Notes: generated by a model not told the origin, from the letters alone. A stretch of DNA of 64,000 nt from Nostocales cyanobacterium HT-58-2 (GCA_002163975.1 CP019636.1:7071501-7135500), one strand, 5' to 3'; shown: positions 1 through 64,000, numbered from the stretch's first letter. Translations and numbers: made by a program.

Positions 1-361
1 CAGGATTGTGGTGATGCATCCAATGTTTTTTTAAGAGTTTTTCATAAGATAAAAAACCATAAAGGACTAGAGAGAGTGAACCAATAAAATGGTTGATTTT
101 ACTATTGACAGGAAATACGACCCCATGCATGGCATCATGAGTCGTAATAAATAATCCCGTATAAAGAAATGTTTGCCAAAGTACAGCTAGTAATAAAGTT
201 AAGATATTAAATTTAGAAATATCTACAGAAAGTAAAAAAATCAAGCTAGTTGCCCAAGTTGTAATAATGACAATAGCAATGACGAGCCCTATGCTAGATT
301 CACTGGTAACTTTTAGGTGAGGACTGGTCTTTTTTTCTAATTGTTGAATTTGTTGAATCAA
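1..361 (-). CDS. crtW: Beta-carotene ketolase CrtW, N-terminal part (runs off window)
   Basis: About 120 codons of a membrane-bound di-iron ketolase/desaturase-family protein, cut by the left edge. Translating the minus strand gives a hydrophobic segment, then HDAMHG (about residues 75-80), then HWMHHHNP at the edge. These are the first two histidine boxes of the CrtW family, which adds 4-keto groups to beta-carotene rings to give echinenone or canthaxanthin in the membrane. The start is uncertain: I chose TTG at 361, with GGAG about 8 bases upstream. The frame stays open further upstream, with GTG codons but no ATG, so the protein may be longer. Family identity is strong. Exact substrate is inferred from the family. 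Confidence 0.82.
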   Translation of the reverse strand, partial: MIQQIQQLEKKTSPHLKVTSESSIGLVIAIVIITTWATSLIFLLSVDISKFNILTLLLAVLWQTFLYTGLFITTHDAMHGVVFPVNSKINHFIGSLSLVLYGFLSYEKLLKKHWMHHHNP

Positions 362-747
362 GATTCTACTCCGTTTTAATTGAAAATTCACAAAAATGAA
401 ATTTACATAAGACACATTCCCCACGTGATAGGGCAATATCACTGGTAGTTAGTGCTACATTTTTTACATCATTAATATGAACTTTGTAGAAATATTAAGC
501 TATTTTAACAATTGTATAGAAAACTGTCGTACCAAAAACTTTTTTCTTCTGGAGGTTGGTTGATATTGGCGTAATACAGCAAAATTCTGCAGAGAAATTC
601 AGAAGCCACAACCTGGAGTTTTGAAAGTGTTAGCTGTTGCGTCTCTTCCATTCTGTATTATCTGTAGTGGCAATGAAAAATCTGCTAACTTCTAACTGTA
701 GGCGGAGCTGACCTTGCTCCGCTGTTGAGTTCTGGGCTATTTTAAAA
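362..747. other. Intergenic region between crtW and hli
   Basis: AT-rich and without a credible ORF. It should hold the crtW promoter on the minus strand and the hli 3' end. The only clear structure is the hairpin at 702-722. Confidence 0.5.
702..722 (-). terminator. Hairpin downstream of hli
   Basis: A perfect 7-bp stem (GCGGAGC / GCTCCGC) with a 7-base loop lies 25 bases past the hli stop. It has no strong T-run in the hli direction, so it may act as a weak terminator or as an mRNA 3' stabiliser. Confidence 0.45.
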
Positions 748-939
748 CTAGCGAATAAGGTTGAGCACGTCGCGCAGAACGCTGTAGCCGTTTAAATCCC
801 ACAGAAGGTAAGCGATAAAACCAATCATTGCTAAGCGACCTTGCCAAAGTTCAGATTGTGGAGTAAACCCTGCCTTGACTGCATTGCGATCACTGCCATT
901 GTATGCCTTTTCTGTTGCATCAGTAGGATAATTTCCCAT
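748..939 (-). CDS. hli: High-light-inducible protein (Hlip, one-helix CAB-like)
   Basis: A 63-residue protein with one membrane helix and the chlorophyll-binding signature ELWQGRLAMIGF (residues 30-41). The length and motif fit the single-helix Hlip/SCP family, which binds chlorophyll and carotenoid near photosystem II and in chlorophyll biosynthesis complexes, dissipating energy under high light. Most family members have Asn where this one has Gln (ELWQGR instead of ExxNGR), which keeps an amide side chain. A likely light-regulated promoter lies upstream: a TTTACATTTAC stretch near 1052-1062 on the minus strand resembles part of an HLR1 box, but this is weak. Stands alone, not in an operon. 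Confidence 0.88.
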   Translation of the reverse strand: MGNYPTDATEKAYNGSDRNAVKAGFTPQSELWQGRLAMIGFIAYLLWDLNGYSVLRDVLNLIR

Positions 940-1251
940 TGTTAAGTTTCCTGAAGTATATAAATAACACTTTTCATAGTACTGACCCTTCTAATACGCG
1001 CTATCTGTCTGTAGTGCCAAAGCATTAGCTAGTCCAAAGGCTGAGATTTTCATGAGTAAATGTAAAGATTTATAGTACAAAAGGTTACTAAGAGTGAGAT
1101 GAGCCTATGAAGTCAAGGATTTTTTCTAGACAAGTAGTGGTTAGGTATACCAAAAAAATTGAGAAATTGAAAATCTAACGTTAGTCAGAAGGTTTACTAA
1201 ATTTTGTTGCCCAAACTATAGACAGTAAGCAAAGTTTTTTGACTCAAGAAT
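940..1251. other. Divergent intergenic region, hli / SDR
   Basis: Holds the divergent promoters of hli (minus) and the short-chain dehydrogenase (plus). No ORF or repeat recognised apart from the TTTACATTTAC stretch mentioned under hli. Confidence 0.4.
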
Positions 1252-2070
1252 ATGGCTCCTACAGTACTTATTACAGGTGCTTCTGAGGGCATTGGCAAAG
1301 CTAGCGCTCTTCTGTTTGCTAGCAAAGGCTATGACCTGATACTCACTGCCCGTCACCCTGACAATTTGGAAAGCGTAGCACAGGAAGTCCAAAGCCTTGG
1401 TCGTCCAGCACCACTGACTATTCCTTGTGATGTGACAGATTCATCACAGGTGGATCATCTTGTGGAAAAGGCTTTGGATCATTACGGCTATATTGATATA
1501 CTGATTAATAATGCAGGTATTTTTGCAGAAGGACCTGTGGAGAAGTTTTCTCTGAGCGATTGGCATCAAATTATAGATACCAATTTATGGGGATATATTC
1601 ACACAGTTCATGCTCTTTTACCTCATTTCCTTCAAAGGAAATCTGGAACTATTGTGAATGTCAGTTCCATTGGGGGTAAAGTCCCTACTCCTTACTTGGT
1701 GCCATATTGTACAAGTAAGTTTGGTGTTACAGGATTAACAGAATCGATGCACGCGGAATTAAAGCCCAAAGGTGTTCACGTTTGTGGAATTTACCCCAAT
1801 GTGATCAAGAGTCGTTTTCTGGAACGGGCTATTTTTCGTGGTCAGGATGAGCAGGATACTCAATCCCGTCGTGAGCAATTGGACAATGTCTTGAAAAATC
1901 CTGCTGTGGAGAAGCCAGAGGATGTGGCAAATGCCATCTGGGATGCCGTTAAAAATCAAAAGTCTGAGGTATTTGTTGGTTCAGCGAATTTGTCGCAAGC
2001 AATTTATCGATTGTTTCCAAGCTTGCTGCAGTGGGTTTCTCGGCAAGCATTGAAAAATCAAGATAATTGA
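1252..2070 (+). CDS. Short-chain dehydrogenase/reductase (SDR)
   Basis: A 272-residue classical SDR that should catalyse NAD(P)-dependent oxidation or reduction of a small substrate. It has TGASEGIG (residues 8-15) for cofactor binding, NNAG at 86-89, and the catalytic YCTSK (Tyr152, Lys156) preceded by the conserved Ser in VSSIGG. Length is normal for the classical class, and the C-terminus is variable and basic. The substrate cannot be told from sequence. It stands alone, and its stop codon abuts or overlaps the right end of a tnpB element, so the original 3' end may have been altered by that insertion. Confidence 0.88.
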   Translation: MAPTVLITGASEGIGKASALLFASKGYDLILTARHPDNLESVAQEVQSLGRPAPLTIPCDVTDSSQVDHLVEKALDHYGYIDILINNAGIFAEGPVEKFSLSDWHQIIDTNLWGYIHTVHALLPHFLQRKSGTIVNVSSIGGKVPTPYLVPYCTSKFGVTGLTESMHAELKPKGVHVCGIYPNVIKSRFLERAIFRGQDEQDTQSRREQLDNVLKNPAVEKPEDVANAIWDAVKNQKSEVFVGSANLSQAIYRLFPSLLQWVSRQALKNQDN

Positions 2071-2074
2071 CGCT

Positions 2075-2103
2075 CCCCGTATGTAGCGAAGCGAAATGCG
2101 GGG
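2075..2103 (-). repeat. Right-end hairpin of the tnpB element
   Basis: Imperfect palindrome CCCCGTAT / ATGCGGGG with an inner AGCGAAGCGA loop region, just past the tnpB stop. In this family such a structure is the transposase recognition hairpin and overlaps the 3' part of the omega (guide) RNA. The RNA itself is inferred, not seen. Confidence 0.6.
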
Positions 2104-2112
2104 ATTCTTGTT

Positions 2113-3309
2113 TCACTGAGCAACCTTGCCTAGATTTGTTGCCAAATCTGGGTAGAGGGTCATCTCTCCACAAGCGTTAAAAGTTTCGGTGCGCCCCACC
2201 GTACTTAAGTCGTAATTAGTTTGTTTCAATGCCTTGTTCAATATGTTAATCGATGCGTTCAAATCTCTATCTAAAACACAACCACACCTACAAATATGAG
2301 TGCGAACTGATAGGGATTTTTTTCCAACCTCACCACATGATGAACAGTTTTGACTGGTGAATTTTGGGTCAACAGGTACGACAACTCGACCATAGATTTT
2401 GCCAAAATATTCTAACCATTGAGTGAACAACGACCATGAAACATCACTAATCGATTTCGCAAGCTTACTATTCTTAACCATGTTTTTCACTTGTAGTTTT
2501 TCGTATGCCACAAGGTCGTTAGACCTGACTACGCACAATGCTTGTTTAACGGCATTATCTTTACGCTGACGCGAAACTTTCAAGTGCTTTCTACCAAGAC
2601 GGTTAATAGCTTTCTTACGATTCCTAGACCCTTTCTTTTTACGGCTAACTTGTTTTTGAAGACGTTTGAAAGCCTTCTCTGACTTACGTAAATATCTAGG
2701 GTTTTCTACAGTATTACCCTGCGAGTCAGTATAGAAGTGGTTCAGACCAACGTCCAAACCTATGGTTTTACCTGTAGGTTGAGTCTCTATATTCCGTTCT
2801 GCGTCTACACAGAATTGAACATAGTAACCATCTGAACGTTTAACTATTCTAACCCGCTTGATTTGTTTGATTTGGTAAAAGTGCAAGTCCCAAGTTCCAA
2901 CTAACTTGAGCTGACCAATATTACATTTATCTGTGAATTTAATGTACTTGCGGTCGTCTGAAAGCTTCCATCCACTCAACTTATATTCTACTGAACGGTT
3001 ATTTTTTTGGAATCTTGGATATCCCTTCTTACCTGAAATCTTAGCCTTGCAATTATCAAAAAATCTCTTGATGGCAAAAGCCGTTCTTTCTGCTGCTGCT
3101 TGTCTTGCTGAAGAATTTAATTTATCAGCAAAGTCAAACTCGTTGGCTATAACAGCAGTGTATTTATTCAAGTCGTAAGGCTTAACATATGAATTGTCCA
3201 TCCAAAACCGCAAGCACTTATTACGGATAAATTTAGTAATCCGCAACGCTTCATCTATCTGTTGATATTGTCGCTCAGTACCTTTAGCTTTGAATTCAAA
3301 AACAATCAT
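2113..3309 (-). CDS. tnpB: TnpB RNA-guided nuclease (IS200/IS605 accessory protein)
   Basis: A 398-residue full-length TnpB: basic N-terminal helix-turn-helix region, split RuvC-like nuclease, and zinc finger. The three RuvC acidic residues are present: Asp186 in IGLDVGLN, Glu270 in VAYEKL, and the Asp in DRDLNAS (about 347-349). The zinc ribbon has CSSCG and CRCGC. In characterised relatives TnpB uses an RNA made from its own 3' end and the element's right end to cut DNA matching the flanking sequence, which favours retention of the element. Nothing suggests inactivation. Start chosen at ATG 3309, with AAGG a few bases upstream. Confidence 0.92.
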   Translation of the reverse strand: MIVFEFKAKGTERQYQQIDEALRITKFIRNKCLRFWMDNSYVKPYDLNKYTAVIANEFDFADKLNSSARQAAAERTAFAIKRFFDNCKAKISGKKGYPRFQKNNRSVEYKLSGWKLSDDRKYIKFTDKCNIGQLKLVGTWDLHFYQIKQIKRVRIVKRSDGYYVQFCVDAERNIETQPTGKTIGLDVGLNHFYTDSQGNTVENPRYLRKSEKAFKRLQKQVSRKKKGSRNRKKAINRLGRKHLKVSRQRKDNAVKQALCVVRSNDLVAYEKLQVKNMVKNSKLAKSISDVSWSLFTQWLEYFGKIYGRVVVPVDPKFTSQNCSSCGEVGKKSLSVRTHICRCGCVLDRDLNASINILNKALKQTNYDLSTVGRTETFNACGEMTLYPDLATNLGKVAQ

Positions 3310-3395
3310 CTGCCTTTCATCCCCACACTCCGCCTGTGCTGCGTATGGGGTCTTCCCGGCAAATTAGATAAAAGCTCAAAATGGAAATCATTCTC

Positions 3396-3845
3396 TCACC
3401 GTGACTCGCATTCCCTTTTCGTTACGTGGTGGCGGTAGCGAAACATAGCTTCTAGCTGGACTTGTACAAGCCAACCACTGACAAATTCTACTGCTTGTCC
3501 ACCAGGCATGGAAAAGGAAATCTCATCAGTCAACCTGGTTGTACCATTTTCTGCTTGAAACAGATGTCGATGCACCCAAGAATCAAAAGGTCCAGAGATT
3601 TGTTCGTCAGTAAACAGGTGATATTCCTCGTATTCTGTGTGGCGTGCTAACCAACGTAAAGGCAATGGTCCCAAGAAAAGACGAAACTCTGTGATAGCAC
3701 CCTTGCCCAGTCCTCCTTCGCGACGGAGGACTTGAACAGGTTGCCAAGGTGGAGTTAGCAGTTGCAAAACATCTGGTCTTTCGTAAAATTTCCAAACAAC
3801 CTCTACTGGTGCATGAATGACTGAGGAATATTTAAAGAGCAGCAT
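3396..3845 (-). CDS. SRPBCC-family (START-like) protein
   Basis: About 149 residues. It opens with a beta strand and the motif IHAPVEVVWKFYERPD typical of SRPBCC/polyketide-cyclase-like ligand-binding folds, and ends with a long C-terminal helix (VQVQLEAMFRYRHH). Related proteins bind hydrophobic ligands or act as small hydrolases or cyclases, but the ligand here is unknown. An in-frame TTG at 3860 would add five residues. I prefer ATG 3845. Head of a leftward group of unrelated small genes. Confidence 0.75.
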   Translation of the reverse strand: MLLFKYSSVIHAPVEVVWKFYERPDVLQLLTPPWQPVQVLRREGGLGKGAITEFRLFLGPLPLRWLARHTEYEEYHLFTDEQISGPFDSWVHRHLFQAENGTTRLTDEISFSMPGGQAVEFVSGWLVQVQLEAMFRYRHHVTKRECESR

Positions 3846-3995
3846 CTCAACAATTTTCAATTTCGTAAATAATGACTGATAGTTAATGGTTGTTAGTTGT
3901 TAGTAGAATTTTTTAATGAAAACTAACAACTACACACTAACTATTCTTTATGACCTATTACCAAAAAATCTCTAATTTAAAATCAGTAGAAAAGT

Positions 3996-4184
3996 TTATT
4001 CATCATATTCAGTATCTATCTCTACATCCAACGTATCTTCATCAATGCGCACATAGAGAATATTTGGACGACAGCAGACTTGACAATCTTCTACGTAAGA
4101 TTGCTGTCCACCTGCACTTAAATCCACGAAGGTCGTATTTGGTTCGCCGCAATAGGCGCAGTAGTATTCAGCTGTTGTTTGCAT
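3996..4184 (-). CDS. CPXCG-type cysteine-rich small protein
   Basis: A 62-residue protein with two CxxC pairs (CAYCG at about 9-13, CQVCC at about 34-38), likely binding one zinc, and an acidic tail (IDTEYDE). It matches the small CPXCG cysteine-rich family found across bacteria, whose function is not known. The first knuckle has Ala in place of the usual Pro. It sits just downstream of the radical SAM gene on the same strand and may be cotranscribed. Confidence 0.75.
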   Translation of the reverse strand: MQTTAEYYCAYCGEPNTTFVDLSAGGQQSYVEDCQVCCRPNILYVRIDEDTLDVEIDTEYDE

Positions 4185-4254
4185 TTACAAAGTTTTCCTG
4201 GCGTTAGGAAGCACATGAGGCAAGAGAGAACTTGTGTTCCTCTAGGTTTAAAAA

Positions 4255-5901
4255 TTAAACTTTTAAGGGCTGTAGTTCTTGTTGGGATGGGTTGAAATGA
4301 CTGGTGGCATCAGTCAAGTGTTTTAGTAGTGTAGACTGCGGTAATGGTCCTTGCAAGTGATTCCAAGGTAAGACTTGGTCTGTTGACCAATGAGCATGAA
4401 CGTAGAAATCCAAGTTGGGAATTTGTCCCTTGAGTTGTTTAAAAGCACGTTTATAGCTACCCAGAGAATCACCGAAATCACGAGTGAGTTCTAGAAGATG
4501 GGAGAGTCGGCGATCGCCCCTCGATAACAAAGCTTGAATGATTGACCAGTTGTAGCTTTCTGGACGAAAGTCTATGCCTTGAGGTTTCAGTTGTTTTTGC
4601 AAAAACTGTAACCGCTTTTCTGCTTGAGGGTTTACCCCAAACCACTGAAACGGTGTGTGTGCCTTGGGAACAAAAGTACTGCATCCTAGCGTTAACCGCA
4701 ATCCAGGGGCGGCTTTTTTAATCTCGCGCATCATCGCCACGGTTGCATCTAAATCCTCTGGTTCCTCGCCAGGAATTCCAGCCATCCCGTAGAGTTTTAA
4801 ACTAGATAAGCCCCCAGCTTTCGCATTCACTGCGGCTTGGATAATTTCGTCATTGTGCAACTTTTTGTTAATAATACGTCGTAATTTTTCCGAACCACTT
4901 TCTACAGCAATAGTCAGAGATTTTGTGTCTCTTTTCGCCAAAGTCTGTGCCAACTGCACTGTCACTGTATTTGTTCGCACTGAAGCGATGCTTAAACGTA
5001 CATCATTGTACTTTGGCTGGCTAATATAGTCGAGTAAAGCCTCAAATTCAGGATGTTGGGTGACTGAAGCCCCCAATAATCCTAACCGATTTGTAACTGA
5101 TAACCCTTTTTCAATCGCTGGAATGAGCGAACCTTCAACACTAGCAGTTCTAAAAGGCAGTGTGAGATAACTTGCTAAGCAGAAACGGCACATTTCTGGG
5201 CAACTTCTCACCACTTCCACCATATAAATGTTTTCCCAAGCCGCTTTTTCCGTCACCACTGTTGATGCTGAGAGAACATTTCCTCGATAAGTTTGCTTTT
5301 GCACCACATCTGGAATGAGGGTGGAAATGGGCACAATAGACTTTACAGCCCCATCTGCTGCGTGATACTCCACCTCATACAAACTAGGAACATAAATACC
5401 AGGAATTTGTGCTAACGCTTTAAGTTGGGTTTGTCTGTCGGCGTTCCTAACTTCTTTATAAGCTTCAATAAAATTCCCCAGCAAAGTTTCCCCATCCCCC
5501 AGCAAAATGACATCAAAGAAATCTGCAAAAGGTTCGGGGTTAGCAGTGAGTACGGGACCACCACCAAAAACTATGGGATGATTATTATCTCGGGCATTTG
5601 ACCTAACAGGAATTTCCAAAGATTCCAACAGGTTTAAAATATTGACATAATCTAGTTCCCACGACAAGGAAAAGCCCAATAATTCGGGTTTTCTCGGCAA
5701 TTGCTCGTGAGTGTCGGTGAAAAGACGACTCACCTGCACATCAGAACGCATGGCTAAAGTTGCCCATACCACCTGATAGCCAAGGCTAGTAATACCCACA
5801 CAGTACTCATTAGGAAAGGCAAAGATGGTGGGGATAGCATCAGTGTCAGGGATAGCAGGGTTAAATAAAAGGCGTTCAGCAGTAAATACAGAAGATGTCA
5901 C
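4255..5901 (-). CDS. Radical SAM protein with N-terminal B12-binding-like domain
   Basis: A 548-residue protein. The N-terminal third resembles a cobalamin-binding-like Rossmann domain (LLGFSLSWELDYVNIL, then VFGGGP and LLGDGE). The core has CPEMCRFC, giving Cys234, Cys238 and Cys241 for the [4Fe-4S] cluster that cleaves S-adenosylmethionine. The family is widespread in cyanobacteria and annotated only as radical SAM, and the reaction is not established. The classic B12-ligand motif DxHxxG is not evident, so cobalamin binding is doubtful. Starts at ATG 5901. Confidence 0.85.
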   Translation of the reverse strand: MTSSVFTAERLLFNPAIPDTDAIPTIFAFPNEYCVGITSLGYQVVWATLAMRSDVQVSRLFTDTHEQLPRKPELLGFSLSWELDYVNILNLLESLEIPVRSNARDNNHPIVFGGGPVLTANPEPFADFFDVILLGDGETLLGNFIEAYKEVRNADRQTQLKALAQIPGIYVPSLYEVEYHAADGAVKSIVPISTLIPDVVQKQTYRGNVLSASTVVTEKAAWENIYMVEVVRSCPEMCRFCLASYLTLPFRTASVEGSLIPAIEKGLSVTNRLGLLGASVTQHPEFEALLDYISQPKYNDVRLSIASVRTNTVTVQLAQTLAKRDTKSLTIAVESGSEKLRRIINKKLHNDEIIQAAVNAKAGGLSSLKLYGMAGIPGEEPEDLDATVAMMREIKKAAPGLRLTLGCSTFVPKAHTPFQWFGVNPQAEKRLQFLQKQLKPQGIDFRPESYNWSIIQALLSRGDRRLSHLLELTRDFGDSLGSYKRAFKQLKGQIPNLDFYVHAHWSTDQVLPWNHLQGPLPQSTLLKHLTDATSHFNPSQQELQPLKV

Positions 5902-5922
5902 AGGTGTTTTTTATGAACAGGT

Positions 5923-6177
5923 TTATCTATATTTAATTTTAAGCCATAGAATTATAAGGTTAAAAAACAATGTGACGCCGTTAGCAAGGACAATCGGCAA
6001 AGCGTTTAGAGAAATTCCATAAATTAACCATAGAAGGATACCTGTGTTGAAGAAAATTAGCATAGCAAAGGAAACATCTTTAGCTGATTTCGTTTGCCAT
6101 GTTTTTATCATTTGTGGCACAAAAGAAAATGTTGTTAATGTGGCAGCGACTAATCCTAGAATCGTAATCAAATCCAT
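5923..6177 (-). CDS. SemiSWEET-family sugar transporter subunit
   Basis: An 84-residue protein with three predicted membrane helices and a PQ-loop motif (FVPQMIKTW, Pro21-Gln22). This is the standard size of bacterial SemiSWEETs, which dimerise to carry sugars by facilitated diffusion across the plasma membrane. Substrate unknown. It ends 21 bases before the radical SAM gene on the same strand, so the two may be cotranscribed. Confidence 0.88.
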   Translation of the reverse strand: MDLITILGLVAATLTTFSFVPQMIKTWQTKSAKDVSFAMLIFFNTGILLWLIYGISLNALPIVLANGVTLFFNLIILWLKIKYR

Positions 6178-6211
6178 TTAATGCAACCCTTTGTATAAAT
6201 TATTATGTTTT

Positions 6212-7036
6212 TTAATTCTCTAGCAAATTCTCTGTATACAACAATTCATCTAGCCCATCAATTAAGATATTCGCCTTGTCAAGAATTCCTTTGTCATCAA
6301 AAGAAGATGCAATACTGCATACGAGAGTATTAATATTTTTCTCCATATCCACAGGTAATTTTTTACAGAGATTGTTTGCAAATTGTATTAAACGTTTTTC
6401 ACCTGGATGAGGCACAGAGTTAACAGCAAAAATAATATCAAAATAACTTGCTATTAATGCGGCTATCCGGTGGTTAATGCTGATAAAGTCATTACGGCTA
6501 ATTGCCAATTCTATTTGATGTAGATAAGAAGAAATATTATTTCTTAAAATCGGATAATTTTTAGCAATGATTGCTCTTCTTAAAGCTTCTGGATAGGGTT
6601 GATTGGCTTTTTGTTGCAATCGTTGAAACCAATCGTTTCGGTCATACAAAGCTTTTGAATGCAAAACATTCCACCAAAAACAAGTGGAATAACCAACTGA
6701 GGCTTGATGCTTCACCAGTACAGAATCTAATTGTGCTTCAATCCATTCTGGTGAACGATACATAATATCAATACCAAGTCCAGAATTGGTATCTATCCAC
6801 TCATCTCCAGGTTCCCAAAATTGATTATTTATTTCGCTGCGATTAGCAAATTTTCTGCTGATTTCTGCACGAATATTTATAGGAATTTCTTCTTGAATGT
6901 AAACATAAAAGTCTAAGTCAGATAATTCATCCCAGACGCTTGCTGTTTGAGAACCAGCTAAAGCAACAGCTATCACTTGAGGTAGTTTACTAAATTCAGT
7001 GGCTATGGTCTCAACTAAAGAGTTATTTAGAGGCAT
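6212..7036 (-). CDS. Nucleotidyltransferase-fold protein (DUF4037-like)
   Basis: A 274-residue protein with an N-terminal nucleotidyltransferase signature, GSQ at 28-30 and SDLDFYVY at 39-46, where Asp40 and Asp42 would bind metal. The C-terminal half is helical, as in DUF4037 proteins. The fold suggests transfer of a nucleotide to a small molecule or protein, but the substrate is unknown; some relatives are antibiotic nucleotidyltransferases. Encoded upstream of the SemiSWEET gene on the same strand with a 34-base gap. Confidence 0.7.
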   Translation of the reverse strand: MPLNNSLVETIATEFSKLPQVIAVALAGSQTASVWDELSDLDFYVYIQEEIPINIRAEISRKFANRSEINNQFWEPGDEWIDTNSGLGIDIMYRSPEWIEAQLDSVLVKHQASVGYSTCFWWNVLHSKALYDRNDWFQRLQQKANQPYPEALRRAIIAKNYPILRNNISSYLHQIELAISRNDFISINHRIAALIASYFDIIFAVNSVPHPGEKRLIQFANNLCKKLPVDMEKNINTLVCSIASSFDDKGILDKANILIDGLDELLYTENLLEN

Positions 7037-7102
7037 AATTTATACTTTGAGATACGATGCACAACCTTAAATATGCTACCAGTGAATTATCAACACGCTA
7101 GT

Positions 7103-7149
7103 AAAAAAAAAGGGTGCGTTAGGCGATCGCCATAACACACCCTTTTTTT
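7103..7149 (-). terminator. Strong intrinsic (bidirectional) terminator after aroC
   Basis: A long hairpin lies 14 bases past the aroC stop. The A-run and T-run flank GGGTG / CACCC arms, and a HIP1-containing GGCGATCGCC sits at the tip. In the aroC direction it ends in a run of T. By symmetry it could also stop plus-strand transcription. Confidence 0.85.
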
Positions 7150-7163
7150 ATGAGTCAATTATC

Positions 7164-8252
7164 TTATAAGACCTTACACTGTCCGTGATGCCGTAACAGA
7201 TGGTCGCATAGCACCAGCGCTACCATCGCCTCAACCATTGGAACAGCACGGGGTAACACACACGGATCATGGCGTCCCTTTCCTGCTAATACTGTCTCTT
7301 CACCCTCACGCGTGACTGTCTTCTGTTCTTTTCTAATAGTTGCCGTTGGCTTAAATGCGACACGCAAGATGATATTTTCACCGTTGGAAATACCGCCTTG
7401 GATTCCACCAGAACGGTTAGTTATGGTGCGGATTTCTCCTTTTTCATCTGTATAAAACTCGTCGTTATGCTCAAAACCAGTGAGCAGTGTTCCTGGAAAA
7501 CCTGAACCAATTTCAAAGCCTTTGCTAGCTGGGAGAGACAACACGCCTTTAGCAATATCCGCTTCCAACTTATCAAAAACTGGCTCACCCAAACCTTTCG
7601 GTACATTTCGCGCCACGCATTCCACGACGCCACCAACAGAATCACCTTGTCTGCCAGTTTGCTCAATTAATTCAATCATCCGTTCTGCACATTCAGTATC
7701 GGGACAACGGACGATGTTGCTTTCAACTTGCTCTAAAGTCACGGTGTTGGGGTCAATACCGCCTTCCAAATCTTTGATACGCTTGACATAACCAATAACT
7801 TCGACATTGGCGACTTGACGGAGGATTTTTTTGGCGATCGCACCTGCAGCAACTCGTCCTATAGTCTCCCGCGCCGATGACCGACCTCCTCCCTGCCAAT
7901 TGCGAATTCCATATTTCGCGTCATATGTCGCATCTGCATGAGAAGGGCGATACTTAAGCGCCATCTCATCATAATCCTGGGAGCGTGTGTCTTTATTTCT
8001 TACCAGGATGGCGATCGGTGTTCCTAGTGTTTTCCCCTCAAAGACCCCTGAGAGAATTTCGCAAGTGTCTGTTTCTTTGCGAGGTGTTGTAATCTTACTT
8101 TGTCCGGGACGCCTTCTATCTAGTTCTACTTGAATTTCCTCTGCAGAAATTTCCAGTTGCGGAGGACAACCATCAATCACAACTCCCACACCGCCGCCGT
8201 GGGACTCGCCAAAAGTGGTGATGCGAAAAAGATGACCAAAAGTGTTGCCCAT
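7164..8252 (-). CDS. aroC: Chorismate synthase
   Basis: A 362-residue chorismate synthase, the last step of the shikimate pathway: 5-enolpyruvylshikimate-3-phosphate to chorismate, using reduced FMN. Signature regions are visible: the N-terminal [16 protein letters not shown] (about 15-30), the RPGQSK region (about 48-53), the GGRSSARET motif near the middle, and [12 protein letters not shown] near the C-terminus. Full length and intact, with the start [11 protein letters not shown] typical of the family. Followed by its own terminator. Confidence 0.97.
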
Positions 8253-8410
8253 GATGTTGAGGAAATATCGTCAAGCACTTGTATATACCTATAGCATTTT
8301 CTCATTACAAAGCAAAAAATGATATGACTGTCATTTACCCATTTCTTTGACTTTTTTTCTTATTGTTTTGATTTGGCTCGACAGCACAGCAGGCTTGGCA
8401 GTTTAAACCA

Positions 8411-8438
8411 AAAAGCGCCCCCTGTTGGGGACGCCTTT
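8411..8438 (-). terminator. psbA intrinsic terminator
   Basis: Read on the minus strand: a GC-rich hairpin (GGCG-T-CCCC, loop AACA, GGGG-G-CGC) followed by TTTTT, starting about 23 bases after the psbA stop codon. Confidence 0.85.
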
Positions 8439-8460
8439 CTGATTCAGCTAAGGTTGAAGA

Positions 8461-9543
8461 TTAGCCGTTGATAGCAGGAGCGCTGAGTGCAACAGGAGCT
8501 ACATCACCAGAAGCCAAGTCGAGGGGGAAGTTGTGAGCATTACGCTCGTGCATGACTTCCATACCCAAGTTGGAACGGTTGAGGATGTCTGCCCAGGTGC
8601 CAATCACGCGACCTTGAGAGTCAATCACAGAAGAGTTGAAGTTGAAACCGTTGAGGTTGAACGCCATGGTGCTTACGCCCAGTGCGGTGAACCAGATTCC
8701 CACTACAGGCCATGCAGCCAAGAAGAAGTGCAAGCTGCGGCTGTTGTTGAAGGAAGCGTATTGGAAAATCAAGCGACCGAAGTAGCCGTGAGCTGCAACG
8801 ATGTTGTAGGTTTCTTCTTCTTGACCGAACTTGTAACCGTAGTTCTGAGATTCGGTTTCGGTTGTTTCACGAACCAAGGAAGAGGTGACCAAAGAACCGT
8901 GCATTGCACTGAACAAGCTACCACCGAATACACCTGCTACACCAAGTTGGTGGAAGGGGTGCATCAGGATGTTGTGCTCTGCTTGGAACACCAACATGAA
9001 GTTGAATGTACCAGAGATGCCCAGAGGCATACCATCAGAGAAGGAACCTTGTCCGATGGGGTAGATCAAGAATACTGCGGTTGCTGCAGCTACTGGTGCG
9101 CTGAATGCTACGCAGATCCAAGGACGCATACCCAAGCGGTAGGACAATTCCCACTCACGACCGAGGTAGCAGAATACGCCGATCAAGAAGTGGAAAATCA
9201 CCAACTGGTATGGACCACCATTGTACAACCACTCATCGAGGGAAGCTGCTTCCCAGATGGGGTAGAAGTGCAAGCCGATCGCGTTGGAGGAAGGAACAAC
9301 TGCACCAGAGATGATGTTGTTTCCGTACATCAATGAACCTGCAACAGGTTCACGGATACCGTCGATGTCAACGGGAGGTGCTGCAATGAATGCAATGATG
9401 AAGCAGGTGGTTGCTGCCAACAGGGTGGGGATCATGAGGACGCCGAACCAACCGATGTATATGCGGTTTTCGGTGCTGGTGATCCACTCGCAGAAGCGAC
9501 CCCAGACATTGGCGCTTTCGCGACGTTGTAAGGTTGTGGTCAT
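8461..9543 (-). CDS. psbA: Photosystem II D1 protein, high-light type (Glu130)
   Basis: A 360-residue D1 reaction-centre subunit in the thylakoid membrane. All functional residues are in place: Tyr161 (TyrZ), Asp170, Glu189, His190, His198, His215, Ser264, His272, His332, Glu333, Asp342 and Ala344. After Ala344 comes a 16-residue C-terminal extension that is removed by a Ctp-type protease before the Mn cluster assembles. Position 130 is Glu, the residue of high-light D1 forms, rather than Gln. Monocistronic, with its own promoter and terminator. Other psbA copies are expected elsewhere in the genome. Confidence 0.99.
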
Positions 9544-9618
9544 TGTTTTATGAGTGCGTTACGTACGTGGTATGTATGTATTTGATGTGGAGGTAGGTTT
9601 CTTTACCTCTCTGTAAAC

Positions 9619-9647
9619 ATATTAATCTTTGTATTGAGTTTTGTAAA
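9619..9647 (-). promoter_or_regulatory. psbA promoter
   Basis: On the minus strand, TTTACA (9647-9642) and TAATAT (9624-9619) are separated by 17 bases, a near-ideal sigma-70 promoter. It implies a 5' leader of roughly 65-70 bases before the psbA ATG. The TTTACA element also fits the half-site of light-response (HLR1/RpaB) boxes. Confidence 0.7.
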
Positions 9648-9749
9648 GTCTCTTTAGCAAAATCTTTTTGTGATAGTGAATCTTAGGATGCCTCCACTCA
9701 CAGGCACGATGGCTCATAACCTTACACCTCATACCTCTTTAGGGCTTTG

Positions 9750-10787
9750 TTAAGCTAAACGCAGGACTGACATTGCTTGTTCAATATCAAGAGCCAAATA
9801 CTTATCTAGCGGGACATACATCCAAAACAGCGATCGCTCTGAATTGTAGCTATTTTTCTGAAAACCCAATGCTGAAGCGAACTGTTCATTTGCTGGATCT
9901 ATTGCGATCGTATACAAATCGCAAAGGTTGGGAAAGTCAGCTTGCATCTGCATTAATGTTTTTTTTGAATCCTCTAAGAATTGACAAATATTAACTCGCT
10001 GCTGATACGGAGTGTCTATTTGCCAAGCTCGATTATATACAGATGTGCAACTTAGGTCGCCTGGTTCAGCGAGTTTGTATGGGTCAGTTTCCCGCGTAGA
10101 ACTCAGAAGATAGAGACTTTTGCGCGGAGGAAGAAAGAAATTCTTTTCAGATTCTTTGGCTGTGGGAAACAGGGAGTAAAAGCCAACTATATGTTGATTG
10201 TCACAGCGACGTAGCACGCGCATACCAGTGGGATATTGCTCTGCCCAAATCCGCAAGATTCTGGCAATTCTGTGGGGTGCAGCAGTCGTCCTTCTATTCA
10301 AGACAAAGGCGCGAGCCAGAAAATTGGCTACAGGAATGGTGTCAATTCGGTGATCGAAGTTATCTGGGACAAGCTGTACAGATTTTTCAGTGCTGGTGGA
10401 TTCGTCAGGATTGGGTAGTGAAGACCGAATACGAATGCATGTTGTGTTTCCATCAAAGTCTTTTTCAATCAATCCCAAAGCGACAAGTTGATCAATCATC
10501 AAACCCGCCGAGCGATCGCTCCCTCGCCCATTATTATTTTGACCATAAAAAATTTCATAAGCTTCCCGATGTGAGCAAGCGACAAACCCTTCTGGTAACT
10601 CTAGTTGAGTGAGAGGACGCTGTATGCGCTTGCCCAATTCTTGCTGCTGTTTCAGGAGTAAGTAAGCCCATAATCGAACAAAATATTCGGCTCGACGGCG
10701 TGTGATACCAACCCGTCCTTTCAGTAAAGAGACGTACTTGAGTTGTTGCTCCACTGGAAACCATTGGTCGATGGTTGCTGGATTCAT
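9750..10787 (-). CDS. Winged-helix plus GNAT-like protein, function unknown
   Basis: I do not recognise a named family. With the ATG start at 10787 it has about 345 residues. The N-terminal half looks like a winged helix (LTQLELPEGFVACSHREAYE ... MIDQLVALGLIEKD). The C-terminal half resembles a GNAT acyltransferase, with a strand IVGFYSLFP and a terminal IDPANEQFASALGFQ resembling the GNAT P-x-N-xx-A-xx-LGF motif. An in-frame GTG at 10856 would add 23 residues, but it overlaps a probable operator motif (10854-10865). Divergent from the LuxR regulator; the two share a motif in the intergenic region. Confidence 0.65.
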   Translation of the reverse strand: MNPATIDQWFPVEQQLKYVSLLKGRVGITRRRAEYFVRLWAYLLLKQQQELGKRIQRPLTQLELPEGFVACSHREAYEIFYGQNNNGRGSDRSAGLMIDQLVALGLIEKDFDGNTTCIRIRSSLPNPDESTSTEKSVQLVPDNFDHRIDTIPVANFLARAFVLNRRTTAAPHRIARILRIWAEQYPTGMRVLRRCDNQHIVGFYSLFPTAKESEKNFFLPPRKSLYLLSSTRETDPYKLAEPGDLSCTSVYNRAWQIDTPYQQRVNICQFLEDSKKTLMQMQADFPNLCDLYTIAIDPANEQFASALGFQKNSYNSERSLFWMYVPLDKYLALDIEQAMSVLRLA

Positions 10788-10853
10788 GTCACAGGACTCT
10801 TTGGCAAACTTTTCCAATCTTGTACAGCTTTGATGCAAATAAATCAGGATAGC

Positions 10854-10865
10854 CACTAGTCAAAA
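10854..10865 (-). promoter_or_regulatory. Shared operator-like motif TTTTGACTAGTG (copy 1)
   Basis: The minus-strand sequence TTTTGACTAGTG is identical to the core of the motif at 11114-11125 upstream of the divergent LuxR gene. It lies just upstream of the winged-helix/GNAT gene. Candidate binding site, inferred from repetition only. Confidence 0.4.
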
Positions 10866-11087
10866 GTTGACAGTAAAAAAGCTATCAACATATTTGATGG
10901 TCAACTCCTGACGAGTCGAGGCAAAGTAACCTTATTATTTCGCGATCGCAAGTCCTGTCTGACTTATTTTAAAAAAACTTCACCCTGCTTCAGGTCAGTT
11001 CTACAAACTTCGACCTACAAGAATTCTTTTCAGTAGCGTTGATGAGCTTACAGGTTAGGGCATAGACACTACAGAACCCAAAAAATC

Positions 11088-11122
11088 TAAATTTTGACTA
11101 AGCATGCAATAAATTTTGACTA
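11088..11122 (+). promoter_or_regulatory. Direct repeat TAAATTTTGACTA, 22-bp period, upstream of the LuxR gene
   Basis: Two exact copies of TAAATTTTGACTA lie at 11088-11100 and 11110-11122, their starts 22 bases (two helical turns) apart, ending 45 bases before the ATG at 11167. This spacing suits binding by a dimeric or cooperative regulator, possibly the LuxR protein itself. Confidence 0.5.
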
Positions 11123-11166
11123 GTGCTGATTTTTGTCATGTATCCCGAGTTGTAGAGGTGAGTCGT

Positions 11167-11796
11167 ATGTGCCTGTCGTATGAGGAAATCAATCATAACA
11201 TTGCATCTATCCCAGCAATGGGATCTAAATCACACAATTCAAAAAGCCAGCAGTTTCAACATGAGTCAAAGGTTGACCTACTGCAATCTGCCATTGAAAG
11301 CTTTGTAGACGGCATCTTGATACTAACTCCTGAACGGGAGTTGCTTCATGCTAACGTATGCGCTCGCCGAATTTGTAGACAATTATTGCCAAGCGGTAGT
11401 TCTGCTAATGCTATTCCAGAAGAAATTTGGCGGATTTGTCAGTCTTTGATTGATAGCCGCACAATCTTCCCAGGAGAAAAAATTTTCATCGAATTTGAAT
11501 TAGAAACTGATAGAGGCGTAAAACTGCGTGTTCGGACTAGGTGGTTTCCACTTGCAACAGGTGAGCAGGATTGCTTGCTGGTCATTTTGGAAGACCGCAA
11601 TCAAACCAGCCAAAGTATGGCGTTGTTTGACGCGCACAAGTATGGTCTGACTGATCGAGAAGCAGAAGTTTGGCTACTACGTCGCGCGAACCTTTCATAT
11701 AAGGAGATTGCCGATCAGCTTTACATTACCATCAACACCGTCAAAAAGCACTTGAAGAACATATACGCTAAGCAACACGAAATGCTGTGGTCATAA
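11167..11796 (+). CDS. LuxR-family regulator with PAS-like sensor domain
   Basis: A 209-residue DNA-binding regulator. The N-terminal half is PAS-like (LLQSAIESFVDGILIL ... LLVILEDR). The C-terminal half is a GerE/LuxR helix-turn-helix (YGLTDREAEVWLLRRANLS, then EIADQLYITINTVKKHLKNI). There is no receiver domain, so it probably senses a ligand, redox state or partner directly. Start chosen at ATG 11167, with AGAGGTG six bases upstream; the frame is open back to a TTG at 11116. Divergent from the winged-helix/GNAT gene and 78 bases upstream of cofG. It resembles the small cyanobacterial LuxR regulators, but I cannot assign it to a named one. Confidence 0.8.
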   Translation: MCLSYEEINHNIASIPAMGSKSHNSKSQQFQHESKVDLLQSAIESFVDGILILTPERELLHANVCARRICRQLLPSGSSANAIPEEIWRICQSLIDSRTIFPGEKIFIEFELETDRGVKLRVRTRWFPLATGEQDCLLVILEDRNQTSQSMALFDAHKYGLTDREAEVWLLRRANLSYKEIADQLYITINTVKKHLKNIYAKQHEMLWS

Positions 11797-11874
11797 TAAG
11801 TAGTCGTGGCAGACTGGGAGACACAAGCATAAGCAAACATGGTAACTAATGTCTCTTAATGCCTGACTCCCAAT

Positions 11875-12912
11875 ATGCCGCCAACTTCTCATGACCGAAT
11901 TGTTACATACAGCCCTGCTTACACAATTGTTCCTACTTACGAGTGCTTCAATCGCTGTAGTTACTGTAACTTTCGCACAGAACCAGGCAAAAGCCCCTGG
12001 ATGACAATCTCAGAAGCAGAAACACTTTTAAAAAAACTTCACAGCCAAGACGTTTGTGAAATTTTAATACTCAGTGGCGAGGTGCATCTCCATTCCTCGC
12101 GGCGTCAAGCGTGGTTTCAGCGGATTTATGATTTGTGTGAATTAGCTTTGACAATGGGATTTCTGCCACACACAAATGCAGGACCACTGAGTTTTGAGGA
12201 AATGCAACAACTGAAGAAAGTTAACGTTTCCATGGGACTAATGTTGGAACAGCTAACGCCAGCATTATTAAACACAGTGCATAAACACGCACCGAGTAAA
12301 ATACCAGAAGTGCGTCTACAACAATTAGAGTGGGCAGGAAAATTAAACATACCCTTTACCACTGGCTTACTCTTAGGAATTGGAGAAACAGAAGACGATT
12401 GGTGGGAAACATTAGAAGCCATATCCCACATCCACCAACGCTACCATCACATTCAAGAAGTCATCCTGCAACCCCACAGCCCAGGACATCAGCAAACGTT
12501 TGATGCACCACCATTTGACCCTCATCAACTGCCAAGAGTTATTTCCCAGGCACGTCAAATTTTACCGTCGGATATTACCATTCAAATTCCACCAAATTTA
12601 GTTATCGATATTGTAGGGGCACGGCATACTGTGCCCCTACTAGCTTGTGTAGAAGCTGGTGCAAGAGATTTAGGCGGAATTGGACCAAAAGATGAAGTGA
12701 ATCCTGATTACCCGCATCCACAATATCAGGAATTGCGAGAAATATTAGAGCCTGCTGGGTGGGAGTTAGTGCCAAGATTGCCAATTTATCCACAGTTTGA
12801 TGATTGGTTGTCGAGAGAGTTGCAGACTGCTGTTAAGCAATGGCGAAAGATTATGCACCCAACTCCTGTTTTGCAAGAAGAGAGAAGTACAAATTTCCGA
12901 TTTCACTGTTGA
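11875..12912 (+). CDS. cofG: FO synthase subunit 1 (7,8-didemethyl-8-hydroxy-5-deazariboflavin synthase, CofG)
   Basis: A 345-residue radical SAM enzyme with CFNRCSYC (Cys24, Cys28, Cys31) binding the [4Fe-4S] cluster. With CofH it condenses a tyrosine-derived intermediate with the ribityl-diaminouracil flavin precursor to make FO, used in cyanobacteria as a photolyase antenna chromophore. The conserved C-terminal LLACVEAGARDLGGI is present. Odd point: a 28-bp palindromic repeat (12613-12640) lies in frame just before it and encodes VGARHTVPL, so the protein carries a repeat-derived stretch yet stays open. cofH is not in the window. Confidence 0.9.
   Translation: MPPTSHDRIVTYSPAYTIVPTYECFNRCSYCNFRTEPGKSPWMTISEAETLLKKLHSQDVCEILILSGEVHLHSSRRQAWFQRIYDLCELALTMGFLPHTNAGPLSFEEMQQLKKVNVSMGLMLEQLTPALLNTVHKHAPSKIPEVRLQQLEWAGKLNIPFTTGLLLGIGETEDDWWETLEAISHIHQRYHHIQEVILQPHSPGHQQTFDAPPFDPHQLPRVISQARQILPSDITIQIPPNLVIDIVGARHTVPLLACVEAGARDLGGIGPKDEVNPDYPHPQYQELREILEPAGWELVPRLPIYPQFDDWLSRELQTAVKQWRKIMHPTPVLQEERSTNFRFHC
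12613..12640. repeat. Palindromic interspersed repeat inside cofG
   Basis: Arms GTAGGGGCAC and GTGCCCCTAC (perfect 10-bp pairing) around GGCATACT. This is the common GTAGGGGCACGGC-type repeat of Nostocales genomes, here within a reading frame and without disrupting it. Confidence 0.8.
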
Positions 12913-12944
12913 GTAGCTATACAAACTAAATTACATACTCAGCC

Positions 12945-13014
12945 GTAGGGTGGGCATTGCCAAGCACAATTTTGGTATCTGTTCCGTGAGGATATAAAGC
13001 AATGCTCACCTTAC
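12945..13014. repeat. Long inverted repeat 3' of cofG
   Basis: Arms GTAGGGTGGGCATTGC (12945-12960) and GCAATGCTCACCTTAC (12999-13014) pair over 16 bases with two G-U-compatible mismatches around a 38-base loop. The GTAGGGTGGGCATTGC type is a recurrent intergenic repeat in cyanobacteria. It may also terminate cofG transcription. Confidence 0.65.
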
Positions 13015-13083
13015 CTTGAGCTTGTTATCCTAATTCAGCGAGGAGAAAGTAGGAAATGAATTTTACCCAGGGGTACTTAGTTT

Positions 13084-13328
13084 TCTCGTTGATGAGTCTT
13101 CAGAATTCGTGGACGAGTATCAGAACCTTGTTGACGAGTCTTTGGAACTCATCCACGAGTTCTTAATACTCGTGGATAAGTCTTAGAAACTGGTGAATGA
13201 GTCTTAGAAACTCGTCAACGAGTATTAAAGCCTCGCAGCCGAGTCTTAGAAACTCGTGGACGAGTGTTGAAAACTCAAAGACGAGTCTCAGAACTTGATG
13301 AACGAGTGTTGAAAACTTGTGAACGAGT
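13084..13328. repeat. Degenerate 21-bp tandem repeat, about 12 units
   Basis: About 12 consecutive units of roughly 21 bp, each with a palindromic core of the type CTCGTGGACGAG followed by TCTTAGAAA. Units differ by several bases each. The 21-bp period yields heptad-like peptides in several frames, but no frame has a convincing start and context, so I treat it as non-coding. Its right edge runs into the MITE-like palindrome at 13329. Confidence 0.75.
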
Positions 13329-13438
13329 CTGATACTAAGTTGCATTCAAAAACCTCACCCCGCCCTCCGGGCACCCCTCTCCTTAGCAAGGAGAGGGGCG
13401 GGGGTGAGGTGACACCTATGAACGCAACTCAGTATGAG
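13329..13438. mobile_element. MITE-like palindromic element (110 bp)
   Basis: Terminal arms CTGATACTAAGTTGCATTCA (13329-13348) and TGAACGCAACTCAGTATGAG (13419-13438) are inverted repeats matching at about 16 of 20 positions. Inside are further nested arms (ACCTCACCCC / GGGGTGAGGT) and a perfect core hairpin CCCCTCTCCTT / AAGGAGAGGGG. No coding capacity and no clear target duplication. Probably a non-autonomous element or REP-like sequence. Confidence 0.65.
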
Positions 13439-13691
13439 AACTTCGTTTTCTTCACCCACAGGCTAGAAAGCGGGTGCTACAGGAACAAAACCTACCTATA
13501 CAAGCTTGCATACCCGTAATTTTTAGTAATCTTACTCAACATGGACTTAGCGAAAGCGCCGCACGCTTTAACCTGTCAGCAAAGCCATATAAGAGGTGAA
13601 ATTTGAAATTTTCAATTGTTTACCTGTGTTGCCAACGCCTAACTCTTTATAATCTCCACTAGTATGAGGAACACTGCAATATTTGTTACTT

Positions 13692-14309
13692 ATGATAGAT
13701 AGTCAAGAATTACTTACAAATCTCTACAACGTCTTTAACCCTTTTGAACCCTTACCCGCTGGTGACCCAAAGTATGTAGATTGTCAAGACGTACGGGGAG
13801 ATGCGGATATTCTCCAAGAGTTAGGAAATCGCATACAAAGATCAAATAGCAGTACTTGCCAATTGTATTCTGGGCATCGGGGAGCAGGGAAATCCACAGA
13901 ACTACTGAAGTTAAAGCAATATCTAGAAAATCGGAAATTCTATGTCGTTTACTTTGCCGCAGATGAAGAGGATATTGACTCAGAAGATGCCCAATATACA
14001 GATATACTCCTCGCCTGTACCCGTCGATTGCTTCAAGATTTACACAAAATTGCCAATCCTCAACCAATATTAAATTGGCTCAAAGAACGCTGGCAAGATG
14101 TGAAAGATTTGGCGCAGACTCCGATGGAATTTGAAAGCCTGGAAGTAGAAACACAACTTTCGCAGTTTGCCAAGTTGACAGCTAATTTAAGAGCGGTTCC
14201 CGAATTAAGACAACAAATTCGCCAAAAAGTCAATCCCCACACTGTCATACCAATTCTGTATGAAGATGCGCCAAACTGCGTCAAACTTATAGATGGGTGC
14301 ATTGAGTAA
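13692..14309 (+). pseudogene. P-loop ATPase, N-terminal fragment (split by IS630 element)
   Basis: The N-terminal part of an AAA/STAND-like ATPase, with Walker A GHRGAGKST at residues 61-69 and YVVYFAADEEDID after it. True homology ends at about 14246. The last 20 or so codons, to the stop at 14309, are read from the inserted IS. The C-terminal part resumes at 15384. Removing 1137 bp (the IS plus one 2-bp duplication) joins the halves in frame (GTC ATC ACC) to give a 442-residue protein. The ATG at 13692 is preferred over TTG 13683. The family is otherwise unnamed to me. Confidence 0.8.
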
Positions 14310-14811
14310 TTTTGTTATGAGTCGTCCATTCCAAATCGAGATTTCAGAAAGTCAAGAAGAATTGGAGAAAGCTCTCAAACATGCCACAGCAGCAAGCAGC
14401 AAAGAAAGATTGCAAATGCTCTACTGGCTCAAGAGTGGTCAAGTCAGCAGCAGGCGATCGCTGGCAGAACGTTTAGGGCGTGATGAAGCAACCATAACTC
14501 GTTGGGTGAGAAAGTATAAAGATGAAGGACGAAGGGGCTTACTTGAAGTAAAACATGCACCAGGGAAAGTTCTGAGCATAAGTGGTTCAGACTTAGAACG
14601 GTTGAAACAGAAGTTGCAGGAACCATCTGGGTTTCAAAGCTATAGTCAAATTCAACAATGGCTCAAGAGCGAATTAGGACTTTCACTTGCCTACAAAACA
14701 GTCTATGAAATTGTTCGCAAGCGTTTGGGTGCGAAATTGAAAGTGCCTCGTCCTCAAAGCACCAAACAACACCCAGAAAGCCTATCTCACTTTAAAAAAA
14801 ACTGCCTCTAG
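14293..14811 (+). CDS. IS630-family transposase, ORF A (DNA-binding part)
   Basis: 172 residues with two helix-turn-helix regions: SRRSLAERLGRDEATITRW (about 53-71), and SYSQIQQWLKSELGLSLAY further on, the paired-domain-like DNA-binding half of Tc1/mariner-IS630 transposases. An internal ATG at 14317 (MSRPFQ) is an alternative start. The ORF ends shortly after TTTAAAAAAAAC, where A AAA AAC is a classical -1 frameshift heptamer that would fuse it to ORF B. Confidence 0.88.
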   Translation: MGALSNFVMSRPFQIEISESQEELEKALKHATAASSKERLQMLYWLKSGQVSSRRSLAERLGRDEATITRWVRKYKDEGRRGLLEVKHAPGKVLSISGSDLERLKQKLQEPSGFQSYSQIQQWLKSELGLSLAYKTVYEIVRKRLGAKLKVPRPQSTKQHPESLSHFKKNCL

Positions 14812-14822
14812 CATTCAAATTC

Positions 14823-15374
14823 TTGCAGGAAGAGTTTGGAGAGGGTAAACGATTGAGGTACTTGTGCCAGGATGAAACACGTTTAGGATTAAAGACAATT
14901 GCAGGACGTTTAATTACGGCTAAAGGAGTTAAACCCGTGGGTTTAAGCCAATGGCAACGTGAAAATTTTTATTTATACGGAGTCGTAGAACCCCTAAGTG
15001 GATACAGCTTTTTCTATGAGTTCCCCTACCTCAATAGTGATTGTTTTCAAAACTTTTTGGAGTTGCTCTCTGCTGACCTTGGTGATGATATCGCGGTTAT
15101 CCAGTTCGACCAAGGGTCTTTTCACAAAGCGAAAGCTCTCGATTATCCAGATAACATTATCCCTATTTTTCAACCTCCTCACTCTCCTCAACTCAACCCA
15201 ATTGAGCGGTTTTGGGAATTTCTCAAATCTCAACTCCAATGGGAAAATTGTCAAACCCTCACACAACTACAGCAGAAGTTAACTGATGTCCTCAAAGCAA
15301 TTACACCTTCCATGATTTCCTCTCTCACTTCTTACGACTTTATTCTTGAAGCTTTATTTAGCGCAGCTTTATAA
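14823..15374 (+). CDS. IS630-family transposase, ORF B (DDE catalytic part)
   Basis: 183 residues carrying the catalytic triad: Asp in CQDETRLG, Asp in VIQFDQGSFH, and Glu in NPIERFWEFLK. The frame is -1 relative to ORF A and is open back to about 14785, overlapping the A-rich slippery site, so the natural product is probably a fused protein of about 360 residues. The TTG at 14823 is only a nominal start. Confidence 0.88.
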   Translation: MQEEFGEGKRLRYLCQDETRLGLKTIAGRLITAKGVKPVGLSQWQRENFYLYGVVEPLSGYSFFYEFPYLNSDCFQNFLELLSADLGDDIAVIQFDQGSFHKAKALDYPDNIIPIFQPPHSPQLNPIERFWEFLKSQLQWENCQTLTQLQQKLTDVLKAITPSMISSLTSYDFILEALFSAAL

Positions 15375-15383
15375 AGAAATGGT

Positions 15384-16157
15384 ATCACCTTAATTAAAGT
15401 CTTGAATGAGTTTCTGGCAGATGCAAAAAAGCACCTACCCACTGGCTACACGCAACTAGCGGTCATTGTAGACAACTTAGACCGGATGGTGTTAGTCAAA
15501 GATGGCGATCGCACCAATTATGAAGAAGTCTTTTTAGACCGCAGTGAACAACTCCAAGCCTTGGATTGCCATTTAATTTACACCGTCCCCATTTCAATGT
15601 TGTATTCTACGAGGACAACAGACCTCCGAGATATCTACGGCGACCTGCAAATTTTGCCAATGATTATGGTCAGAACTCGTACAGGAGAAATTTACGATCC
15701 AGGACTGAAGAAAGTAAAAGAAGTGATTCGCAAGCGAGTCCGGCAAATTGAACAAGAACTTTCACTAGAAAATGGAATTTTTGATAGTCCCAATACTTTG
15801 GAAAGACTGTGTTTGATGAGTGGAGGTCATGTCAGGAATTTGCTATTGTTAACTCAAGATGCCATTGGACGTACTGAAGAATTACCAATTACTGAAAAAG
15901 CAGTACGACGAGCAATTACTCAAGCCAGAGATACCTATCGCCGTGCTGTAGAAAATCATCAATGGAGTCTATTAGCCGAAGTCTCTCTTTCTAAACGCAT
16001 CATCAATGATGACCAGTATCGAAGCTTGATGTATAACCGTTGTCTTTTAGAATACCGCTACTTAGATGATGATGGAGAGATGCAGCGTTGGTATGATATT
16101 CATCCACTGATTCAAGGAATTCCAGAATTTAAAGAAGCTGTGGCAAAACTTCTATGA
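15384..16157 (+). pseudogene. P-loop ATPase, C-terminal fragment (after the IS630 element)
   Basis: Continues the ATPase in frame from ACC TTA ATT AAA GTC TTG. The first usable start is TTG 15402, giving 251 residues. It contains a Walker B-like strand (LAVIVDNLDRM), a sensor-like segment, and a helical C-terminal region (HVRNLLLLTQDAIGRT) typical of STAND/AAA lid modules. Its TGA stop overlaps the ATG of the TPR gene (ATGA), so the two were translationally coupled. If made from the TTG it would lack the nucleotide-binding P-loop. Confidence 0.8.
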
Positions 16158-18025
16158 ATCCAGATTTAACTGATTGGGATGAAGATTTACTTCCTGAACC
16201 AGAAGAAGCTTATCAAGACTTGGTTCGCGCACTGAAGCGGAAATCAGGATTTGGCTTATTTTTTGTCCAATGTACACCAACGGAAGCAGATCGATTGATT
16301 GCCAAACTTCCACAAGATATCCCGCACAAAAAGGTTGCAGCACTACGTTTGGTTGAAGCAATTGATAACTTATATGCACGAGTTGCTGAGTTTGTTGAAA
16401 ACAAGCAAGTTGATGTTTTATTGATTAAAGGTCTGGAATATTCCTTATATAAGTATGAACAAAGAACTTTTGGCGAAATTACAGAGGGGCAATTTAGCAA
16501 TTTAACCCGTGTTCCACCAATTTTAAATCATTTAAACCAACAGCGAGAAAGGTTTAGAGATGATTTCCCAATTTGTTTTGTCTTTCTCTTACGGTCATTT
16601 TCCATCAATTATCTCATTCACCGCGCCCCAGATTTTTTTGATTGGCGTTCTGGGGTATTTGAATTACCGACAACACCAGCAGTAGTAGAGCAAGAATCAA
16701 TTCGTTTACTACATGAAGCAGACTCTAAGGAATATTTAACACTGACTAATGAAAAAAAGATAGAGAAAGTGTTAGAAATTCAAGACCTTTTGGCTGAAAA
16801 ACATCAGACAGAAAGTCGAAAGGCTAGCTTACTATGTGAACTGGGATGGTTGTTAGTTACTGCTGAGGAATACGAAGCAGCACTCACATCCTACGACCAA
16901 GCATTGAAGATTCAACCAGACTACCACAATGCTTGGTACCATAAAGGCTTTGCGCTGAGAGATTTAAAATGCTATGAAGAAGCGATAGCTTGCCACGAAC
17001 AAGCACTGAAGATTCAACCAGACTACCACAATGCTTGGTACGGTAAAGGCATTACGCTGAGAGATTTAAAATGCTATGAAGAAGCGATAGCTTGCCACGA
17101 ACAAGCACTGAAGATTCAACCAGACTACCACAATGCTTGGTACGGTAAAGGCATTACGCTGAGAGATTTAAAACACTACGAAGAAGCGATAGCTTGCCAC
17201 GAACAAGCATTGAAGATTCAACCAGAATTCCACTATGCTTGGTACGGTAAAGGCAATGCCCTGAGTGATTTAAAACACTACGAAGAAGCGATAGCTTGCT
17301 ACGACCAAGCACTGAAAATTCAACCAGAATTCCACTATGCTTGGAACGGTAAAGGCAATGCCCTGAGTGATTTAAAACACTACGAAGAAGCGATAGCTTG
17401 CTACGACCAAGCACTGAAAATTCAACCAGAATTCCACTATGCTTGGAACGGTAAAGGCAATGCCCTGAGTGATTTAAAACACTACGAAGAAGCGATAGCT
17501 TGCTACGACCAAGCACTGAAAATTCAACCAGAATTCCACTATGCTTGGAACAACAAAGGCAATGCCCTGAGTGATTTAAAACACTACGAAGAAGCGATAG
17601 CTTGCTACGACCAAGCACTGAAAATTCAACCAGAATTCCACTATGCTTGGAACAACAAAGGCAATGCCCTGAGTGATTTAAAACGCTACGAAGAAGCGAT
17701 AGCTTGCTACGACCAAGCACTGAAAATTCAACCAGAATTCCACTATGCTTGGAACAACAAAGGCAATGCCTTGAAGGATTTAAAACGCTATGAAGAAGCG
17801 ATAGCTTGCTACGACCAAGCACTGAAAATTCAACCAGACTTCCACTATGCTTGGTACAACAAAGCTTGCTGCTATGCTCTTCAAGGTAATATTGAGCAAG
17901 CAATTGAAAACCTCGACAAAGCACTTCATCTAAATCCAAATGAATGTCGAGAATGGGCAAAAACTAATTCAGATTTTGACAGTATTCGGGAAGATGAGCG
18001 GTTTCAAGTGTTGATGAAAGAATAG
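16154..18025 (+). CDS. TPR-repeat protein with degenerate NTPase-like N-terminus
   Basis: 623 residues. Residues 1-200 resemble a P-loop NTPase that has lost Walker A: FFVQCTPTEADRLIAKLP occupies the expected site, and VLLIKGLE resembles Walker B. From residue 240 there are eleven 34-residue TPR units in phase (102-bp DNA units starting at 16871). Units 2-10 are almost identical, e.g. YEEAIACYDQALKIQP. TPRs usually bind proteins. The 4-base ATGA overlap with the upstream ATPase means the two were made together and probably form a complex. With the ATPase split, translation of this gene may be reduced. Confidence 0.85.
   Translation: MNPDLTDWDEDLLPEPEEAYQDLVRALKRKSGFGLFFVQCTPTEADRLIAKLPQDIPHKKVAALRLVEAIDNLYARVAEFVENKQVDVLLIKGLEYSLYKYEQRTFGEITEGQFSNLTRVPPILNHLNQQRERFRDDFPICFVFLLRSFSINYLIHRAPDFFDWRSGVFELPTTPAVVEQESIRLLHEADSKEYLTLTNEKKIEKVLEIQDLLAEKHQTESRKASLLCELGWLLVTAEEYEAALTSYDQALKIQPDYHNAWYHKGFALRDLKCYEEAIACHEQALKIQPDYHNAWYGKGITLRDLKCYEEAIACHEQALKIQPDYHNAWYGKGITLRDLKHYEEAIACHEQALKIQPEFHYAWYGKGNALSDLKHYEEAIACYDQALKIQPEFHYAWNGKGNALSDLKHYEEAIACYDQALKIQPEFHYAWNGKGNALSDLKHYEEAIACYDQALKIQPEFHYAWNNKGNALSDLKHYEEAIACYDQALKIQPEFHYAWNNKGNALSDLKRYEEAIACYDQALKIQPEFHYAWNNKGNALKDLKRYEEAIACYDQALKIQPDFHYAWYNKACCYALQGNIEQAIENLDKALHLNPNECREWAKTNSDFDSIREDERFQVLMKE
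16871..17992 (+). repeat. 102-bp tandem repeats within the TPR gene
   Basis: Eleven consecutive 102-bp units, each coding one TPR. Units 5 to 9 differ by only a few bases. Such near-identity at DNA level implies recent duplication or gene conversion, and unit number is likely to vary between strains. Confidence 0.9.
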
Positions 18026-18125
18026 AAAACAGGTAATCAGGTTAAAGTTATTTGAAAAGTACGATATTGCTTACCATAATGAATAATGCAACAAAAGCAA
18101 ACTAGTTTTAGGGAGATAAAGTTAC

Positions 18126-18377
18126 GTGTCAGGAACAATTAACATTGAGCAAGCAGTATTAGATAATCTGCGGACACTCCCAAATGAAAAACAACAGGAA
18201 GTACTAGATTTTGTCGAATTTTTAGTGCAAAAATCAGGAAAGCCAAGGCAAGGGAGCAGCGAAGCTTCAGACCAACAAAAAGCAAGAGAAACTGGGAATA
18301 TCCGTAGCCATGATGCATTTTTGAAAGGTTACGCACCAGAAGACGAAGGATTATATGACGACTATCCAACCGGGTGA
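18126..18377 (+). CDS. DUF2281-type antitoxin
   Basis: 83 residues, GTG start with GGGAG upstream. The N-terminal region (IEQAVLDNLRTLPNEKQQEVLDFVEFLVQK) is typical of DUF2281 antitoxins, which neutralise MazF/PemK-like toxins in cyanobacteria. The C-terminal part is charged and probably wraps the toxin. The 3' end overlaps the start of the toxin frame at 18355 by 23 bases. The partner toxin is broken (see next entry), so this antitoxin may now be an orphan. Confidence 0.8.
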   Translation: MSGTINIEQAVLDNLRTLPNEKQQEVLDFVEFLVQKSGKPRQGSSEASDQQKARETGNIRSHDAFLKGYAPEDEGLYDDYPTG

Positions 18378-18672
18378 ATTTTAGGTAGCAGATATTCCAT
18401 TCACAAGTGGTGGCGATTCTAAAAAGCGCCCAGTACTCATATTGTGGTTGGATGGAGATGATGTTGTCACAGCAGTAGTCACATCTGCCAAACCACGCAC
18501 CCAAACAGATGTATCGCTTAATGATTGGGCTGTAAGTGGTCTGCGTGTTGCTTCAACTGTTCGTCTGTCTCGACTAGACTGTCTAGAAAAATCTTTGTTG
18601 CTTGCAAAAATTGGGGAAATTGCCGAATTCAGATGCAAATCAGTTAAAACAAGTTTGGAATATGCATATTAA
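18355..18672 (+). pseudogene. PemK/MazF-like toxin with amber stop at codon 10
   Basis: The frame starts ATG ACG ACT ATC CAA CCG GGT GAA TTT, then TAG (18382-18384), then continues open to TAA at 18670 with a full PemK/MazF-like sequence: VADIPFTSGG, KKRPVLILWLDGDDVV, AVVTSAKPR, GLRVASTVRLSRL. Relatives have Trp or a similar residue where TAG stands (TGG to TAG is one substitution). Without readthrough only nine residues are made. A restart at TTG 18442 would lose the conserved KKRP strand. Overlap with the antitoxin end is normal for this pair. Confidence 0.8.
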
Positions 18673-18850
18673 ACCGCAATTTTAAATCTGTTCCCTCACC
18701 CAATCACAAAAATTTTGCGTCATTATCTAATAACTTCGAGAACGGTCAAATAAAATGCATCCTCCCTAAGTGAGAGTTTGGAGACAAAAACAGTGATATA
18801 AAATAGAAAAAGAAGGATTCGGGGGACCATTTTACTGGTCATAGACGCTT
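18673..18850. other. Intergenic region before hflX
   Basis: No ORF or repeat recognised. It would contain the hflX promoter. GGGGGACC at about 18822-18829 is too far upstream of 18851 to be a good ribosome binding site. Confidence 0.4.
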
Positions 18851-19003
18851 ATCGAGACTATCTTTGGTAATCTCCAAGGTCTAAAGTCAAGTCAGCTGAA
18901 GCAACTACAGCGACTGTATCACCAGCGCATACCGGGCGATCGCATCACCACGCCTGAGTTTTCTCAGCGACTGGCAGCAATTAGCACTGAAATCAATCAG
19001 CCC

Positions 19004-20593
19004 GTGTGTGCCTACCTCAACCGTCGTGGACAGGTGATCCGCGTAGGGGTGGGCACACCACGTCAAACGCAAATTCCACCCTTGGAATTGCCGCGTTATG
19101 GCGCAGAACGATTGAGCGGTATTCGTTGCATCGCCACTCACCTAAAGCCAGAACCGCCAAACGAAACGGCGCTAACGGCAATGGCACTGCAACGGTTGGA
19201 TGCTCTGGTGATGCTAAATATTACTGGTTCAGGATTTCAACGACGGGGTGGTGGCGCGACCGGATATGTGAAGGATGCTTACTTAGCTCACCTGACACCT
19301 CAAGACGCTCGTACGCTCATCACAACTCCGGCTTCGTTTCAGGAAAACAAGAGCAACCCATACGCAAGTTGGAGTATTTCACCAGCCATGAGTCTGGATA
19401 TGCTGGCACAGCAGGACTTGATTGAGTTGGTGGAAGGACTCGAAGCAGAGTTCCAGCGAGAATTTGTTGCCCAAGAAGTAGATTTAGAGCATGATCGCGT
19501 CCTTATTGTTGGGGTGATGACCGAGAACATGACTCCCCAACAATTCCAAGACACTTTGGAAGAACTGGGACGATTAGTCGATACCGCTGGCGGAGAGGTA
19601 TTGCAGATGATGCGACAGAAGCGATCGCGCATTCATCCTCAGACAGTCGTTGGCGAAGGTAAAGTACAGGAAATTGCCGTATCTGCTCAAACTTTGGGAG
19701 CAAATCTTGTGGTCTTCGACCGCGACCTCTCACCTGCCCAAGTCCGTAATTTAGAATCTCAAATTGGGGTTCGGGTGGTTGACCGCACCGAAGTCATTTT
19801 AGACATCTTTGCCCAACGAGCTCAGTCCCGTGCTGGTAAGTTGCAAGTTGAACTTGCCCAGCTAGAATATATGCTACCCAGACTCACTGGTCGAGGTCAG
19901 GCAATGTCCAGGCTAGGTGGTGGTATTGGTACAAGAGGTCCTGGTGAAACCAAACTAGAAACAGAACGCCGTGCTATTGGGCGACGCATTGCTCGACTGC
20001 AACAAGAAGTCAACCAACTACAGGCACATCGGGAACGATTGCGCCAGCGGCGACAACATCAGGAAGTTCCTTCAGTGGCTATTGTGGGTTATACCAACGC
20101 TGGCAAGTCTACGTTGCTGAATACTCTGACGAATGCTGAGGTTTACACAGCCGACCAGTTATTTGCCACTCTCGACCCCACAACACGCCGCTTAGTTGTT
20201 CCCCATGCTGAGACGGGTGAACCGCAAGAGATTCTTGTGACAGATACAGTAGGATTTATTCACGAATTGCCCGCGTCTTTGATGGATGCTTTCCGCGCCA
20301 CCCTAGAAGAAGTGACGGAATCTGAAGCCTTGCTGCATTTGGTCGATTTGTCGCATCCTGCTTGGTTGAGTCATATTCGGTCTGTCAGGGAGATTTTGGC
20401 ACAAATGCCAGTTACGCCAGGACCAGCGCTGGTGGTTTTTAACAAGATTGATGAAGTCGATAGCGAGACTCTCATACTAGCCCAGGAAGAGTTTCCCCTG
20501 GCAGTATTTATCTCTGCCAGTCAGCGTTTAGGATTAGAAACCCTACGCCTGCGTCTCGGTCAACTGGCTCAATATGCCGTCTCCTATGGCTAA
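19004..20593 (+). CDS. hflX: Ribosome-associated GTPase HflX
   Basis: 529 residues from GTG 19004. HflX binds the 50S subunit, splits stalled ribosomes and helps in stress. N-terminal HflX domain, glycine-rich GGGIGTRGPGETKLE, then GTPase motifs GYTNAGKST (P-loop), DTVGF and NKID. The same frame is open upstream to 18851 and encodes a further 51 residues that look like the normal cyanobacterial HflX N-terminus (ETIFGNLQGLKSSQLKQLQR), but no ATG, GTG or TTG precedes them: the expected start codon position reads ATC. Either a noncanonical start is used or the protein is now N-terminally shorter. Confidence 0.9.
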   Translation: MCAYLNRRGQVIRVGVGTPRQTQIPPLELPRYGAERLSGIRCIATHLKPEPPNETALTAMALQRLDALVMLNITGSGFQRRGGGATGYVKDAYLAHLTPQDARTLITTPASFQENKSNPYASWSISPAMSLDMLAQQDLIELVEGLEAEFQREFVAQEVDLEHDRVLIVGVMTENMTPQQFQDTLEELGRLVDTAGGEVLQMMRQKRSRIHPQTVVGEGKVQEIAVSAQTLGANLVVFDRDLSPAQVRNLESQIGVRVVDRTEVILDIFAQRAQSRAGKLQVELAQLEYMLPRLTGRGQAMSRLGGGIGTRGPGETKLETERRAIGRRIARLQQEVNQLQAHRERLRQRRQHQEVPSVAIVGYTNAGKSTLLNTLTNAEVYTADQLFATLDPTTRRLVVPHAETGEPQEILVTDTVGFIHELPASLMDAFRATLEEVTESEALLHLVDLSHPAWLSHIRSVREILAQMPVTPGPALVVFNKIDEVDSETLILAQEEFPLAVFISASQRLGLETLRLRLGQLAQYAVSYG

Positions 20594-20842
20594 GTATAAA
20601 AAAAGCTTGATATCTCCGTCAGTATAAAGGTGTAGATGAATATGGGTGTGGGGTGTTGGTGAAGAATAAGCACAGCCTCCACACCTTTAGACTCTTAAGG
20701 CCCAACATCGCAAACACTTTTACCCAGATAATGAGCTACAGATTTGTTCATGATCGCTATTCACTATAACTTTATAGTTATTTAAAAATTTAACCGTAAT
20801 ACTACTGAAGTTATATGTACTTTAATGCAATAGTATAAGTTT
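20594..20842. other. Intergenic region after hflX
   Basis: hflX 3' flank. AAAGGTGT (about 20626) and ACACCTTT (about 20685) could pair over a long loop, but I see no convincing terminator or ORF. Confidence 0.35.
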
Positions 20843-20850
20843 ATTGAATA

Positions 20851-21004
20851 GGGAGCATCCCTATTTTGCAAAAATACCAGGCGATTAAAAATCGCGGCTA
20901 CGCAAACAAAGCCGGCCTCCGCAGGCTAGATGTATTAGTCCGCGTAGGCGGACTTGGTTTGTCTAACCCCAGACTTCCAGGGGCAATTTACTTGGGATGC
21001 TCCC
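20851..21004. mobile_element. MITE (154 bp) with 11-bp inverted ends and 8-bp target duplication
   Basis: Ends GGGAGCATCCC (20851-20861) and GGGATGCTCCC (20994-21004) are perfect inverted repeats. They are flanked directly by ATTGAATA on both sides (20843-20850 and 21005-21012), an 8-bp target duplication. Inside is a second, nested palindromic repeat of the Nostocales GCGATTAAAAATCGCGGCTA type (from about 20880), with a perfect hairpin AGTCCGC/GCGGACT (20937-20954). No coding capacity. Confidence 0.85.
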
Positions 21005-21012
21005 ATTGAATA

Positions 21013-21303
21013 GAGTGCAAAGAAACCTCAAAAGTGCAAGATTGAAGTCTTCAGTTAAGTTAGCTTGTCTTTGAATAGCAAGTGAAGCGAAGCTTTAAAG
21101 GTACAGACACTTTTAGGTATAATGAAGCCTTTTTCACGGAAAAACAAGGTACTGTGTTTTACCTATAACAGTATCTTATTTCATGTTGATGAGTATCAAT
21201 TGACTTTGCACGTCATGAGACGAGAAAACATAGGGTAAAGCATCCACAGCCAACAACAACATTACTTTAAAATTAAGAAACATTAATCAAAGTTGAGAAT
21301 GTT
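21013..21303. other. Region upstream of grxC
   Basis: Between the MITE and grxC. A 38-codon ATG ORF at 21122 (MKPFSRKNK...) is present but has no family match I recognise and no clear ribosome binding site, so I do not call it. The grxC promoter should lie here. Confidence 0.35.
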
Positions 21304-21576
21304 ATGGCTGCAAAAGTAGAAATTTACACTTGGAGAACTTGCCCGTTTTGTATTCGTGCCAAAAATTTGCTGGCAAGAAAAGGAGTGAATTTCATTGAAT
21401 ACAGCATCGATGGAGATGAAGCTGCACGAAATTTAATGGCTCGAAGAGCAAATGGCAGGCGCTCCGTGCCGCAAATTTTCATTAACGACCATCACGTTGG
21501 TGGTTGTGACGATATCTATGCTCTAGATGGTCAAGGCAAGCTGGATGAGTTACTTGCATCTACCAAGAATGCGTAG
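21304..21576 (+). CDS. grxC: Glutaredoxin 3 (GrxC)
   Basis: A 90-residue dithiol glutaredoxin with active site CPFC (about residues 14-17, TCPFCIRAK) and the glutathione-binding SVPQIFIND and GGCDD segments. It reduces disulfides and glutathionylated proteins in the cytosol using glutathione. Normal length. Lies 131 bases upstream of gshB on the same strand, the usual cyanobacterial pairing that joins glutathione synthesis and use. Confidence 0.95.
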   Translation: MAAKVEIYTWRTCPFCIRAKNLLARKGVNFIEYSIDGDEAARNLMARRANGRRSVPQIFINDHHVGGCDDIYALDGQGKLDELLASTKNA

Positions 21577-21707
21577 GTTGGCAGACAAGTTAAGAGTGAT
21601 AAGCTGACAAGTCAAGAGAAAAGAGTTAGCAATAGCAACTCATAACTCTTCAAGGGATAATCAAAATTAAACAATCTTAGAATTTCCTGGCAATTGAGGC
21701 AGAAAGC

Positions 21708-22676
21708 GTGAAACTGGCTTTTATCATTGATCCCATCCATCAGCTCGACCCATGTCATGATACTAGCGTTGCTCTGATGGAAGCAGCGTACATTCTGGGA
21801 CATGAAATTTGGATAACTCAAGCTAATCTACTTAGTGTGGTGGAAGGCAAAGCTTGGGCAGTCTTGGAAAGAGTGGAATTTGTCCCAGTGCAGTTGGTAG
21901 AGGGACGTTATTTGGCAGCAAATCCTTGGTACAAGTTGAGCGATCGCACCGCCCTTTGCCTGGAAACAATGGATGCTGTATTCATGCGGACAGATCCACC
22001 AGTCACAGTCCCTTACCTTTACGCCACCTATATTCTGGACTACATTGACCAAAACAAAACCCTAGTCATTAACAGTCCTTCAGGTATCCGAGCGGCAAAC
22101 GAAAAAATGTATGCCCTCCAGTTTACCAAAGCCATTCCAGAAACCATCGTCACTGCTGATAAACAGTTTATCCGGCAATTTGTAGAAGCTAAGGGCTCAG
22201 CAGTACTCAAACCACTGGGAAACAAAGCAGGTGAAGGGATTTTATTTCTAGAACCGGGCGATCGCAACTTCAACTCTATAGTTGAACTCAGTACCCTGCA
22301 AGGTCGAGTACCAGTCATGGTGCAAACCTACTTACCAGAGGCAAAAGACGGAGATAAGCGGATTATTTTACTCAATGGCGAACCAATTGGTGCCCTCAAT
22401 CGCCTTTCATCTGGCAGCGACTTTCGCAATAACATGGCGACTGGTGGCACAGTTGCCCAAACTAAAATCACCCCAAGAGAGTATGAAATTTGCGCCCAAT
22501 TAGCCGAAACCTTACGTAAAGATGGCTTAATCTTTGTCGGTATCGATGTAATAGGTGGTTATCTTACTGAAGTGAACGTCACCAGTCCTACCGGAGTGCG
22601 CGAGATTGACCGACTAGACGACACTCGCCTTGGTCATCAGGTTATTCAATGGGTCGAACAGGCAAAAAAATTATGA
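21708..22676 (+). CDS. gshB: Glutathione synthetase
   Basis: 322 residues, ATP-grasp enzyme joining gamma-glutamylcysteine and glycine to form glutathione, the second step of the pathway. Shows FIIDPIHQLDP at the N-terminus, MRTDPPV near 87-93, the ATP-grasp KPLGNKAGEGI, and C-terminal EVNVTSPTGVREID. GTG start at 21708. Downstream of grxC and probably cotranscribed. Confidence 0.95.
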   Translation: MKLAFIIDPIHQLDPCHDTSVALMEAAYILGHEIWITQANLLSVVEGKAWAVLERVEFVPVQLVEGRYLAANPWYKLSDRTALCLETMDAVFMRTDPPVTVPYLYATYILDYIDQNKTLVINSPSGIRAANEKMYALQFTKAIPETIVTADKQFIRQFVEAKGSAVLKPLGNKAGEGILFLEPGDRNFNSIVELSTLQGRVPVMVQTYLPEAKDGDKRIILLNGEPIGALNRLSSGSDFRNNMATGGTVAQTKITPREYEICAQLAETLRKDGLIFVGIDVIGGYLTEVNVTSPTGVREIDRLDDTRLGHQVIQWVEQAKKL

Positions 22677-23026
22677 ATTCTCACCGTTGTCACAAGTAAT
22701 TTCCTTTGCACCCTGGCAAACATAGATAGTTACAAACCAGTTGGAAATTACAAAACTGAACTTTAGCCTGGTTAGGTAGAGATTTGAAAACTCTCCGCCC
22801 CCGCTTTTTTGTAGCAAATGCAGTGGCGGACATTCAAACAAGTAGACTCCTACCTAAATGAATTTGGTCTGTAGGTAGCTTAGACGAGTTTAGTCAGTGA
22901 TTGGGAGCATCATAGATGACAATGGAACTACTCACCCCAGCACCAGTCGAAACCCTTGAATGAGGACTTGTGAATGATGAATGATATAAATTTTTTAACC
23001 TGGTCGCATTCATATTTCGTGATTTC
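22677..23026. other. Intergenic region between convergent gshB and ftsZ
   Basis: No gene or repeat that I can support. Contains the 3' ends of both convergent genes. Confidence 0.4.
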
Positions 23027-24331
23027 TTAATTACGGGGTGTGCGTCGGTTGCGAAGAAAATCAGGTATATCTAATCCTGGTTTTTCTTTGGGTTCCGCAA
23101 CTGGTGTGGGAGGATTCGCTGCAGGTGGCTGTGGTATTGGTCGTTTTGTTTGTGGTGCGGTGACTACCCGTGAATTGCCAACGTTTTGCTGTGCTGGCGC
23201 TTGGACTTCACCTGTAAATCCAGTGGCAATTACGGTCAGTCTAACCTCTCCTTGCAGCCTGTCATCAATGACTGCTCCAAAGATAATATTGGCGTTGGGA
23301 TCAACAACCTCATAAATTGTTTCTGCTGCGGCGTTCACTTCGTGCAACGTGAGATCACTGCCACCAGTAATGTTAAAGACAACACCTCTGGCTCCTTCGA
23401 TGGAAGACTCTAGTAACGGCGAAGAAATAGCAGCGATCGCTGCTTCTCTGGCTCTGGATTTTCCTGAACCAATGCCGATCCCCATCAACGCCGAGCCCGC
23501 ATCCGCCATTACAGCTCGCACATCAGCAAAGTCAACGTTGATCAAACCAGGGATTGTAATGATATCGGAAATACCTTGTACCCCCTGTCGCAGCACATCA
23601 TCTGCGTAGCGAAAGGCTTCTTGCATCGGTGTCTGCTCTGGGATCACTTCCAATAGTTTATTGTTGGGAATGATAATGAGCGTATCCACCCGACTTTTTA
23701 AACCTTCAATGCCTTGTTCTGCTTGATTAGTACGGCGACGTCCCTCGAAGATAAATGGACGTGTGACTACGCCAACCGTGAGAGCTCCCATTTCTTTTGC
23801 GACTTCCGCAACAATCGGGGCTGCACCCGTACCAGTACCTCCTCCCATACCAGCGGTGATAAACACTAAGTCGGCACCCTCTAAGGCGGTGGCAATCTCG
23901 TCTCGTGATTCCTCAGCGGCCTTTTGACCAATAGCAGGATTGCCACCGGCTCCTAAACCTCGCGTGAGTTTTTGTCCAATTTGCAAGCGAGAGGGAGCAG
24001 ATGCCAAGGTAAGTGCTTGAGCATCGGTATTAATTGACCAAAACTCCACCCCAGTTACATCAGAAGCAATCATGCGGTTAACAGCATTGCTACCGCCACC
24101 ACCTACACCAATCACTTTGATATTGGCGACTCGACCAGGAACAATGTCACCAATTCGAGTTTCTTCACTGGGAATTTTCTTGCTGTCATGATTTTGCCCA
24201 TAGTTTATCCCAGCATTATTAAAGGGATTGGTGGAGTTGAGTGCCAGCGAGAACCCTTGCTGTCCGGGAGACTGGGAGTTTTTATAGGTAAGCCCTTGGT
24301 TATTATCAAGTGTCATCGGAGTTGCGAGCAT
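23027..24331 (-). CDS. ftsZ: Cell division protein FtsZ
   Basis: 434 residues, tubulin-like GTPase forming the Z ring. It has [13 protein letters not shown] (about 76-88), the tubulin signature GGGTGTG at 163-169, and the T7 loop [11 protein letters not shown]. The C-terminal DIPDFLRNR is the conserved tail that binds division partners. A 60-residue N-terminal extension precedes the GTPase core, as in other filamentous cyanobacteria. Downstream of ftsQ but separated by a 1.7-kb gap, so it has its own promoter. Confidence 0.98.
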
Positions 24332-24891
24332 GTAAATAAACGACTTTTTAAGGTGTTATTCACCTAGGAGTCAACTATAGTTTGACGCTGACGGTGCCAT
24401 GATCTATGGCATTTTTGTTTATTGTTCTTTCTACTTCCAGCCTTGATAGGATTGGAGGCGCGAAAGTTTGTTATTGGGTAAGCCACTAAGGCCCCTAGTC
24501 GCACAACTAATTCTAGTGAAGTATACCTATATTCACCTAAATTTGACCTGTATATCTTCCACGAGACATCAATATCTTCTCTGCGATTTTGCTGATTTTG
24601 CCTAGTATACCTTTGGTCTCCCCAATAATCTCTCCGTGTTTGTGCTGGTGATTGACATCGGAAATTCATTCTACAAATAGGGCTACTAGTTTTTTTTTCT
24701 CTATCCGCCCCACTTACAGATGTTTTATGGTATAAATTTAAATGATATGAATTCATCAACCACTGGTACAACCAATTCTTTCCCCCTTCAGAATGGCTTC
24801 CTCGGATTAATTTTAAGTTATTAGGTATACAGAATCCCCGAAAACAAGAAATTTTGTATACAAAATCATGCAATGACTGCAGAACTGGTAA

Positions 24892-24911
24892 AGACGCGCC
24901 GTAGCGCGTCT
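24892..24911. repeat. Small palindrome AGACGCGC/GCGCGTCT
   Basis: A perfect 8-bp stem with a CGTA loop. It belongs to the AGACGCG-type short palindromes scattered in cyanobacterial intergenic DNA. Confidence 0.6.
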
Positions 24912-25149
24912 CGTTTAGCATAAAAGTTTTGTCAATATGAGCAGTAGGATTTACCATTTAAGACACAAAGTTTATCTTCTACTTACCTATCCCACAACTG
25001 GAGATAACTGAGAAATTGTCTGTTTGGTAATGGAACACCCTAGTTTGCTTGCCGTTATGTTTACCTCTATACGAGGGACACTTTGAACTTTATAACTGAA
25101 AAAAATTTACTTTTGCCTCTGGAAGAATTCTTCACCTGGCTACTACGAA

Positions 25150-25171
25150 TTTCTCTAGACGTCTAGAGAAA
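25150..25171. repeat. Perfect 22-bp palindrome
   Basis: Arms TTTCTCTAGAC / GTCTAGAGAAA form a loopless perfect palindrome, suited to a dimeric protein site or a cruciform. It lies in the long ftsQ-ftsZ gap. Confidence 0.6.
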
Positions 25172-25726
25172 CTCACGAGAGACAGTCTCTATATGTCTGT
25201 TTTGTTATCCTCCTAGTCTCTTTACAGCAAGATTTTACCTACTAAGAACTTTTCTCCTGTCACAAGAAGCACTCACGTTTGGGTGATGCTCGTTCCTGGC
25301 TACCCTTCTCCTGTCGGAGACGCTACGCGAACGGGTTTGGCAGTGACGCTCCTACGTCGCTAACGCAACCGACGGAAAACACCAGGACTGCGACTCCTCA
25401 CCACTACGAAGATCGTACTCGCCTATGGAGGAGCTAGTCGCCCCTGCGGGAAATTCAAAATTCGCTCATTCAAAGTTCAAAAATAATTTTGAATTTATAA
25501 TTTTGAATCTTCAAGTAAGGGAGTGGCTCTCCTCCTCTAAACTACTCGTTGTCTCACTGCCTTTTGGTTGTTTGATACAAGTGTGTTTTACACGCAATTG
25601 ATTTTGTACTAACTGTCCACCTTTACGGAAGTCTTTGTAAACAGCAGTTTGTCTTGCATACAACACTGCTTTCTAGTCAGCAGGGAATAACAAGCTTATC
25701 AAATCAACTAGATGTCATGCGTGTAG

Positions 25727-25966
25727 TCAAACAACTGTCAGACCACAGGCGTTTTCCAGCCCAGACGCCACGATGAAAGTGTCCACATTTTGCACCCCAC
25801 CATTAGATGTTAGGGTAACAACAGGTTTGGCTTCTACTCTCAAATAAAAGTTTTTATGATTATTCCTCCCATTGTAATTAGTTGTCATTAGAAGTTGGGG
25901 CTGATTTTTACCTGGGTTACTGGAATACCAAAAAATTGTATATTTATCAGCATAAAACTTATTCAT
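25727..25966 (-). CDS. Small ORF of uncertain status
   Basis: A 79-codon ORF with protein-like composition (VVTLTSNGGVQNVDTFIVASGLENACG). No family is recognised, and there is no operon partner within 50 bases: ftsQ begins 52 bases beyond, on the same strand. It may be a fragment of a decayed gene. Confidence 0.25.
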   Translation of the reverse strand: MNKFYADKYTIFWYSSNPGKNQPQLLMTTNYNGRNNHKNFYLRVEAKPVVTLTSNGGVQNVDTFIVASGLENACGLTVV

Positions 25967-26017
25967 TAATTAAGTGTGTTGTATACATCAAACACACCAA
26001 ATCTTTTTAGGATCTTT

Positions 26018-26890
26018 TTAAGGAGTTGGGGATATTGGCTGTTTTTTTTGGTTCATTTGTACTAATGGAAAATCAGGATTTTTTAGATCAATATACTCGA
26101 TCTGACTGAGAGTCAGTTGTACAGGCAAATGACGCATTTGTGCCATCACCCTAATCTTTTCAGACAACAGGGAACTTGGAGACCCAAGATGTATATTTCC
26201 CAGTTCTGTTTTTAAAATTAAATTAGTTGGATCTTGAAAATCAATTTCCATAACGTTAACAGAACTCTGGCTGAGAGCTTGATAAAGTTGCGTCCAATAG
26301 GGGCGATATTGCTCTGGGGAGCCAAAAACTTTCAGACTGGGTAATCTCAAGTTGGGATTGAGTGATGTGTATTTTTCTAAAGGGAGCCAAATACCATTTG
26401 CATCAAGTAACCCCACAGATACTTTTTTATGACTAGTGTCAGTGTTTCTTTGCTCCCGGCGATTTTGAGCAATACTCCCAGACGGAGCTGCCCAAAGCGC
26501 GATCGCTACAGGGATTCGTTCGTTAATCTGGACTATTAATCCAGGTGGAAATAGGCGACGACTAACGGTCGCTTGTGCAATGGTCGAGTGCTGCTTTAGA
26601 GATTCGGCGAGATGAGACGGTTCTATCCGCCACAAAGACTGCGGATAAGAAAGCACCAGTAGTGACTGAATTGCCTCACGAGAAAGTAAGTGATTGCCAG
26701 AAATTTCAATATCATTGGGAGTTTTTAAAACCCAAATCGGTTGGGTAGCTATCCACAATAAACCCCCTGCTAATGAGCTTACAGCAATAGTTTGCCAAAT
26801 ACCCTGGATTATTTTCATCTGCCGCTTTTGACGTAATCGCTTACGGCGTCCTTCGATATCTGCGCGCGAAACCGATACAATGCCAGCCAT
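26018..26890 (-). CDS. ftsQ: Cell division protein FtsQ
   Basis: 290 residues: short basic cytoplasmic N-terminus, one membrane helix (about 30-50), then a POTRA domain (IEISGNHLLSREAIQSLL) and the FtsQ C-terminal domain. FtsQ is a divisome scaffold in the periplasm. Starts MAGIVSVSRADIEGRRKRLR. On the same strand as ftsZ, as is usual for a dcw-type arrangement, but with a large gap between them. Confidence 0.9.
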   Translation of the reverse strand: MAGIVSVSRADIEGRRKRLRQKRQMKIIQGIWQTIAVSSLAGGLLWIATQPIWVLKTPNDIEISGNHLLSREAIQSLLVLSYPQSLWRIEPSHLAESLKQHSTIAQATVSRRLFPPGLIVQINERIPVAIALWAAPSGSIAQNRREQRNTDTSHKKVSVGLLDANGIWLPLEKYTSLNPNLRLPSLKVFGSPEQYRPYWTQLYQALSQSSVNVMEIDFQDPTNLILKTELGNIHLGSPSSLLSEKIRVMAQMRHLPVQLTLSQIEYIDLKNPDFPLVQMNQKKQPISPTP

Positions 26891-27481
26891 TAAAACCCTT
26901 CTACACTTTCAGTCCAAGTCATTGTTACACTTATAGCATTGCGTAATTTTAGTAAATGCTGTCAGTGAGGTAAACCTGATTTCCAAAAGACTTTTTTACT
27001 TTTACTAAAACTTTACAGCAGTCACGTAAGCTATTTCAGGATTGTATTGACATAATTCTTAAATAAATAAAGTTTGTAGTATTGTAATGTAGCTTTTTGG
27101 CTTTGTTATGGCAACTATTTCTCACTGAAAAAGCCTACAAACATAGCATTAATACTTTAATTGATACCTGGTCAGTGATACTCTCAAAATACAACTGCAA
27201 CATGGACCAGAGCAATCGCTCCTTCTCTGTTGGCTTAACCAGCAAAATTACGGATATTTGTAGGGATTAGCTAGTGGGTGAACTCGCGCTGTAGTTAGGC
27301 GGCCCTACAGGAGAGTTAGCCTGCTTTTTGGCAATCGGCGTTCACCATAAGTGCGCCTGCGGACAAGCACTCAAGAACAACTAACACCTGGGCTACTAAG
27401 AAGGTATGCTCATAGGGTTCGTGGTCAAGAACAACCCAGAAAAAAATTAGTAATTCCTAATCCCTAACTCCAAAATTGGTA
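26891..27481. other. Intergenic region upstream of ftsQ
   Basis: About 590 bases, AT-rich. I see no gene, only ftsQ promoter space and the 3' flank of the small gene at 27482. Near 27295-27330 there is GC-rich repeat-like sequence, without a clean palindrome. Confidence 0.4.
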
Positions 27482-27832
27482 CTACCATCTCAAGGAGCTA
27501 TCGTTTTCCATAGCCTCACTACTGTTTTCAGTAGCCGTCTGTTGTTCCACATTGATTAAAAAGGCTTGCAGCCTCATGCGCTCAATGTAAGGCCAGCCTC
27601 CCTCAGCCTCAATATCGCGAAGCAGCGAGTAGAGGGCTTGACGGTTATCAGGCAAACTCTGTTGAAAAGCTCCATCTCGGATCTCTCGGTGTAACTGCTC
27701 CAACTGTCGTAGTAAGGCTAAAAGAGCCCGAGCATCGCCATGACAATCTTGAGCTGTATCGTATACCGCAGATGCGATCGCCTGCAATTCACAAGACAAT
27801 TTTGCTGACTCTAGCTTTTTGCCGTTGCTCAT
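27482..27832 (-). CDS. Conserved cyanobacterial protein of unknown function
   Basis: 116 residues, mostly helical (LARLLRQLEQLHREIRDGAFQQ-like pattern, then RQALYSLLRDIEAEGGWPYIERMRLQAFL). It has the character of a conserved cyanobacterial hypothetical. No catalytic motif, signal peptide or membrane segment. Its function is unknown. Confidence 0.65.
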   Translation of the reverse strand: MSNGKKLESAKLSCELQAIASAVYDTAQDCHGDARALLALLRQLEQLHREIRDGAFQQSLPDNRQALYSLLRDIEAEGGWPYIERMRLQAFLINVEQQTATENSSEAMENDSSLRW

Positions 27833-28888
27833 ACCCCCCTATTCCTGTCAATCAGGTCTCATCAAATTTACTGGAGATTTTTTGCCTTCACTGGTCCCTA
27901 GTCAACCTTACGTTGAAAAGTTTAATTTATTTATGAAATATTACTGTGACAAATTTATTTGCATATCCTTAAAAGAAAGTAACTTTTTCTAAGTGTCTGA
28001 TGTTGCAGAGTAGCCTGAAGATACAGAAATTCATTATCCTCCTTGTTTGCCACTACCAATGATCTCACTGAAGATAGATCCATGATTTCCCGAGCCATAC
28101 TTAGAAAAACATTTTATACACTTAATATCTAGAATTCCCATGATAAGAAATTATTAAGAATAGGTTACGGATTTTGAGGAAGTATTAATAGAATACGTCT
28201 CTAAAAGACAGGAGCTTGTAAACCACTACACAGAAGCAACTTAAATTATCACAGAACCACCTGTAGGGCTACAGTTGAAGTTCTCAGAATCTGTGTATGG
28301 CGTTTCTCATCTACATACACCGTAAGTAGAGTCACAATTATGATGTGCTTCTACAGAGGACACATCAGTTGCTTCTCCTTGCAAAGACACTCTCGCAAAC
28401 AACGAGGAAACCCTCTCTTGGATGGAGCTTACGCTCTGCAATGCGCTTGTCTCCTATATTGCACCGGACTTCTTGCATGAATCTTTGCCCACTTTTCTTT
28501 GAAGAGCAAAGCTCTACACCCTAAATTAGGAGAAAGGGTTGGGGAATAAGTGCAGGTTTTGCATTCGTACAAAAAGTCTACTGAATAGAAAACAGCTATA
28601 AATAAGCTCTGATGCATAAAAAAGCACTAGGATTAGCTAGACGTGATCCCAGCTTTGTTAGTCAAGATGCAGACGCTTTGATCTTGAGTTAAAAAAAATC
28701 GTATGATCTGGCTGATGATCTGGTTGATTTCCCCATAAAACAATGGGCTGTATGTAAAACTGCTGGTTCTTGTATCACCCTATAACCATGTATCTCAACG
28801 GATGCAGTGGATAGGGTAACCTGGGGTTTTAAGCTTCAGGCTAGCAGTTTTACAAGTTAAATATTAATTTTTGACATTGAGGTTAACC
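27833..28888. other. 1-kb region upstream of psbO
   Basis: No gene recognised. A 62-codon minus-strand ORF (28429-28617) looks spurious. The psbO promoter and leader should be in the last 150 bases. Confidence 0.4.
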
Positions 28889-29722
28889 ATGAGGTTTCGC
28901 GCTTTAATTGTCTCACTCTTGGCTTTGTGCCTGGGGTTACTTACTGCTTGTAGTGAAGGTCCATCATCGGCTAGTACAGAGTTCCTGACCTACGACCAGA
29001 TTAGAGGTACAGGCTTGGCTGTCAAATGCTCTCAACTGGCAGAAACAAGTCGTGGTTCCATCCCCATCGATACTAGCCAGTCCTACACCATAAAAGAACT
29101 GTGCTTAGAGCCAACCCAATTCTTCGTGAAAGAAGAACCTATTAATAAAAGGCAACAAGCAGAGTATGTTGCTGGCAAATTGTTGACTCGCCGCACCTAC
29201 TCCCTAGATCAAATCACCGGCGATCTAAAGGTTAATCCAGATAGTAGCCTCACCTTTAAGGAACAAGATGGCTTTGACTTCCAAGCCATTACAGTTAAAC
29301 TGCCTGGTGGTGAAAGCATACCTTTCTTGTTTACCGTCAAAGGCTTGGTTGCTCAAACACAACCTGGGTTGAACAGCATTAACACCTCGACTGACTTTGA
29401 AGGTACCTACAGAGTTCCCTCCTATCGTGGTGCTGCCTTCCTCGACCCCAAAGGTCGCGGTGTGACAAGTGGGTATGATAATGCGGTGGCTCTACCTGCT
29501 CAGTCTGATGATGAAGAACTGACTAACGCCAACGTTAAGCGGGCTGAAGTTCTCAAAGGCAAAATCTCTCTGCAAGTAGCAAAAGTAGATAGCTCTACTG
29601 GTGAAATTGCAGGTACTTTTGAGAGCGAACAACCTTCTGATACCGATTTAGGCGCTAAAGAACCTGAGGAGGTCAAGATTCGTGGTCTGTTCTACGCTCG
29701 TGTAGAACCAGCACGTGCTTAG
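28889..29722 (+). CDS. psbO: Photosystem II manganese-stabilising protein PsbO
   Basis: 277 residues from ATG 28889, with GAGG six bases upstream. The ORF is open a further 18 bases to a TTG, which I reject. N-terminal signal with a lipobox-like LLTAC, then the mature extrinsic protein: LTYDQIRGTGLA, CSQL and ELCLEP (the pair of Cys that forms the conserved disulfide), and FKEQDGFDFQA. It sits on the lumenal face of photosystem II and stabilises the Mn4CaO5 cluster. Monocistronic. Confidence 0.97.
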   Translation: MRFRALIVSLLALCLGLLTACSEGPSSASTEFLTYDQIRGTGLAVKCSQLAETSRGSIPIDTSQSYTIKELCLEPTQFFVKEEPINKRQQAEYVAGKLLTRRTYSLDQITGDLKVNPDSSLTFKEQDGFDFQAITVKLPGGESIPFLFTVKGLVAQTQPGLNSINTSTDFEGTYRVPSYRGAAFLDPKGRGVTSGYDNAVALPAQSDDEELTNANVKRAEVLKGKISLQVAKVDSSTGEIAGTFESEQPSDTDLGAKEPEEVKIRGLFYARVEPARA

Positions 29723-30501
29723 ATTCTTCTGGAGACTGCAACTGACTGATACTCAGATTTGCGATCGCGTTTCTTAAATTAACCGCTAGAGGTAATTCCT
29801 TGCCCTCTGACAGGATAGTGTCTTAAAGGAGGTTTTGGAGTTACCTCTGTCTGTACATAGCTTACGAGTAAAAATGTTAACTAGATACTGAAGTACAACA
29901 AGAATCGTTTGGCTCTTTATTATTTGCTGTTGTAAATATTTTCCTATTTTTAATTTGGATTCTTAATTATCAAGCAAATATGCTATCAAATCTTTAATAT
30001 TAAGTATTTTCCCCGTTGTGCTTTGTTTCTAATTCATGTGTATAGTCTTTATTTTCTGTTAATATCTATTGACTTTATTGCTGTGACTAGAACTTTAATT
30101 CAGTACAATTGCGGTTTGTAATTTAGTGATAAATTTTTTATTTTATTTCTATGTAGTTTTAAAGAAACTACAGGACATACTGAAAAGTTAACTAAAAAAC
30201 AAAAGACTGTCTCTAATTTAAATTAAGCTGCATTGTCAATTCAGTTGTGGTAGTTTTTAGCACAAAAATCTTTATCTAGGAACTTCTCTCTATATAGAGT
30301 GATGTCGGATATCACTGTATCTGGCGCTAGTCCACTACTTTGTGGGACAGCGTCCGGAGGACATTTGTGTGTCTATTGCTCGTAAAAGTGCTGCGTTTAT
30401 CATTTAACGGGTACACTACAAAAATCTGACTTATAAGTACAATCGCAGCTTGGTTTAAAAGTGAGTCTTTATCTATTTATTTGACCAAGAAATGCGGTGC
30501 T
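29723..30501. other. Region between psbO and sigF
   Basis: About 760 bases, AT-rich, with no ORF of note. GAGGTAA (about 29790) and TTACCTC (about 29846) may pair to form the psbO 3' end. The sigF promoter should lie near 30300-30480. Confidence 0.4.
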
Positions 30502-31278
30502 ATGCCAACCACAGTCACAAACGAACTGAAGCATGAGATTTGGCAGTTGTTACGAAAATATCAGCAATCTCGCTCAGCTGAGTTTCGCAATCAACTGGTG
30601 AAACTTAATTTTGGACTTGTGAGAAAAGAAGCTCACTACTGGATCAATCAATGCCATGAAAGCTATGAGGACTTGCTTCAAGTAGGTTGTTTGGGTTTGA
30701 TTCGGGCTATAGAAAAATTTGAAATTTCTAAGGGGTATGCTTTCAGTTCCTTTGCCATTCCATATATTCGCGGTGAGATTCAACATTATCTTCGAGATAA
30801 AGGTGTCACTGTGCGAATTCCCCGACGCTGGTTAGCGCTGCAACAGCAAGCAATAGGTGTTTCGCGTTCTCTACGGGAAAAATATAATCGCCAACCTACC
30901 GACTCTGAATTAGCAGCAGCATTGGCAATTTCTCCAGGGGAATGGCAGGAAATTAAATTGGCGTGGGCTAATCGTGCTCCTCTGAGTCTTGATGTACCAG
31001 TACAAGATGGAGAAGAAGGCGCAGCTTTATTAGGAGAACTCGTTCCAGATAACAGCTACCGCAGCTTTCAACTGGTGCAAGAAGATCAAATGCGTTTGCA
31101 ACAAGCACTGGTACAACTAGAACAGCGCACCCGCGAAGTCTTGGAGTTTGTGTTTCTGCATGATTTGACGCAAAAACAAGTTGCAGAACGCCTTGGTATA
31201 AGTGTAGTCACGGTTTCTCGGAGAGTTAAGAAAGGGCTAGATTTGCTGAAACACTTGATGTGTATAGCAGAAGATTAA
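30502..31278 (+). CDS. sigF: Group 3 RNA polymerase sigma factor SigF
   Basis: 258 residues from ATG 30502 (TTG 30481 also open). It has region 2 (ESYEDLLQVGCLGLIRAIEKFEISKGYAFSSFAIPYIRGEI), region 3, and region 4 (TQKQVAERLGISVVTVSRRVKKGL), without region 1.1, as in SigF/SigB-type alternative sigmas. In other cyanobacteria SigF controls pilus and envelope genes. The neighbour downstream is a PilP-like lipoprotein, which fits. Confidence 0.88.
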   Translation: MPTTVTNELKHEIWQLLRKYQQSRSAEFRNQLVKLNFGLVRKEAHYWINQCHESYEDLLQVGCLGLIRAIEKFEISKGYAFSSFAIPYIRGEIQHYLRDKGVTVRIPRRWLALQQQAIGVSRSLREKYNRQPTDSELAAALAISPGEWQEIKLAWANRAPLSLDVPVQDGEEGAALLGELVPDNSYRSFQLVQEDQMRLQQALVQLEQRTREVLEFVFLHDLTQKQVAERLGISVVTVSRRVKKGLDLLKHLMCIAED

Positions 31279-31444
31279 CGACACAACTTAGTCAGCCTGG
31301 AATTTCACTTAAAACTAAGGTGTTTAAAAAACCTTAGCAATACGGAAAGTTAAGTTATAAAGGTATGAGAGTTTGCCGGGGATACAAATTTTAGACTTAT
31401 TCATTTCTACAAGCAAATTTTCATATAGCTTTTGAGAACAGCTC

Positions 31445-32341
31445 ATGGGCAGAATTTCAAAAATTTCAATAGCAGCCTTTTTGGCTTTGGCGATCGCCTC
31501 CTGTTCCTCAGAAGGTGAACGACAATCTAGTAGTCCTACGCCTACTGATGACACGTCAGCAGTTAATACACCAGCCGCGAACCAGCGCTTTAGTAACCCA
31601 AAAGCCACAAGTCAACCCTTTAATAACCCAGTGGTTCCTGCCAGACAGATCCCGCCAGTTGCTTCTGTGACAACTCCTAATTTGATTCAATCAACGAATG
31701 CAACAGAACGCTTGGGTATTGTCTCAAAAGGTCGGACTGATCCGTTTGCCCAAATTGTAGACTCGTATCCTATGGGAGTCACAAATACGACTGCGGTGGC
31801 AAAACCCGTTCCTAAGCTACCTTCTCTACCAGTCGCTAGAGGCACACAGAGCAGTGTAGCAGCTAAAACTAGAAATCTTTCAAATCAACAAAAGCTTAGA
31901 ATCAACCAAACAGCGATCGCATCTGCTAAAGCTAATCCCAAACGTACATTCACTCGTGTATTACCTCAAGTTCTTCCTAATCCTGGTTTGGCGTCTGTAT
32001 TACTACCTCCACCACCACAACCAGAGTTAGCTAGAGCAGTTATTGTCTCTGGTGTCGTTCTTCTGACTCAAGAACCTCAAGCAATTATCAAAGTACCGAC
32101 TGAGCCAACGAGTCGGTATGTACAGGCAGGACAACGACTGGCAAATGGAGTGCTGATTAAACGTATTGAGATAAATAAAGGCTCAGAACCAGTCGTAATT
32201 CTGGAACAATATGGTATTGAAGTTGCCAGGATGGTGGGCGAAGGAATCGCTAGCCAAATACCATCAACTGCAGCTTCTGGGGGAAATCCTGTTTCTTTGA
32301 CAGTACCACCTCAAAACCCTGTTCCAGGCGGAGCTACCTAA
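31445..32341 (+). CDS. PilP-like lipoprotein
   Basis: 298 residues with a lipoprotein signal (LALAIASCSS, Cys at about 20). It then has a low-complexity Ser/Thr/Pro/Asn stretch, a segment GRTDPFAQIV reminiscent of the GRxDPF start of PilP, and a C-terminal domain with VQAGQRLANGVLIKRIEI and VILEQYGIEVARMVGE. This resembles type IV pilus assembly lipoprotein PilP, which links PilO/N to the PilQ secretin. The match is weak and I would not use the gene name. Two bases upstream of a small gene, so cotranscribed. Confidence 0.65.
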   Translation: MGRISKISIAAFLALAIASCSSEGERQSSSPTPTDDTSAVNTPAANQRFSNPKATSQPFNNPVVPARQIPPVASVTTPNLIQSTNATERLGIVSKGRTDPFAQIVDSYPMGVTNTTAVAKPVPKLPSLPVARGTQSSVAAKTRNLSNQQKLRINQTAIASAKANPKRTFTRVLPQVLPNPGLASVLLPPPPQPELARAVIVSGVVLLTQEPQAIIKVPTEPTSRYVQAGQRLANGVLIKRIEINKGSEPVVILEQYGIEVARMVGEGIASQIPSTAASGGNPVSLTVPPQNPVPGGAT

Positions 32342-32343
32342 AG

Positions 32344-32589
32344 ATGGAAAAAAGAGAAAGAATTGAATTTGCTGGTTTGCCTTTAGCAGTCTATCGGGAG
32401 ATAGCAACTCACTTGCGTCAAGTAGAAGGGGTAGAAGTGAGTTTAACTCCTCAGACCTCCAAACAGTTTGATTACAATCAAAGTCAAGTTAGTTGTTTGT
32501 GGGTTGAATACACTTCAAACTCTGGTGCAGAAAGTCGGCAAAGGGTGCAGCAAATTTTGACCTACTATCACAATCGCTACAGCGTTTGA
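32344..32589 (+). CDS. Conserved small cyanobacterial protein
   Basis: 81 residues, no signal or membrane segment. FAGLPLAVYREIATHLRQVEGVEVSLTP suggests an alpha/beta fold. It begins two bases after the lipoprotein stop, so they form an operon. Unknown function. Confidence 0.65.
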   Translation: MEKRERIEFAGLPLAVYREIATHLRQVEGVEVSLTPQTSKQFDYNQSQVSCLWVEYTSNSGAESRQRVQQILTYYHNRYSV

Positions 32590-32637
32590 TGACTCAAAGT
32601 CACAAGATGTTCCACCAAAGATACTCATATTTAACAG

Positions 32638-32667
32638 TTGTTGGGTTGAGGTTTCTCCACCCAACAA
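32638..32667 (+). terminator. Hairpin after the lipoprotein operon
   Basis: TTGTTGGGT / ACCCAACAA arms with a 12-base loop, about 50 bases after the stop codon. T-rich downstream (TTTGATC) but without a long T-run. Confidence 0.6.
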
Positions 32668-32785
32668 TTTGATCTAAAGAGGACAGATTCGTAAGGGATT
32701 ACCCAAGCTAACTTAGTGTTCATAACTTTCGCGGCATATTGAGTACAATGAAGACCTAAATATTTGGCAGGCTTTTACGGATTTA

Positions 32786-33376
32786 ATGTCAAATGCTTTT
32801 GTGATACTTTTGTTATTGCTGTTGATAACTAGTACAAAGTATTCAATACTGCAAATATCTAATAATAGAAATACAGGCACGCCGCCAATTCTGTTGATGA
32901 AAGATGCGAATTACAGATTTACTCCTGGAAGTGCAGCAATTCCTCCGTTAATATTAAATTATATCAAAAATAAAATAATACTTGACATTGAACAAACCAC
33001 AAAAGATTTCAAAATCAATACTGTTGAAATTATCGGTTACACCGATGAGCAACCTATTGGTAGTGCAACAAGCAATCTAGACAATAATTTAGAAGCAGCA
33101 GCTAGTAGTAGTGGTTCAGTAAGCAATCTTAATGCTGGCTCTAACGCTGACTTGGGACTATTGCGTTCCCTCGCTGTAGTGAAAGAACTGCTTAAAATCC
33201 AGAAACAAGAAAGTAGGATGCCAAGAGTTAAGTTTCGCGCCTATTTGGCAGCACAGTTAATATTACCGAATGGAGAATTTGCCTCAATTTCTCAGAACCA
33301 GCGTCAGGCAGATGCTACACGGCGACGTATTGAAATTCGCTTTACTCGCTTTGGTGAAGTGCGAGAAGTCAAGTAA
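32786..33376 (+). CDS. OmpA/MotB-like periplasmic domain protein
   Basis: 196 residues with one N-terminal membrane helix (FVILLLLLLITS) and an OmpA/MotB-type C-terminal domain: YRFTPGSAAI, VEIIGYTDEQPIG, LGLLRSLAVVKELL and RRRIEIRF. Such domains bind peptidoglycan. There is no MotA-like partner next to it. An insertion of about 30 residues (SNLDNNLEAAASSSGSV) interrupts the domain after the DEQP segment. Function unknown; it probably anchors an envelope complex. Confidence 0.75.
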   Translation: MSNAFVILLLLLLITSTKYSILQISNNRNTGTPPILLMKDANYRFTPGSAAIPPLILNYIKNKIILDIEQTTKDFKINTVEIIGYTDEQPIGSATSNLDNNLEAAASSSGSVSNLNAGSNADLGLLRSLAVVKELLKIQKQESRMPRVKFRAYLAAQLILPNGEFASISQNQRQADATRRRIEIRFTRFGEVREVK

Positions 33377-33541
33377 GTCACAGTGTGTAATTCAATAGTG
33401 CCAGCAGCTTACTAAACTTCTTAAAAATCCTGCAAATGTTGGATTCAAAATAATATTTTGGGTGATGCGTTAAGTTAAACTGGCAAGCAAGATGATTCAA
33501 ATAATACAAGAGCGACTCTACAGTCTTGAGTATCACTCACA

Positions 33542-35827
33542 ATGGAAAACTGGCAATTTCTAATACAGAAACAGGACGATTGCCCAAAGGGCACTGTGCA
33601 AGAGCGTGATCGCTCTTGGCTTGCCCTAGAATCGCCAAATGTGGAAATTATAGAAGGTCGGTATAGAGTTGTAGCTCGCTCTGACCTTGCTAATAAGGAT
33701 GTGGAGGTGCGGATCACTCACAGTTCAACCTTAGAACTTCCCCCAAAGCGACGAATTCAAAAGCGATCGCGGCGTACAAACTCTGAAGGCTTAATAGCTG
33801 TCATTCCCTTTACCTACCTTAAGCCAGGAATTTGGGAGTTAAGTTGTTCAGGTGACGTGATGTCAGACTTTCTTGGTCAACCCTGGCAACATAGTGTCCA
33901 ATTGCAAGTTCTACCTAAGGTAGTGACGGAAGAAGTAGCAAGAGGCGACAAGGAGGAATCTCCTGTCTCTATCAACGAGTTGCCTAAAGAAGAAGCTATT
34001 ATTGACCAGCCGATTAGCCCAGTCTGGATGAAAGGTGAGACCGCACAGCAAATTTTACAAAATTTAATAGAGATTGCTTTACCTTCTTCTGAATTATTAC
34101 TGGAAGATGATAAAACCGTTGAGGATTCTTTAGCAGATATACCAGAGTCACTGGTGGTGCTGAAACTGGAAGAAGAAATCTACATTGCTCATTGGGGACA
34201 GACTCTTACAATTAATGGGTATGTAAAACCAAAAGAAGTGGCGCATCTAGATTGGGATGAAACATCAAACTATGAAAAAGTCTATGGAGGAGAGATAAGA
34301 ATCGAACTGCGCTCACCTGGAGGTTCTGAAATTGTTAGACGAGTACGGCAATCTTTACCTGAAAAGCTAATACCGTTTAGTATCAGATGTTCGATAGAGA
34401 TTCCAGCAGATTGTGAATCTAAGCTGATTTTGGGAGAAATTAGTTTGTATGGCATTCTCACAATTGGTGGTAATGCCACACTGTTAGCTCACGAGTCTTT
34501 TACGGTGACAGCAGATGTCACAGAATTACTGGCAAATACGAATGTAAAAGACCAACATACACCTTCGGCACCACGTGCTACTTCGGAAGCCAAAAAACCA
34601 TACAGACCTCTAGATTTAAAACTTTTTAATCTGGCAAAAACTCCAAAAAAAGCGCGATCGCTTTTGTTGCATCCATCTCCCAAAAAATCTCTGCCACCGA
34701 AGATTAACCCGCAATCACTTCGTAAATCAGTACCTACTCTCTCACCTCAATTACCGAGGTTTGTTCAACGCCAAAATCAGATAATGAGCTCTGCTGATGT
34801 TTCCGCACCTCCTGCAAAATTGGAGAGTTCAGACAAGAGTATACCTGTCACTGCTGCTAATCAAGTAACCAGCACGAGTACGACTTTTCCCTACTTGAGA
34901 CGATTAAAAACATCACAGAATGAAATCGAAGTTGTTAAGCACAACGCGCCAGAGACATTTGACTTGGATGTGCTTGTTCATTCTCAGCAAAAGAGAACTG
35001 AGAGAGATGAAGATACAGTGCAGTTAGTTGCAGACGATTCACAATCCCAACACATATCGTTTGCTGAATTAGTCCTCCCTGCAAATTTCGTTACGACAGG
35101 TAATCCCAACGTATCCCCCTTGATTAGAAAGTGGATGCATACTCAAGGATACTCCTTGCCTGAACCCATCAATTTGCAAAATCATGACTACGATACCTAT
35201 TTTGTTTCCAGACGAGAGCAAGAGTATGATGAGGTTGACACACAGACACAAGGACAGGGGAATGTGGAGGAATATACTCCCTCAACTCTCCCGGCTCTCT
35301 CTTATGGCAAGCTACCCTTGGATAGGTTGGCGCAAGAGATTGTGATAGATGATACATTTTCCGAAGTTGAAGCTGATAATTTCAAAAACCAACCTTCCAC
35401 ACAGGACGAAGAAATCGTATCTGATGTCTCTGCTCATGTGCCTGTAGTGAGAGAAATTACCGAACTGTTACCAGTTCCACAACTACATTTGACAGCAAGC
35501 GAACTTGTCTCTGGAAAATCTGTTAGGGTTCGTGTGCAGTTAGCGCAAATCAGTTCCGAATTGGCTGTAAAGTTATGGGTTAAAGATTGCCAGACTCGTG
35601 GGTTGATTGATGGTCCGCGGTTGTTGACAAATTTACTACCTAACTCTTCTGGAGGGTTGGAAGAAAACACTCACATCCTTGTGCCTTTTGGCTGTTTAGA
35701 AATTCGCATAGAAGCGATCGCTGTGAATATAGTCACTCAGCAGGAAAGCGACAAAGTCACTCTTCAACGGAGTGTGGTTCCCCCGGACTTACCAACCTTG
35801 CAGCTAGATGAACTGTTAAGTATTTAA
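33542..35827 (+). CDS. Large unknown protein, possible beta-sandwich domains
   Basis: 761 residues with no recognised family. The first 130 residues and the last 110 look like beta-sandwich (Ig-like) domains: YRVVARSDLANKDVEVRITH ... PGIWELSCSGD, and ELVSGKSVRVRVQLAQI. The middle is low-complexity and rich in Pro, Ser, Lys and Arg, probably disordered (about 340-600). No signal peptide or membrane helix. Lies 166 bases after the OmpA-like gene, same strand. The IS4-family insertion begins 59 bases after its stop codon. Confidence 0.6.
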   Translation: MENWQFLIQKQDDCPKGTVQERDRSWLALESPNVEIIEGRYRVVARSDLANKDVEVRITHSSTLELPPKRRIQKRSRRTNSEGLIAVIPFTYLKPGIWELSCSGDVMSDFLGQPWQHSVQLQVLPKVVTEEVARGDKEESPVSINELPKEEAIIDQPISPVWMKGETAQQILQNLIEIALPSSELLLEDDKTVEDSLADIPESLVVLKLEEEIYIAHWGQTLTINGYVKPKEVAHLDWDETSNYEKVYGGEIRIELRSPGGSEIVRRVRQSLPEKLIPFSIRCSIEIPADCESKLILGEISLYGILTIGGNATLLAHESFTVTADVTELLANTNVKDQHTPSAPRATSEAKKPYRPLDLKLFNLAKTPKKARSLLLHPSPKKSLPPKINPQSLRKSVPTLSPQLPRFVQRQNQIMSSADVSAPPAKLESSDKSIPVTAANQVTSTSTTFPYLRRLKTSQNEIEVVKHNAPETFDLDVLVHSQQKRTERDEDTVQLVADDSQSQHISFAELVLPANFVTTGNPNVSPLIRKWMHTQGYSLPEPINLQNHDYDTYFVSRREQEYDEVDTQTQGQGNVEEYTPSTLPALSYGKLPLDRLAQEIVIDDTFSEVEADNFKNQPSTQDEEIVSDVSAHVPVVREITELLPVPQLHLTASELVSGKSVRVRVQLAQISSELAVKLWVKDCQTRGLIDGPRLLTNLLPNSSGGLEENTHILVPFGCLEIRIEAIAVNIVTQQESDKVTLQRSVVPPDLPTLQLDELLSI

Positions 35828-35886
35828 TTTAGGAGTGTAGCTCAGCAAGGAAATTTTTCAATTTTAAATTAACTATCCTCTAATCC

Positions 35887-37155
35887 CTAACGGGGTGACA
35901 AAAGAGCTAGGATACAGCGAGAATAAGCGACCTAGCCCTGAGGCCTCGTTGATAAAAGGGAGATTTATTGCGACATAATCTCATTAACCGAGTGACTAAA
36001 TCTTTGTATGGCTCCACAAAATTAACCCAAGTTTCACCATAGAGTCCGATATAAAAACTGCTATGACGCCTTTCAATACGACCAGGTTCTTTAACGCGAC
36101 CAACATAGTTTTGTACACCTTTTCGTTTAATTTCCTGTCCATGAATCGTAGCAGAAGTGTAAGCGATGGCTATCAACAAAATGAGAGTAATTAGTCGTTC
36201 ACCAGATACATTAGTATCTTCCAAGTTATAACCTCCCTTCTTCAAGTCTCGGAACATTTCTTCTATATTGAATCTTCTTTTATACGCTGCGATCGCTAAC
36301 TCAAGAGTCTCTAGATTTGTGAAAATAAACCATCCTTCTTTGGGAGCAATACCTAAAATTTTGCGTTTCCATTTACAAGCAACGTTAAAGCTAAAAAATC
36401 CTTGAGTTTTTGTCACTTTGACTCCTTTCAAAAACAAAGAAACTCCTGGGGATAATCCTATCTGTTTTAGTTCCAGCCAAATTTCTTGTTCTGTTTCTAC
36501 GAAATAGTTCTTTTTCAATCGCAAGCAAAAATATACATTCCTTTCTCTGAGCCAATTTGCTAGTTTAACAGAACAAAATTCTCTATCTCCTAATACACAG
36601 ATTTTATAATTATCAAAAAGTTGTAATACTTGAGAGAGAATCTTTTTTTGTTCATCTAGGTTACTATTACCTAGCTTTGGTAGTAGTGTAAAATATATCG
36701 GGAATGCTCTCTTATCCCAAACAACACTAACCATGAAGAGATTGATCCGACTCCAATTTGTTCTATCCATTACCAAATAAATAATTTTTTCTCTGTCAAA
36801 ATATGTTGATAACCAAGTTGTCACAATCGGAAACCAAATTTTTTCAATCGAGAGGTTTGGTAATGATAGAAATCTTTGTATTTTCTTCCTTCTACTTTCA
36901 AATAGTATGGGAATTGGCAAAGCAGTAGCCAGGGTTTCTAAGTTAACTTTTTTAATGGATTGTAGAAGATTAATTAGAATTTGGAGCAACAAATATTCTG
37001 CACAACTCAGATGACTTTGCAAGTGTGTTTGGTAGAATAAGGGTAACATTATCAATAAACAGGTCTTCTTGACAAAGGTAGACCTATTTTTTTTATCATA
37101 AATTGCTACACACTTTACCTCGCAAGCTTTCCAGGGTACTTTGTCGCCCCGTCAG
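35887..37155 (-). mobile_element. IS4-family insertion sequence (1269 bp)
   Basis: Inverted ends CTAACGGGGTGACAAA (35887-35902) and the complement of CTGACGGGGCGACAAA at 37155, 14 of 16 identical. Direct flanking repeat CTCTAATCC on both sides (35878-35886 and 37156-37164), a 9-bp target duplication, which fixes the boundaries. It carries one intact transposase ORF. Confidence 0.92.
35907..37055 (-). CDS. IS4-family transposase
   Basis: 382 residues. DDE residues: Asp in LVMDRTNW, Asp in VLGDREFC, and Glu in the YREK-like signature YKRRFNIEEMFRDLKKGGY. Full length and uninterrupted, so it may be active. Confidence 0.92.
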   Translation of the reverse strand: MIMLPLFYQTHLQSHLSCAEYLLLQILINLLQSIKKVNLETLATALPIPILFESRRKKIQRFLSLPNLSIEKIWFPIVTTWLSTYFDREKIIYLVMDRTNWSRINLFMVSVVWDKRAFPIYFTLLPKLGNSNLDEQKKILSQVLQLFDNYKICVLGDREFCSVKLANWLRERNVYFCLRLKKNYFVETEQEIWLELKQIGLSPGVSLFLKGVKVTKTQGFFSFNVACKWKRKILGIAPKEGWFIFTNLETLELAIAAYKRRFNIEEMFRDLKKGGYNLEDTNVSGERLITLILLIAIAYTSATIHGQEIKRKGVQNYVGRVKEPGRIERRHSSFYIGLYGETWVNFVEPYKDLVTRLMRLCRNKSPFYQRGLRARSLILAVS

Positions 37156-37276
37156 CTCTAATCCTTGACAATTCCATCAAATTCATGCTGTGTTAAAAAT
37201 CTTTAGAATTTAAAAAATTAGGGGAGAATTTGCAGTAAGCTCTTGTTGAATTGTTGTTTGATTGAATAGGAATTTT

Positions 37277-37423
37277 ATGTACACAGCTTCATTGATGCCT
37301 TCGATTCTCATGTACGCAGCTTCATTTGTGCCTTCTGTCCTCGTTCCTGTCACTGGTTTAGTTGTTCCAGCTATCACATTTGCGTTTATGTTGCTATACA
37401 TTGAACGCGACGATATCGCCTAA
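37277..37423 (+). CDS. psaI: Photosystem I subunit VIII (PsaI)
   Basis: 48 residues, one membrane helix, ending LLYIERDDIA, the conserved PsaI C-terminus. PsaI sits at the trimer-forming side of photosystem I beside PsaL. The start has AGGAA five bases upstream. The first two 33-bp segments are near copies (MYTASLMPSIL then MYAASFVPSVL), a tandem duplication at the 5' end. Starting at the second ATG (37310) would give a 37-residue standard form. A terminator follows at 37554-37585. Confidence 0.9.
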   Translation: MYTASLMPSILMYAASFVPSVLVPVTGLVVPAITFAFMLLYIERDDIA

Positions 37424-37553
37424 ACCAGCCAACCGACTTAATCATGACTGATGGCGGTTTGCAATTGAGTACAACAAACTCAGGTTGTTTCATCGCTAAA
37501 GCAATGACAATAAACCCATACTTCATTCAAATGAGAACCGCCATGAAAATTAA

Positions 37554-37585
37554 CCGTCCACCTCTATAAGATGGACGGCTTTTTT
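37554..37585 (+). terminator. psaI intrinsic terminator
   Basis: CCGTCCA / TGGACGG stem around a short loop, then TTTTTT, 130 bases after the psaI stop. A 9-bp ATGGCGGTT/AACCGCCAT pair (37451 and 37536) could form another structure upstream. Confidence 0.8.
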
Positions 37586-37724
37586 ATGCTGAATGATTTC
37601 TAAACGATTCTTCAACTTATCCGCTCAGCTACATTTTGCTTGCAGCTACTAATTGCTAATTGTTCATTGCGGTTAATCTTTAGCAAATACAATTAGCAAT
37701 TGTGTGATTCGGTTCAAATTATCA

Positions 37725-37844
37725 TTAGATTGAAGAACCGAGCCCAGCGTAGGCTCCGTAAAAGAAAATACCTACAACAGTAATGACGCCTAATCCTGCG
37801 ATTGTCGCGACAACCCACAGGGGAATTCTGCCACTTCCAGACAC
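37725..37844 (-). CDS. psbJ: Photosystem II reaction centre protein PsbJ
   Basis: 39 residues from a GTG start (37844): [16 protein letters not shown], then [16 protein letters not shown], ending LGSSI. One membrane helix. Last gene of psbE-F-L-J. PsbJ helps control electron flow from QA to the plastoquinone pool and assembly. Confidence 0.95.
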
Positions 37845-37921
37845 AGCTTTCTCTCCTCCCTTCAAAAAAAATTAAAAACGAAAGTTAGAAAATAAACAGT
37901 GGTAAATACTTGTTGTTCCAG

Positions 37922-38041
37922 TTAGTTAAAGAAGTAACTGGAAAACAGAATCCCTAGAACAAATACCAGTAGCAGTCCCAGGTACAGAGAAGTCCGGTTT
38001 AGTTCAACTGGTTGATTATTGGGATTGGGGCTTCTTTCCAT
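37922..38041 (-). CDS. psbL: Photosystem II reaction centre protein PsbL
   Basis: 39 residues, one membrane helix, ending FSSYFFN. PsbL lies at the monomer interface of photosystem II near QA. Starts 9 bases after psbF; 77 bases before psbJ. Confidence 0.95.
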
Positions 38042-38050
38042 GATTTGCTC

Positions 38051-38188
38051 CTAGCGTTGAATAAACTGCATTGCAGCGATCGCGCCTAAAAAGAACACAG
38101 TTGGCACACCCAAAGTGTGAACTGCCAGCCATCTGACTGTAAAAATTGGATAGGTAATTGGTTGATTGATGTTATTTCCGCTAGTCAT
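38051..38188 (-). CDS. psbF: Cytochrome b559 beta subunit PsbF
   Basis: 45 residues, with His in the helix ([16 protein letters not shown]) that ligates the cytochrome b559 heme with the PsbE His. Starts 9 bases after psbE. Confidence 0.97.
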
Positions 38189-38197
38189 GATTTCAAA

Positions 38198-38449
38198 CTA
38201 CTTAGTGTTACTAAATTGTTCTACTTGTTGTTTTGCATCAAAACGATTATTCACAATTGGCAATTCCTGCCGTGTTTGTGTGTAATACTCATCAGGGCGA
38301 GGTGTACCAAACACATCATATGCCAAGCCAGTGCTAACAAATAACCAACCTGCAATGAATAGTGCGGGAATGGTGATGCTGTGGATCACCCAGTAACGAA
38401 CGCTAGTAATAATGTCCGAAAACGGACGCTCTCCAGTAGTACCTGACAT
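38198..38449 (-). CDS. psbE: Cytochrome b559 alpha subunit PsbE
   Basis: 83 residues, with the heme-ligating His in [13 protein letters not shown] (about residue 23) in the single membrane helix, and a long lumenal C-terminus. First gene of the psbEFLJ operon, which follows rubA-ycf48 on the same strand, the standard cyanobacterial order. Confidence 0.97.
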
Positions 38450-38553
38450 TTATATCACTACCTTCACAAAGATTGTTATTGAGATCATTATCCTACAAAG
38501 TTAAGAAAGAGTTACACGTCGTAACTCCTTTCAAGAGAAGTAGGGATCAATAC

Positions 38554-39576
38554 TTAAGCAGCTTCTGACTTAGAAGTCGCTGCAATATTGGGATTGTATT
38601 TTAGTAAAACACCGCGATCGCCAATGACAAATCCCTTTTCTGGGTTGAGAAAAACAATTTTGTAAAAATTAGCGGGAACTGATTCAACATCCCGGTCTTT
38701 TTCCCAGGTTTTGCCACCATCAGAACTCCGCAGCAAATTCCCGCTCCCGCCACTGACCCAAATCTCTTCAGGTGTGCGATAAGCCAAATCAAGTAAGCCC
38801 CAACTGGTAGACAATTCTGGAAATTGACCTTCCAGCCACTGTTCTGAGTCGGCTGGGTCAGTAAACTGTACTTGACCACCCCGTGCTAACATCCACATCT
38901 GCCCTTTGTCGGTGAATCCCATGTTTTCTACTCTGCGGGAACTATTGCGGTTATGGGGTACCCAAGCATTGAGTCCTGGTTCCCAGGTCGAGTAGAAGTT
39001 TCCCTTTGCAGAAACAGCAACGTACTTGCCATCAGCAGAACGTTCCATATTACGAACCACGCCAACAGCTTGTTCTACCTGCGCTTTCCAGTTTTGCCCA
39101 CCATCGGTGGTTCTGTATATTGCTCCTACATCGGTCGCCATCTCAGCTGTGTTTTGCCCTAGTGCTACGATACTAACGGGACTACCTGGGAGCTTTTCAC
39201 TCAGTGGAATACGCGACCAAGAACGACCCTCATCAGTACTGTGCAATAGGAGAGATGGTTCTCCAGCGATCCACCCCTCTTTTCCTGCAAAACTGACAGT
39301 GTTAAAGCGGTATCTTTGGTCATCCAGTTTTAATTCCAGAGGCTGCCAATTCTTACCACCGTCTTTTGTTTCTAACAGAGTGGCATTGCTGCCTACTAAG
39401 AAACCATGTTCGGGGTCATCTGTAAAGGCAATATCCAGTAGCTTTGCATCTGTTGGGACGGAAATTACTTCCCAAGGATTGTAGCTGGTTGAAGCGACAT
39501 TACTGCAACCAACACATACAAGAATAACCACGAACAAAGCGAGTATTCGTTGGCAAATTTTCACAATTGGAAGCAT
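38554..39576 (-). CDS. ycf48: Photosystem II assembly factor Ycf48 (HCF136)
   Basis: 340 residues. Lipoprotein signal with VCVGCSN, then a seven-bladed beta-propeller visible as repeated DGGKNW/DEGRSW/DGGQNW/DGGKTW motifs. Ycf48 binds newly made D1 in the early reaction-centre assembly complex on the lumenal side. Encoded between rubA and psbE, and probably in one transcript with rubA (89 bases apart). Confidence 0.96.
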   Translation of the reverse strand: MLPIVKICQRILALFVVILVCVGCSNVASTSYNPWEVISVPTDAKLLDIAFTDDPEHGFLVGSNATLLETKDGGKNWQPLELKLDDQRYRFNTVSFAGKEGWIAGEPSLLLHSTDEGRSWSRIPLSEKLPGSPVSIVALGQNTAEMATDVGAIYRTTDGGQNWKAQVEQAVGVVRNMERSADGKYVAVSAKGNFYSTWEPGLNAWVPHNRNSSRRVENMGFTDKGQMWMLARGGQVQFTDPADSEQWLEGQFPELSTSWGLLDLAYRTPEEIWVSGGSGNLLRSSDGGKTWEKDRDVESVPANFYKIVFLNPEKGFVIGDRGVLLKYNPNIAATSKSEAA

Positions 39577-39665
39577 CTGTATCTGTTAGTTTTTTTGAAT
39601 TTGTCAATTTGTGTATGGGTTTGGTGTCATGTGAGCAGTGCTCACCTCACTGTTAAAAGCGGGTC

Positions 39666-40001
39666 TTATTGTAAGCCGTACAGACTTATAAAAAACAAAA
39701 AAGCAAGAGCCAAAGCTCCAAAAATGAGAAGGTTCTTTTGCGTTGGTGTTAGGGTATTGACACCTAAACCATATTTCAGATTTTCTTGGAAGCCGGATGC
39801 CTGACCAGCAGGACCAATGTTCGTAAAAGCATTCTTTTTTGCACCGCAAACTGGACAGCGCCAGGTTGGGGACAATTCAGCAAAGGGTACTCCTGGGGCA
39901 ATGTCATGCTTGTCATCCCCCTTCTCAGGTTCATAAACGTAACCACAGGCACGGCACTCGTAGCGGTCAAAGTCGGTCGTCGCAACAGCTTGTTCGCTCA
40001 T
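39666..40001 (-). CDS. rubA: Membrane-anchored rubredoxin RubA
   Basis: 111 residues. Rubredoxin domain with CRACGY and CPVCGA iron ligands, then a C-terminal membrane helix ([18 protein letters not shown]). RubA is needed for photosystem II reaction-centre (and in some species photosystem I) biogenesis. Upstream of ycf48-psbEFLJ. Confidence 0.95.
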
Positions 40002-40412
40002 GGCTATTGGCGTCGGTGAGAGGCAAATCTTAAATATACGTTAAAAATTATGACATAATTGTTAGACTTTTCTATCTTGAACAAAAACGAATCAAATCAT
40101 CTCCAGCTCTGTTTTTTGGGATTCAGAAAAGTCAAATAGATATAATGTAAATGTAATGTAAATACAAAAAGTAGGGTGCGACACACCCAAACTTAAGCTT
40201 GAGGAGCGCTTTGAAAGAAGCGAGAATGCTTCGTAAGACGGAAAGTGAGATAGCCTTTTAGGGAACTGCGTGCCGTAGATATACCCGAAAGGTCACTAAC
40301 CGCAGAATCAGCCCAAGAATCCCTCTTTGCCTGAAAATGAGCGTAAGTGTTGTTTTCACCAAAGGTGGGAATGTTAAAAAGTTATTAGCACCAAAAGCGG
40401 TAGAAACTCATT
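40002..40412. other. Divergent intergenic region, rubA / ndhC
   Basis: 411 bases. The ndhC side has a long leader. A GCTT-rich stretch near 40215-40240 (AAGCG...CGCTT-type arms) could fold. No known riboswitch motif recognised and no ORF. Direct-repeat-like TGTAAATGTAATGTAAATAC around 40145-40164 may be a regulator site. Confidence 0.35.
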
Positions 40413-40775
40413 GTGTTTGTTCTTAGTGGTTACGAGTACCTTCTAGGCTTCTTAATTATCTGCAGCCTAGTGCCTGCCCTCGCTCTATCAGCGTCCAAGC
40501 TCCTGCGACCTAGTGGTCGCAACCCAGAACGGCGCACTACATATGAATCCGGGATGGAACCCATCGGTGGAGCCTGGATTCAGTTCAACATCCGCTACTA
40601 TATGTTCGCGCTGGTCTTCGTCATCTTTGATGTAGAAACTGTCTTTTTATATCCTTGGGCGGTTGCTTTCAACCGTCTTGGGCTATTGGCATTTATTGAA
40701 GCGCTCATTTTTATTGCAATTCTCGTCGTCGCCCTAGTGTATGCATGGCGTAAAGGAGCTTTGGAATGGTCTTAG
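40413..40775 (+). CDS. ndhC: NAD(P)H-quinone oxidoreductase subunit 3 (NdhC)
   Basis: 120 residues, GTG start. Three membrane helices and the conserved loop [13 protein letters not shown], as in subunit A of complex I. Part of the NDH-1 membrane arm used for cyclic electron flow, respiration and CO2 uptake. Overlaps ndhK by 10 bases. Confidence 0.97.
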
Positions 40776-41500
40776 ATACTAACGTAGAGCAGCAGAAAGA
40801 GCGTATCCTCAACCCGATTGAGCGTCCTACAGTAACCCAAGATTTGTCAGAAAACGTCATTCTGACGACTGTTGATGACCTCTACAACTGGGCACGGCTT
40901 TCTAGCCTTTGGCCCATGTTGTTTGGTACCGCTTGCTGCTTTATTGAGTTTGCAGCTTTGATTGGTTCCCGATTCGACTTTGACCGCTTTGGTCTGATTC
41001 CCCGTTCTAGCCCTCGCCAAGCTGACTTAATTATTACCGCAGGCACAATCACAATGAAGATGGCACCTCAACTCGTGCGTCTTTATGAGCAAATGCCAGA
41101 ACCAAAGTATGTGATTGCTATGGGCGCTTGCACGATTACTGGCGGTATGTTCAGCGTTGATTCCCCTACAGCAGTGCGTGGAGTCGATAAACTAATTCCA
41201 GTAGATGTTTATTTGCCTGGTTGTCCGCCCCGTCCAGAAGCGATTATTGACGCAATTATCAAGCTGCGGAAGAAGATAGCAAATGATTCGATTCAAGAGC
41301 GGAGTCTAACTCAGCAAACCCATCGCTACTACAGTACGACTCATAGCCTCAAGCCCACAGAGCAAATCAACACAGGTAAGTATTTGCAATGTGAGTCTCG
41401 AGTGAAACCGCCGAAGGAATTAACGGAGGCGATCGGCCTACCTGTTCCACCTGCTCTTTTAACACAAAGGGTACAAAAGGAGGAAACTAACCGTGGCTGA
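40766..41500 (+). CDS. ndhK: NAD(P)H-quinone oxidoreductase subunit K (NdhK)
   Basis: 244 residues. Carries the N2 [4Fe-4S] cluster ligands: Cys-Cys in [10 protein letters not shown], Cys in [10 protein letters not shown], and Cys in [10 protein letters not shown]. Connects to the quinone site in the hydrophilic arm of NDH-1. Overlaps ndhC at its start and ndhJ at its end. Confidence 0.97.
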
Positions 41501-42020
41501 AGAATCGAAACCAGTACCAGTTGAAGAACAGTCACTGGTCAAAGCAGGTGCAGTTTCCCAGTGGTTGACGGAAAATGGCTTTGCTCATGAGTCTCTAGAA
41601 CCAGATCACAGAGGTGTAGAAGTCATTAAGGTAGAGCCAGATTTCCTACTCCCAATTTCCACTGCACTGTACGCCTACGGGTTTAATTACCTCCAGTGTC
41701 AATGTGGCTTTGACTTAGGACCAGGACAAGAGCTGGTTAGTATGTATCACTTGACGAAACTCACGGATAATGCTAGCCGCCCTGAGGAACTACGTATCAA
41801 AGTGTTTTTGCCACGGGAAAATCCGAGAGTCCCCTCGGTCTACTGGATTTGGAAAGCAGCAGACTGGCAAGAACGTGAGTCCTATGATATGTTCGGCATT
41901 ATCTACGAAGGACACCCAGACCCACAGAAGCGGATTTTGATGCCAGAAGACTGGGTAGGTTGGCCATTGCGTAAGGATTACGTGTCACCTGACTTTTATG
42001 AGTTACAGGACGCTTATTAG
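41493..42020 (+). CDS. ndhJ: NAD(P)H-quinone oxidoreductase subunit J (NdhJ)
   Basis: 175 residues, the 30-kDa-type subunit of NDH-1 (C subunit of complex I), with the signature [22 protein letters not shown] (shown in part; about 111-132). Overlaps ndhK by eight bases. Last gene of the ndhC-K-J operon. Confidence 0.96.
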
Positions 42021-42098
42021 AGCGATTAGCCTTGCCTTTGGCACGCTACATCGAGTGTGCCTGCCCGCAGAAATTATGGCGATAGTCCGTGTGTTGCC

Positions 42099-42123
42099 AA
42101 GCCTTTTCTTTTAGAAAAGGCTT
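42099..42123 (+). terminator. Hairpin after ndhJ
   Basis: Perfect 10-bp stem AAGCCTTTTC / GAAAAGGCTT with loop TTTTA, followed by a second hairpin CCCCGTT...AATGGGG (42125-42145). There is no T-run, but it lies in the right place to end the ndh operon transcript. Confidence 0.55.
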
Positions 42124-42205
42124 CCCCGTTGTCGAGCAATGGGGCAACCGTATGAAATGCGGTTGGGCAACAGGACCCGCATAGCGATCGCCTAATACCA
42201 TTTCT

Positions 42206-42757
42206 TTATAAAGCTGCGCTAAATAAAGCTTCAAGAATAAAGTCGTAAGAAGTGAGAGAGGAAATCATGGAAGGTGTAATTGCTTTGAGGACATCAGTTA
42301 ACTTCTGCTGTAGTTGTGTGAGGGTTTGACAATTTTCCCATTGGAGTTGAGATTTGAGAAATTCCCAAAACCGCTCAATTGGGTTGAGTTGAGGAGAGTG
42401 AGGAGGTTGAAAAATAGGGATAATGTTATCTGGATAATCGAGAGCTTTCGCTTTGTGAAAAGACCCTTGGTCGAACTGGATAACCGCGATATCATCACCA
42501 AGGTCAGCAGAGAGCAACTCCAAAAAGTTTTGAAAACAATCACTATTGAGGTAGGGGAACTCATAGAAAAAGCTGTATCCACTTAGGGGTTCTACGACTC
42601 CGTATAAATAAAAATTTTCACGTTGCCATTGGCTTAAACCCACGGGTTTAACTCCTTTAGCCGTAATTAAACGTCCTGCAATTGTCTTTAATCCTAAACG
42701 TGTTTCATCCTGGCACAAGTACCTCAATCGTTTACCCTCTCCAAACTCTTCCTGCAA
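42206..42757 (-). CDS. IS630-family transposase, ORF B (copy 2)
   Basis: 183 residues identical to the copy at 14823-15374, with the DDE triad. Expressed by -1 frameshifting from ORF A. Confidence 0.88.
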   Translation of the reverse strand: MQEEFGEGKRLRYLCQDETRLGLKTIAGRLITAKGVKPVGLSQWQRENFYLYGVVEPLSGYSFFYEFPYLNSDCFQNFLELLSADLGDDIAVIQFDQGSFHKAKALDYPDNIIPIFQPPHSPQLNPIERFWEFLKSQLQWENCQTLTQLQQKLTDVLKAITPSMISSLTSYDFILEALFSAAL

Positions 42758-42768
42758 GAATTTGAATG

Positions 42769-43287
42769 CTAGAGGCAGTTTTTTTTAAAGTGAGATAGGC
42801 TTTCTGGGTGTTGTTTGGTGCTTTGAGGACGAGGCACTTTCAATTTCGCACCCAAACGCTTGCGAACAATTTCATAGACTGTTTTGTAGGCAAGTGAAAG
42901 TCCTAATTCGCTCTTGAGCCATTGTTGAATTTGACTATAGCTTTGAAACCCAGATGGTTCCTGCAACTTCTGTTTCAACCGTTCTAAGTCTGAACCACTT
43001 ATGCTCAGAACTTTCCCTGGTGCATGTTTTACTTCAAGTAAGCCCCTTCGTCCTTCATCTTTATACTTTCTCACCCAACGAGTTATGGTTGCTTCATCAC
43101 GCCCTAAACGTTCTGCCAGCGATCGCCTGCTGCTGACTTGACCACTCTTGAGCCAGTAGAGCATTTGCAATCTTTCTTTGCTGCTTGCTGCTGTGGCATG
43201 TTTGAGAGCTTTCTCCAATTCTTCTTGACTTTCTGAAATCTCGATTTGGAATGGACGACTCATAACAAAATTACTCAATGCACCCAT
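42769..43287 (-). CDS. IS630-family transposase, ORF A (copy 2)
   Basis: 172 residues identical to the copy at 14293-14811. DNA-binding half, ending at the A AAA AAC slippery heptamer. Confidence 0.88.
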   Translation of the reverse strand: MGALSNFVMSRPFQIEISESQEELEKALKHATAASSKERLQMLYWLKSGQVSSRRSLAERLGRDEATITRWVRKYKDEGRRGLLEVKHAPGKVLSISGSDLERLKQKLQEPSGFQSYSQIQQWLKSELGLSLAYKTVYEIVRKRLGAKLKVPRPQSTKQHPESLSHFKKNCL

Positions 43288-43404
43288 CTATAAGTTTGAC
43301 GCAGTTTGGCGCATCTTCATACAGAATTGGTATAAGTTCAGTGGAGTTACCTGAAGATTCGTACTATCCTCAGCCCTTCTTTGCGCTTTGTGAAAGAGGG
43401 GTGA

Positions 43405-44943
43405 TTATTGTATAGTTGCTGGACTAGCTAAAAAATCCAAAACATCAGTTGCTGTTACTGGAAGCCGAATAAGTAATTCTGTGCCAAGTCCAGGTTCTGA
43501 ATAGCAGAGTAATTGACCGTGATGTTGCTCGACGATGATAGAGTAACTGATTGATAACCCTAATCCTGTGCCTTGACCCACAGATTTGGTTGTAAAAAAG
43601 GGATCAAAGATGTTTTTTTGAAACTGGAATGGGATACCAATACCATTATCAGCAATACAAATATCAACCCATTTTAAATTTTGGTTTTGAAATTCTTTGC
43701 CGCCATCGCTGAGTTCTGTACTGATTCTTATAGTTGGCTGAAACGTGTCTTCAGAAACTTTTCGCTTTTCCTCTAAAGCGTCGATCGCATTACATAAGAG
43801 ATTCATAAAAACTTGATTTACTTGCCCTGGATAACATATCACCAGGGGAATTTCTCCGTATTCTCGCTTGACCTCAATTGCTGAGCTTGTTTTTCCCTCA
43901 ACAAGCCGATTTTGTAAAATTGTCAAGGTACTATCAAGTCCTTTGTGGATATCAGCTTGCTTTGCATAAGCTTGGTCATAGCCAGAAAAATAGCGCATCG
44001 ACAGCACAATCTCTCGAATTCGCTCTGCTCCTTCTTGCATAGAGGCAAGTACTTTCGGAAAATCTTCAATCACAAAATCGAGTTCGTGGGCTTGTATTGT
44101 CTGTAAAATTTCTGGATGGGGCTGAGGATAATGTTTAGTGTATAATTTTACGATTTTCAATAGAGCTTGCGTGTATTGGGAAGCATAATCAAGATTGCCG
44201 TATATGAAGCTAATAGGATTATTAATTTCATGAGCTATCCCAGCTGCCATCTGTCCTAAACTGGACATCTTTTCGCTCTGTACAAGCTGCGCTTGAGTCA
44301 GTTTGAGATTATCAAGAGCTTGCTGAAGTTGCTGAGTTCGGACTTGTAATTGGGCTTCGGAACGTCGCAGTTCGGATTCAGCTTGCTGACGAATGCTTAT
44401 TTCTGTTTTTAGCTGATCATTTTGCTCACTCAGTTCTTGATTTTTTTGCTGAAGCTGAGTTTGCAAGCTACGAATTGTGAGTTGATATTTAATTCTTGCC
44501 AGAATTTCTTCTAGTTGAACGGGCTTAGTGATATAGTCTGCTCCCCCCACTTGAAAAGCTTTGACCTTGTCTACTCCTTGAACCAACGCACTCAAGAAAA
44601 TGACAGGAATATCGCGAGTTTTAGGATCGACTTTGAGCTGCTGACAAACCTCATAGCCATTCATTTCCGGCATCATAATGTCTAGGAGAATTAAATCTGG
44701 CGGCTGTATCTGCACGGCTTTTAGAGCTATGCTTCCACTAATCGCTTGTCTAACTTGATATCCATAAGACCGAATAATTGTCGATAAAACTCGCAAGTTA
44801 TTTGCCTCATCATCAACAATGAGAATATCGGCAGTTGGTGTTGATTCTGAAGGTTCACACGTCATAACTGAGTCGTTTTCAGCTGGTTGACTATCGTCTT
44901 CTGGTTTAGAATATACTGTTTCTCCTAGCACTTTGTGTAGCAT
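43405..44943 (-). CDS. Receiver domain plus histidine kinase
   Basis: 512 residues. N-terminal receiver domain (about 38-155), with phosphoacceptor Asp88 in LILLDIMMPE, Asp44-Asp45, and Lys140. Then a coiled-coil region (about 160-225), HisKA with His238 in GIAHEINNP, and HATPase with NLLCNAIDAL, DICIADNGIGIP and GQGTGLGLS. The order receiver-kinase fits cyanobacterial proteins that take phosphate from another kinase and pass it on. No membrane segment, so cytosolic. The partner regulator is not nearby. Confidence 0.93.
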   Translation of the reverse strand: MLHKVLGETVYSKPEDDSQPAENDSVMTCEPSESTPTADILIVDDEANNLRVLSTIIRSYGYQVRQAISGSIALKAVQIQPPDLILLDIMMPEMNGYEVCQQLKVDPKTRDIPVIFLSALVQGVDKVKAFQVGGADYITKPVQLEEILARIKYQLTIRSLQTQLQQKNQELSEQNDQLKTEISIRQQAESELRRSEAQLQVRTQQLQQALDNLKLTQAQLVQSEKMSSLGQMAAGIAHEINNPISFIYGNLDYASQYTQALLKIVKLYTKHYPQPHPEILQTIQAHELDFVIEDFPKVLASMQEGAERIREIVLSMRYFSGYDQAYAKQADIHKGLDSTLTILQNRLVEGKTSSAIEVKREYGEIPLVICYPGQVNQVFMNLLCNAIDALEEKRKVSEDTFQPTIRISTELSDGGKEFQNQNLKWVDICIADNGIGIPFQFQKNIFDPFFTTKSVGQGTGLGLSISYSIIVEQHHGQLLCYSEPGLGTELLIRLPVTATDVLDFLASPATIQ

Positions 44944-45064
44944 CAGTTCTGTTAAAGCGTATTGCTACTTCAGTGAAATAGAAAAATAAGCCAGTGAAAT
45001 TTCTTCAATGGCTTATCTTTACATTGGTGCAAAATTTGCCTAAAGTCTACTTCCTAATTGAGTT

Positions 45065-45310
45065 TTACATTTTACCTTTTTGCATGACTTCTAGAAGATG
45101 GCGGCGGATTTCCTGTGCTTGCTCTATATCAGACTGCCGCAACTTCTGAAACAGTTCTACACAAGGGTGAGAACCAGCTTCCTGTGCATCTTTGATGTAA
45201 ATTTCATAAGCTTTAATCGCTTGACCTTTGTTGTGCAACACGGTGAGAAAGTCATACTCCAGGTTGCTAATGGGATTTTGAGTCTGAGTGTTTCCTGCGG
45301 TTTGAATCAT
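45065..45310 (-). CDS. Small conserved protein of unknown function
   Basis: 81 residues, helical, with LEYDFLTVLHNKGQAIKAYEIYIKDAQEAG and CVELFQKLRQSD. A strong ribosome binding site (AAGGAGG about 7 bases upstream) precedes ATG 45310, which suggests good expression. No family named. Confidence 0.65.
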   Translation of the reverse strand: MIQTAGNTQTQNPISNLEYDFLTVLHNKGQAIKAYEIYIKDAQEAGSHPCVELFQKLRQSDIEQAQEIRRHLLEVMQKGKM

Positions 45311-45484
45311 AAAATTACCCTCCTTTAAGTTTCTTATTCCCTTCTACTTGCCTTAAAGGAGGTATTCATCTGTCCAAAAGAGTATGCACAGATATGCTAT
45401 CGGTAGACACGTGTTAACTTGAGAAGGAAAACTCCCAAGTATAACCTGCGACCGATGTTAAGGAGCTAACAATAGCTCTATCCT

Positions 45485-46036
45485 TCAAGCAAGATCTTCA
45501 TACTGATGTGAGTGCTGGAATTTATAGTCTTTTTCCAGTTGCTCATTCTCAATCTGTGTAATCGGGCAAATCTTAGTGTTGGCATTCATGCAATCCATAT
45601 GTGGTGTTTTGGCACATACCAACAGTAGACCGCCTAAAACTACTAATAAGCCACAGATTGATGCAGTCTGCACCCAAGAAATTTCTAGTGCTCCATGAAC
45701 AACAACTTCTCGTAGTACTGAAACGAGTGCTACTTCTACTGCCACCCCAACAGCAATACTATGCTCCTGCAAGTAGACAATTAGGAGTCGGAATAACTCA
45801 ACCAAAATTAAGATGAAGAGTATTTTGGCAGTGACGTGTTTAAAATCTACAGGTATCTCAAGTGTTGTAAAGAAAGACCATAGCTGCATTACCATTATGA
45901 CGAATAAACCAAAACACAGAACAATCACAATTAAGTCTTGGAAAGCCTCCATATTACGGACAATCCAATGTCGGTCTAGCCAGCGATTTGAGAATAAGAA
46001 TTGACTCTTGAGGCGCTTTTTCATAAACAATTCCAT
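45485..46036 (-). CDS. PsiE-like membrane protein (phosphate-starvation-inducible family)
   Basis: 183 residues from ATG 46036. Four membrane helices, with NMEAFQDLIVIVLCFGLFVIMV and VELFRLLIVYLQEHSIAVGVAVEVALVSVLREVVVHG matching the PsiE pattern. The role of PsiE is not known in detail. In cyanobacteria such genes occur near stress genes. The start is uncertain: ATG 46024 is also possible, and the frame is open upstream to 46075. Confidence 0.7.
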   Translation of the reverse strand: MELFMKKRLKSQFLFSNRWLDRHWIVRNMEAFQDLIVIVLCFGLFVIMVMQLWSFFTTLEIPVDFKHVTAKILFILILVELFRLLIVYLQEHSIAVGVAVEVALVSVLREVVVHGALEISWVQTASICGLLVVLGGLLLVCAKTPHMDCMNANTKICPITQIENEQLEKDYKFQHSHQYEDLA

Positions 46037-46110
46037 TTCTATCAAGACAACTTCATACCACACCAGCCATTCCAACTAGTAATTTTATTCTCTCGCAACT
46101 AAGCCTTCAC

Positions 46111-47037
46111 TTAACGCGGCTGATAATTAGGATTTGATAATTGTTGCCATAAATTCTCTGCATTGTTTGCCCACTGGGAATTTCCTTGAGCCTTATATAA
46201 ATCTCTTGCATATTGCAACACTTGTGCTGCTTCTGCATATTGCCTTAACTGTATAAATACCAACCCTGCACTGTAATAAGCATTGGCATTATTTGTATTA
46301 GCTTCAGCAGATTTCCTAAAAGCTTCTAATGCTTCTTTTAACTTAGCTTGACTAAACAAAACTGCACCGAAATTGTAGTGAGCTTCAGAATATTTAGGAT
46401 TGATTTTTATCGCTTTACGAAAAGAATCTTTTGCCTTATCTATTTTCCCTTGTTGTAAATAACATATACCCAAATGATAGGCAGGTTCTGGTGCATTTTT
46501 GCTCAGTTCCATTGCTTTTTTAAAAGATGTGATCGCTTTATCGCAATCTCGTTGCTGCTCTCGTAGCAACCCTAGGTTATAGTGAGCAACTCCCAGTTTA
46601 GGATCAAGTTCTAAGGCTCGTTGCAAGTAATCGTTGGCTTGCTGCCAGTTACTTCCTTCTAACAGCGAGCCGCCTAAATTCGCATACGCTAGGGCAAACT
46701 GGGGATCAGATTGTGTCGCTTTGTAAAATGCATCAGCAGCAGATTGTAATTGTCCTATTTGTCGCAGTGCTAGTCCTAAATTGTAGTGAGCGGCAGCTAA
46801 ATTGGGTTCTAGTTCAGTGGCTTTGCGAAATAAAGCTATTGCATCTTGTACTCTCCCCACCTGAATTGCCTGTAACCCTTGATTTAAATAGTCTTGAGGG
46901 CTGCTATCAACGTATTGTGCCAGAAGGGGAAAGTGAGGAGCAGGGGCAGCTGGAGAAGATGACGAGATAAAGCTTTGAGCTACTAATATTAAACCTATTA
47001 AAGCAGGGAAGCGATATTTATAGAGAGGGGCTCGCAT
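46111..47037 (-). CDS. TPR-repeat protein with N-terminal signal
   Basis: 308 residues. Hydrophobic N-terminal segment (LIGLILVAQSFISSSSPAAPAP), probably a secretion signal, then seven or so TPRs (LNQGLQAIQVGRVQDAIALFRKATELEP and so on), the last ending LWQQLSNP. Likely a periplasmic or membrane-associated scaffold. Partners unknown. Confidence 0.85.
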   Translation of the reverse strand: MRAPLYKYRFPALIGLILVAQSFISSSSPAAPAPHFPLLAQYVDSSPQDYLNQGLQAIQVGRVQDAIALFRKATELEPNLAAAHYNLGLALRQIGQLQSAADAFYKATQSDPQFALAYANLGGSLLEGSNWQQANDYLQRALELDPKLGVAHYNLGLLREQQRDCDKAITSFKKAMELSKNAPEPAYHLGICYLQQGKIDKAKDSFRKAIKINPKYSEAHYNFGAVLFSQAKLKEALEAFRKSAEANTNNANAYYSAGLVFIQLRQYAEAAQVLQYARDLYKAQGNSQWANNAENLWQQLSNPNYQPR

Positions 47038-47313
47038 TGTTCTCCTGTGTTGGAATACTTTGAGTTATGTTTACTTTACAAACTTTGTGTAACAGATGAA
47101 GAGATTCATATAAGTTTAACTTTATATATCAAATTTTGTAATCGTTAAATTTTCTTCAACTAAATATTACGAGAAAATACGATTTTTCACTGCTTATATT
47201 AAAGGAGAGATAATCTCAAGTTAAAGACAGGATAATCTTTTGAATCATCAAATTTGAACCTTCAATAACTTACGATAACGCGGCTAGATATGTCTAGCTG
47301 CAAGGGAGGTTGT
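47038..47313. other. Divergent intergenic region, TPR gene / EF-G-like gene
   Basis: AT-rich and without an ORF. It holds the promoters of both divergent genes. Confidence 0.4.
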
Positions 47314-49362
47314 ATGAACGAAAAAGTGAAATCGGGTTCGCGAAATGTGGCAATTGTGGGTCCCTATTTAAGTGGAAAAACCACATTAATGGAAAGTTTG
47401 TTATTCGTTACAGGAGCAATCACTCGCAAAGGCAGCGTTAAGGATGGCAACACAGTAGGAGATAGTGCTGCTGAATCGCGCGATCGCCACATGAGTGTAG
47501 AAGTGAGTGCCACTAGCACTGAGTATGATGGCACTCACTTCACATTTATTGATTGTCCTGGAAGTGTGGAATTTGCCCAAGAAACTTACAACGCCTTAAT
47601 GGGGGTAGATGCAGCAATTGTGGTTTGCGAGCCCATTACAGACCGAGTCCACACCCTAGCCCCTTTATTTAAATTCCTTGACGATTGGGAAATTCCCCAC
47701 CTCGTCTTCGTTAATAAAATGGATCGGGCTAATATCAACGTCTTAGATACGTTACACGCCCTCAAAGCTGTTTCGAGCCGTCCATTAGTAGCCCATCAAT
47801 ATCCCATTATGCAAGGGGAACAACTGATGGGCTTTATCGATTTGGTCACCGAACAAGCATACAAATATCATCCAGGTGCACCTGCTGACCCCATTCCCTT
47901 CCCAGAAGAACTCAAAGAAGAAGAACATATGGCACGGGCAGAAATGCTCGAAGCCTTAGCAGACTTTGACGACCATTTACTGGAAGAACTTTTAGAAGAC
48001 ATCGAACCACCCCAAGAAGAAATCCTCAAAGATCTGAAAATGGAATTGGGGGCAGATTTGGTTGTACCCGTTTTCTTTGGAGCTACTGAGCAAGATTACG
48101 GTGTACGCCCACTCCTAGAAGCTTTACTCAGAGAAGCCCCTGAACCAGAAACCACAGCAGAACGCCGTTTAAAAAACCAAAAAGGCGGCTCCCCTGTGGC
48201 GCAAGTGCTAAAAACTTACTACACTCCCCAAGGTGGCAAACTTTCCTTGGTACGAGTTTGGCGCGGGAAGTTAACAGACGGGATTGTTCTTAACGGCGTT
48301 CGTGCTGGTGGTCTTTACCGCCTTATGGGACAACAACAGCAGCAAATTAATGAAGCTTATGCTGGTGAAATCGTTGCTGTAAGCCGTTTAGAAGGTATTA
48401 AGACTGGAGATACTATTTCTTGTGAGCAGTTGAGTACAGCATTACCTAAAGCTGCGCAGTTAGAACCAGTTTATGCTTTGGCAATCACTCCTGAAAAGCG
48501 CAACGATGAAGTTAAGCTCAGTAGTGCAATTACTAAGCTATTGGAAGAAGACTGCTCTCTTGCTTGGGAGCAACATGGCGACACTCACGAAGTTATCCTT
48601 TGGGGTCAAGGTGAGATTCATTTGCAAGTTGCACTAGACCGACTACGCCGCAAATATAATCTACCGATGACAACGCACTTACCACAAGTGCCTTACAAAG
48701 AAACCATTCGTAAAGGGGCATCATCAATTCATGGGCGCTACAAACACCAAAGTGGCGGTCACGGACAGTTTGGTGATGTTTATCTCGACATTAAGCCATT
48801 AGCACGCGGTGAAGGCTTTAACTTTAAGGAAACTATTGTTGGTGGTGTGGTTCCCAAACAGTACATCCCTGGTGTGGAAATAGGCGTGCGGGAGTTTCTG
48901 TCGCATGGTCCTTTGGGTTTTCCAGTCGTAGATGTGGCAGTAACCCTAACAAATGGTTCGTATCACACAGTTGATAGTTCGGAACAAGCATTTAAGCAAG
49001 CCGCTCGTCTTGCCATGCAAGCGGGGATATCTAAGTGTGAACCTACCTTACTAGAACCAATTGTTCGGGTGGCAGTCTCCACTCCAAACGAATTTACTGC
49101 CAAAGTGCTGCAACTTGTCACTGGTAGGCGGGGTCAGATTTTAGGTTACGAAGGCATACATGACTGGCAAGGATGGGACAGTGTCACCGCTTACCTGCCA
49201 CAAGCGGAAATGCAAAACTTTATTGTGGAATTGCGATCGCTCACTCTTGGCGTAGGTTCCTTCCATTGGGAATATGACCATCTTCAAGAGGTTCCCGATA
49301 AAATTGCTGATCGTATTCTTACCTCTTTCAATGGCAATGTTGCTAACAGTAATGGCAAATAA
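47314..49362 (+). CDS. Elongation factor G-like GTPase
   Basis: 682 residues from ATG 47314, with GGGAGG just upstream; the frame is open to 47290. GTPase domain with P-loop GPYLSGKT (about 16-23), DCPG and NKMD, then EF-G domains II-V, with the KQYIPGVE and GHGQFGDVY segments. Cyanobacteria carry such EF-G paralogues in addition to the canonical fusA. Its exact role is not known, and it may act under stress. It is too divergent in domain I to be the main EF-G. Confidence 0.85.
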   Translation: MNEKVKSGSRNVAIVGPYLSGKTTLMESLLFVTGAITRKGSVKDGNTVGDSAAESRDRHMSVEVSATSTEYDGTHFTFIDCPGSVEFAQETYNALMGVDAAIVVCEPITDRVHTLAPLFKFLDDWEIPHLVFVNKMDRANINVLDTLHALKAVSSRPLVAHQYPIMQGEQLMGFIDLVTEQAYKYHPGAPADPIPFPEELKEEEHMARAEMLEALADFDDHLLEELLEDIEPPQEEILKDLKMELGADLVVPVFFGATEQDYGVRPLLEALLREAPEPETTAERRLKNQKGGSPVAQVLKTYYTPQGGKLSLVRVWRGKLTDGIVLNGVRAGGLYRLMGQQQQQINEAYAGEIVAVSRLEGIKTGDTISCEQLSTALPKAAQLEPVYALAITPEKRNDEVKLSSAITKLLEEDCSLAWEQHGDTHEVILWGQGEIHLQVALDRLRRKYNLPMTTHLPQVPYKETIRKGASSIHGRYKHQSGGHGQFGDVYLDIKPLARGEGFNFKETIVGGVVPKQYIPGVEIGVREFLSHGPLGFPVVDVAVTLTNGSYHTVDSSEQAFKQAARLAMQAGISKCEPTLLEPIVRVAVSTPNEFTAKVLQLVTGRRGQILGYEGIHDWQGWDSVTAYLPQAEMQNFIVELRSLTLGVGSFHWEYDHLQEVPDKIADRILTSFNGNVANSNGK

Positions 49363-49423
49363 CTTGAGATTTTAGATTTTGGATTCATCCACAATCTAGT
49401 CAATTTATTAATCATCACTCATT

Positions 49424-49450
49424 TAGGGGCATCCACTGTGGGCGTCCCTA
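49424..49450. repeat. Short inverted repeat after the EF-G-like gene
   Basis: Arms TAGGGGCATCC / GGGCGTCCCTA (8 of 11 exact; the mismatches are wobble-compatible), loop ACTGT. It belongs to the TAGGGACG-type interspersed repeats, and could also terminate the upstream gene. Confidence 0.55.
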
Positions 49451-49538
49451 TACTTTGTGGAATAATTTGCCAATAGTAATGATCATATCAAAGCCGTAAA
49501 ATTGCTTCAGTGAGCAACTAAATTTGTGACAACAATGC

Positions 49539-49727
49539 ATGAATAATACACAGAGTTGGGATATTGTCAAGCGTCCTGCTGGTAATTGTGACGTTGTCCC
49601 CAGCAACGCAGCTACTGAGGAAAATAATCCAGAAATCATCGAGCGGTGGGGACCTTTCACTTCCGAAGGGGAAGCAATAGCCCGTCGCGTTGGATTAATC
49701 AGGGCTGGTAAGTGTCAACCCGTGTAA
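49539..49727 (+). CDS. Small conserved protein of unknown function
   Basis: 62 residues, soluble: WDIVKRPAGNCDVVPS then ERWGPFTSEGEAIARRVGLIRAGKCQP. Reads as a compact alpha/beta domain. No family named. Confidence 0.6.
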   Translation: MNNTQSWDIVKRPAGNCDVVPSNAATEENNPEIIERWGPFTSEGEAIARRVGLIRAGKCQPV

Positions 49728-49804
49728 ACTAAGGAAAACTAAAGAAAACTAAAGAAGAAAGAACCAAGAATGATTTTCTTTTTTCTTTCTTCTCTTTTCT
49801 AGCT

Positions 49805-51088
49805 TCATTTTTCTGCTCTAGTGTTGCCTCTTTGTGCAATTTCTTTGCCTAACACTTCCACAGCCTTTGCAAATTGGGGATCTTGTAGAGTAGCTATTTT
49901 CTCCCGCTCTTTGAGCCACAATTGCTGTCGTTGAGCATCTGTCAATTCTACCTTCACATCTGGGTCAATTCCATGCTTATTGATATCTCGGTTATTGGGG
50001 GTAAAGTATTTAGCTATTGTCACCGCCAGTCCTGAACCATCGTCCAAAGGACGCACTGATTGCACCAAGCCTTTACCAAATGTTCGACTACCAACTAAAA
50101 CAGCACGCTTGTTATCCTGCAAAGCTCCTGAGAGGATTTCACTAGCACTTGCTGAACCTTTATCCACCAAAATCACCAGGGGCTTATTAGTTAAAGCACG
50201 TCCATTTGCGATTTCCCTATCCACTTCTCCTCGGCGACCCTTAGTGGAAACTATCGTGCCGTTATTTATCCACATCCGGGCAATTTCTACACTTGAGAAA
50301 AGCAAACCACCTGGATTATTACGTAAATCAAGAATATACCCAGAGACCTGCTTATTCTCCAAATTCTTAATTGCTTGGAGCATTTCCTTAGAGGCATTAG
50401 CACTGAATTGCTTCAGGCGAATATAGCCAAGATTACCTGCTGGAGTTTGCTTTTGAGAATACTCGACTGGATGAATTTCAATCTTTGCCCGTTGGATCGA
50501 GAAATCTTTTTGTTGACTGTTCCGCTGGATTGTTAAGTTGACCACTGTCCCTGGTTCACCTCGGATTAAGGATACTGCTTGATTAGTATCCATGCCTTCA
50601 GTGTTTTTTCCGTTGATTTTGGTTATGATATCCTTTGCAAGAATGCCAGCTTTCGCAGCAGGTGTATCCTCAATTGGCGCAATTACAGTCAACTTCTTTG
50701 TTTTCTCATCTAGACCAATTTGAATACCAATACCTGTAAGTTCTCCAGAGGTATCCACTTGCATATTTTTGAATTCCTCAGGGTCCATAAACCGGGTGTA
50801 GGGATCATCAAGCTTCTTGAGCATTTCCCGGATGGACTTATAAGCTTCTTTTTGATTGGTGTAGGACTTGTTCAGATATTCTTGGCGCACAGCCCGCCAA
50901 TCTACCTGATTAAAAGTACCGTCTACATATTGGCGGTCAATAATTTGCCAAACTTCATCTATTAATTCCTTTGGACTTTCTTTAAATAAAGCCTGTCCCT
51001 GGGAGTGAATGCCTATACTGGTGACTGCGATTGTTGTTAGTGTCACCGCTGTAGCACCCAAAACAAGCCCACTTCTTGTAATTACCAT
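49805..51088 (-). CDS. Carboxyl-terminal processing protease (S41 family, CtpB/C-like)
   Basis: 427 residues. N-terminal membrane or signal segment, PDZ domain (LTGIGIQIGLDEKTKKLTVIAP), and an S41 core with GYILDLRNNPGGLL, nucleophile Ser in GSASASEILSGALQ, and Lys in FGKGLVQS. The family includes CtpA, which removes the D1 C-terminal extension encoded by psbA in this window. This sequence seems closer to CtpB/CtpC than to CtpA from memory, so I do not assign D1 processing. Confidence 0.9.
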   Translation of the reverse strand: MVITRSGLVLGATAVTLTTIAVTSIGIHSQGQALFKESPKELIDEVWQIIDRQYVDGTFNQVDWRAVRQEYLNKSYTNQKEAYKSIREMLKKLDDPYTRFMDPEEFKNMQVDTSGELTGIGIQIGLDEKTKKLTVIAPIEDTPAAKAGILAKDIITKINGKNTEGMDTNQAVSLIRGEPGTVVNLTIQRNSQQKDFSIQRAKIEIHPVEYSQKQTPAGNLGYIRLKQFSANASKEMLQAIKNLENKQVSGYILDLRNNPGGLLFSSVEIARMWINNGTIVSTKGRRGEVDREIANGRALTNKPLVILVDKGSASASEILSGALQDNKRAVLVGSRTFGKGLVQSVRPLDDGSGLAVTIAKYFTPNNRDINKHGIDPDVKVELTDAQRQQLWLKEREKIATLQDPQFAKAVEVLGKEIAQRGNTRAEK

Positions 51089-51243
51089 AATTCACAGCTG
51101 CGCCAGACGGAAAATTTTGTAGTCAGTATGCTCAATCTAACACAGGGTTTTACTGGACAGACTGAGCATTATTTTTTATTTCATAAAAACGCTTTGTGAT
51201 CCGGTGATATCAGTAATCACCGGGACAAAATTTGTCGAAAACT

Positions 51244-52470
51244 TTATGGGTCTACCCAACGTCCATCTGCCTTAATTAAGTTGATCAACTCTTCTACTCC
51301 TTTTTCTTCTGAAACTTTTTTAATTTCTTCTCTCCCACGATAGAGAGAAATATATCCAGGAGTTTTCCCAACATAGCCGTAGTCAGCATCAGCCATTTCT
51401 CCGGGTCCATTGACAATGCAGCCCATAACTGCTATGTCAAGCCCTGTTAAATGTTTGGTTGCTTCGCGGACTTTGTGTAGTACTTCTTCTAAGTTAAACA
51501 ATGTACGACCGCACGAAGGGCAAGCAACGTACTCTACCATTGTTTTGCGCAATCCCAAAGCTTGCAAAATACTGTAGCATACGGGAATTTCTTTCTCTGG
51601 TGATTCTGTTAACGACACGCGAATTGTATCGCCGATACCATCAGCTAAGAGAGTGGCAATACCAGCGGTAGATTTTATCCGTCCGTACTCCCCATCACCT
51701 GCTTCGGTCACACCCAAGTGTAGAGGATAATCCATACCCAGTTCATCCATCCGTTGTGCCATGAGGCGATAGGCGGCTATCATCACCGGCACCCGTGAAG
51801 CTTTCATGGAAATGACTAAGTTGTGGTAGTCTAAGGATTCACAAATGCGAATAAATTCTATTGCCGATTGCACCATGCCTTCTGGAGTGTCACCGTAGGT
51901 AAATAGCATCCTCTCAGCAAGAGAACCGTGATTGACTCCTATTCGCATGGCTTTGCCTTGATCACGCAAGGAAATTACCAATGGTGCCAAAGTTTCGCGA
52001 ATTTTGCCGCCGATTTCGTCAAATTCAGCTTTGGTGTAGTCAGTTCTTCCAGAGTTTGGCTTTTCAAACACGTACAACCCAGGATTAATACGTACCTTCT
52101 CTATATGTTTTGCAACTTCCAATGCGATTTTCATGCCATTGTGATGTACATCGGCAACAATGGGCACATCTCGGTAGGTTTTGACTAATTTTTGTTTAAT
52201 CTCTGCTAACGCTTTGGCATGAGCCATACTAGGTACGGTTACGCGGACGATTTCGCAACCAATTTCATGGAGACGACGAATCGCAGCTACGGAACCATCA
52301 ATGTCTAAGGTATCTTCATTAATCATTGATTGCACTACTACAGGGTAGCCACCTCCAATGGTGACATCACCAACTTTGACTGGACGAGTTTTACGCCGTT
52401 TGATAGTCGTGTCAAAGGAGGGTTGAGTATTTGCAGTAGTGGAATTTGTAAGCGCAGGCAGAGTTTGCAT
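51244..52470 (-). CDS. ispG: 4-hydroxy-3-methylbut-2-enyl diphosphate synthase (IspG)
   Basis: 408 residues. IspG uses a [4Fe-4S] cluster to convert MEcPP to HMBPP in the MEP pathway. Visible: the N-terminal [13 protein letters not shown] region, [17 protein letters not shown], and the C-terminal cluster ligands [12 protein letters not shown] and [18 protein letters not shown]. Cyanobacterial IspG takes electrons from ferredoxin. With ispD here, two MEP-pathway genes are in the window. Confidence 0.97.
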
Positions 52471-52833
52471 AACTTATTACGTAGTTTTTTGTAGCGAAGA
52501 TATCAAATTTGAAAACATTCTGTTTCCCAGATTGCCACAGGTGGTGCAAATTTGAGTGATGAATTTGGAGAGAAAAGGAGAGTGGGAGAGTAGGCAGATA
52601 AGTAAAAATACTTGCAAAGTATTTTGAATTCCAAATTTAACAATACTCAATTGGTATCAGTTATCAATCATATTAAATTTAATAATTTTTTAAAGATAAA
52701 TTATTAAATTATTTAATTTATTTGGTTTTTCACTGGGTAGCTTTAATAACAACCATAGTTTGCTCTTATTTCAATTTTAATGTATCAATTAATACAAAAT
52801 TGTCATAATTAATTTATAGCAAGTAAACAAGAT
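52471..52833. other. AT-rich divergent intergenic region
   Basis: About 360 bases between ispG and the cysteine hydrolase, very AT-rich from 52665 on. It holds both promoters. No other feature seen. Confidence 0.4.
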
Positions 52834-53877
52834 ATGAATATTCAAATGGTTAACCAATTTCCAATTCCCTCACACTTCAACTCTAAAGAAGTCGGCTGCG
52901 TCTGGCGTGTTCCTTACCAACAACGTGCAGAAGAAGCGAGAGTATGGGCAAAAAAACAAAACATCAAATTATCATCAGAAGATAAAATACGCATTTGCCT
53001 ACTATTAATTGATGTACAAAATACTTTTTGTATTCCTGAATTTGAATTGTTTGTTGGTGGAAAATCTGGAATGGATTCAGTAGACGACAATGTCCGTTTG
53101 TGCAAGTTTATTTATCATAATTTAGGGTTAATTACTAAAATTATAACCACGATGGACACCCATACAGCAATGCAAATTTTCCATCCTATTTTTTGGATAA
53201 ATGATGCGGGTGAACATCCTATCCCTGCTACTACGAACATTACACCAACTGATATTGAAAAAGGTGTTTGGAAAGTTAATCTAGGAGTCGTTGAGAGTTT
53301 GGGATACGACTACAAATTACTAGAAAAACACGCTTACCACTACGTTAAGCGACTCAGTCAAGATGGGAAATATCCTTTGACTGTCTGGCCCTATCATTCT
53401 ATGCTGGGTGGTATTGGTCATGCATTAGTTTCTGCTGTAGAAGAGGCAGTATTTTTCCATTGCATTGCTCGTCATAGTCAAACACAATTTGAAATCAAAG
53501 GAAATCATCCTTTAACAGAAAATTATTCTGTCTTGCGTCCAGAGGTTTCAGAAAGTTTTGATAAATCTCCAATCGCTCAAAAGAACACACGCTTAATTCA
53601 GCAATTGTTGGAATTTGATGCTGTGATTATTGCTGGTCAAGCGAAAAGCCACTGTGTTGCTTGGACAGTTGACGATTTATTAACAGAAATTCAGCAGATA
53701 AACTCTAATTTAGCCAAAAAAGTCTTTTTGCTGGAAGATTGCACATCTCCTGTTGTAGTTCCTGGTATAGTGGATTATACAGAAGCGGCAGATCTAGCAT
53801 TTGAGCGCTTTGCCACTGCTGGAATGCATTTAGTTAAATCTACGGAATCTTTTTTGAATAAGGTCATGGGGACCTAA
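52834..53877 (+). CDS. Isochorismatase-like cysteine hydrolase
   Basis: 347 residues, longer than the 180-220 typical of the fold. Catalytic triad candidates are Asp in LLIDVQNTF, a Lys in the middle segment (KYPLTVWPYH region), and Cys in AKSHCVAWTVDDLL. A metal site is suggested by MDTHTAMQIFHPIFW. The extra N-terminal 50 residues and the insertion near 110-180 resemble nicotinamidase-like variants. Substrate unknown. Confidence 0.8.
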   Translation: MNIQMVNQFPIPSHFNSKEVGCVWRVPYQQRAEEARVWAKKQNIKLSSEDKIRICLLLIDVQNTFCIPEFELFVGGKSGMDSVDDNVRLCKFIYHNLGLITKIITTMDTHTAMQIFHPIFWINDAGEHPIPATTNITPTDIEKGVWKVNLGVVESLGYDYKLLEKHAYHYVKRLSQDGKYPLTVWPYHSMLGGIGHALVSAVEEAVFFHCIARHSQTQFEIKGNHPLTENYSVLRPEVSESFDKSPIAQKNTRLIQQLLEFDAVIIAGQAKSHCVAWTVDDLLTEIQQINSNLAKKVFLLEDCTSPVVVPGIVDYTEAADLAFERFATAGMHLVKSTESFLNKVMGT

Positions 53878-53908
53878 GGAAGAATGTTCTCCTAGACTCC
53901 CCAGTCCT

Positions 53909-54808
53909 TTACCTCTGAAGATAGTTTTTAGGGTCTTGAGCTGTCCAACCCAAAGATGAGCTAGAACGCACTTCAAAATGGAGATGGGGTTGGTTTGTGG
54001 TGGGTGTTCCAGTTGTACCTACGCTTCCGACAGTATCCCCTTTTTTCATTTGTTGACCCACGGAGACTTTAATAGTGTCAAGATGTGCGTAGCGACTTTG
54101 TAATCCACCACTGTGATTAATAATAACCAAATTACCATAAGTGCCTTGCTTATCAGCAAAAGCAACTGTTCCATCGCCTATCGCTTTCACTGGCGTTCCT
54201 TTTGCTGCTAACAAATCTATACCACTATGAAAGAAGACTTCACCGTTGGTAGGATTAGTCTGCCAACCATAGGAGAGCGCAACCTTTGCCAATTCCGGCA
54301 ATGGGTACCCAACTAATTTACTAGCAGGAGTAGAAGTTGGATTTTGAGTTATGGGACGATTGGGCGATCGCTTGACCTCTGGAACAAAGACAACTCTGGG
54401 ATTTTTCTGACACCCATTGACATCAAACAAGACATCAGGACGAATTTTATATTTTGCCGCTATTTGCCGCCAAGTTTGACCAGAAGGGACTTCAACAACA
54501 ATCCCATTGTAAGGAGGAATTTGAATTTCTTTACCAACAGTAAGCTTACTATTCTGTAAAGCCGGATTCATGGCGATAATAGTATCTGGTGTGAGATTGT
54601 AGCGTTGGGCTATACTCTCCACAGTTTCTCCTGATGCAACTTTATGCCGGAGGAAGCGTTCAAGCGCTGGAGTCTGGCAAGCACTTACCGCAGTTTGTGC
54701 TACTGCGGAGCGTGGGCTTGTGTATACTAGCCCAAGGGTGCTAGTGACTATGCTACAGAGCAAAAGTAGACGATAGCAAAAAGTCATGTATGTGAAGTAG
54801 GCACTCAA
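53909..54808 (-). CDS. LysM plus M23 peptidase (peptidoglycan hydrolase)
   Basis: 299 residues. Signal peptide (about 1-38), LysM domain (HKVASGETVESIAQRYNLTPDTII, about 50-97), a second LysM-like segment (VPSGQTWRQIAAKYKIRPD), then an M23 domain with HSGIDLLAAKGTPV (zinc His and Asp) and HLHFEVR. Likely an endopeptidase or a catalytic amidase activator acting in the periplasm. All zinc ligands are intact. Confidence 0.92.
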   Translation of the reverse strand: MSAYFTYMTFCYRLLLLCSIVTSTLGLVYTSPRSAVAQTAVSACQTPALERFLRHKVASGETVESIAQRYNLTPDTIIAMNPALQNSKLTVGKEIQIPPYNGIVVEVPSGQTWRQIAAKYKIRPDVLFDVNGCQKNPRVVFVPEVKRSPNRPITQNPTSTPASKLVGYPLPELAKVALSYGWQTNPTNGEVFFHSGIDLLAAKGTPVKAIGDGTVAFADKQGTYGNLVIINHSGGLQSRYAHLDTIKVSVGQQMKKGDTVGSVGTTGTPTTNQPHLHFEVRSSSSLGWTAQDPKNYLQR

Positions 54809-54988
54809 TTACTCTAGATTTTAGATGGCGACAGCAGGTGAGCAGGGGTAATGGGTAATTCGTGGTGCGTCTAGACAACTAACGAATAACAGACCGCTAT
54901 AACTAACTGATAGTCAATTCATCTGTCAGGTTTCCTATTGCTTGACTAAACTTAGAAATTAGCACCTGCATTGCTGTCCTTGAACACT

Positions 54989-56200
54989 ATGATTATGAAA
55001 TTATCGTTAAAGCAACTGGTTATTTATCTATCCTTACTGACGATCGGCGGCGGTGCAGGCTTGATAGGTAGTCGCTATTTGCCATCACAAAATCGCTTGG
55101 TTCGTGAGTTAAGAAATGTAACAGTGTCTTCGCCTCCAGAAACTACAGTTTCAAATCCAATTGGAGGACAAGTTGGGACTGTTAGTGGCGATAACATGAA
55201 TTTTATCGCCTCTGCTGTTCAAAGAACCGGAGTAGCAGTGGTGCGAATTAATGCAACCCGCAAAGTGGCTAATCCTATCTCTGATGCATTAAAAAATCCC
55301 CTCTTGCGGCGATTTTTTGGCGAGGAAGAGCAACCATTTCCCCGAGAACGAATAGAGCGTGGTACAGGATCTGGATTTATTTTGCGAGAAAATGGACGAA
55401 TCCTAACCAATGCTCATGTTGTAGCAGATACTGACACGGTACAGGTGACCCTCAAAGATGGTCGCACTTTTGAGGGTCGAGTGCTTGGAGTTGACCCAGT
55501 TACTGATGTGGCTGTTGTAAAAATTTCAGCTAATGACCTGCCGACTGTGAAGCTGGGCAATTCACAAAACTTAAGACCAGGTCAATGGGCGATCGCCATT
55601 GGCAATCCCCTGGGCTTGGACAATACTGTAACCATGGGCATTATTAGTGCCACAGACCGTACCAGTGCTCAGGTAGGTGTTCCAGACAAGCGAGTTAGCT
55701 TTATCCAAACTGATGCGGCTATTAACCCCGGTAACTCAGGTGGGCCTTTATTAAATGCCCAAGGTGAAGTTATTGGCATTAATACGGCTATCCGCGCTGA
55801 TGCTCAAGGACTAGGTTTTGCTATCCCAATTGAAACTGCAGCCCGTATTGCTGATGAACTTTTTACTAAAGGACGTGTACAACATCCTTTTTTGGGGATT
55901 GAGATGTCTGATCTTTCTCCCATCAAAAAACAACAGATTAATCAAGACAAAAATCTCAACATTAAACAGGATATCGGCATTGTTATTAGTGGAGTCCTGG
56001 AAAATTCTCCAGCACAAAAAGGAGGACTCCTTCCTGGTGATTTGATTCAAAAGGTGAACGGTCAGCGAGTTAAACTAGCTGCTCAAGTACAGAAGTTGGT
56101 AGAGTCTAGTACTGTAGGCGATATTCTGGAAATCGAAGTCAACCGGAACGGTAAAATTCGGACATTTAAAGTCCAATCAGGGACTTATCCCAAAAAGTAG
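54989..56200 (+). CDS. HtrA/Deg-type serine protease (HhoA/B/HtrA family)
   Basis: 403 residues from ATG 54989 (another ATG at 54995). N-terminal membrane segment (LVIYLSLLTIGGGAGLIG), trypsin-like domain with His143, Asp173 and Ser250 (NPGNSGGPL), and one PDZ domain at the C-terminus. Degrades misfolded envelope proteins and helps photosystem II repair. Which of HhoA, HhoB or HtrA cannot be said. Confidence 0.95.
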   Translation: MIMKLSLKQLVIYLSLLTIGGGAGLIGSRYLPSQNRLVRELRNVTVSSPPETTVSNPIGGQVGTVSGDNMNFIASAVQRTGVAVVRINATRKVANPISDALKNPLLRRFFGEEEQPFPRERIERGTGSGFILRENGRILTNAHVVADTDTVQVTLKDGRTFEGRVLGVDPVTDVAVVKISANDLPTVKLGNSQNLRPGQWAIAIGNPLGLDNTVTMGIISATDRTSAQVGVPDKRVSFIQTDAAINPGNSGGPLLNAQGEVIGINTAIRADAQGLGFAIPIETAARIADELFTKGRVQHPFLGIEMSDLSPIKKQQINQDKNLNIKQDIGIVISGVLENSPAQKGGLLPGDLIQKVNGQRVKLAAQVQKLVESSTVGDILEIEVNRNGKIRTFKVQSGTYPKK

Positions 56201-56553
56201 CTGTCAGCTGGTCATTTGTCTGTGGTATGCGAGTCTAGCTATTTTTGACTTTTGACCATGACAGATGGTTTTTGAGCCTGCACCATGGCTGCGCCGTTAG
56301 CTTACAGATATTCCTTACCCTAAAGGACTACCTTTGAGTGCAGAAGGCTGGCTAAGACAAGGCATAGCATTTTCGCTATTGAGAAGGGTAGGAGTACAGA
56401 TATACCTCGCGTTCACCAGTTGACGGCAGTTGCTTCTCCTGTCATCAGATGTTGTGCGAACAAGTCGGTAAACCATGCACGACAATCGCTCATGAGGGGA
56501 ACCCCCAAGACGGCATTGCCTCACCATTGCACTAGCTCACTTTTGACTTTTGA
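56201..56553. other. Repeat-rich intergenic region after the HtrA gene
   Basis: No gene. The stretch at about 56426-56465 (GTTGCTTCTCCTGTCATCAG...) looks like a decayed copy of the GTTGCTTCTCCTGTCGGAGA-type repeat common in Nostocales; a cleaner copy is at about 25308. A 70-codon minus-strand ORF here is spurious. Confidence 0.45.
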
Positions 56554-56901
56554 CTAATGATTATTAGCCAAATGATCTAAGTGCATCCGTTGTTCCATTT
56601 GGCGGAGAAAATAACCCGTCATCATAGCTGAGGCTAAAAGACCAGCTAGATTGTCCCGGTCTGTTGTAATTTGCACGTTGAAACTTTCCGTCGGTAACAT
56701 CCCGACAAGCCCTTGGACGTTTTGCGAAATGATTTGTTTGATTTCAGGGCTGACGGACTGGGCGACGCGAGCTAGAACTTCAGGGGGCTGGTGCTGTAGA
56801 TACTTGAGTAACGGATTGGGATGTTCCTCAAAGCTATCATTCAGGAGCTGATTGGGGTGTTCTTCAGGGGAGTCATTCAGAAAATTAGGATCAAACACCA
56901 T
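56554..56901 (-). CDS. DUF760 family protein
   Basis: 115 residues with LKYLQHQPPEVLARVAQSVSPEIKQIISQNVQGLVGMLP and DNLAGLLASAMMTGYFLRQMEQR, the pattern of DUF760, a plant-cyanobacterial family of unknown function. Odd: a short tandem duplication near the N-terminus (NDSPEEHPNQLL then NDSFEEHPNPLL). Confidence 0.85.
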   Translation of the reverse strand: MVFDPNFLNDSPEEHPNQLLNDSFEEHPNPLLKYLQHQPPEVLARVAQSVSPEIKQIISQNVQGLVGMLPTESFNVQITTDRDNLAGLLASAMMTGYFLRQMEQRMHLDHLANNH

Positions 56902-57007
56902 TGGCTGTTTTTTTAGCTGAGTTGCTTATTCTACTCTAAACCATAGTAGAAGGGTGAGACATATCACCACCTCTTTCTGGAGTACTAGCATTCCTTTACA
57001 GCAAAAC

Positions 57008-57553
57008 TCATTCTAGTTCTGGTTTTACTGTGAGTTCTAGTTCTAGTTGTTTTTGCTCTTGTCCATTGGCAAATGATTGGGGAAGTTGCTCAATTTGAAA
57101 ATATTGATGAAACTTGAGCGTGATTTGTAATGAATACGAGCGAGACTCGCTGTCTCGGCGTTTTTTGACAAAACCAAGTTCGACCAGTTCTTGAACGTGT
57201 TGATAGGCGCCAGAACCGCGCAAGTTAATCAAGTCACTTTGAAGTATTGGACTATTTAGGGCAATTGCTGCCAAAGTCCGCAATGCTCCCACGCCCAATT
57301 CCACTGGAATTAGAGTTTGTACTAGATCATGAAAGTCTGAGCGCAGTTGCAAACTATAACCATCTGGAGTTTCTACAACTTCTAAGGCGCTTTCTCGGCG
57401 AGCATATTCGTCTATAAGCTCTATTATGCCTTCCTCAACTGTTGAGCGATCGCAAGCGGCATACTCAGCAATTTCACTTATGGACATGGGCTTCCCCTTC
57501 AAGTAAAGAATTGCTTCTATCTTCGTCGCTGCATTCATCACGGCATTAGTCAT
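57008..57553 (-). CDS. scpB: Segregation and condensation protein B
   Basis: 181 residues with two winged-helix domains (IEAILYLKGKPMSISEIAEYAACD, and LGVGALRTLAAIALNSPILQSDLINLRGSG), typical of ScpB. With ScpA it forms the kleisin complex of SMC for chromosome segregation. scpA is not in the window. Confidence 0.93.
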   Translation of the reverse strand: MTNAVMNAATKIEAILYLKGKPMSISEIAEYAACDRSTVEEGIIELIDEYARRESALEVVETPDGYSLQLRSDFHDLVQTLIPVELGVGALRTLAAIALNSPILQSDLINLRGSGAYQHVQELVELGFVKKRRDSESRSYSLQITLKFHQYFQIEQLPQSFANGQEQKQLELELTVKPELE

Positions 57554-57726
57554 CGGTCATCAGTCATTAATCATTGGTCATTCGTCGCTTGTAAAACTCA
57601 AAAATGACAAATGAAGGACAATAACAAGTGTTTGGCAAGCTAACATAATATATAACAAAAGTCAAGATTATCTTGTAAATACCAAAGGAAAGCCTTCGTC
57701 TCCTTTAAGAATTGTTATAACCCACT

Positions 57727-58416
57727 TCATTCTTCACCCGGTCTAGCTTTGAGTATGAATTCAGCAATTGCTAAGTCTTGTGGAGTGGTCAGTTTCAGAT
57801 TGGTCTCCTCTCCTTCGACAATTCGCACAGGATAGCCGCACTTTTCAAACAAAGCAGCATCGTCAGTCACTTCCCATCCCTGACGGACACCTTCAGCGTG
57901 GCACTGCTTGAGCAATTTGACATCGAATCCTTGGGGAGTTTGTGCTGCCCATAATTTCTCTCGGTCGGGCGTGTTTTGAATGATGCCATTTTCATTGATG
58001 ACTTTGATAGTATCCTTGACAGGTACTGCGGCAATCAGACCAGGACACTCTCGAATAGCTTCAGCACACCTGTTTAGTAAATCTGGAGTGGCAAGGCATC
58101 TGGCTCCATCGTGAATTAACACGTGTTGAGCGAAGTTTGGAAGCGCCTGTAACCCATTGTAAACCGATTCTTGACGGGTAGAACCCCCTTGAATCAGTTC
58201 TACTGGCTTAGTTAGCTTTAATGGAGCAAGAATGGTCTTGAAATCTTCCCAGTCATAAGGTTGGGAGATAATACCTATCCAACTGATTTGACTTGCTGCT
58301 TCAGCAGCGAGAAGAGTCCAAGCAATAATAGGTTTCGAGCGCACGACAAGCAGGAGTTTGTTGCGGTGACTGCCCATTCTTCTACCCGTTCCAGCAGCAG
58401 GAATTAGTAAATGCAC
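57727..58416 (-). CDS. ispD: 2-C-methyl-D-erythritol 4-phosphate cytidylyltransferase
   Basis: 229 residues. The MEP-pathway enzyme making CDP-methylerythritol. Visible: LIPAAGTGRRMGSHRNK (CTP-binding glycine loop), GGSTRQESVYNGL, HDGARCL, AAVPVKDTIK, TPQGFD and VTDDAALFE. Full length and intact. Monocistronic. Confidence 0.97.
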   Translation of the reverse strand: MHLLIPAAGTGRRMGSHRNKLLLVVRSKPIIAWTLLAAEAASQISWIGIISQPYDWEDFKTILAPLKLTKPVELIQGGSTRQESVYNGLQALPNFAQHVLIHDGARCLATPDLLNRCAEAIRECPGLIAAVPVKDTIKVINENGIIQNTPDREKLWAAQTPQGFDVKLLKQCHAEGVRQGWEVTDDAALFEKCGYPVRIVEGEETNLKLTTPQDLAIAEFILKARPGEE

Positions 58417-58594
58417 AGAGTTCCTCAGTTTACTTAGTATATAGGGGACAGGTTAATGGTTAGTAGTACTTTTTGACAACTCACCTTTCTCAATAGCAAA
58501 GACGCACTCGCGTTAACGACTAACATCCTTAATTCCTAATCCCCAACCCCTATCTTCCCCTAAAATAATGAGCGAGTAAGCGTGAAGACATATT

Positions 58595-59554
58595 ATGCGA
58601 ATAGTAGCCCTTGTCCCTGGCGGAATTGGCGACCAAATTCTCTTCTTCCCGACCCTAGATGACCTAAAGCGTTATTATCCAAACGCTGAGGTAGATGTTG
58701 TTGTGGAACCCCGGTCAAAGGCTGCTTACCGGGTGTGTAAGTCAGTTGATGAGGTCCTGACGTTTGACTACAAAGACCGGAACAGTTTAGCAGATTGGGG
58801 CAACTTGGTAGGCACGATACGCGATCGTGAGTACGATGTTGCTATGGCTCTTGGGCAAAGTTGGTTAGTAGGTATTTTACTCTGGTTAACTGGAATCCCC
58901 AGGCGAATTGGATATAAGAGCAAGGGAGATTATTTGCTTACCAATCCAGTTCCTTTAAAAACAGAACAGTATGCCGCTTGTATGTACCATGACTTACTGC
59001 AAGGCTTAGGCATTAACTCACCTTGTCCAGAGTTAACTATCTATGTGCCAAAAGCAGATATTGACTGGGCTAACAAGGAACAACAACGGTTGGGGATAAA
59101 GGAAACTGGCTACATTTTGATTCACGGTGGTTCTAGCAAGCTAGCCAAAACCAAAGGACTGGATAAGATTTACCCTGTCGAGAATTGGGTTCAAATTATC
59201 CAAGAATTACGGCAAAAGTTGCCAGAAATGCCCATAGTGGTCATCCAAGGACCAGAAGATGAAGAGTTCGTGCATAAACTCAAAGAGTCTGTCCCCGAAA
59301 TCAAACTCATCTCTCCTGATGATATTGGCAAGTTGGCGGCAATGATTGGTGGAGCAAATTTAATGCTGTGTACCGATAGCGCACCCATGCATACAAGTGT
59401 GGCGGTACAAACTTATACCCTTGCCTTGTTTGGTCCAACAGACCCAGCGAAGTTATTGCCCAAGAGTGATAAGTTTATTGCCATTAAATCCCCCACAGGT
59501 AAAATGGCAGATATCTCACCTAAAATTGTATTGGAGAAAATTTTGGGTGGGTAA
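58595..59554 (+). CDS. Glycosyltransferase family 9 (heptosyltransferase-like)
   Basis: 319 residues. N-terminal GGIGDQILFFPTLDDLK and C-terminal GGANLMLCTDSAPMHTSVAV with FGPTDPAKLLP are typical of GT9 heptosyltransferases that add ADP-sugars to lipopolysaccharide or similar glycans. Overlaps the next gene by eight bases, so they form an operon. Confidence 0.88.
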   Translation: MRIVALVPGGIGDQILFFPTLDDLKRYYPNAEVDVVVEPRSKAAYRVCKSVDEVLTFDYKDRNSLADWGNLVGTIRDREYDVAMALGQSWLVGILLWLTGIPRRIGYKSKGDYLLTNPVPLKTEQYAACMYHDLLQGLGINSPCPELTIYVPKADIDWANKEQQRLGIKETGYILIHGGSSKLAKTKGLDKIYPVENWVQIIQELRQKLPEMPIVVIQGPEDEEFVHKLKESVPEIKLISPDDIGKLAAMIGGANLMLCTDSAPMHTSVAVQTYTLALFGPTDPAKLLPKSDKFIAIKSPTGKMADISPKIVLEKILGG

Positions 59555-60134
59555 ACCTGCTGTATTCCTAGACCGTGATGGTGTGTTAAATGTTGAAGCT
59601 GGCTACATTCATCAGGTAGAAGATCTACATTTAATTCCTGGTGTTGCAAAGTCCGTGCGCCAGCTTAATGATCGAGGTATTTTTTGCTGTCTGGTTTCCA
59701 ATCAATCTGGACCAGCTAGAGGTTATTATCCAGACAGCCACGTACAAGCGTTACATCAGCGACTTTGCCGATTATTGGCACAGGAGGCTGGGGCAAAATT
59801 AGACGCTTTGTATTATTGTCCCTACCTCAGCCCACCAGAAGGAGGTATAGATCCAACATACACTTGCTGGTCTACTTGGCGCAAACCCAACACAGGGATG
59901 TTGATCGCAGCGGCTTGGGAACATGATTTGGATCTGAGGCATAGTTTTATGGTGGGGGACAAAGCGACTGATGTAGATATGGCACACAATGCTGGGTGTG
60001 TGGGTATTTTGGTGCAAACAGGGTTTGGCGATCGCGTTTTGGCTGGTGATTACCAGCACCATACGAAACCAGATTACATTGCCGAAGATTTGTCTGTAGC
60101 TGTTAAATGGATTTTGCAGCAGCTACAGATTTAA
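59547..60134 (+). CDS. GmhB-like HAD phosphatase (heptose bisphosphate phosphatase)
   Basis: 195 residues from GTG 59547, with GGAGA about 9 bases upstream. HAD-IIIA motifs: FLDRDG (Asp9, Asp11) and SNQSG, then MVGDKATDVDMA. The zinc-binding loop of classical GmhB (CPHxP...CxC) is incomplete: it reads CPYLSPPE ... CWSTWRKP. GmhB removes a phosphate from heptose 1,7-bisphosphate. Its overlap with the GT9 gene supports a role in the same nucleotide-sugar pathway. An upstream in-frame start at 59397 would overlap the GT9 gene fully and is rejected. Confidence 0.85.
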   Translation: MGKPAVFLDRDGVLNVEAGYIHQVEDLHLIPGVAKSVRQLNDRGIFCCLVSNQSGPARGYYPDSHVQALHQRLCRLLAQEAGAKLDALYYCPYLSPPEGGIDPTYTCWSTWRKPNTGMLIAAAWEHDLDLRHSFMVGDKATDVDMAHNAGCVGILVQTGFGDRVLAGDYQHHTKPDYIAEDLSVAVKWILQQLQI

Positions 60135-60209
60135 AAAAATACAAAAAATCTTTGGTTCCCGAGACACACCTCGGTACCCCTGGTCCAAAAACTTTTGCAA
60201 TTACTCTCT

Positions 60210-60240
60210 AAAATCCGCTAAAAAAGGCGGATTTTCGTTT
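60210..60240 (+). terminator. Intrinsic terminator after the GT9-GmhB operon
   Basis: AAAATCCGC / GCGGATTTT stem with an A-rich loop, followed by CGTTT, about 75 bases after the stop. Confidence 0.75.
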
Positions 60241-60910
60241 ATTTACTGGCAAAATTCAAGAAATTTTTCCTAACTAAATATATGAGCTTTAGGAATGACA
60301 CTTTTTTTAACGATTTATAAAGTCAAAAGTAACGAGTGACTCTTGACTGCACGTGGAGTGCCTACCAATCCATTGTTGACAACCTCTATGAGAAAGGATG
60401 TGAATTAAATGCGTAATACCTAAGAATTTGGAAAAAAAGATTTTTTGTTTGCTAAGGGCTAGCATAAACCAAATATTTTCGGTAAATTTTTGCAGAGGGT
60501 GAATGTAAATGTGTTGTATAGCGCACATTTTACACATTTTTTTAGAATGAGATATGGGTTGGAAGTTAAGCTTGGGTACAACTTCTAGCCTAATTTTTGA
60601 AGGTAACACTGAGTTCTTTCATAGAAAGCTTCACAATTGCTGAGAAAATCAAAGATGCAAGGAGATTCAAGCTTTGTTACGAAACTAATTAACTGCAACT
60701 AAAAATTTACGTTAGAACAAAGATTAGTAACCTCAGTGCAGCAAGCTGAGGATTCTCGGCTGTCTGGCAACTGCTTGTTGCCATTGTTATCACGTGTGAA
60801 TAGCTTCCAGGTGGATCTAAAGCGCCATGTTATGTGTTCCTTCACTTCTCTCTTGCTGTCAGGTTGGTGCATCAAAAAAGAATGTGACGAAATATTACAA
60901 GGAAAAATAG
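60241..60910. other. Intergenic region upstream of the orphan gene
   Basis: About 670 bases with no recognised gene. Two ORFs here (60307-60609 minus, 60736-60930 plus) lack any sign of being real. Confidence 0.35.
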
Positions 60911-61678
60911 ATGGCGATTCGATTACATAGCTTTGTGAGTAGTGGGAAACGTTACATCCAAATAGAGAGCCAACCTCACCATATCACTGGCATTTTTAGA
61001 ACGCTCATACCCTTTTCAAAAACTGTGCATGACTATACCCTCAAAGATGTAGAAAGCGCATATTTTAGGTGTGAAGAAGATGGAACAATTACGTTCTACC
61101 AAGCTGAAAGCATCGACATAGATCATTTAGGAGGAATTTGGACTTATCTTATCTATGAATGTCCAGAAGGCGAAGAAAAAGTTTTTCCTGACTCATCGAT
61201 TGATACAAGTGCAAATCCTTTGAAGCAACTGTTTGCCGGTTATAAAATCGTACAAACTTCAGTAGACATAAAGGATTATCTTAAATATCAATACATTCAA
61301 GATGAATATCTAGATGTTCAACTCCCCTCTGATTGGAATACTTCAGAAGGAAGAAAAATTGCCAATCTTCTTTTAGAAGAATTTCAGGCATTTAAATCAT
61401 CTGATGTGTTTGCAGAACGTGCTGGCAAAGAATATATGAGAGCCGTTTTAAATGGCTTTATTCAAGTTGCACAAGAAGTCCTGGAAAATAGTGGCAACTT
61501 CAAAGATTTTGAGTCTGCTCAGTACGATGTGCTAAGTAAAATTAGAATTGATGATATGGCAAACTTAATTCTTGAGTATAACGATTATCGTATCTGGCAA
61601 ACGGCATTACCAAGTAAATCGAAAGCAGTTGAATATGCTTTTAGTACAGCATTAAGACTGATATGCCGTATTAAGTAA
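60911..61678 (+). CDS. Unknown soluble protein
   Basis: 255 residues, ATG 60911 with AGGA upstream. No family that I recognise. The first half reads as alternating strands (RYIQIESQPHHITGIFRTLIPF, AYFRCEEDGTITFYQAESIDI), the second half as helices (ANLLLEEFQAFKSSDVFAERAGKEYMRAVLNGFIQVAQEVL). No signal peptide or membrane segment. Stands alone, followed by a strong hairpin. Confidence 0.6.
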   Translation: MAIRLHSFVSSGKRYIQIESQPHHITGIFRTLIPFSKTVHDYTLKDVESAYFRCEEDGTITFYQAESIDIDHLGGIWTYLIYECPEGEEKVFPDSSIDTSANPLKQLFAGYKIVQTSVDIKDYLKYQYIQDEYLDVQLPSDWNTSEGRKIANLLLEEFQAFKSSDVFAERAGKEYMRAVLNGFIQVAQEVLENSGNFKDFESAQYDVLSKIRIDDMANLILEYNDYRIWQTALPSKSKAVEYAFSTALRLICRIK

Positions 61679-61703
61679 TGTTAACTTGGAAAATTGATGC
61701 TGT

Positions 61704-61738
61704 ACTGAGTGCTAGCTCCTTGAAAGCTAGCACTCAGT
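61704..61738 (+). terminator. Perfect 14-bp hairpin after the unknown gene
   Basis: ACTGAGTGCTAGCT / AGCTAGCACTCAGT with a 7-base loop, 26 bases after the stop. No T-run. It may terminate or protect the mRNA, and could also serve the minus-strand crr6 gene. Confidence 0.6.
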
Positions 61739-61863
61739 GTGCTGGCAAGTCCTGCGGACAGGCTACGTCAACGCGTAGCGTACCTGCTAGGGCTCAAGGC
61801 TTACAGCACTAGTGTCACCGCAATGGTTCACCACTCACTAAACGATTATTACCAATGAATTTT

Positions 61864-62367
61864 TCAAAACATCTCAAATAAGCCATCGTCTAACTCATAA
61901 CCCAGGAGCTGTGCCATCGACTTGAGGCGAGATTTACTGGGAATACCCTGTTGTTGTAACCAGTCATTCAAAACAAACAGCTTGTGCATCAAAAAGATTT
62001 CTAAAGCTTCAGGATTATACTGAATACCTTCTCTGGTACTGAACTGATGCGGTACAAGCATAGCTGTATAACGGGCAAATTCCCCTGCTTTCCAATCTAG
62101 TAAAAATGGTAACCAGGGATAGCGAGCATCCAAGCGGATAAACCATAGCCGTACTTCTGGAATTTCTGAGAGTTCTCGTGGATCGCCAGGTTCTAATGCA
62201 TAGTCTACGTCAAAACGCAGCTGCTGCTCGTAAGCTGCGATTGACGTTTGCGGCGCTGAACTTTGCTCAATCTCTCCCTTTGGCAGAAGTTTTTCAATCT
62301 CTGTAACTACAGGGGAGAGATCTAAGGAGTTAATGTGGTCAGTATTGAGTGCGATGGTAATTGTCAT
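61864..62367 (-). CDS. crr6: NDH-1 assembly factor CRR6 (NdhI maturation)
   Basis: 167 residues from ATG 62367 (TITIALNTDHINSLDLSP); the ORF is open to 62391. It matches the CRR6/DUF1817 pattern: DVDYALEPGDPRELSEIPEVRLWFIRLDARYPWLPFLLDWKAGEFARYTAMLVPHQF (quoted as a region, about 60-115), ending YELDDGLFEMF. In plants and cyanobacteria CRR6 helps maturation of NdhI, the ferredoxin-side subunit of NDH-1, other subunits of which are encoded at 40-42 kb. Confidence 0.88.
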   Translation of the reverse strand: MTITIALNTDHINSLDLSPVVTEIEKLLPKGEIEQSSAPQTSIAAYEQQLRFDVDYALEPGDPRELSEIPEVRLWFIRLDARYPWLPFLLDWKAGEFARYTAMLVPHQFSTREGIQYNPEALEIFLMHKLFVLNDWLQQQGIPSKSRLKSMAQLLGYELDDGLFEMF

Positions 62368-62391
62368 CGAGTCAAACAGTAGCCTCGACAA

Positions 62392-62749
62392 TTCATACTA
62401 CTCCTTTCTAGCTCAAAAAAGTTTCTTTATTAGCGTTCCCCTTCTAAGTTACAAAGCAAGATGATCTAGATAACTGCTAAACATTGACTCTTGACAACAT
62501 ACCTGTCTTTAGGTAGACGTTTACAGCCATTTAAGCTAAAGTTGTAATGAGTTCATTTTATGCAAGAGTGTGACAAAGTAAAGGTCAAGTAGCACGAAAA
62601 CTCCTCATCCTTACGTATGATTTTCGCGGCAATCAAAAGCAAAAACATATGTGTAGTTGAACGTGCAGGGTGCAAAACCTTGGATATATAAAATAACAAA
62701 TAAAGATTCAACAGGGAAAATTAGCTTATTAAGTTAACAAACTTAAAAT
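62392..62749. other. Divergent intergenic region, crr6 / fur-like gene
   Basis: About 360 bases, with the promoters of both genes. The inverted repeat at 62729-62746 lies next to the Fur-like start. Nothing else recognised. Confidence 0.4.
62729..62746 (+). promoter_or_regulatory. Inverted repeat covering the ribosome-binding region of the Fur-family gene
   Basis: TTAAGTTAACAAACTTAA: perfect 7-bp arms, 4-base spacer, ending 3 bases before the ATG at 62750. No purine-rich Shine-Dalgarno stretch lies in the region, so it may mask translation initiation, or be an operator for a Fur-family dimer (autoregulation). Confidence 0.5.
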
Positions 62750-63199
62750 ATGCAAAAACAGGCGATATCCATAAAACCAATTCGTTCACTTGAAGATGCT
62801 CTTGATCGATGCCAGACATTAGGTATGCGTGTTAGCCGTCAGCGTCGCTTTATTCTAGAACTGCTTTGGGAAGCCAGAGAGCATCTTTCTGCCAGAGAGA
62901 TTTATGATCGCCTGAACCAGCAAGGCAAAGGCATCGGACATACCTCTGTTTATCAAAATTTAGAGGCGTTATCTAGTCATGGCATCATTGAGTCTATTGA
63001 ACGCTGTGATGGGCGTTTATACGGTAATATTAGTGATTCCCACAGTCATGTTAACTGTCTAGATACAAATCAAATTTTAGATGTTCACATAGACCTACCA
63101 GAAGAAGTTATCCGCCAAGTTGAAGAACAAACAGGGGTGCGGATTACTGATTACAGTATTAACTTTTACGGTTACCGCAACTCACCAGAGAGTCAGTAA
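62750..63199 (+). CDS. furC: Fur-family regulator (FurC/PerR-like)
   Basis: 149 residues. Winged helix with RQRRFILELLWEAREHLSAREIYDRL (about 29-54) and SVYQNLEALSSHGIIESIE, and a C-terminal dimer domain with metal-site candidates SHSHVNC and DVHIDLPEEV. No CxxC pairs are present, so no structural zinc site of the Fur/Zur type. Length and sequence match the FurC/PerR group of filamentous cyanobacteria, which senses peroxide. The gene symbol is my best guess. Confidence 0.75.
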   Translation: MQKQAISIKPIRSLEDALDRCQTLGMRVSRQRRFILELLWEAREHLSAREIYDRLNQQGKGIGHTSVYQNLEALSSHGIIESIERCDGRLYGNISDSHSHVNCLDTNQILDVHIDLPEEVIRQVEEQTGVRITDYSINFYGYRNSPESQ

Positions 63200-63211
63200 T
63201 GGTTGTGATGA

Positions 63212-63229
63212 GTTGCGCTTCAGCGCAAC
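63212..63229 (+). terminator. Hairpin after the Fur-family gene
   Basis: GTTGCGC / GCGCAAC perfect 7-bp stem with loop TTCA, 13 bases after the stop, extended by flanking arms ATGAGTTG / CAACTCAT. No T-run. Confidence 0.5.
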
Positions 63230-63585
63230 CACCAACTCATGAATCATGCCCATATTCACTACACTCATTGCCCACAACTGTTTCATTCTCAGCTAAACTT
63301 AGCAAATCAGAAGGCATAAGAATTTTGACTTGCATAACCTAGAAAATACGAGATACTAGGTATACTAATTATATTAGTAAAAACTCTGTTATTTAAATTA
63401 TCTCAGTATAGTGTTCTGCAACCTCATGGCGAACACTCAAAGTCATTGAGTCAAAGGGTAAATGCCTAAAGCAACTAGGATTCATTTATCTGTCTACGAA
63501 AACAGGTCACAATGAGGGAACGAAGCTAAGTTGTAAAGCTTACTTCTTGTTGCAGAAAAACAAAGACTGCGTTTTTAAGCAGATT
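63230..63585. other. Intergenic region before the receiver-domain gene
   Basis: About 355 bases, AT-rich. No gene or repeat supported. Promoter of the last gene. Confidence 0.35.
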
Positions 63586-64000
63586 ATGAGCGATCGCCCT
63601 CTAAAACTATTGCTAGTAGACCAAGACCCCATCTTTCGGTTAGGGTTACGGGTAGCTTTGGAAGAATTCCCTGACTTGCAAGTGGTCTCGGAGGCAGAAA
63701 CAGATACTGCGGCATTGCAGACTTTAACAGAACTCGCACAAGAAGATCCTAACCAAGTAAATTTAGTGGTTTTAGAATTGGGAAATGGTCGTTCCCTCTC
63801 TAGCCAGCAGCTAGGTTTACAACTATGTCAGCATTTGAAAACTCAATATCCTAACCTGCCACTATTGCTCCTAAGTTCTGTCCAAGAACAAAGGCTGCTA
63901 AAAGCAGCAAGAGATGCTGGGGTTGATGGTTACTGTCCCAAAGGGACTCCTGTTTCCACATTAGTCAATGCCATGCGCGAAGTCATCACAGGTGGTTTCT
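63586..64000 (+). CDS. Receiver-domain protein (partial; Ycf55/DUF3685-like)
   Basis: 138 codons from ATG 63586 to the window end. A receiver-domain fold: LLLVDQDPIFRLGLRVAL, with Asp12 and Asp14, and the conserved Lys in YCPKGTP. The phosphorylatable Asp position is Glu (Glu64 in VVLELG), so it may not be phosphorylated. The run-on C-terminal part is missing. The N-terminal receiver followed by a longer protein fits the DUF3685 (Ycf55-like) family. Confidence 0.7.
   Translation, partial: MSDRPLKLLLVDQDPIFRLGLRVALEEFPDLQVVSEAETDTAALQTLTELAQEDPNQVNLVVLELGNGRSLSSQQLGLQLCQHLKTQYPNLPLLLLSSVQEQRLLKAARDAGVDGYCPKGTPVSTLVNAMREVITGGF

What the first reader, a model, noticed from the sequence alone, without database searches (positions are those of the whole stretch)
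13692..18025. ATPase-TPR pair: a two-gene module with an active and a degenerate NTPase
The upstream gene encodes an ATPase with an intact Walker A (GHRGAGKST). The downstream gene, overlapping by ATGA, encodes a protein whose N-terminal domain looks NTPase-like but lacks Walker A and is fused to eleven TPRs. Overlap implies equal and coupled production. An active ATPase plus a degenerate paralogue with repeats is a common plan for sensing or defence complexes (STAND-like), but I know no described system with this exact pair. A toxin-antitoxin pair lies directly downstream.
Basis: partly seen in the sequence, partly recalled or inferred. Interest (0 to 1): 0.62.

Follow-up and report, generated by a model that had tools for sequence, protein, structure and literature searches.

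The report
Cyanobacterial active/dead AAA+ ATPase sensor pair
Two neighbouring cyanobacterial genes, one for a working AAA+/STAND-type ATPase and one for a partner whose own ATPase domain is dead and carries a changeable repeat array, form a conserved and apparently unnamed two-gene module, although in this particular genome the ATPase gene is cut in two by an insertion sequence.

Summary
The TPR gene (16154-18025), its eleven TPRs, the ATGA overlap and the Walker A are real. But the ATPase gene is split by an IS630-like element (14248-15384, TCA target duplication), so the module is probably dead in this genome; the downstream toxin gene also carries an early in-frame stop. In relatives the pair is real and widespread. 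In 80 named cyanobacterial loci the ATPase adjoins the TPR gene in 78, with an exact 4-bp overlap in 55. Walker A is present in 123/123 ATPases and in 0/148 partner N-domains. Predicted structures show the ATPase as an ORC/Cdc6-STAND-type AAA+ protein (Z about 15) and the partner N-domain as a degenerate AAA+ fold (Z about 10-11). Distant paralogues pair the same ATPase with degenerate-domain-nSTAND1-WD40 or NACHT-HEAT proteins, and one ATPase is fused to TIR. The same cofG-hflX slot holds two deep module lineages, swapped at least five times. Best reading: a STAND-like active/inactive sensor pair resembling nSTAND2 in plan, probably a conflict-type system; a defence role is inferred, not shown.

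The parts
13692..14247 (+). 5' part of the ATPase gene (Walker A GHRGAGKST); in-frame ORF runs on to 14309 inside the IS
   Evidence: 90% identical to intact ATPase of L031
14245..14247 (.). TCA target-site duplication, left copy
14248..15384 (+). IS630-like insertion sequence (ends TACC...GGTA; transposase in two ORFs 14293-14811 and 14823-15374)
   Evidence: Pfam HTH_32/HTH_33 and DDE_3; 13 identical copies; ends from flanks of 8 copies
15385..15387 (.). TCA target-site duplication, right copy
15388..16157 (+). 3' part of the ATPase gene (Walker B VIVDNLDRM, sensor-2-like SGGHVRNLL, winged-helix-like C-terminus)
16154..18025 (+). TPR gene: inactive-AAA+ domain plus TPR array, 623 aa
16154..16714 (+). 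degenerate AAA+ domain (residues 1-187), no Walker A
   Evidence: AlphaFold2 model pLDDT 77.8, pTM 0.73; AAA+ matches Z 10-11
16823..17944 (+). eleven 34-residue TPR units (residues 224-597), neighbouring units 93% identical in DNA on average, up to 100%
18126..18377 (+). DUF2281 (antitoxin-type) gene, associated but not a constant part
18355..18672 (+). PemK/MazF-like toxin frame with an in-frame stop at codon 10

Best explanation
A two-gene AAA+/STAND signalling module. Gene 1 makes an active AAA+ ATPase of the ORC/Cdc6-STAND-TnsC type. Gene 2 makes a protein whose N-terminal AAA+ domain has lost nucleotide binding and serves as a docking subunit, carrying a variable sensor or adaptor arm (TPR array here; TPR linker + nSTAND1 + WD40, or NACHT + HEAT, in paralogues). 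Steps shown: gene pairing, intact versus lost Walker motifs, predicted folds, interchangeable C-terminal arms, occupation of one chromosomal slot by two deep module lineages. Steps inferred: that the two AAA+ domains form a mixed ring or stack (a basic residue at the arginine-finger position of the dead domain would act on the ATPase's nucleotide), that the TPR groove binds a ligand (perhaps an invader or stress protein), that binding changes the ATPase state and triggers a response, and that the setting is conflict or immunity. In this genome the module is broken by a recent insertion.
For: ATPase next to the degenerate-domain gene in 78 of 80 named loci, 55 with exactly 4-bp overlap, and in nearly all distant paralogous loci. 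Walker A 123/123 and DNLD 116/123 in ATPases; Walker A 0/148 in partners; basic residue at position 156/157 (end of the helix before the last core strand, the usual AAA+ arginine-finger place) in 130/133. Structures: ATPase pLDDT 84.9, Z 15.4 ORC, 15.2 TnsC, 14.8 NRC4 resistosome, 13.9 CED-4; partner domain Z 10.8 TnsC, 10.3 Sir3 AAA+ domain, 10.2 ORC. Partner arms: TPR, nSTAND1+WD40, NACHT+HEAT; ATPase-TIR fusion L158. Evolutionary distances of the two genes go together, r=0.95, also after allowing for CofG. Same cofG-hflX slot holds two deep lineages, at least 5 changes, AU p=0.003 against one clade. TPR groove positions are the most variable, P=0.00025.
Against: No direct evidence for a complex, for ATP hydrolysis or for phage defence. 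Conserved synteny (cofG-hflX slot in 41 of 80 named loci) and presence in most Nostocaceae argue for a stable chromosomal function rather than a mobile defence island; not found in phages and almost absent from plasmids. Groove-position variability is a general feature of TPRs. The slot pattern could also come from old tandem paralogues lost differently. No sequence similarity between the two AAA+ domains. TIR fusion seen once.
Confidence: 0.5

Rival explanations
1. Housekeeping or developmental regulator: the pair is an AAA+ remodelling machine with a TPR client adaptor, used in filamentous cyanobacteria for a normal cellular process, not for conflict.
For: Vertical-looking conserved slot between cofG and hflX in many Nostocales genera; ATPase family in 181 of 291 genomes of the order; close relatives found by the scan are all cyanobacterial among the 80 listed; not found in phages.
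Against: Repeated change of deep module lineage in the same slot, frequent inactivation of the ATPase (about 9 cases), nSTAND1/NACHT/TIR company and several paralogues per genome are unusual for housekeeping genes.
Confidence: 0.3
2. DNA-related AAA+ machine: the ATPase works like TnsC or ORC/Cdc6 on DNA, with the TPR protein as target selector.
For: Top structural matches include TnsC and ORC/Cdc6; winged-helix-like C-terminus in the model.
Against: STAND proteins (NRC4, CED-4, SSO1545) match nearly as well; no transposition or replication gene recurs beside the pair; the IS inside it is an unrelated repeated element.
Confidence: 0.08
3. No functional pairing in the sense claimed: adjacent genes of one operon acting separately, and in this genome simply a pseudogene next to a TPR gene.
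For: ATPase split here by an IS with the TPR gene left intact; other genomes also have a broken ATPase beside an intact TPR gene.
Against: Adjacency kept across two deep clades and many paralogous families with new arms; correlated divergence r=0.95.
Confidence: 0.12

Closest known systems
nSTAND2 two-gene system (Kaur, Iyer, Burroughs, Aravind 2021, PMC8195603, Fig. 6C)
   Same: Two-gene operon; both proteins built on a STAND/AAA+ module, one active, one with eroded NTP motifs; the inactive one carries a variable module; predicted hetero-multimer with arginine fingers in both.
   Different: nSTAND2 arms are mostly GT4 or HEPN and the operon is called mobile; here arms are TPR, nSTAND1-WD40 or NACHT-HEAT, and the module is chromosomal and mostly in a fixed slot. 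Sequence kinship with nSTAND2 could not be tested (no model or accession in the tools).
iSTAND / iSTAND2 MoxR-vWA ternary systems (PMC7159879, PMC8195603)
   Same: Catalytically dead STAND domain as a conserved sensor component working with an active AAA+ ATPase; common in multicellular cyanobacteria.
   Different: No recurrent MoxR or vWA gene beside this pair; the active ATPase here is ORC/STAND-like, not MoxR; no iSTAND profile match.
Classical STAND NTPases with TPR or WD40 arms (AP-ATPase, NACHT, Avs-like)
   Same: NTPase switch plus superstructure-forming repeats.
   Different: Switch and repeat arm lie on two proteins, and the arm carries its own dead AAA+ domain.
MNS clade, Npun2340/2341 family (named in PMC8195603 after Leipe et al. 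2004)
   Same: STAND family whose name points to two adjacent Nostoc punctiforme genes (reading of the name, from memory).
   Different: The original paper is not in the library, so identity or difference could not be checked; the ATPase could already have been placed there.
P-loop ATPase, Sll1717 family (NF047389); PADLOC candidate PDC-S20
   Same: Weak profile similarity of the ATPase (E=1.8e-4 and 2.6e-5).
   Different: Far below the NCBIfam cut-off (20.8 of 75 bits); partial coverage.

Membership tests
AAA+/STAND-type P-loop ATPase (gene 1) | Walker A GxxGxGK[ST] and hhhhD Walker B | tested here: met
   Walker A 123/123, DNLD or DDLD in 119/123 full-length relatives
AAA+/STAND-type P-loop ATPase (gene 1) | AAA+ core with helical lid and winged helix | tested here: met
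   Predicted model only (pLDDT 84.9); Z 15.4 to ORC over 247 residues, 14.8 to NRC4 over 290, 13.9 to CED-4 over 285
AAA+/STAND-type P-loop ATPase (gene 1) | Above the curated cut-off of a named family model | tested here: not met
   AAA_16, ATPase_2, nSTAND_NTPase5 and Sll1717 below cut-off for the window's clade
AAA+/STAND-type P-loop ATPase (gene 1) | Intact gene in the window's genome | tested here: not met
   Split by an IS at 14248-15384
Inactive AAA+/STAND domain (N-terminus of gene 2) | AAA+ fold | tested here: met
   Model pLDDT 77.8; the listed VIA matches are AAA+ proteins, Z 9.6-10.8; moderate confidence
Inactive AAA+/STAND domain (N-terminus of gene 2) | Loss of Walker A | tested here: met
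   0 of 148 have it
nSTAND2 two-gene system | Operon of one active and one inactive STAND protein | tested here: met
nSTAND2 two-gene system | Conserved arginine finger in both proteins | tested here: inconclusive
   Basic residue at the expected place in 130/133 partners; function not tested
nSTAND2 two-gene system | GT4 or HEPN effector on the inactive protein (commonest arms) | tested here: not met
   None among the partner proteins scanned
nSTAND2 two-gene system | Sequence membership in the nSTAND2 family | not testable with these tools
   No nSTAND2 profile or accession available
iSTAND ternary system | Neighbouring MoxR ATPase and vWA protein | tested here: not met
   No such gene recognised among the neighbour clusters recurring in 4 or more of 80 loci
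MNS clade Npun2340/2341 | Sequence identity with the named family | not testable with these tools
   Defining paper not held
Type II toxin-antitoxin pair (downstream) | Antitoxin and intact toxin | tested here: not met
   DUF2281 present; toxin frame has a stop at codon 10

The most novel reading that the evidence does not exclude
A large, so far unnamed family of cyanobacterial split-STAND sensors: a constant active ATPase works with interchangeable partners that all carry the same dead AAA+ docking domain, so that one switch can be fitted with many sensor arms (recombining TPR arrays, nSTAND1-WD40 receptors, NACHT-HEAT), and whole modules are exchanged at fixed chromosomal slots as immune alleles are.
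Probability: 0.4. Interest if true: 0.7.

Novelty: new variant of a known kind. Interest (0 to 1): 0.52.

Why it matters
The dead domain has no family in Pfam, NCBIfam or PADLOC, yet it was found in 73 of 386 sampled cyanobacterial genomes and its ATPase partner in 78 of 373, often in several copies. If it works as proposed it is a two-protein version of an NLR: the nucleotide switch and the repeat sensor are separate, and the dead AAA+ domain is the interface. That gives a direct, testable handle on how pseudo-ATPases control active ones, and on what the abundant TPR and WD40 STAND proteins of filamentous cyanobacteria do.

Tried and rejected
Profile-profile comparison of the two domains, with small and larger alignments, gave nothing, so 'paralogue' is not claimed from sequence. 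Sequence searches against solved structures gave no relative. Phage records hold no relative of the ATPase C-terminal half; plasmid records hold one distant WD-40 protein; one IMG/VR contig holds a TPR-type partner without an ATPase within the DNA fetched. PADLOC gives only weak, partial hits. A constant link to toxin-antitoxin genes was rejected: 18 of 59 loci. A complex could not be modelled: the tool folds single chains. An effector-associated-domain reading of the tail of the ATPase-TIR fusion (L158) is from memory; Pfam gave no match at E 0.01. iSTAND and nSTAND2 kinship is not excluded by the absence of profile hits.

Full report
What is in the window. The ATPase, however, is not one gene. 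Between 14248 and 15384 lies an insertion sequence with an IS630-type transposase in two ORFs, present in 13 identical copies in this genome. Flanks of eight copies give ends TACC...GGTA and a 3-bp target duplication (TCA here); intact relatives read CACACTGTCACC straight through at that point. The ORF from 13692 therefore ends inside the IS at 14309, and the rest of the ATPase, with Walker B and the C-terminal domain, is a separate frame from 15388. A whole-genome profile search finds only these two halves of this ATPase family in the genome. A second, distant module at G000:C1:1386902 (L126) is also decayed: the degenerate domain and nSTAND1 pieces are there, no ATPase. In this genome the module is most likely dead or dying.

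The pair is real elsewhere. Twenty loci from the same family all hold the ATPase (about 441 aa when whole) beside the TPR gene. A scan of genomes of 84,980 species found 221 relatives; the 80 listed are all cyanobacterial by record title. In 78 of these 80 the ATPase adjoins the TPR gene (the other two have little sequence upstream of the gene), 55 times with exactly 4 bp of overlap. Some loci carry an extra copy of the N-domain alone (about 180-222 aa) behind the ATPase and the TPR version in front of it. The N-domain was found in 73 of 386 and the ATPase in 78 of 373 genomes sampled across the phylum, and the ATPase in 181 of 291 genomes of the order.

A wider family. Iterated profiles on 60 loci show that distant ATPase paralogues also stand next to proteins with a recognisable version of the same N-domain. 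Their arms differ: TPRs of several types, a TPR-like linker followed by nSTAND1 and WD40 propellers (930-2000 aa proteins), or NACHT plus HEAT. One locus (L158) has an ATPase, a second ATPase fused to a TIR domain, and a partner with two N-domains and nSTAND1. Walker A is present in 123 of 123 full-length ATPases and in none of 148 N-domains; 130 of 133 N-domains have a basic residue at the place where AAA+ proteins carry the arginine finger (the reading of that place is inference from the model's strand and helix order).

Folds. The N-domain model (54 sequences, pLDDT 77.8, pTM 0.73) has the strand-helix order of a AAA+ core; the best structural matches are AAA+ proteins (TnsC Z 10.8 over 142 residues, Sir3 AAA+ domain 10.3, ORC 10.2). 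The ATPase model, made from the intact Scytonema relative (L166, 40 sequences, pLDDT 84.9), matches ORC/Cdc6 (15.4), TnsC (15.2), the NRC4 resistosome (14.8), archaeal SSO1545 (14.6) and CED-4 (13.9) about equally. So 'active AAA+/STAND protein plus dead AAA+ partner' holds at the level of predicted structure. By sequence profile the two domains show no kinship.

Evolution. Distances of ATPase and N-domain go together (r 0.95, 0.95 after allowing for CofG). In 41 of 80 named loci, as in the window, the module sits beside cofG (upstream) and/or hflX (downstream); in seven or eight Nostoc-type loci it sits between htpG and clpB. The gene names cofG and hflX are read from sequence and general knowledge. 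The N-domain tree has two deep clades, and both occupy the cofG-hflX slot. On the CofG tree, Nostoc strains with a clade-1 module (about 50% identical to the window's) nest among strains with clade-2 modules (about 80%); module type changes at least five times and a single clade of clade-1 carriers is rejected (AU p 0.003). So modules are exchanged, or old paralogues are lost differently, at a fixed address. The ATPase is frequently broken while the partner stays open. TPR arrays differ in unit number between relatives and neighbouring units are up to 100% identical in DNA; over 201 distinct units the positions that face the ligand groove are more variable than other non-signature positions (P 0.00025; the choice of groove positions is from memory, and such variability is usual for TPRs, so this is weak evidence).

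Interpretation. The most economical reading is a split STAND switch: an active ATPase, and a partner that docks through a dead AAA+ domain and brings a sensor arm. Nucleotide-driven assembly, ligand sensing and a conflict role are inferred from company (nSTAND1, NACHT, TIR), plan and slot swapping. The closest described plan is nSTAND2 of Kaur et al. 2021 (PMC8195603), also a two-gene operon of one active and one dead STAND protein with changing effectors; the iSTAND ternary systems (PMC7159879) share the dead-sensor idea but need MoxR and vWA genes, which do not recur here. [quoted passage not shown] The main rival is a housekeeping or developmental AAA+ adaptor machine, favoured by the stable chromosomal slot and broad presence in Nostocales.

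Downstream genes. The antitoxin-type DUF2281 gene (18126-18377) is intact; the PemK/MazF-like toxin frame stops at codon 10. DUF2281 or UPF0175 genes follow the module within 900 bp in 18 of 59 loci: passengers of the slot, not parts of the module.

Noticed in passing
G000:C1:1386902-1387375 (L126:4650-7520, minus strand): Second, distant module remnant in the same genome: degenerate AAA+ domain and nSTAND1 fragments broken up by a repeat, with no ATPase nearby.
   Followed up: partly
14248-15384 and 12 further copies: IS630-type transposase in two ORFs, but the copies examined show 3-bp duplications (TTA, TCA, TAA, ATT) with ends TACC...GGTA, not the plain TA expected from memory for IS630.
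   Followed up: partly
13085-13330: Degenerate 21-nt tandem repeat (about CTCGTTGACGAGTCTTCAGAAC) between cofG and the ATPase; similar arrays, read as small ORFs, stand upstream of the ATPase in up to 17 related loci.
   Followed up: partly
13338-13430 and L126:5943-6668: Interspersed hairpin repeat (CCTCACCCCGCCCTCCGGGCACCCCTCTCC...) upstream of the ATPase, also seen inside the decayed second module.
   Followed up: no
L158:3370-10670: ATPase, then an ATPase fused to TIR_2, then a partner with two degenerate AAA+ domains and nSTAND1: the clearest conflict-type member.
   Followed up: partly
L246:4989-5969 (IMG/VR contig): A partner protein (326 aa, 44% identical in the N-domain) on a contig classed as viral, with no ATPase within the 10.6 kb fetched; could be a decoy or a misclassified contig.
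   Followed up: partly
L040, L041, L049, L208, L211, L212, L236: Standalone copies of the degenerate domain (about 180-222 aa) directly behind the ATPase; in most of these loci a TPR version also stands in front of it.
   Followed up: no
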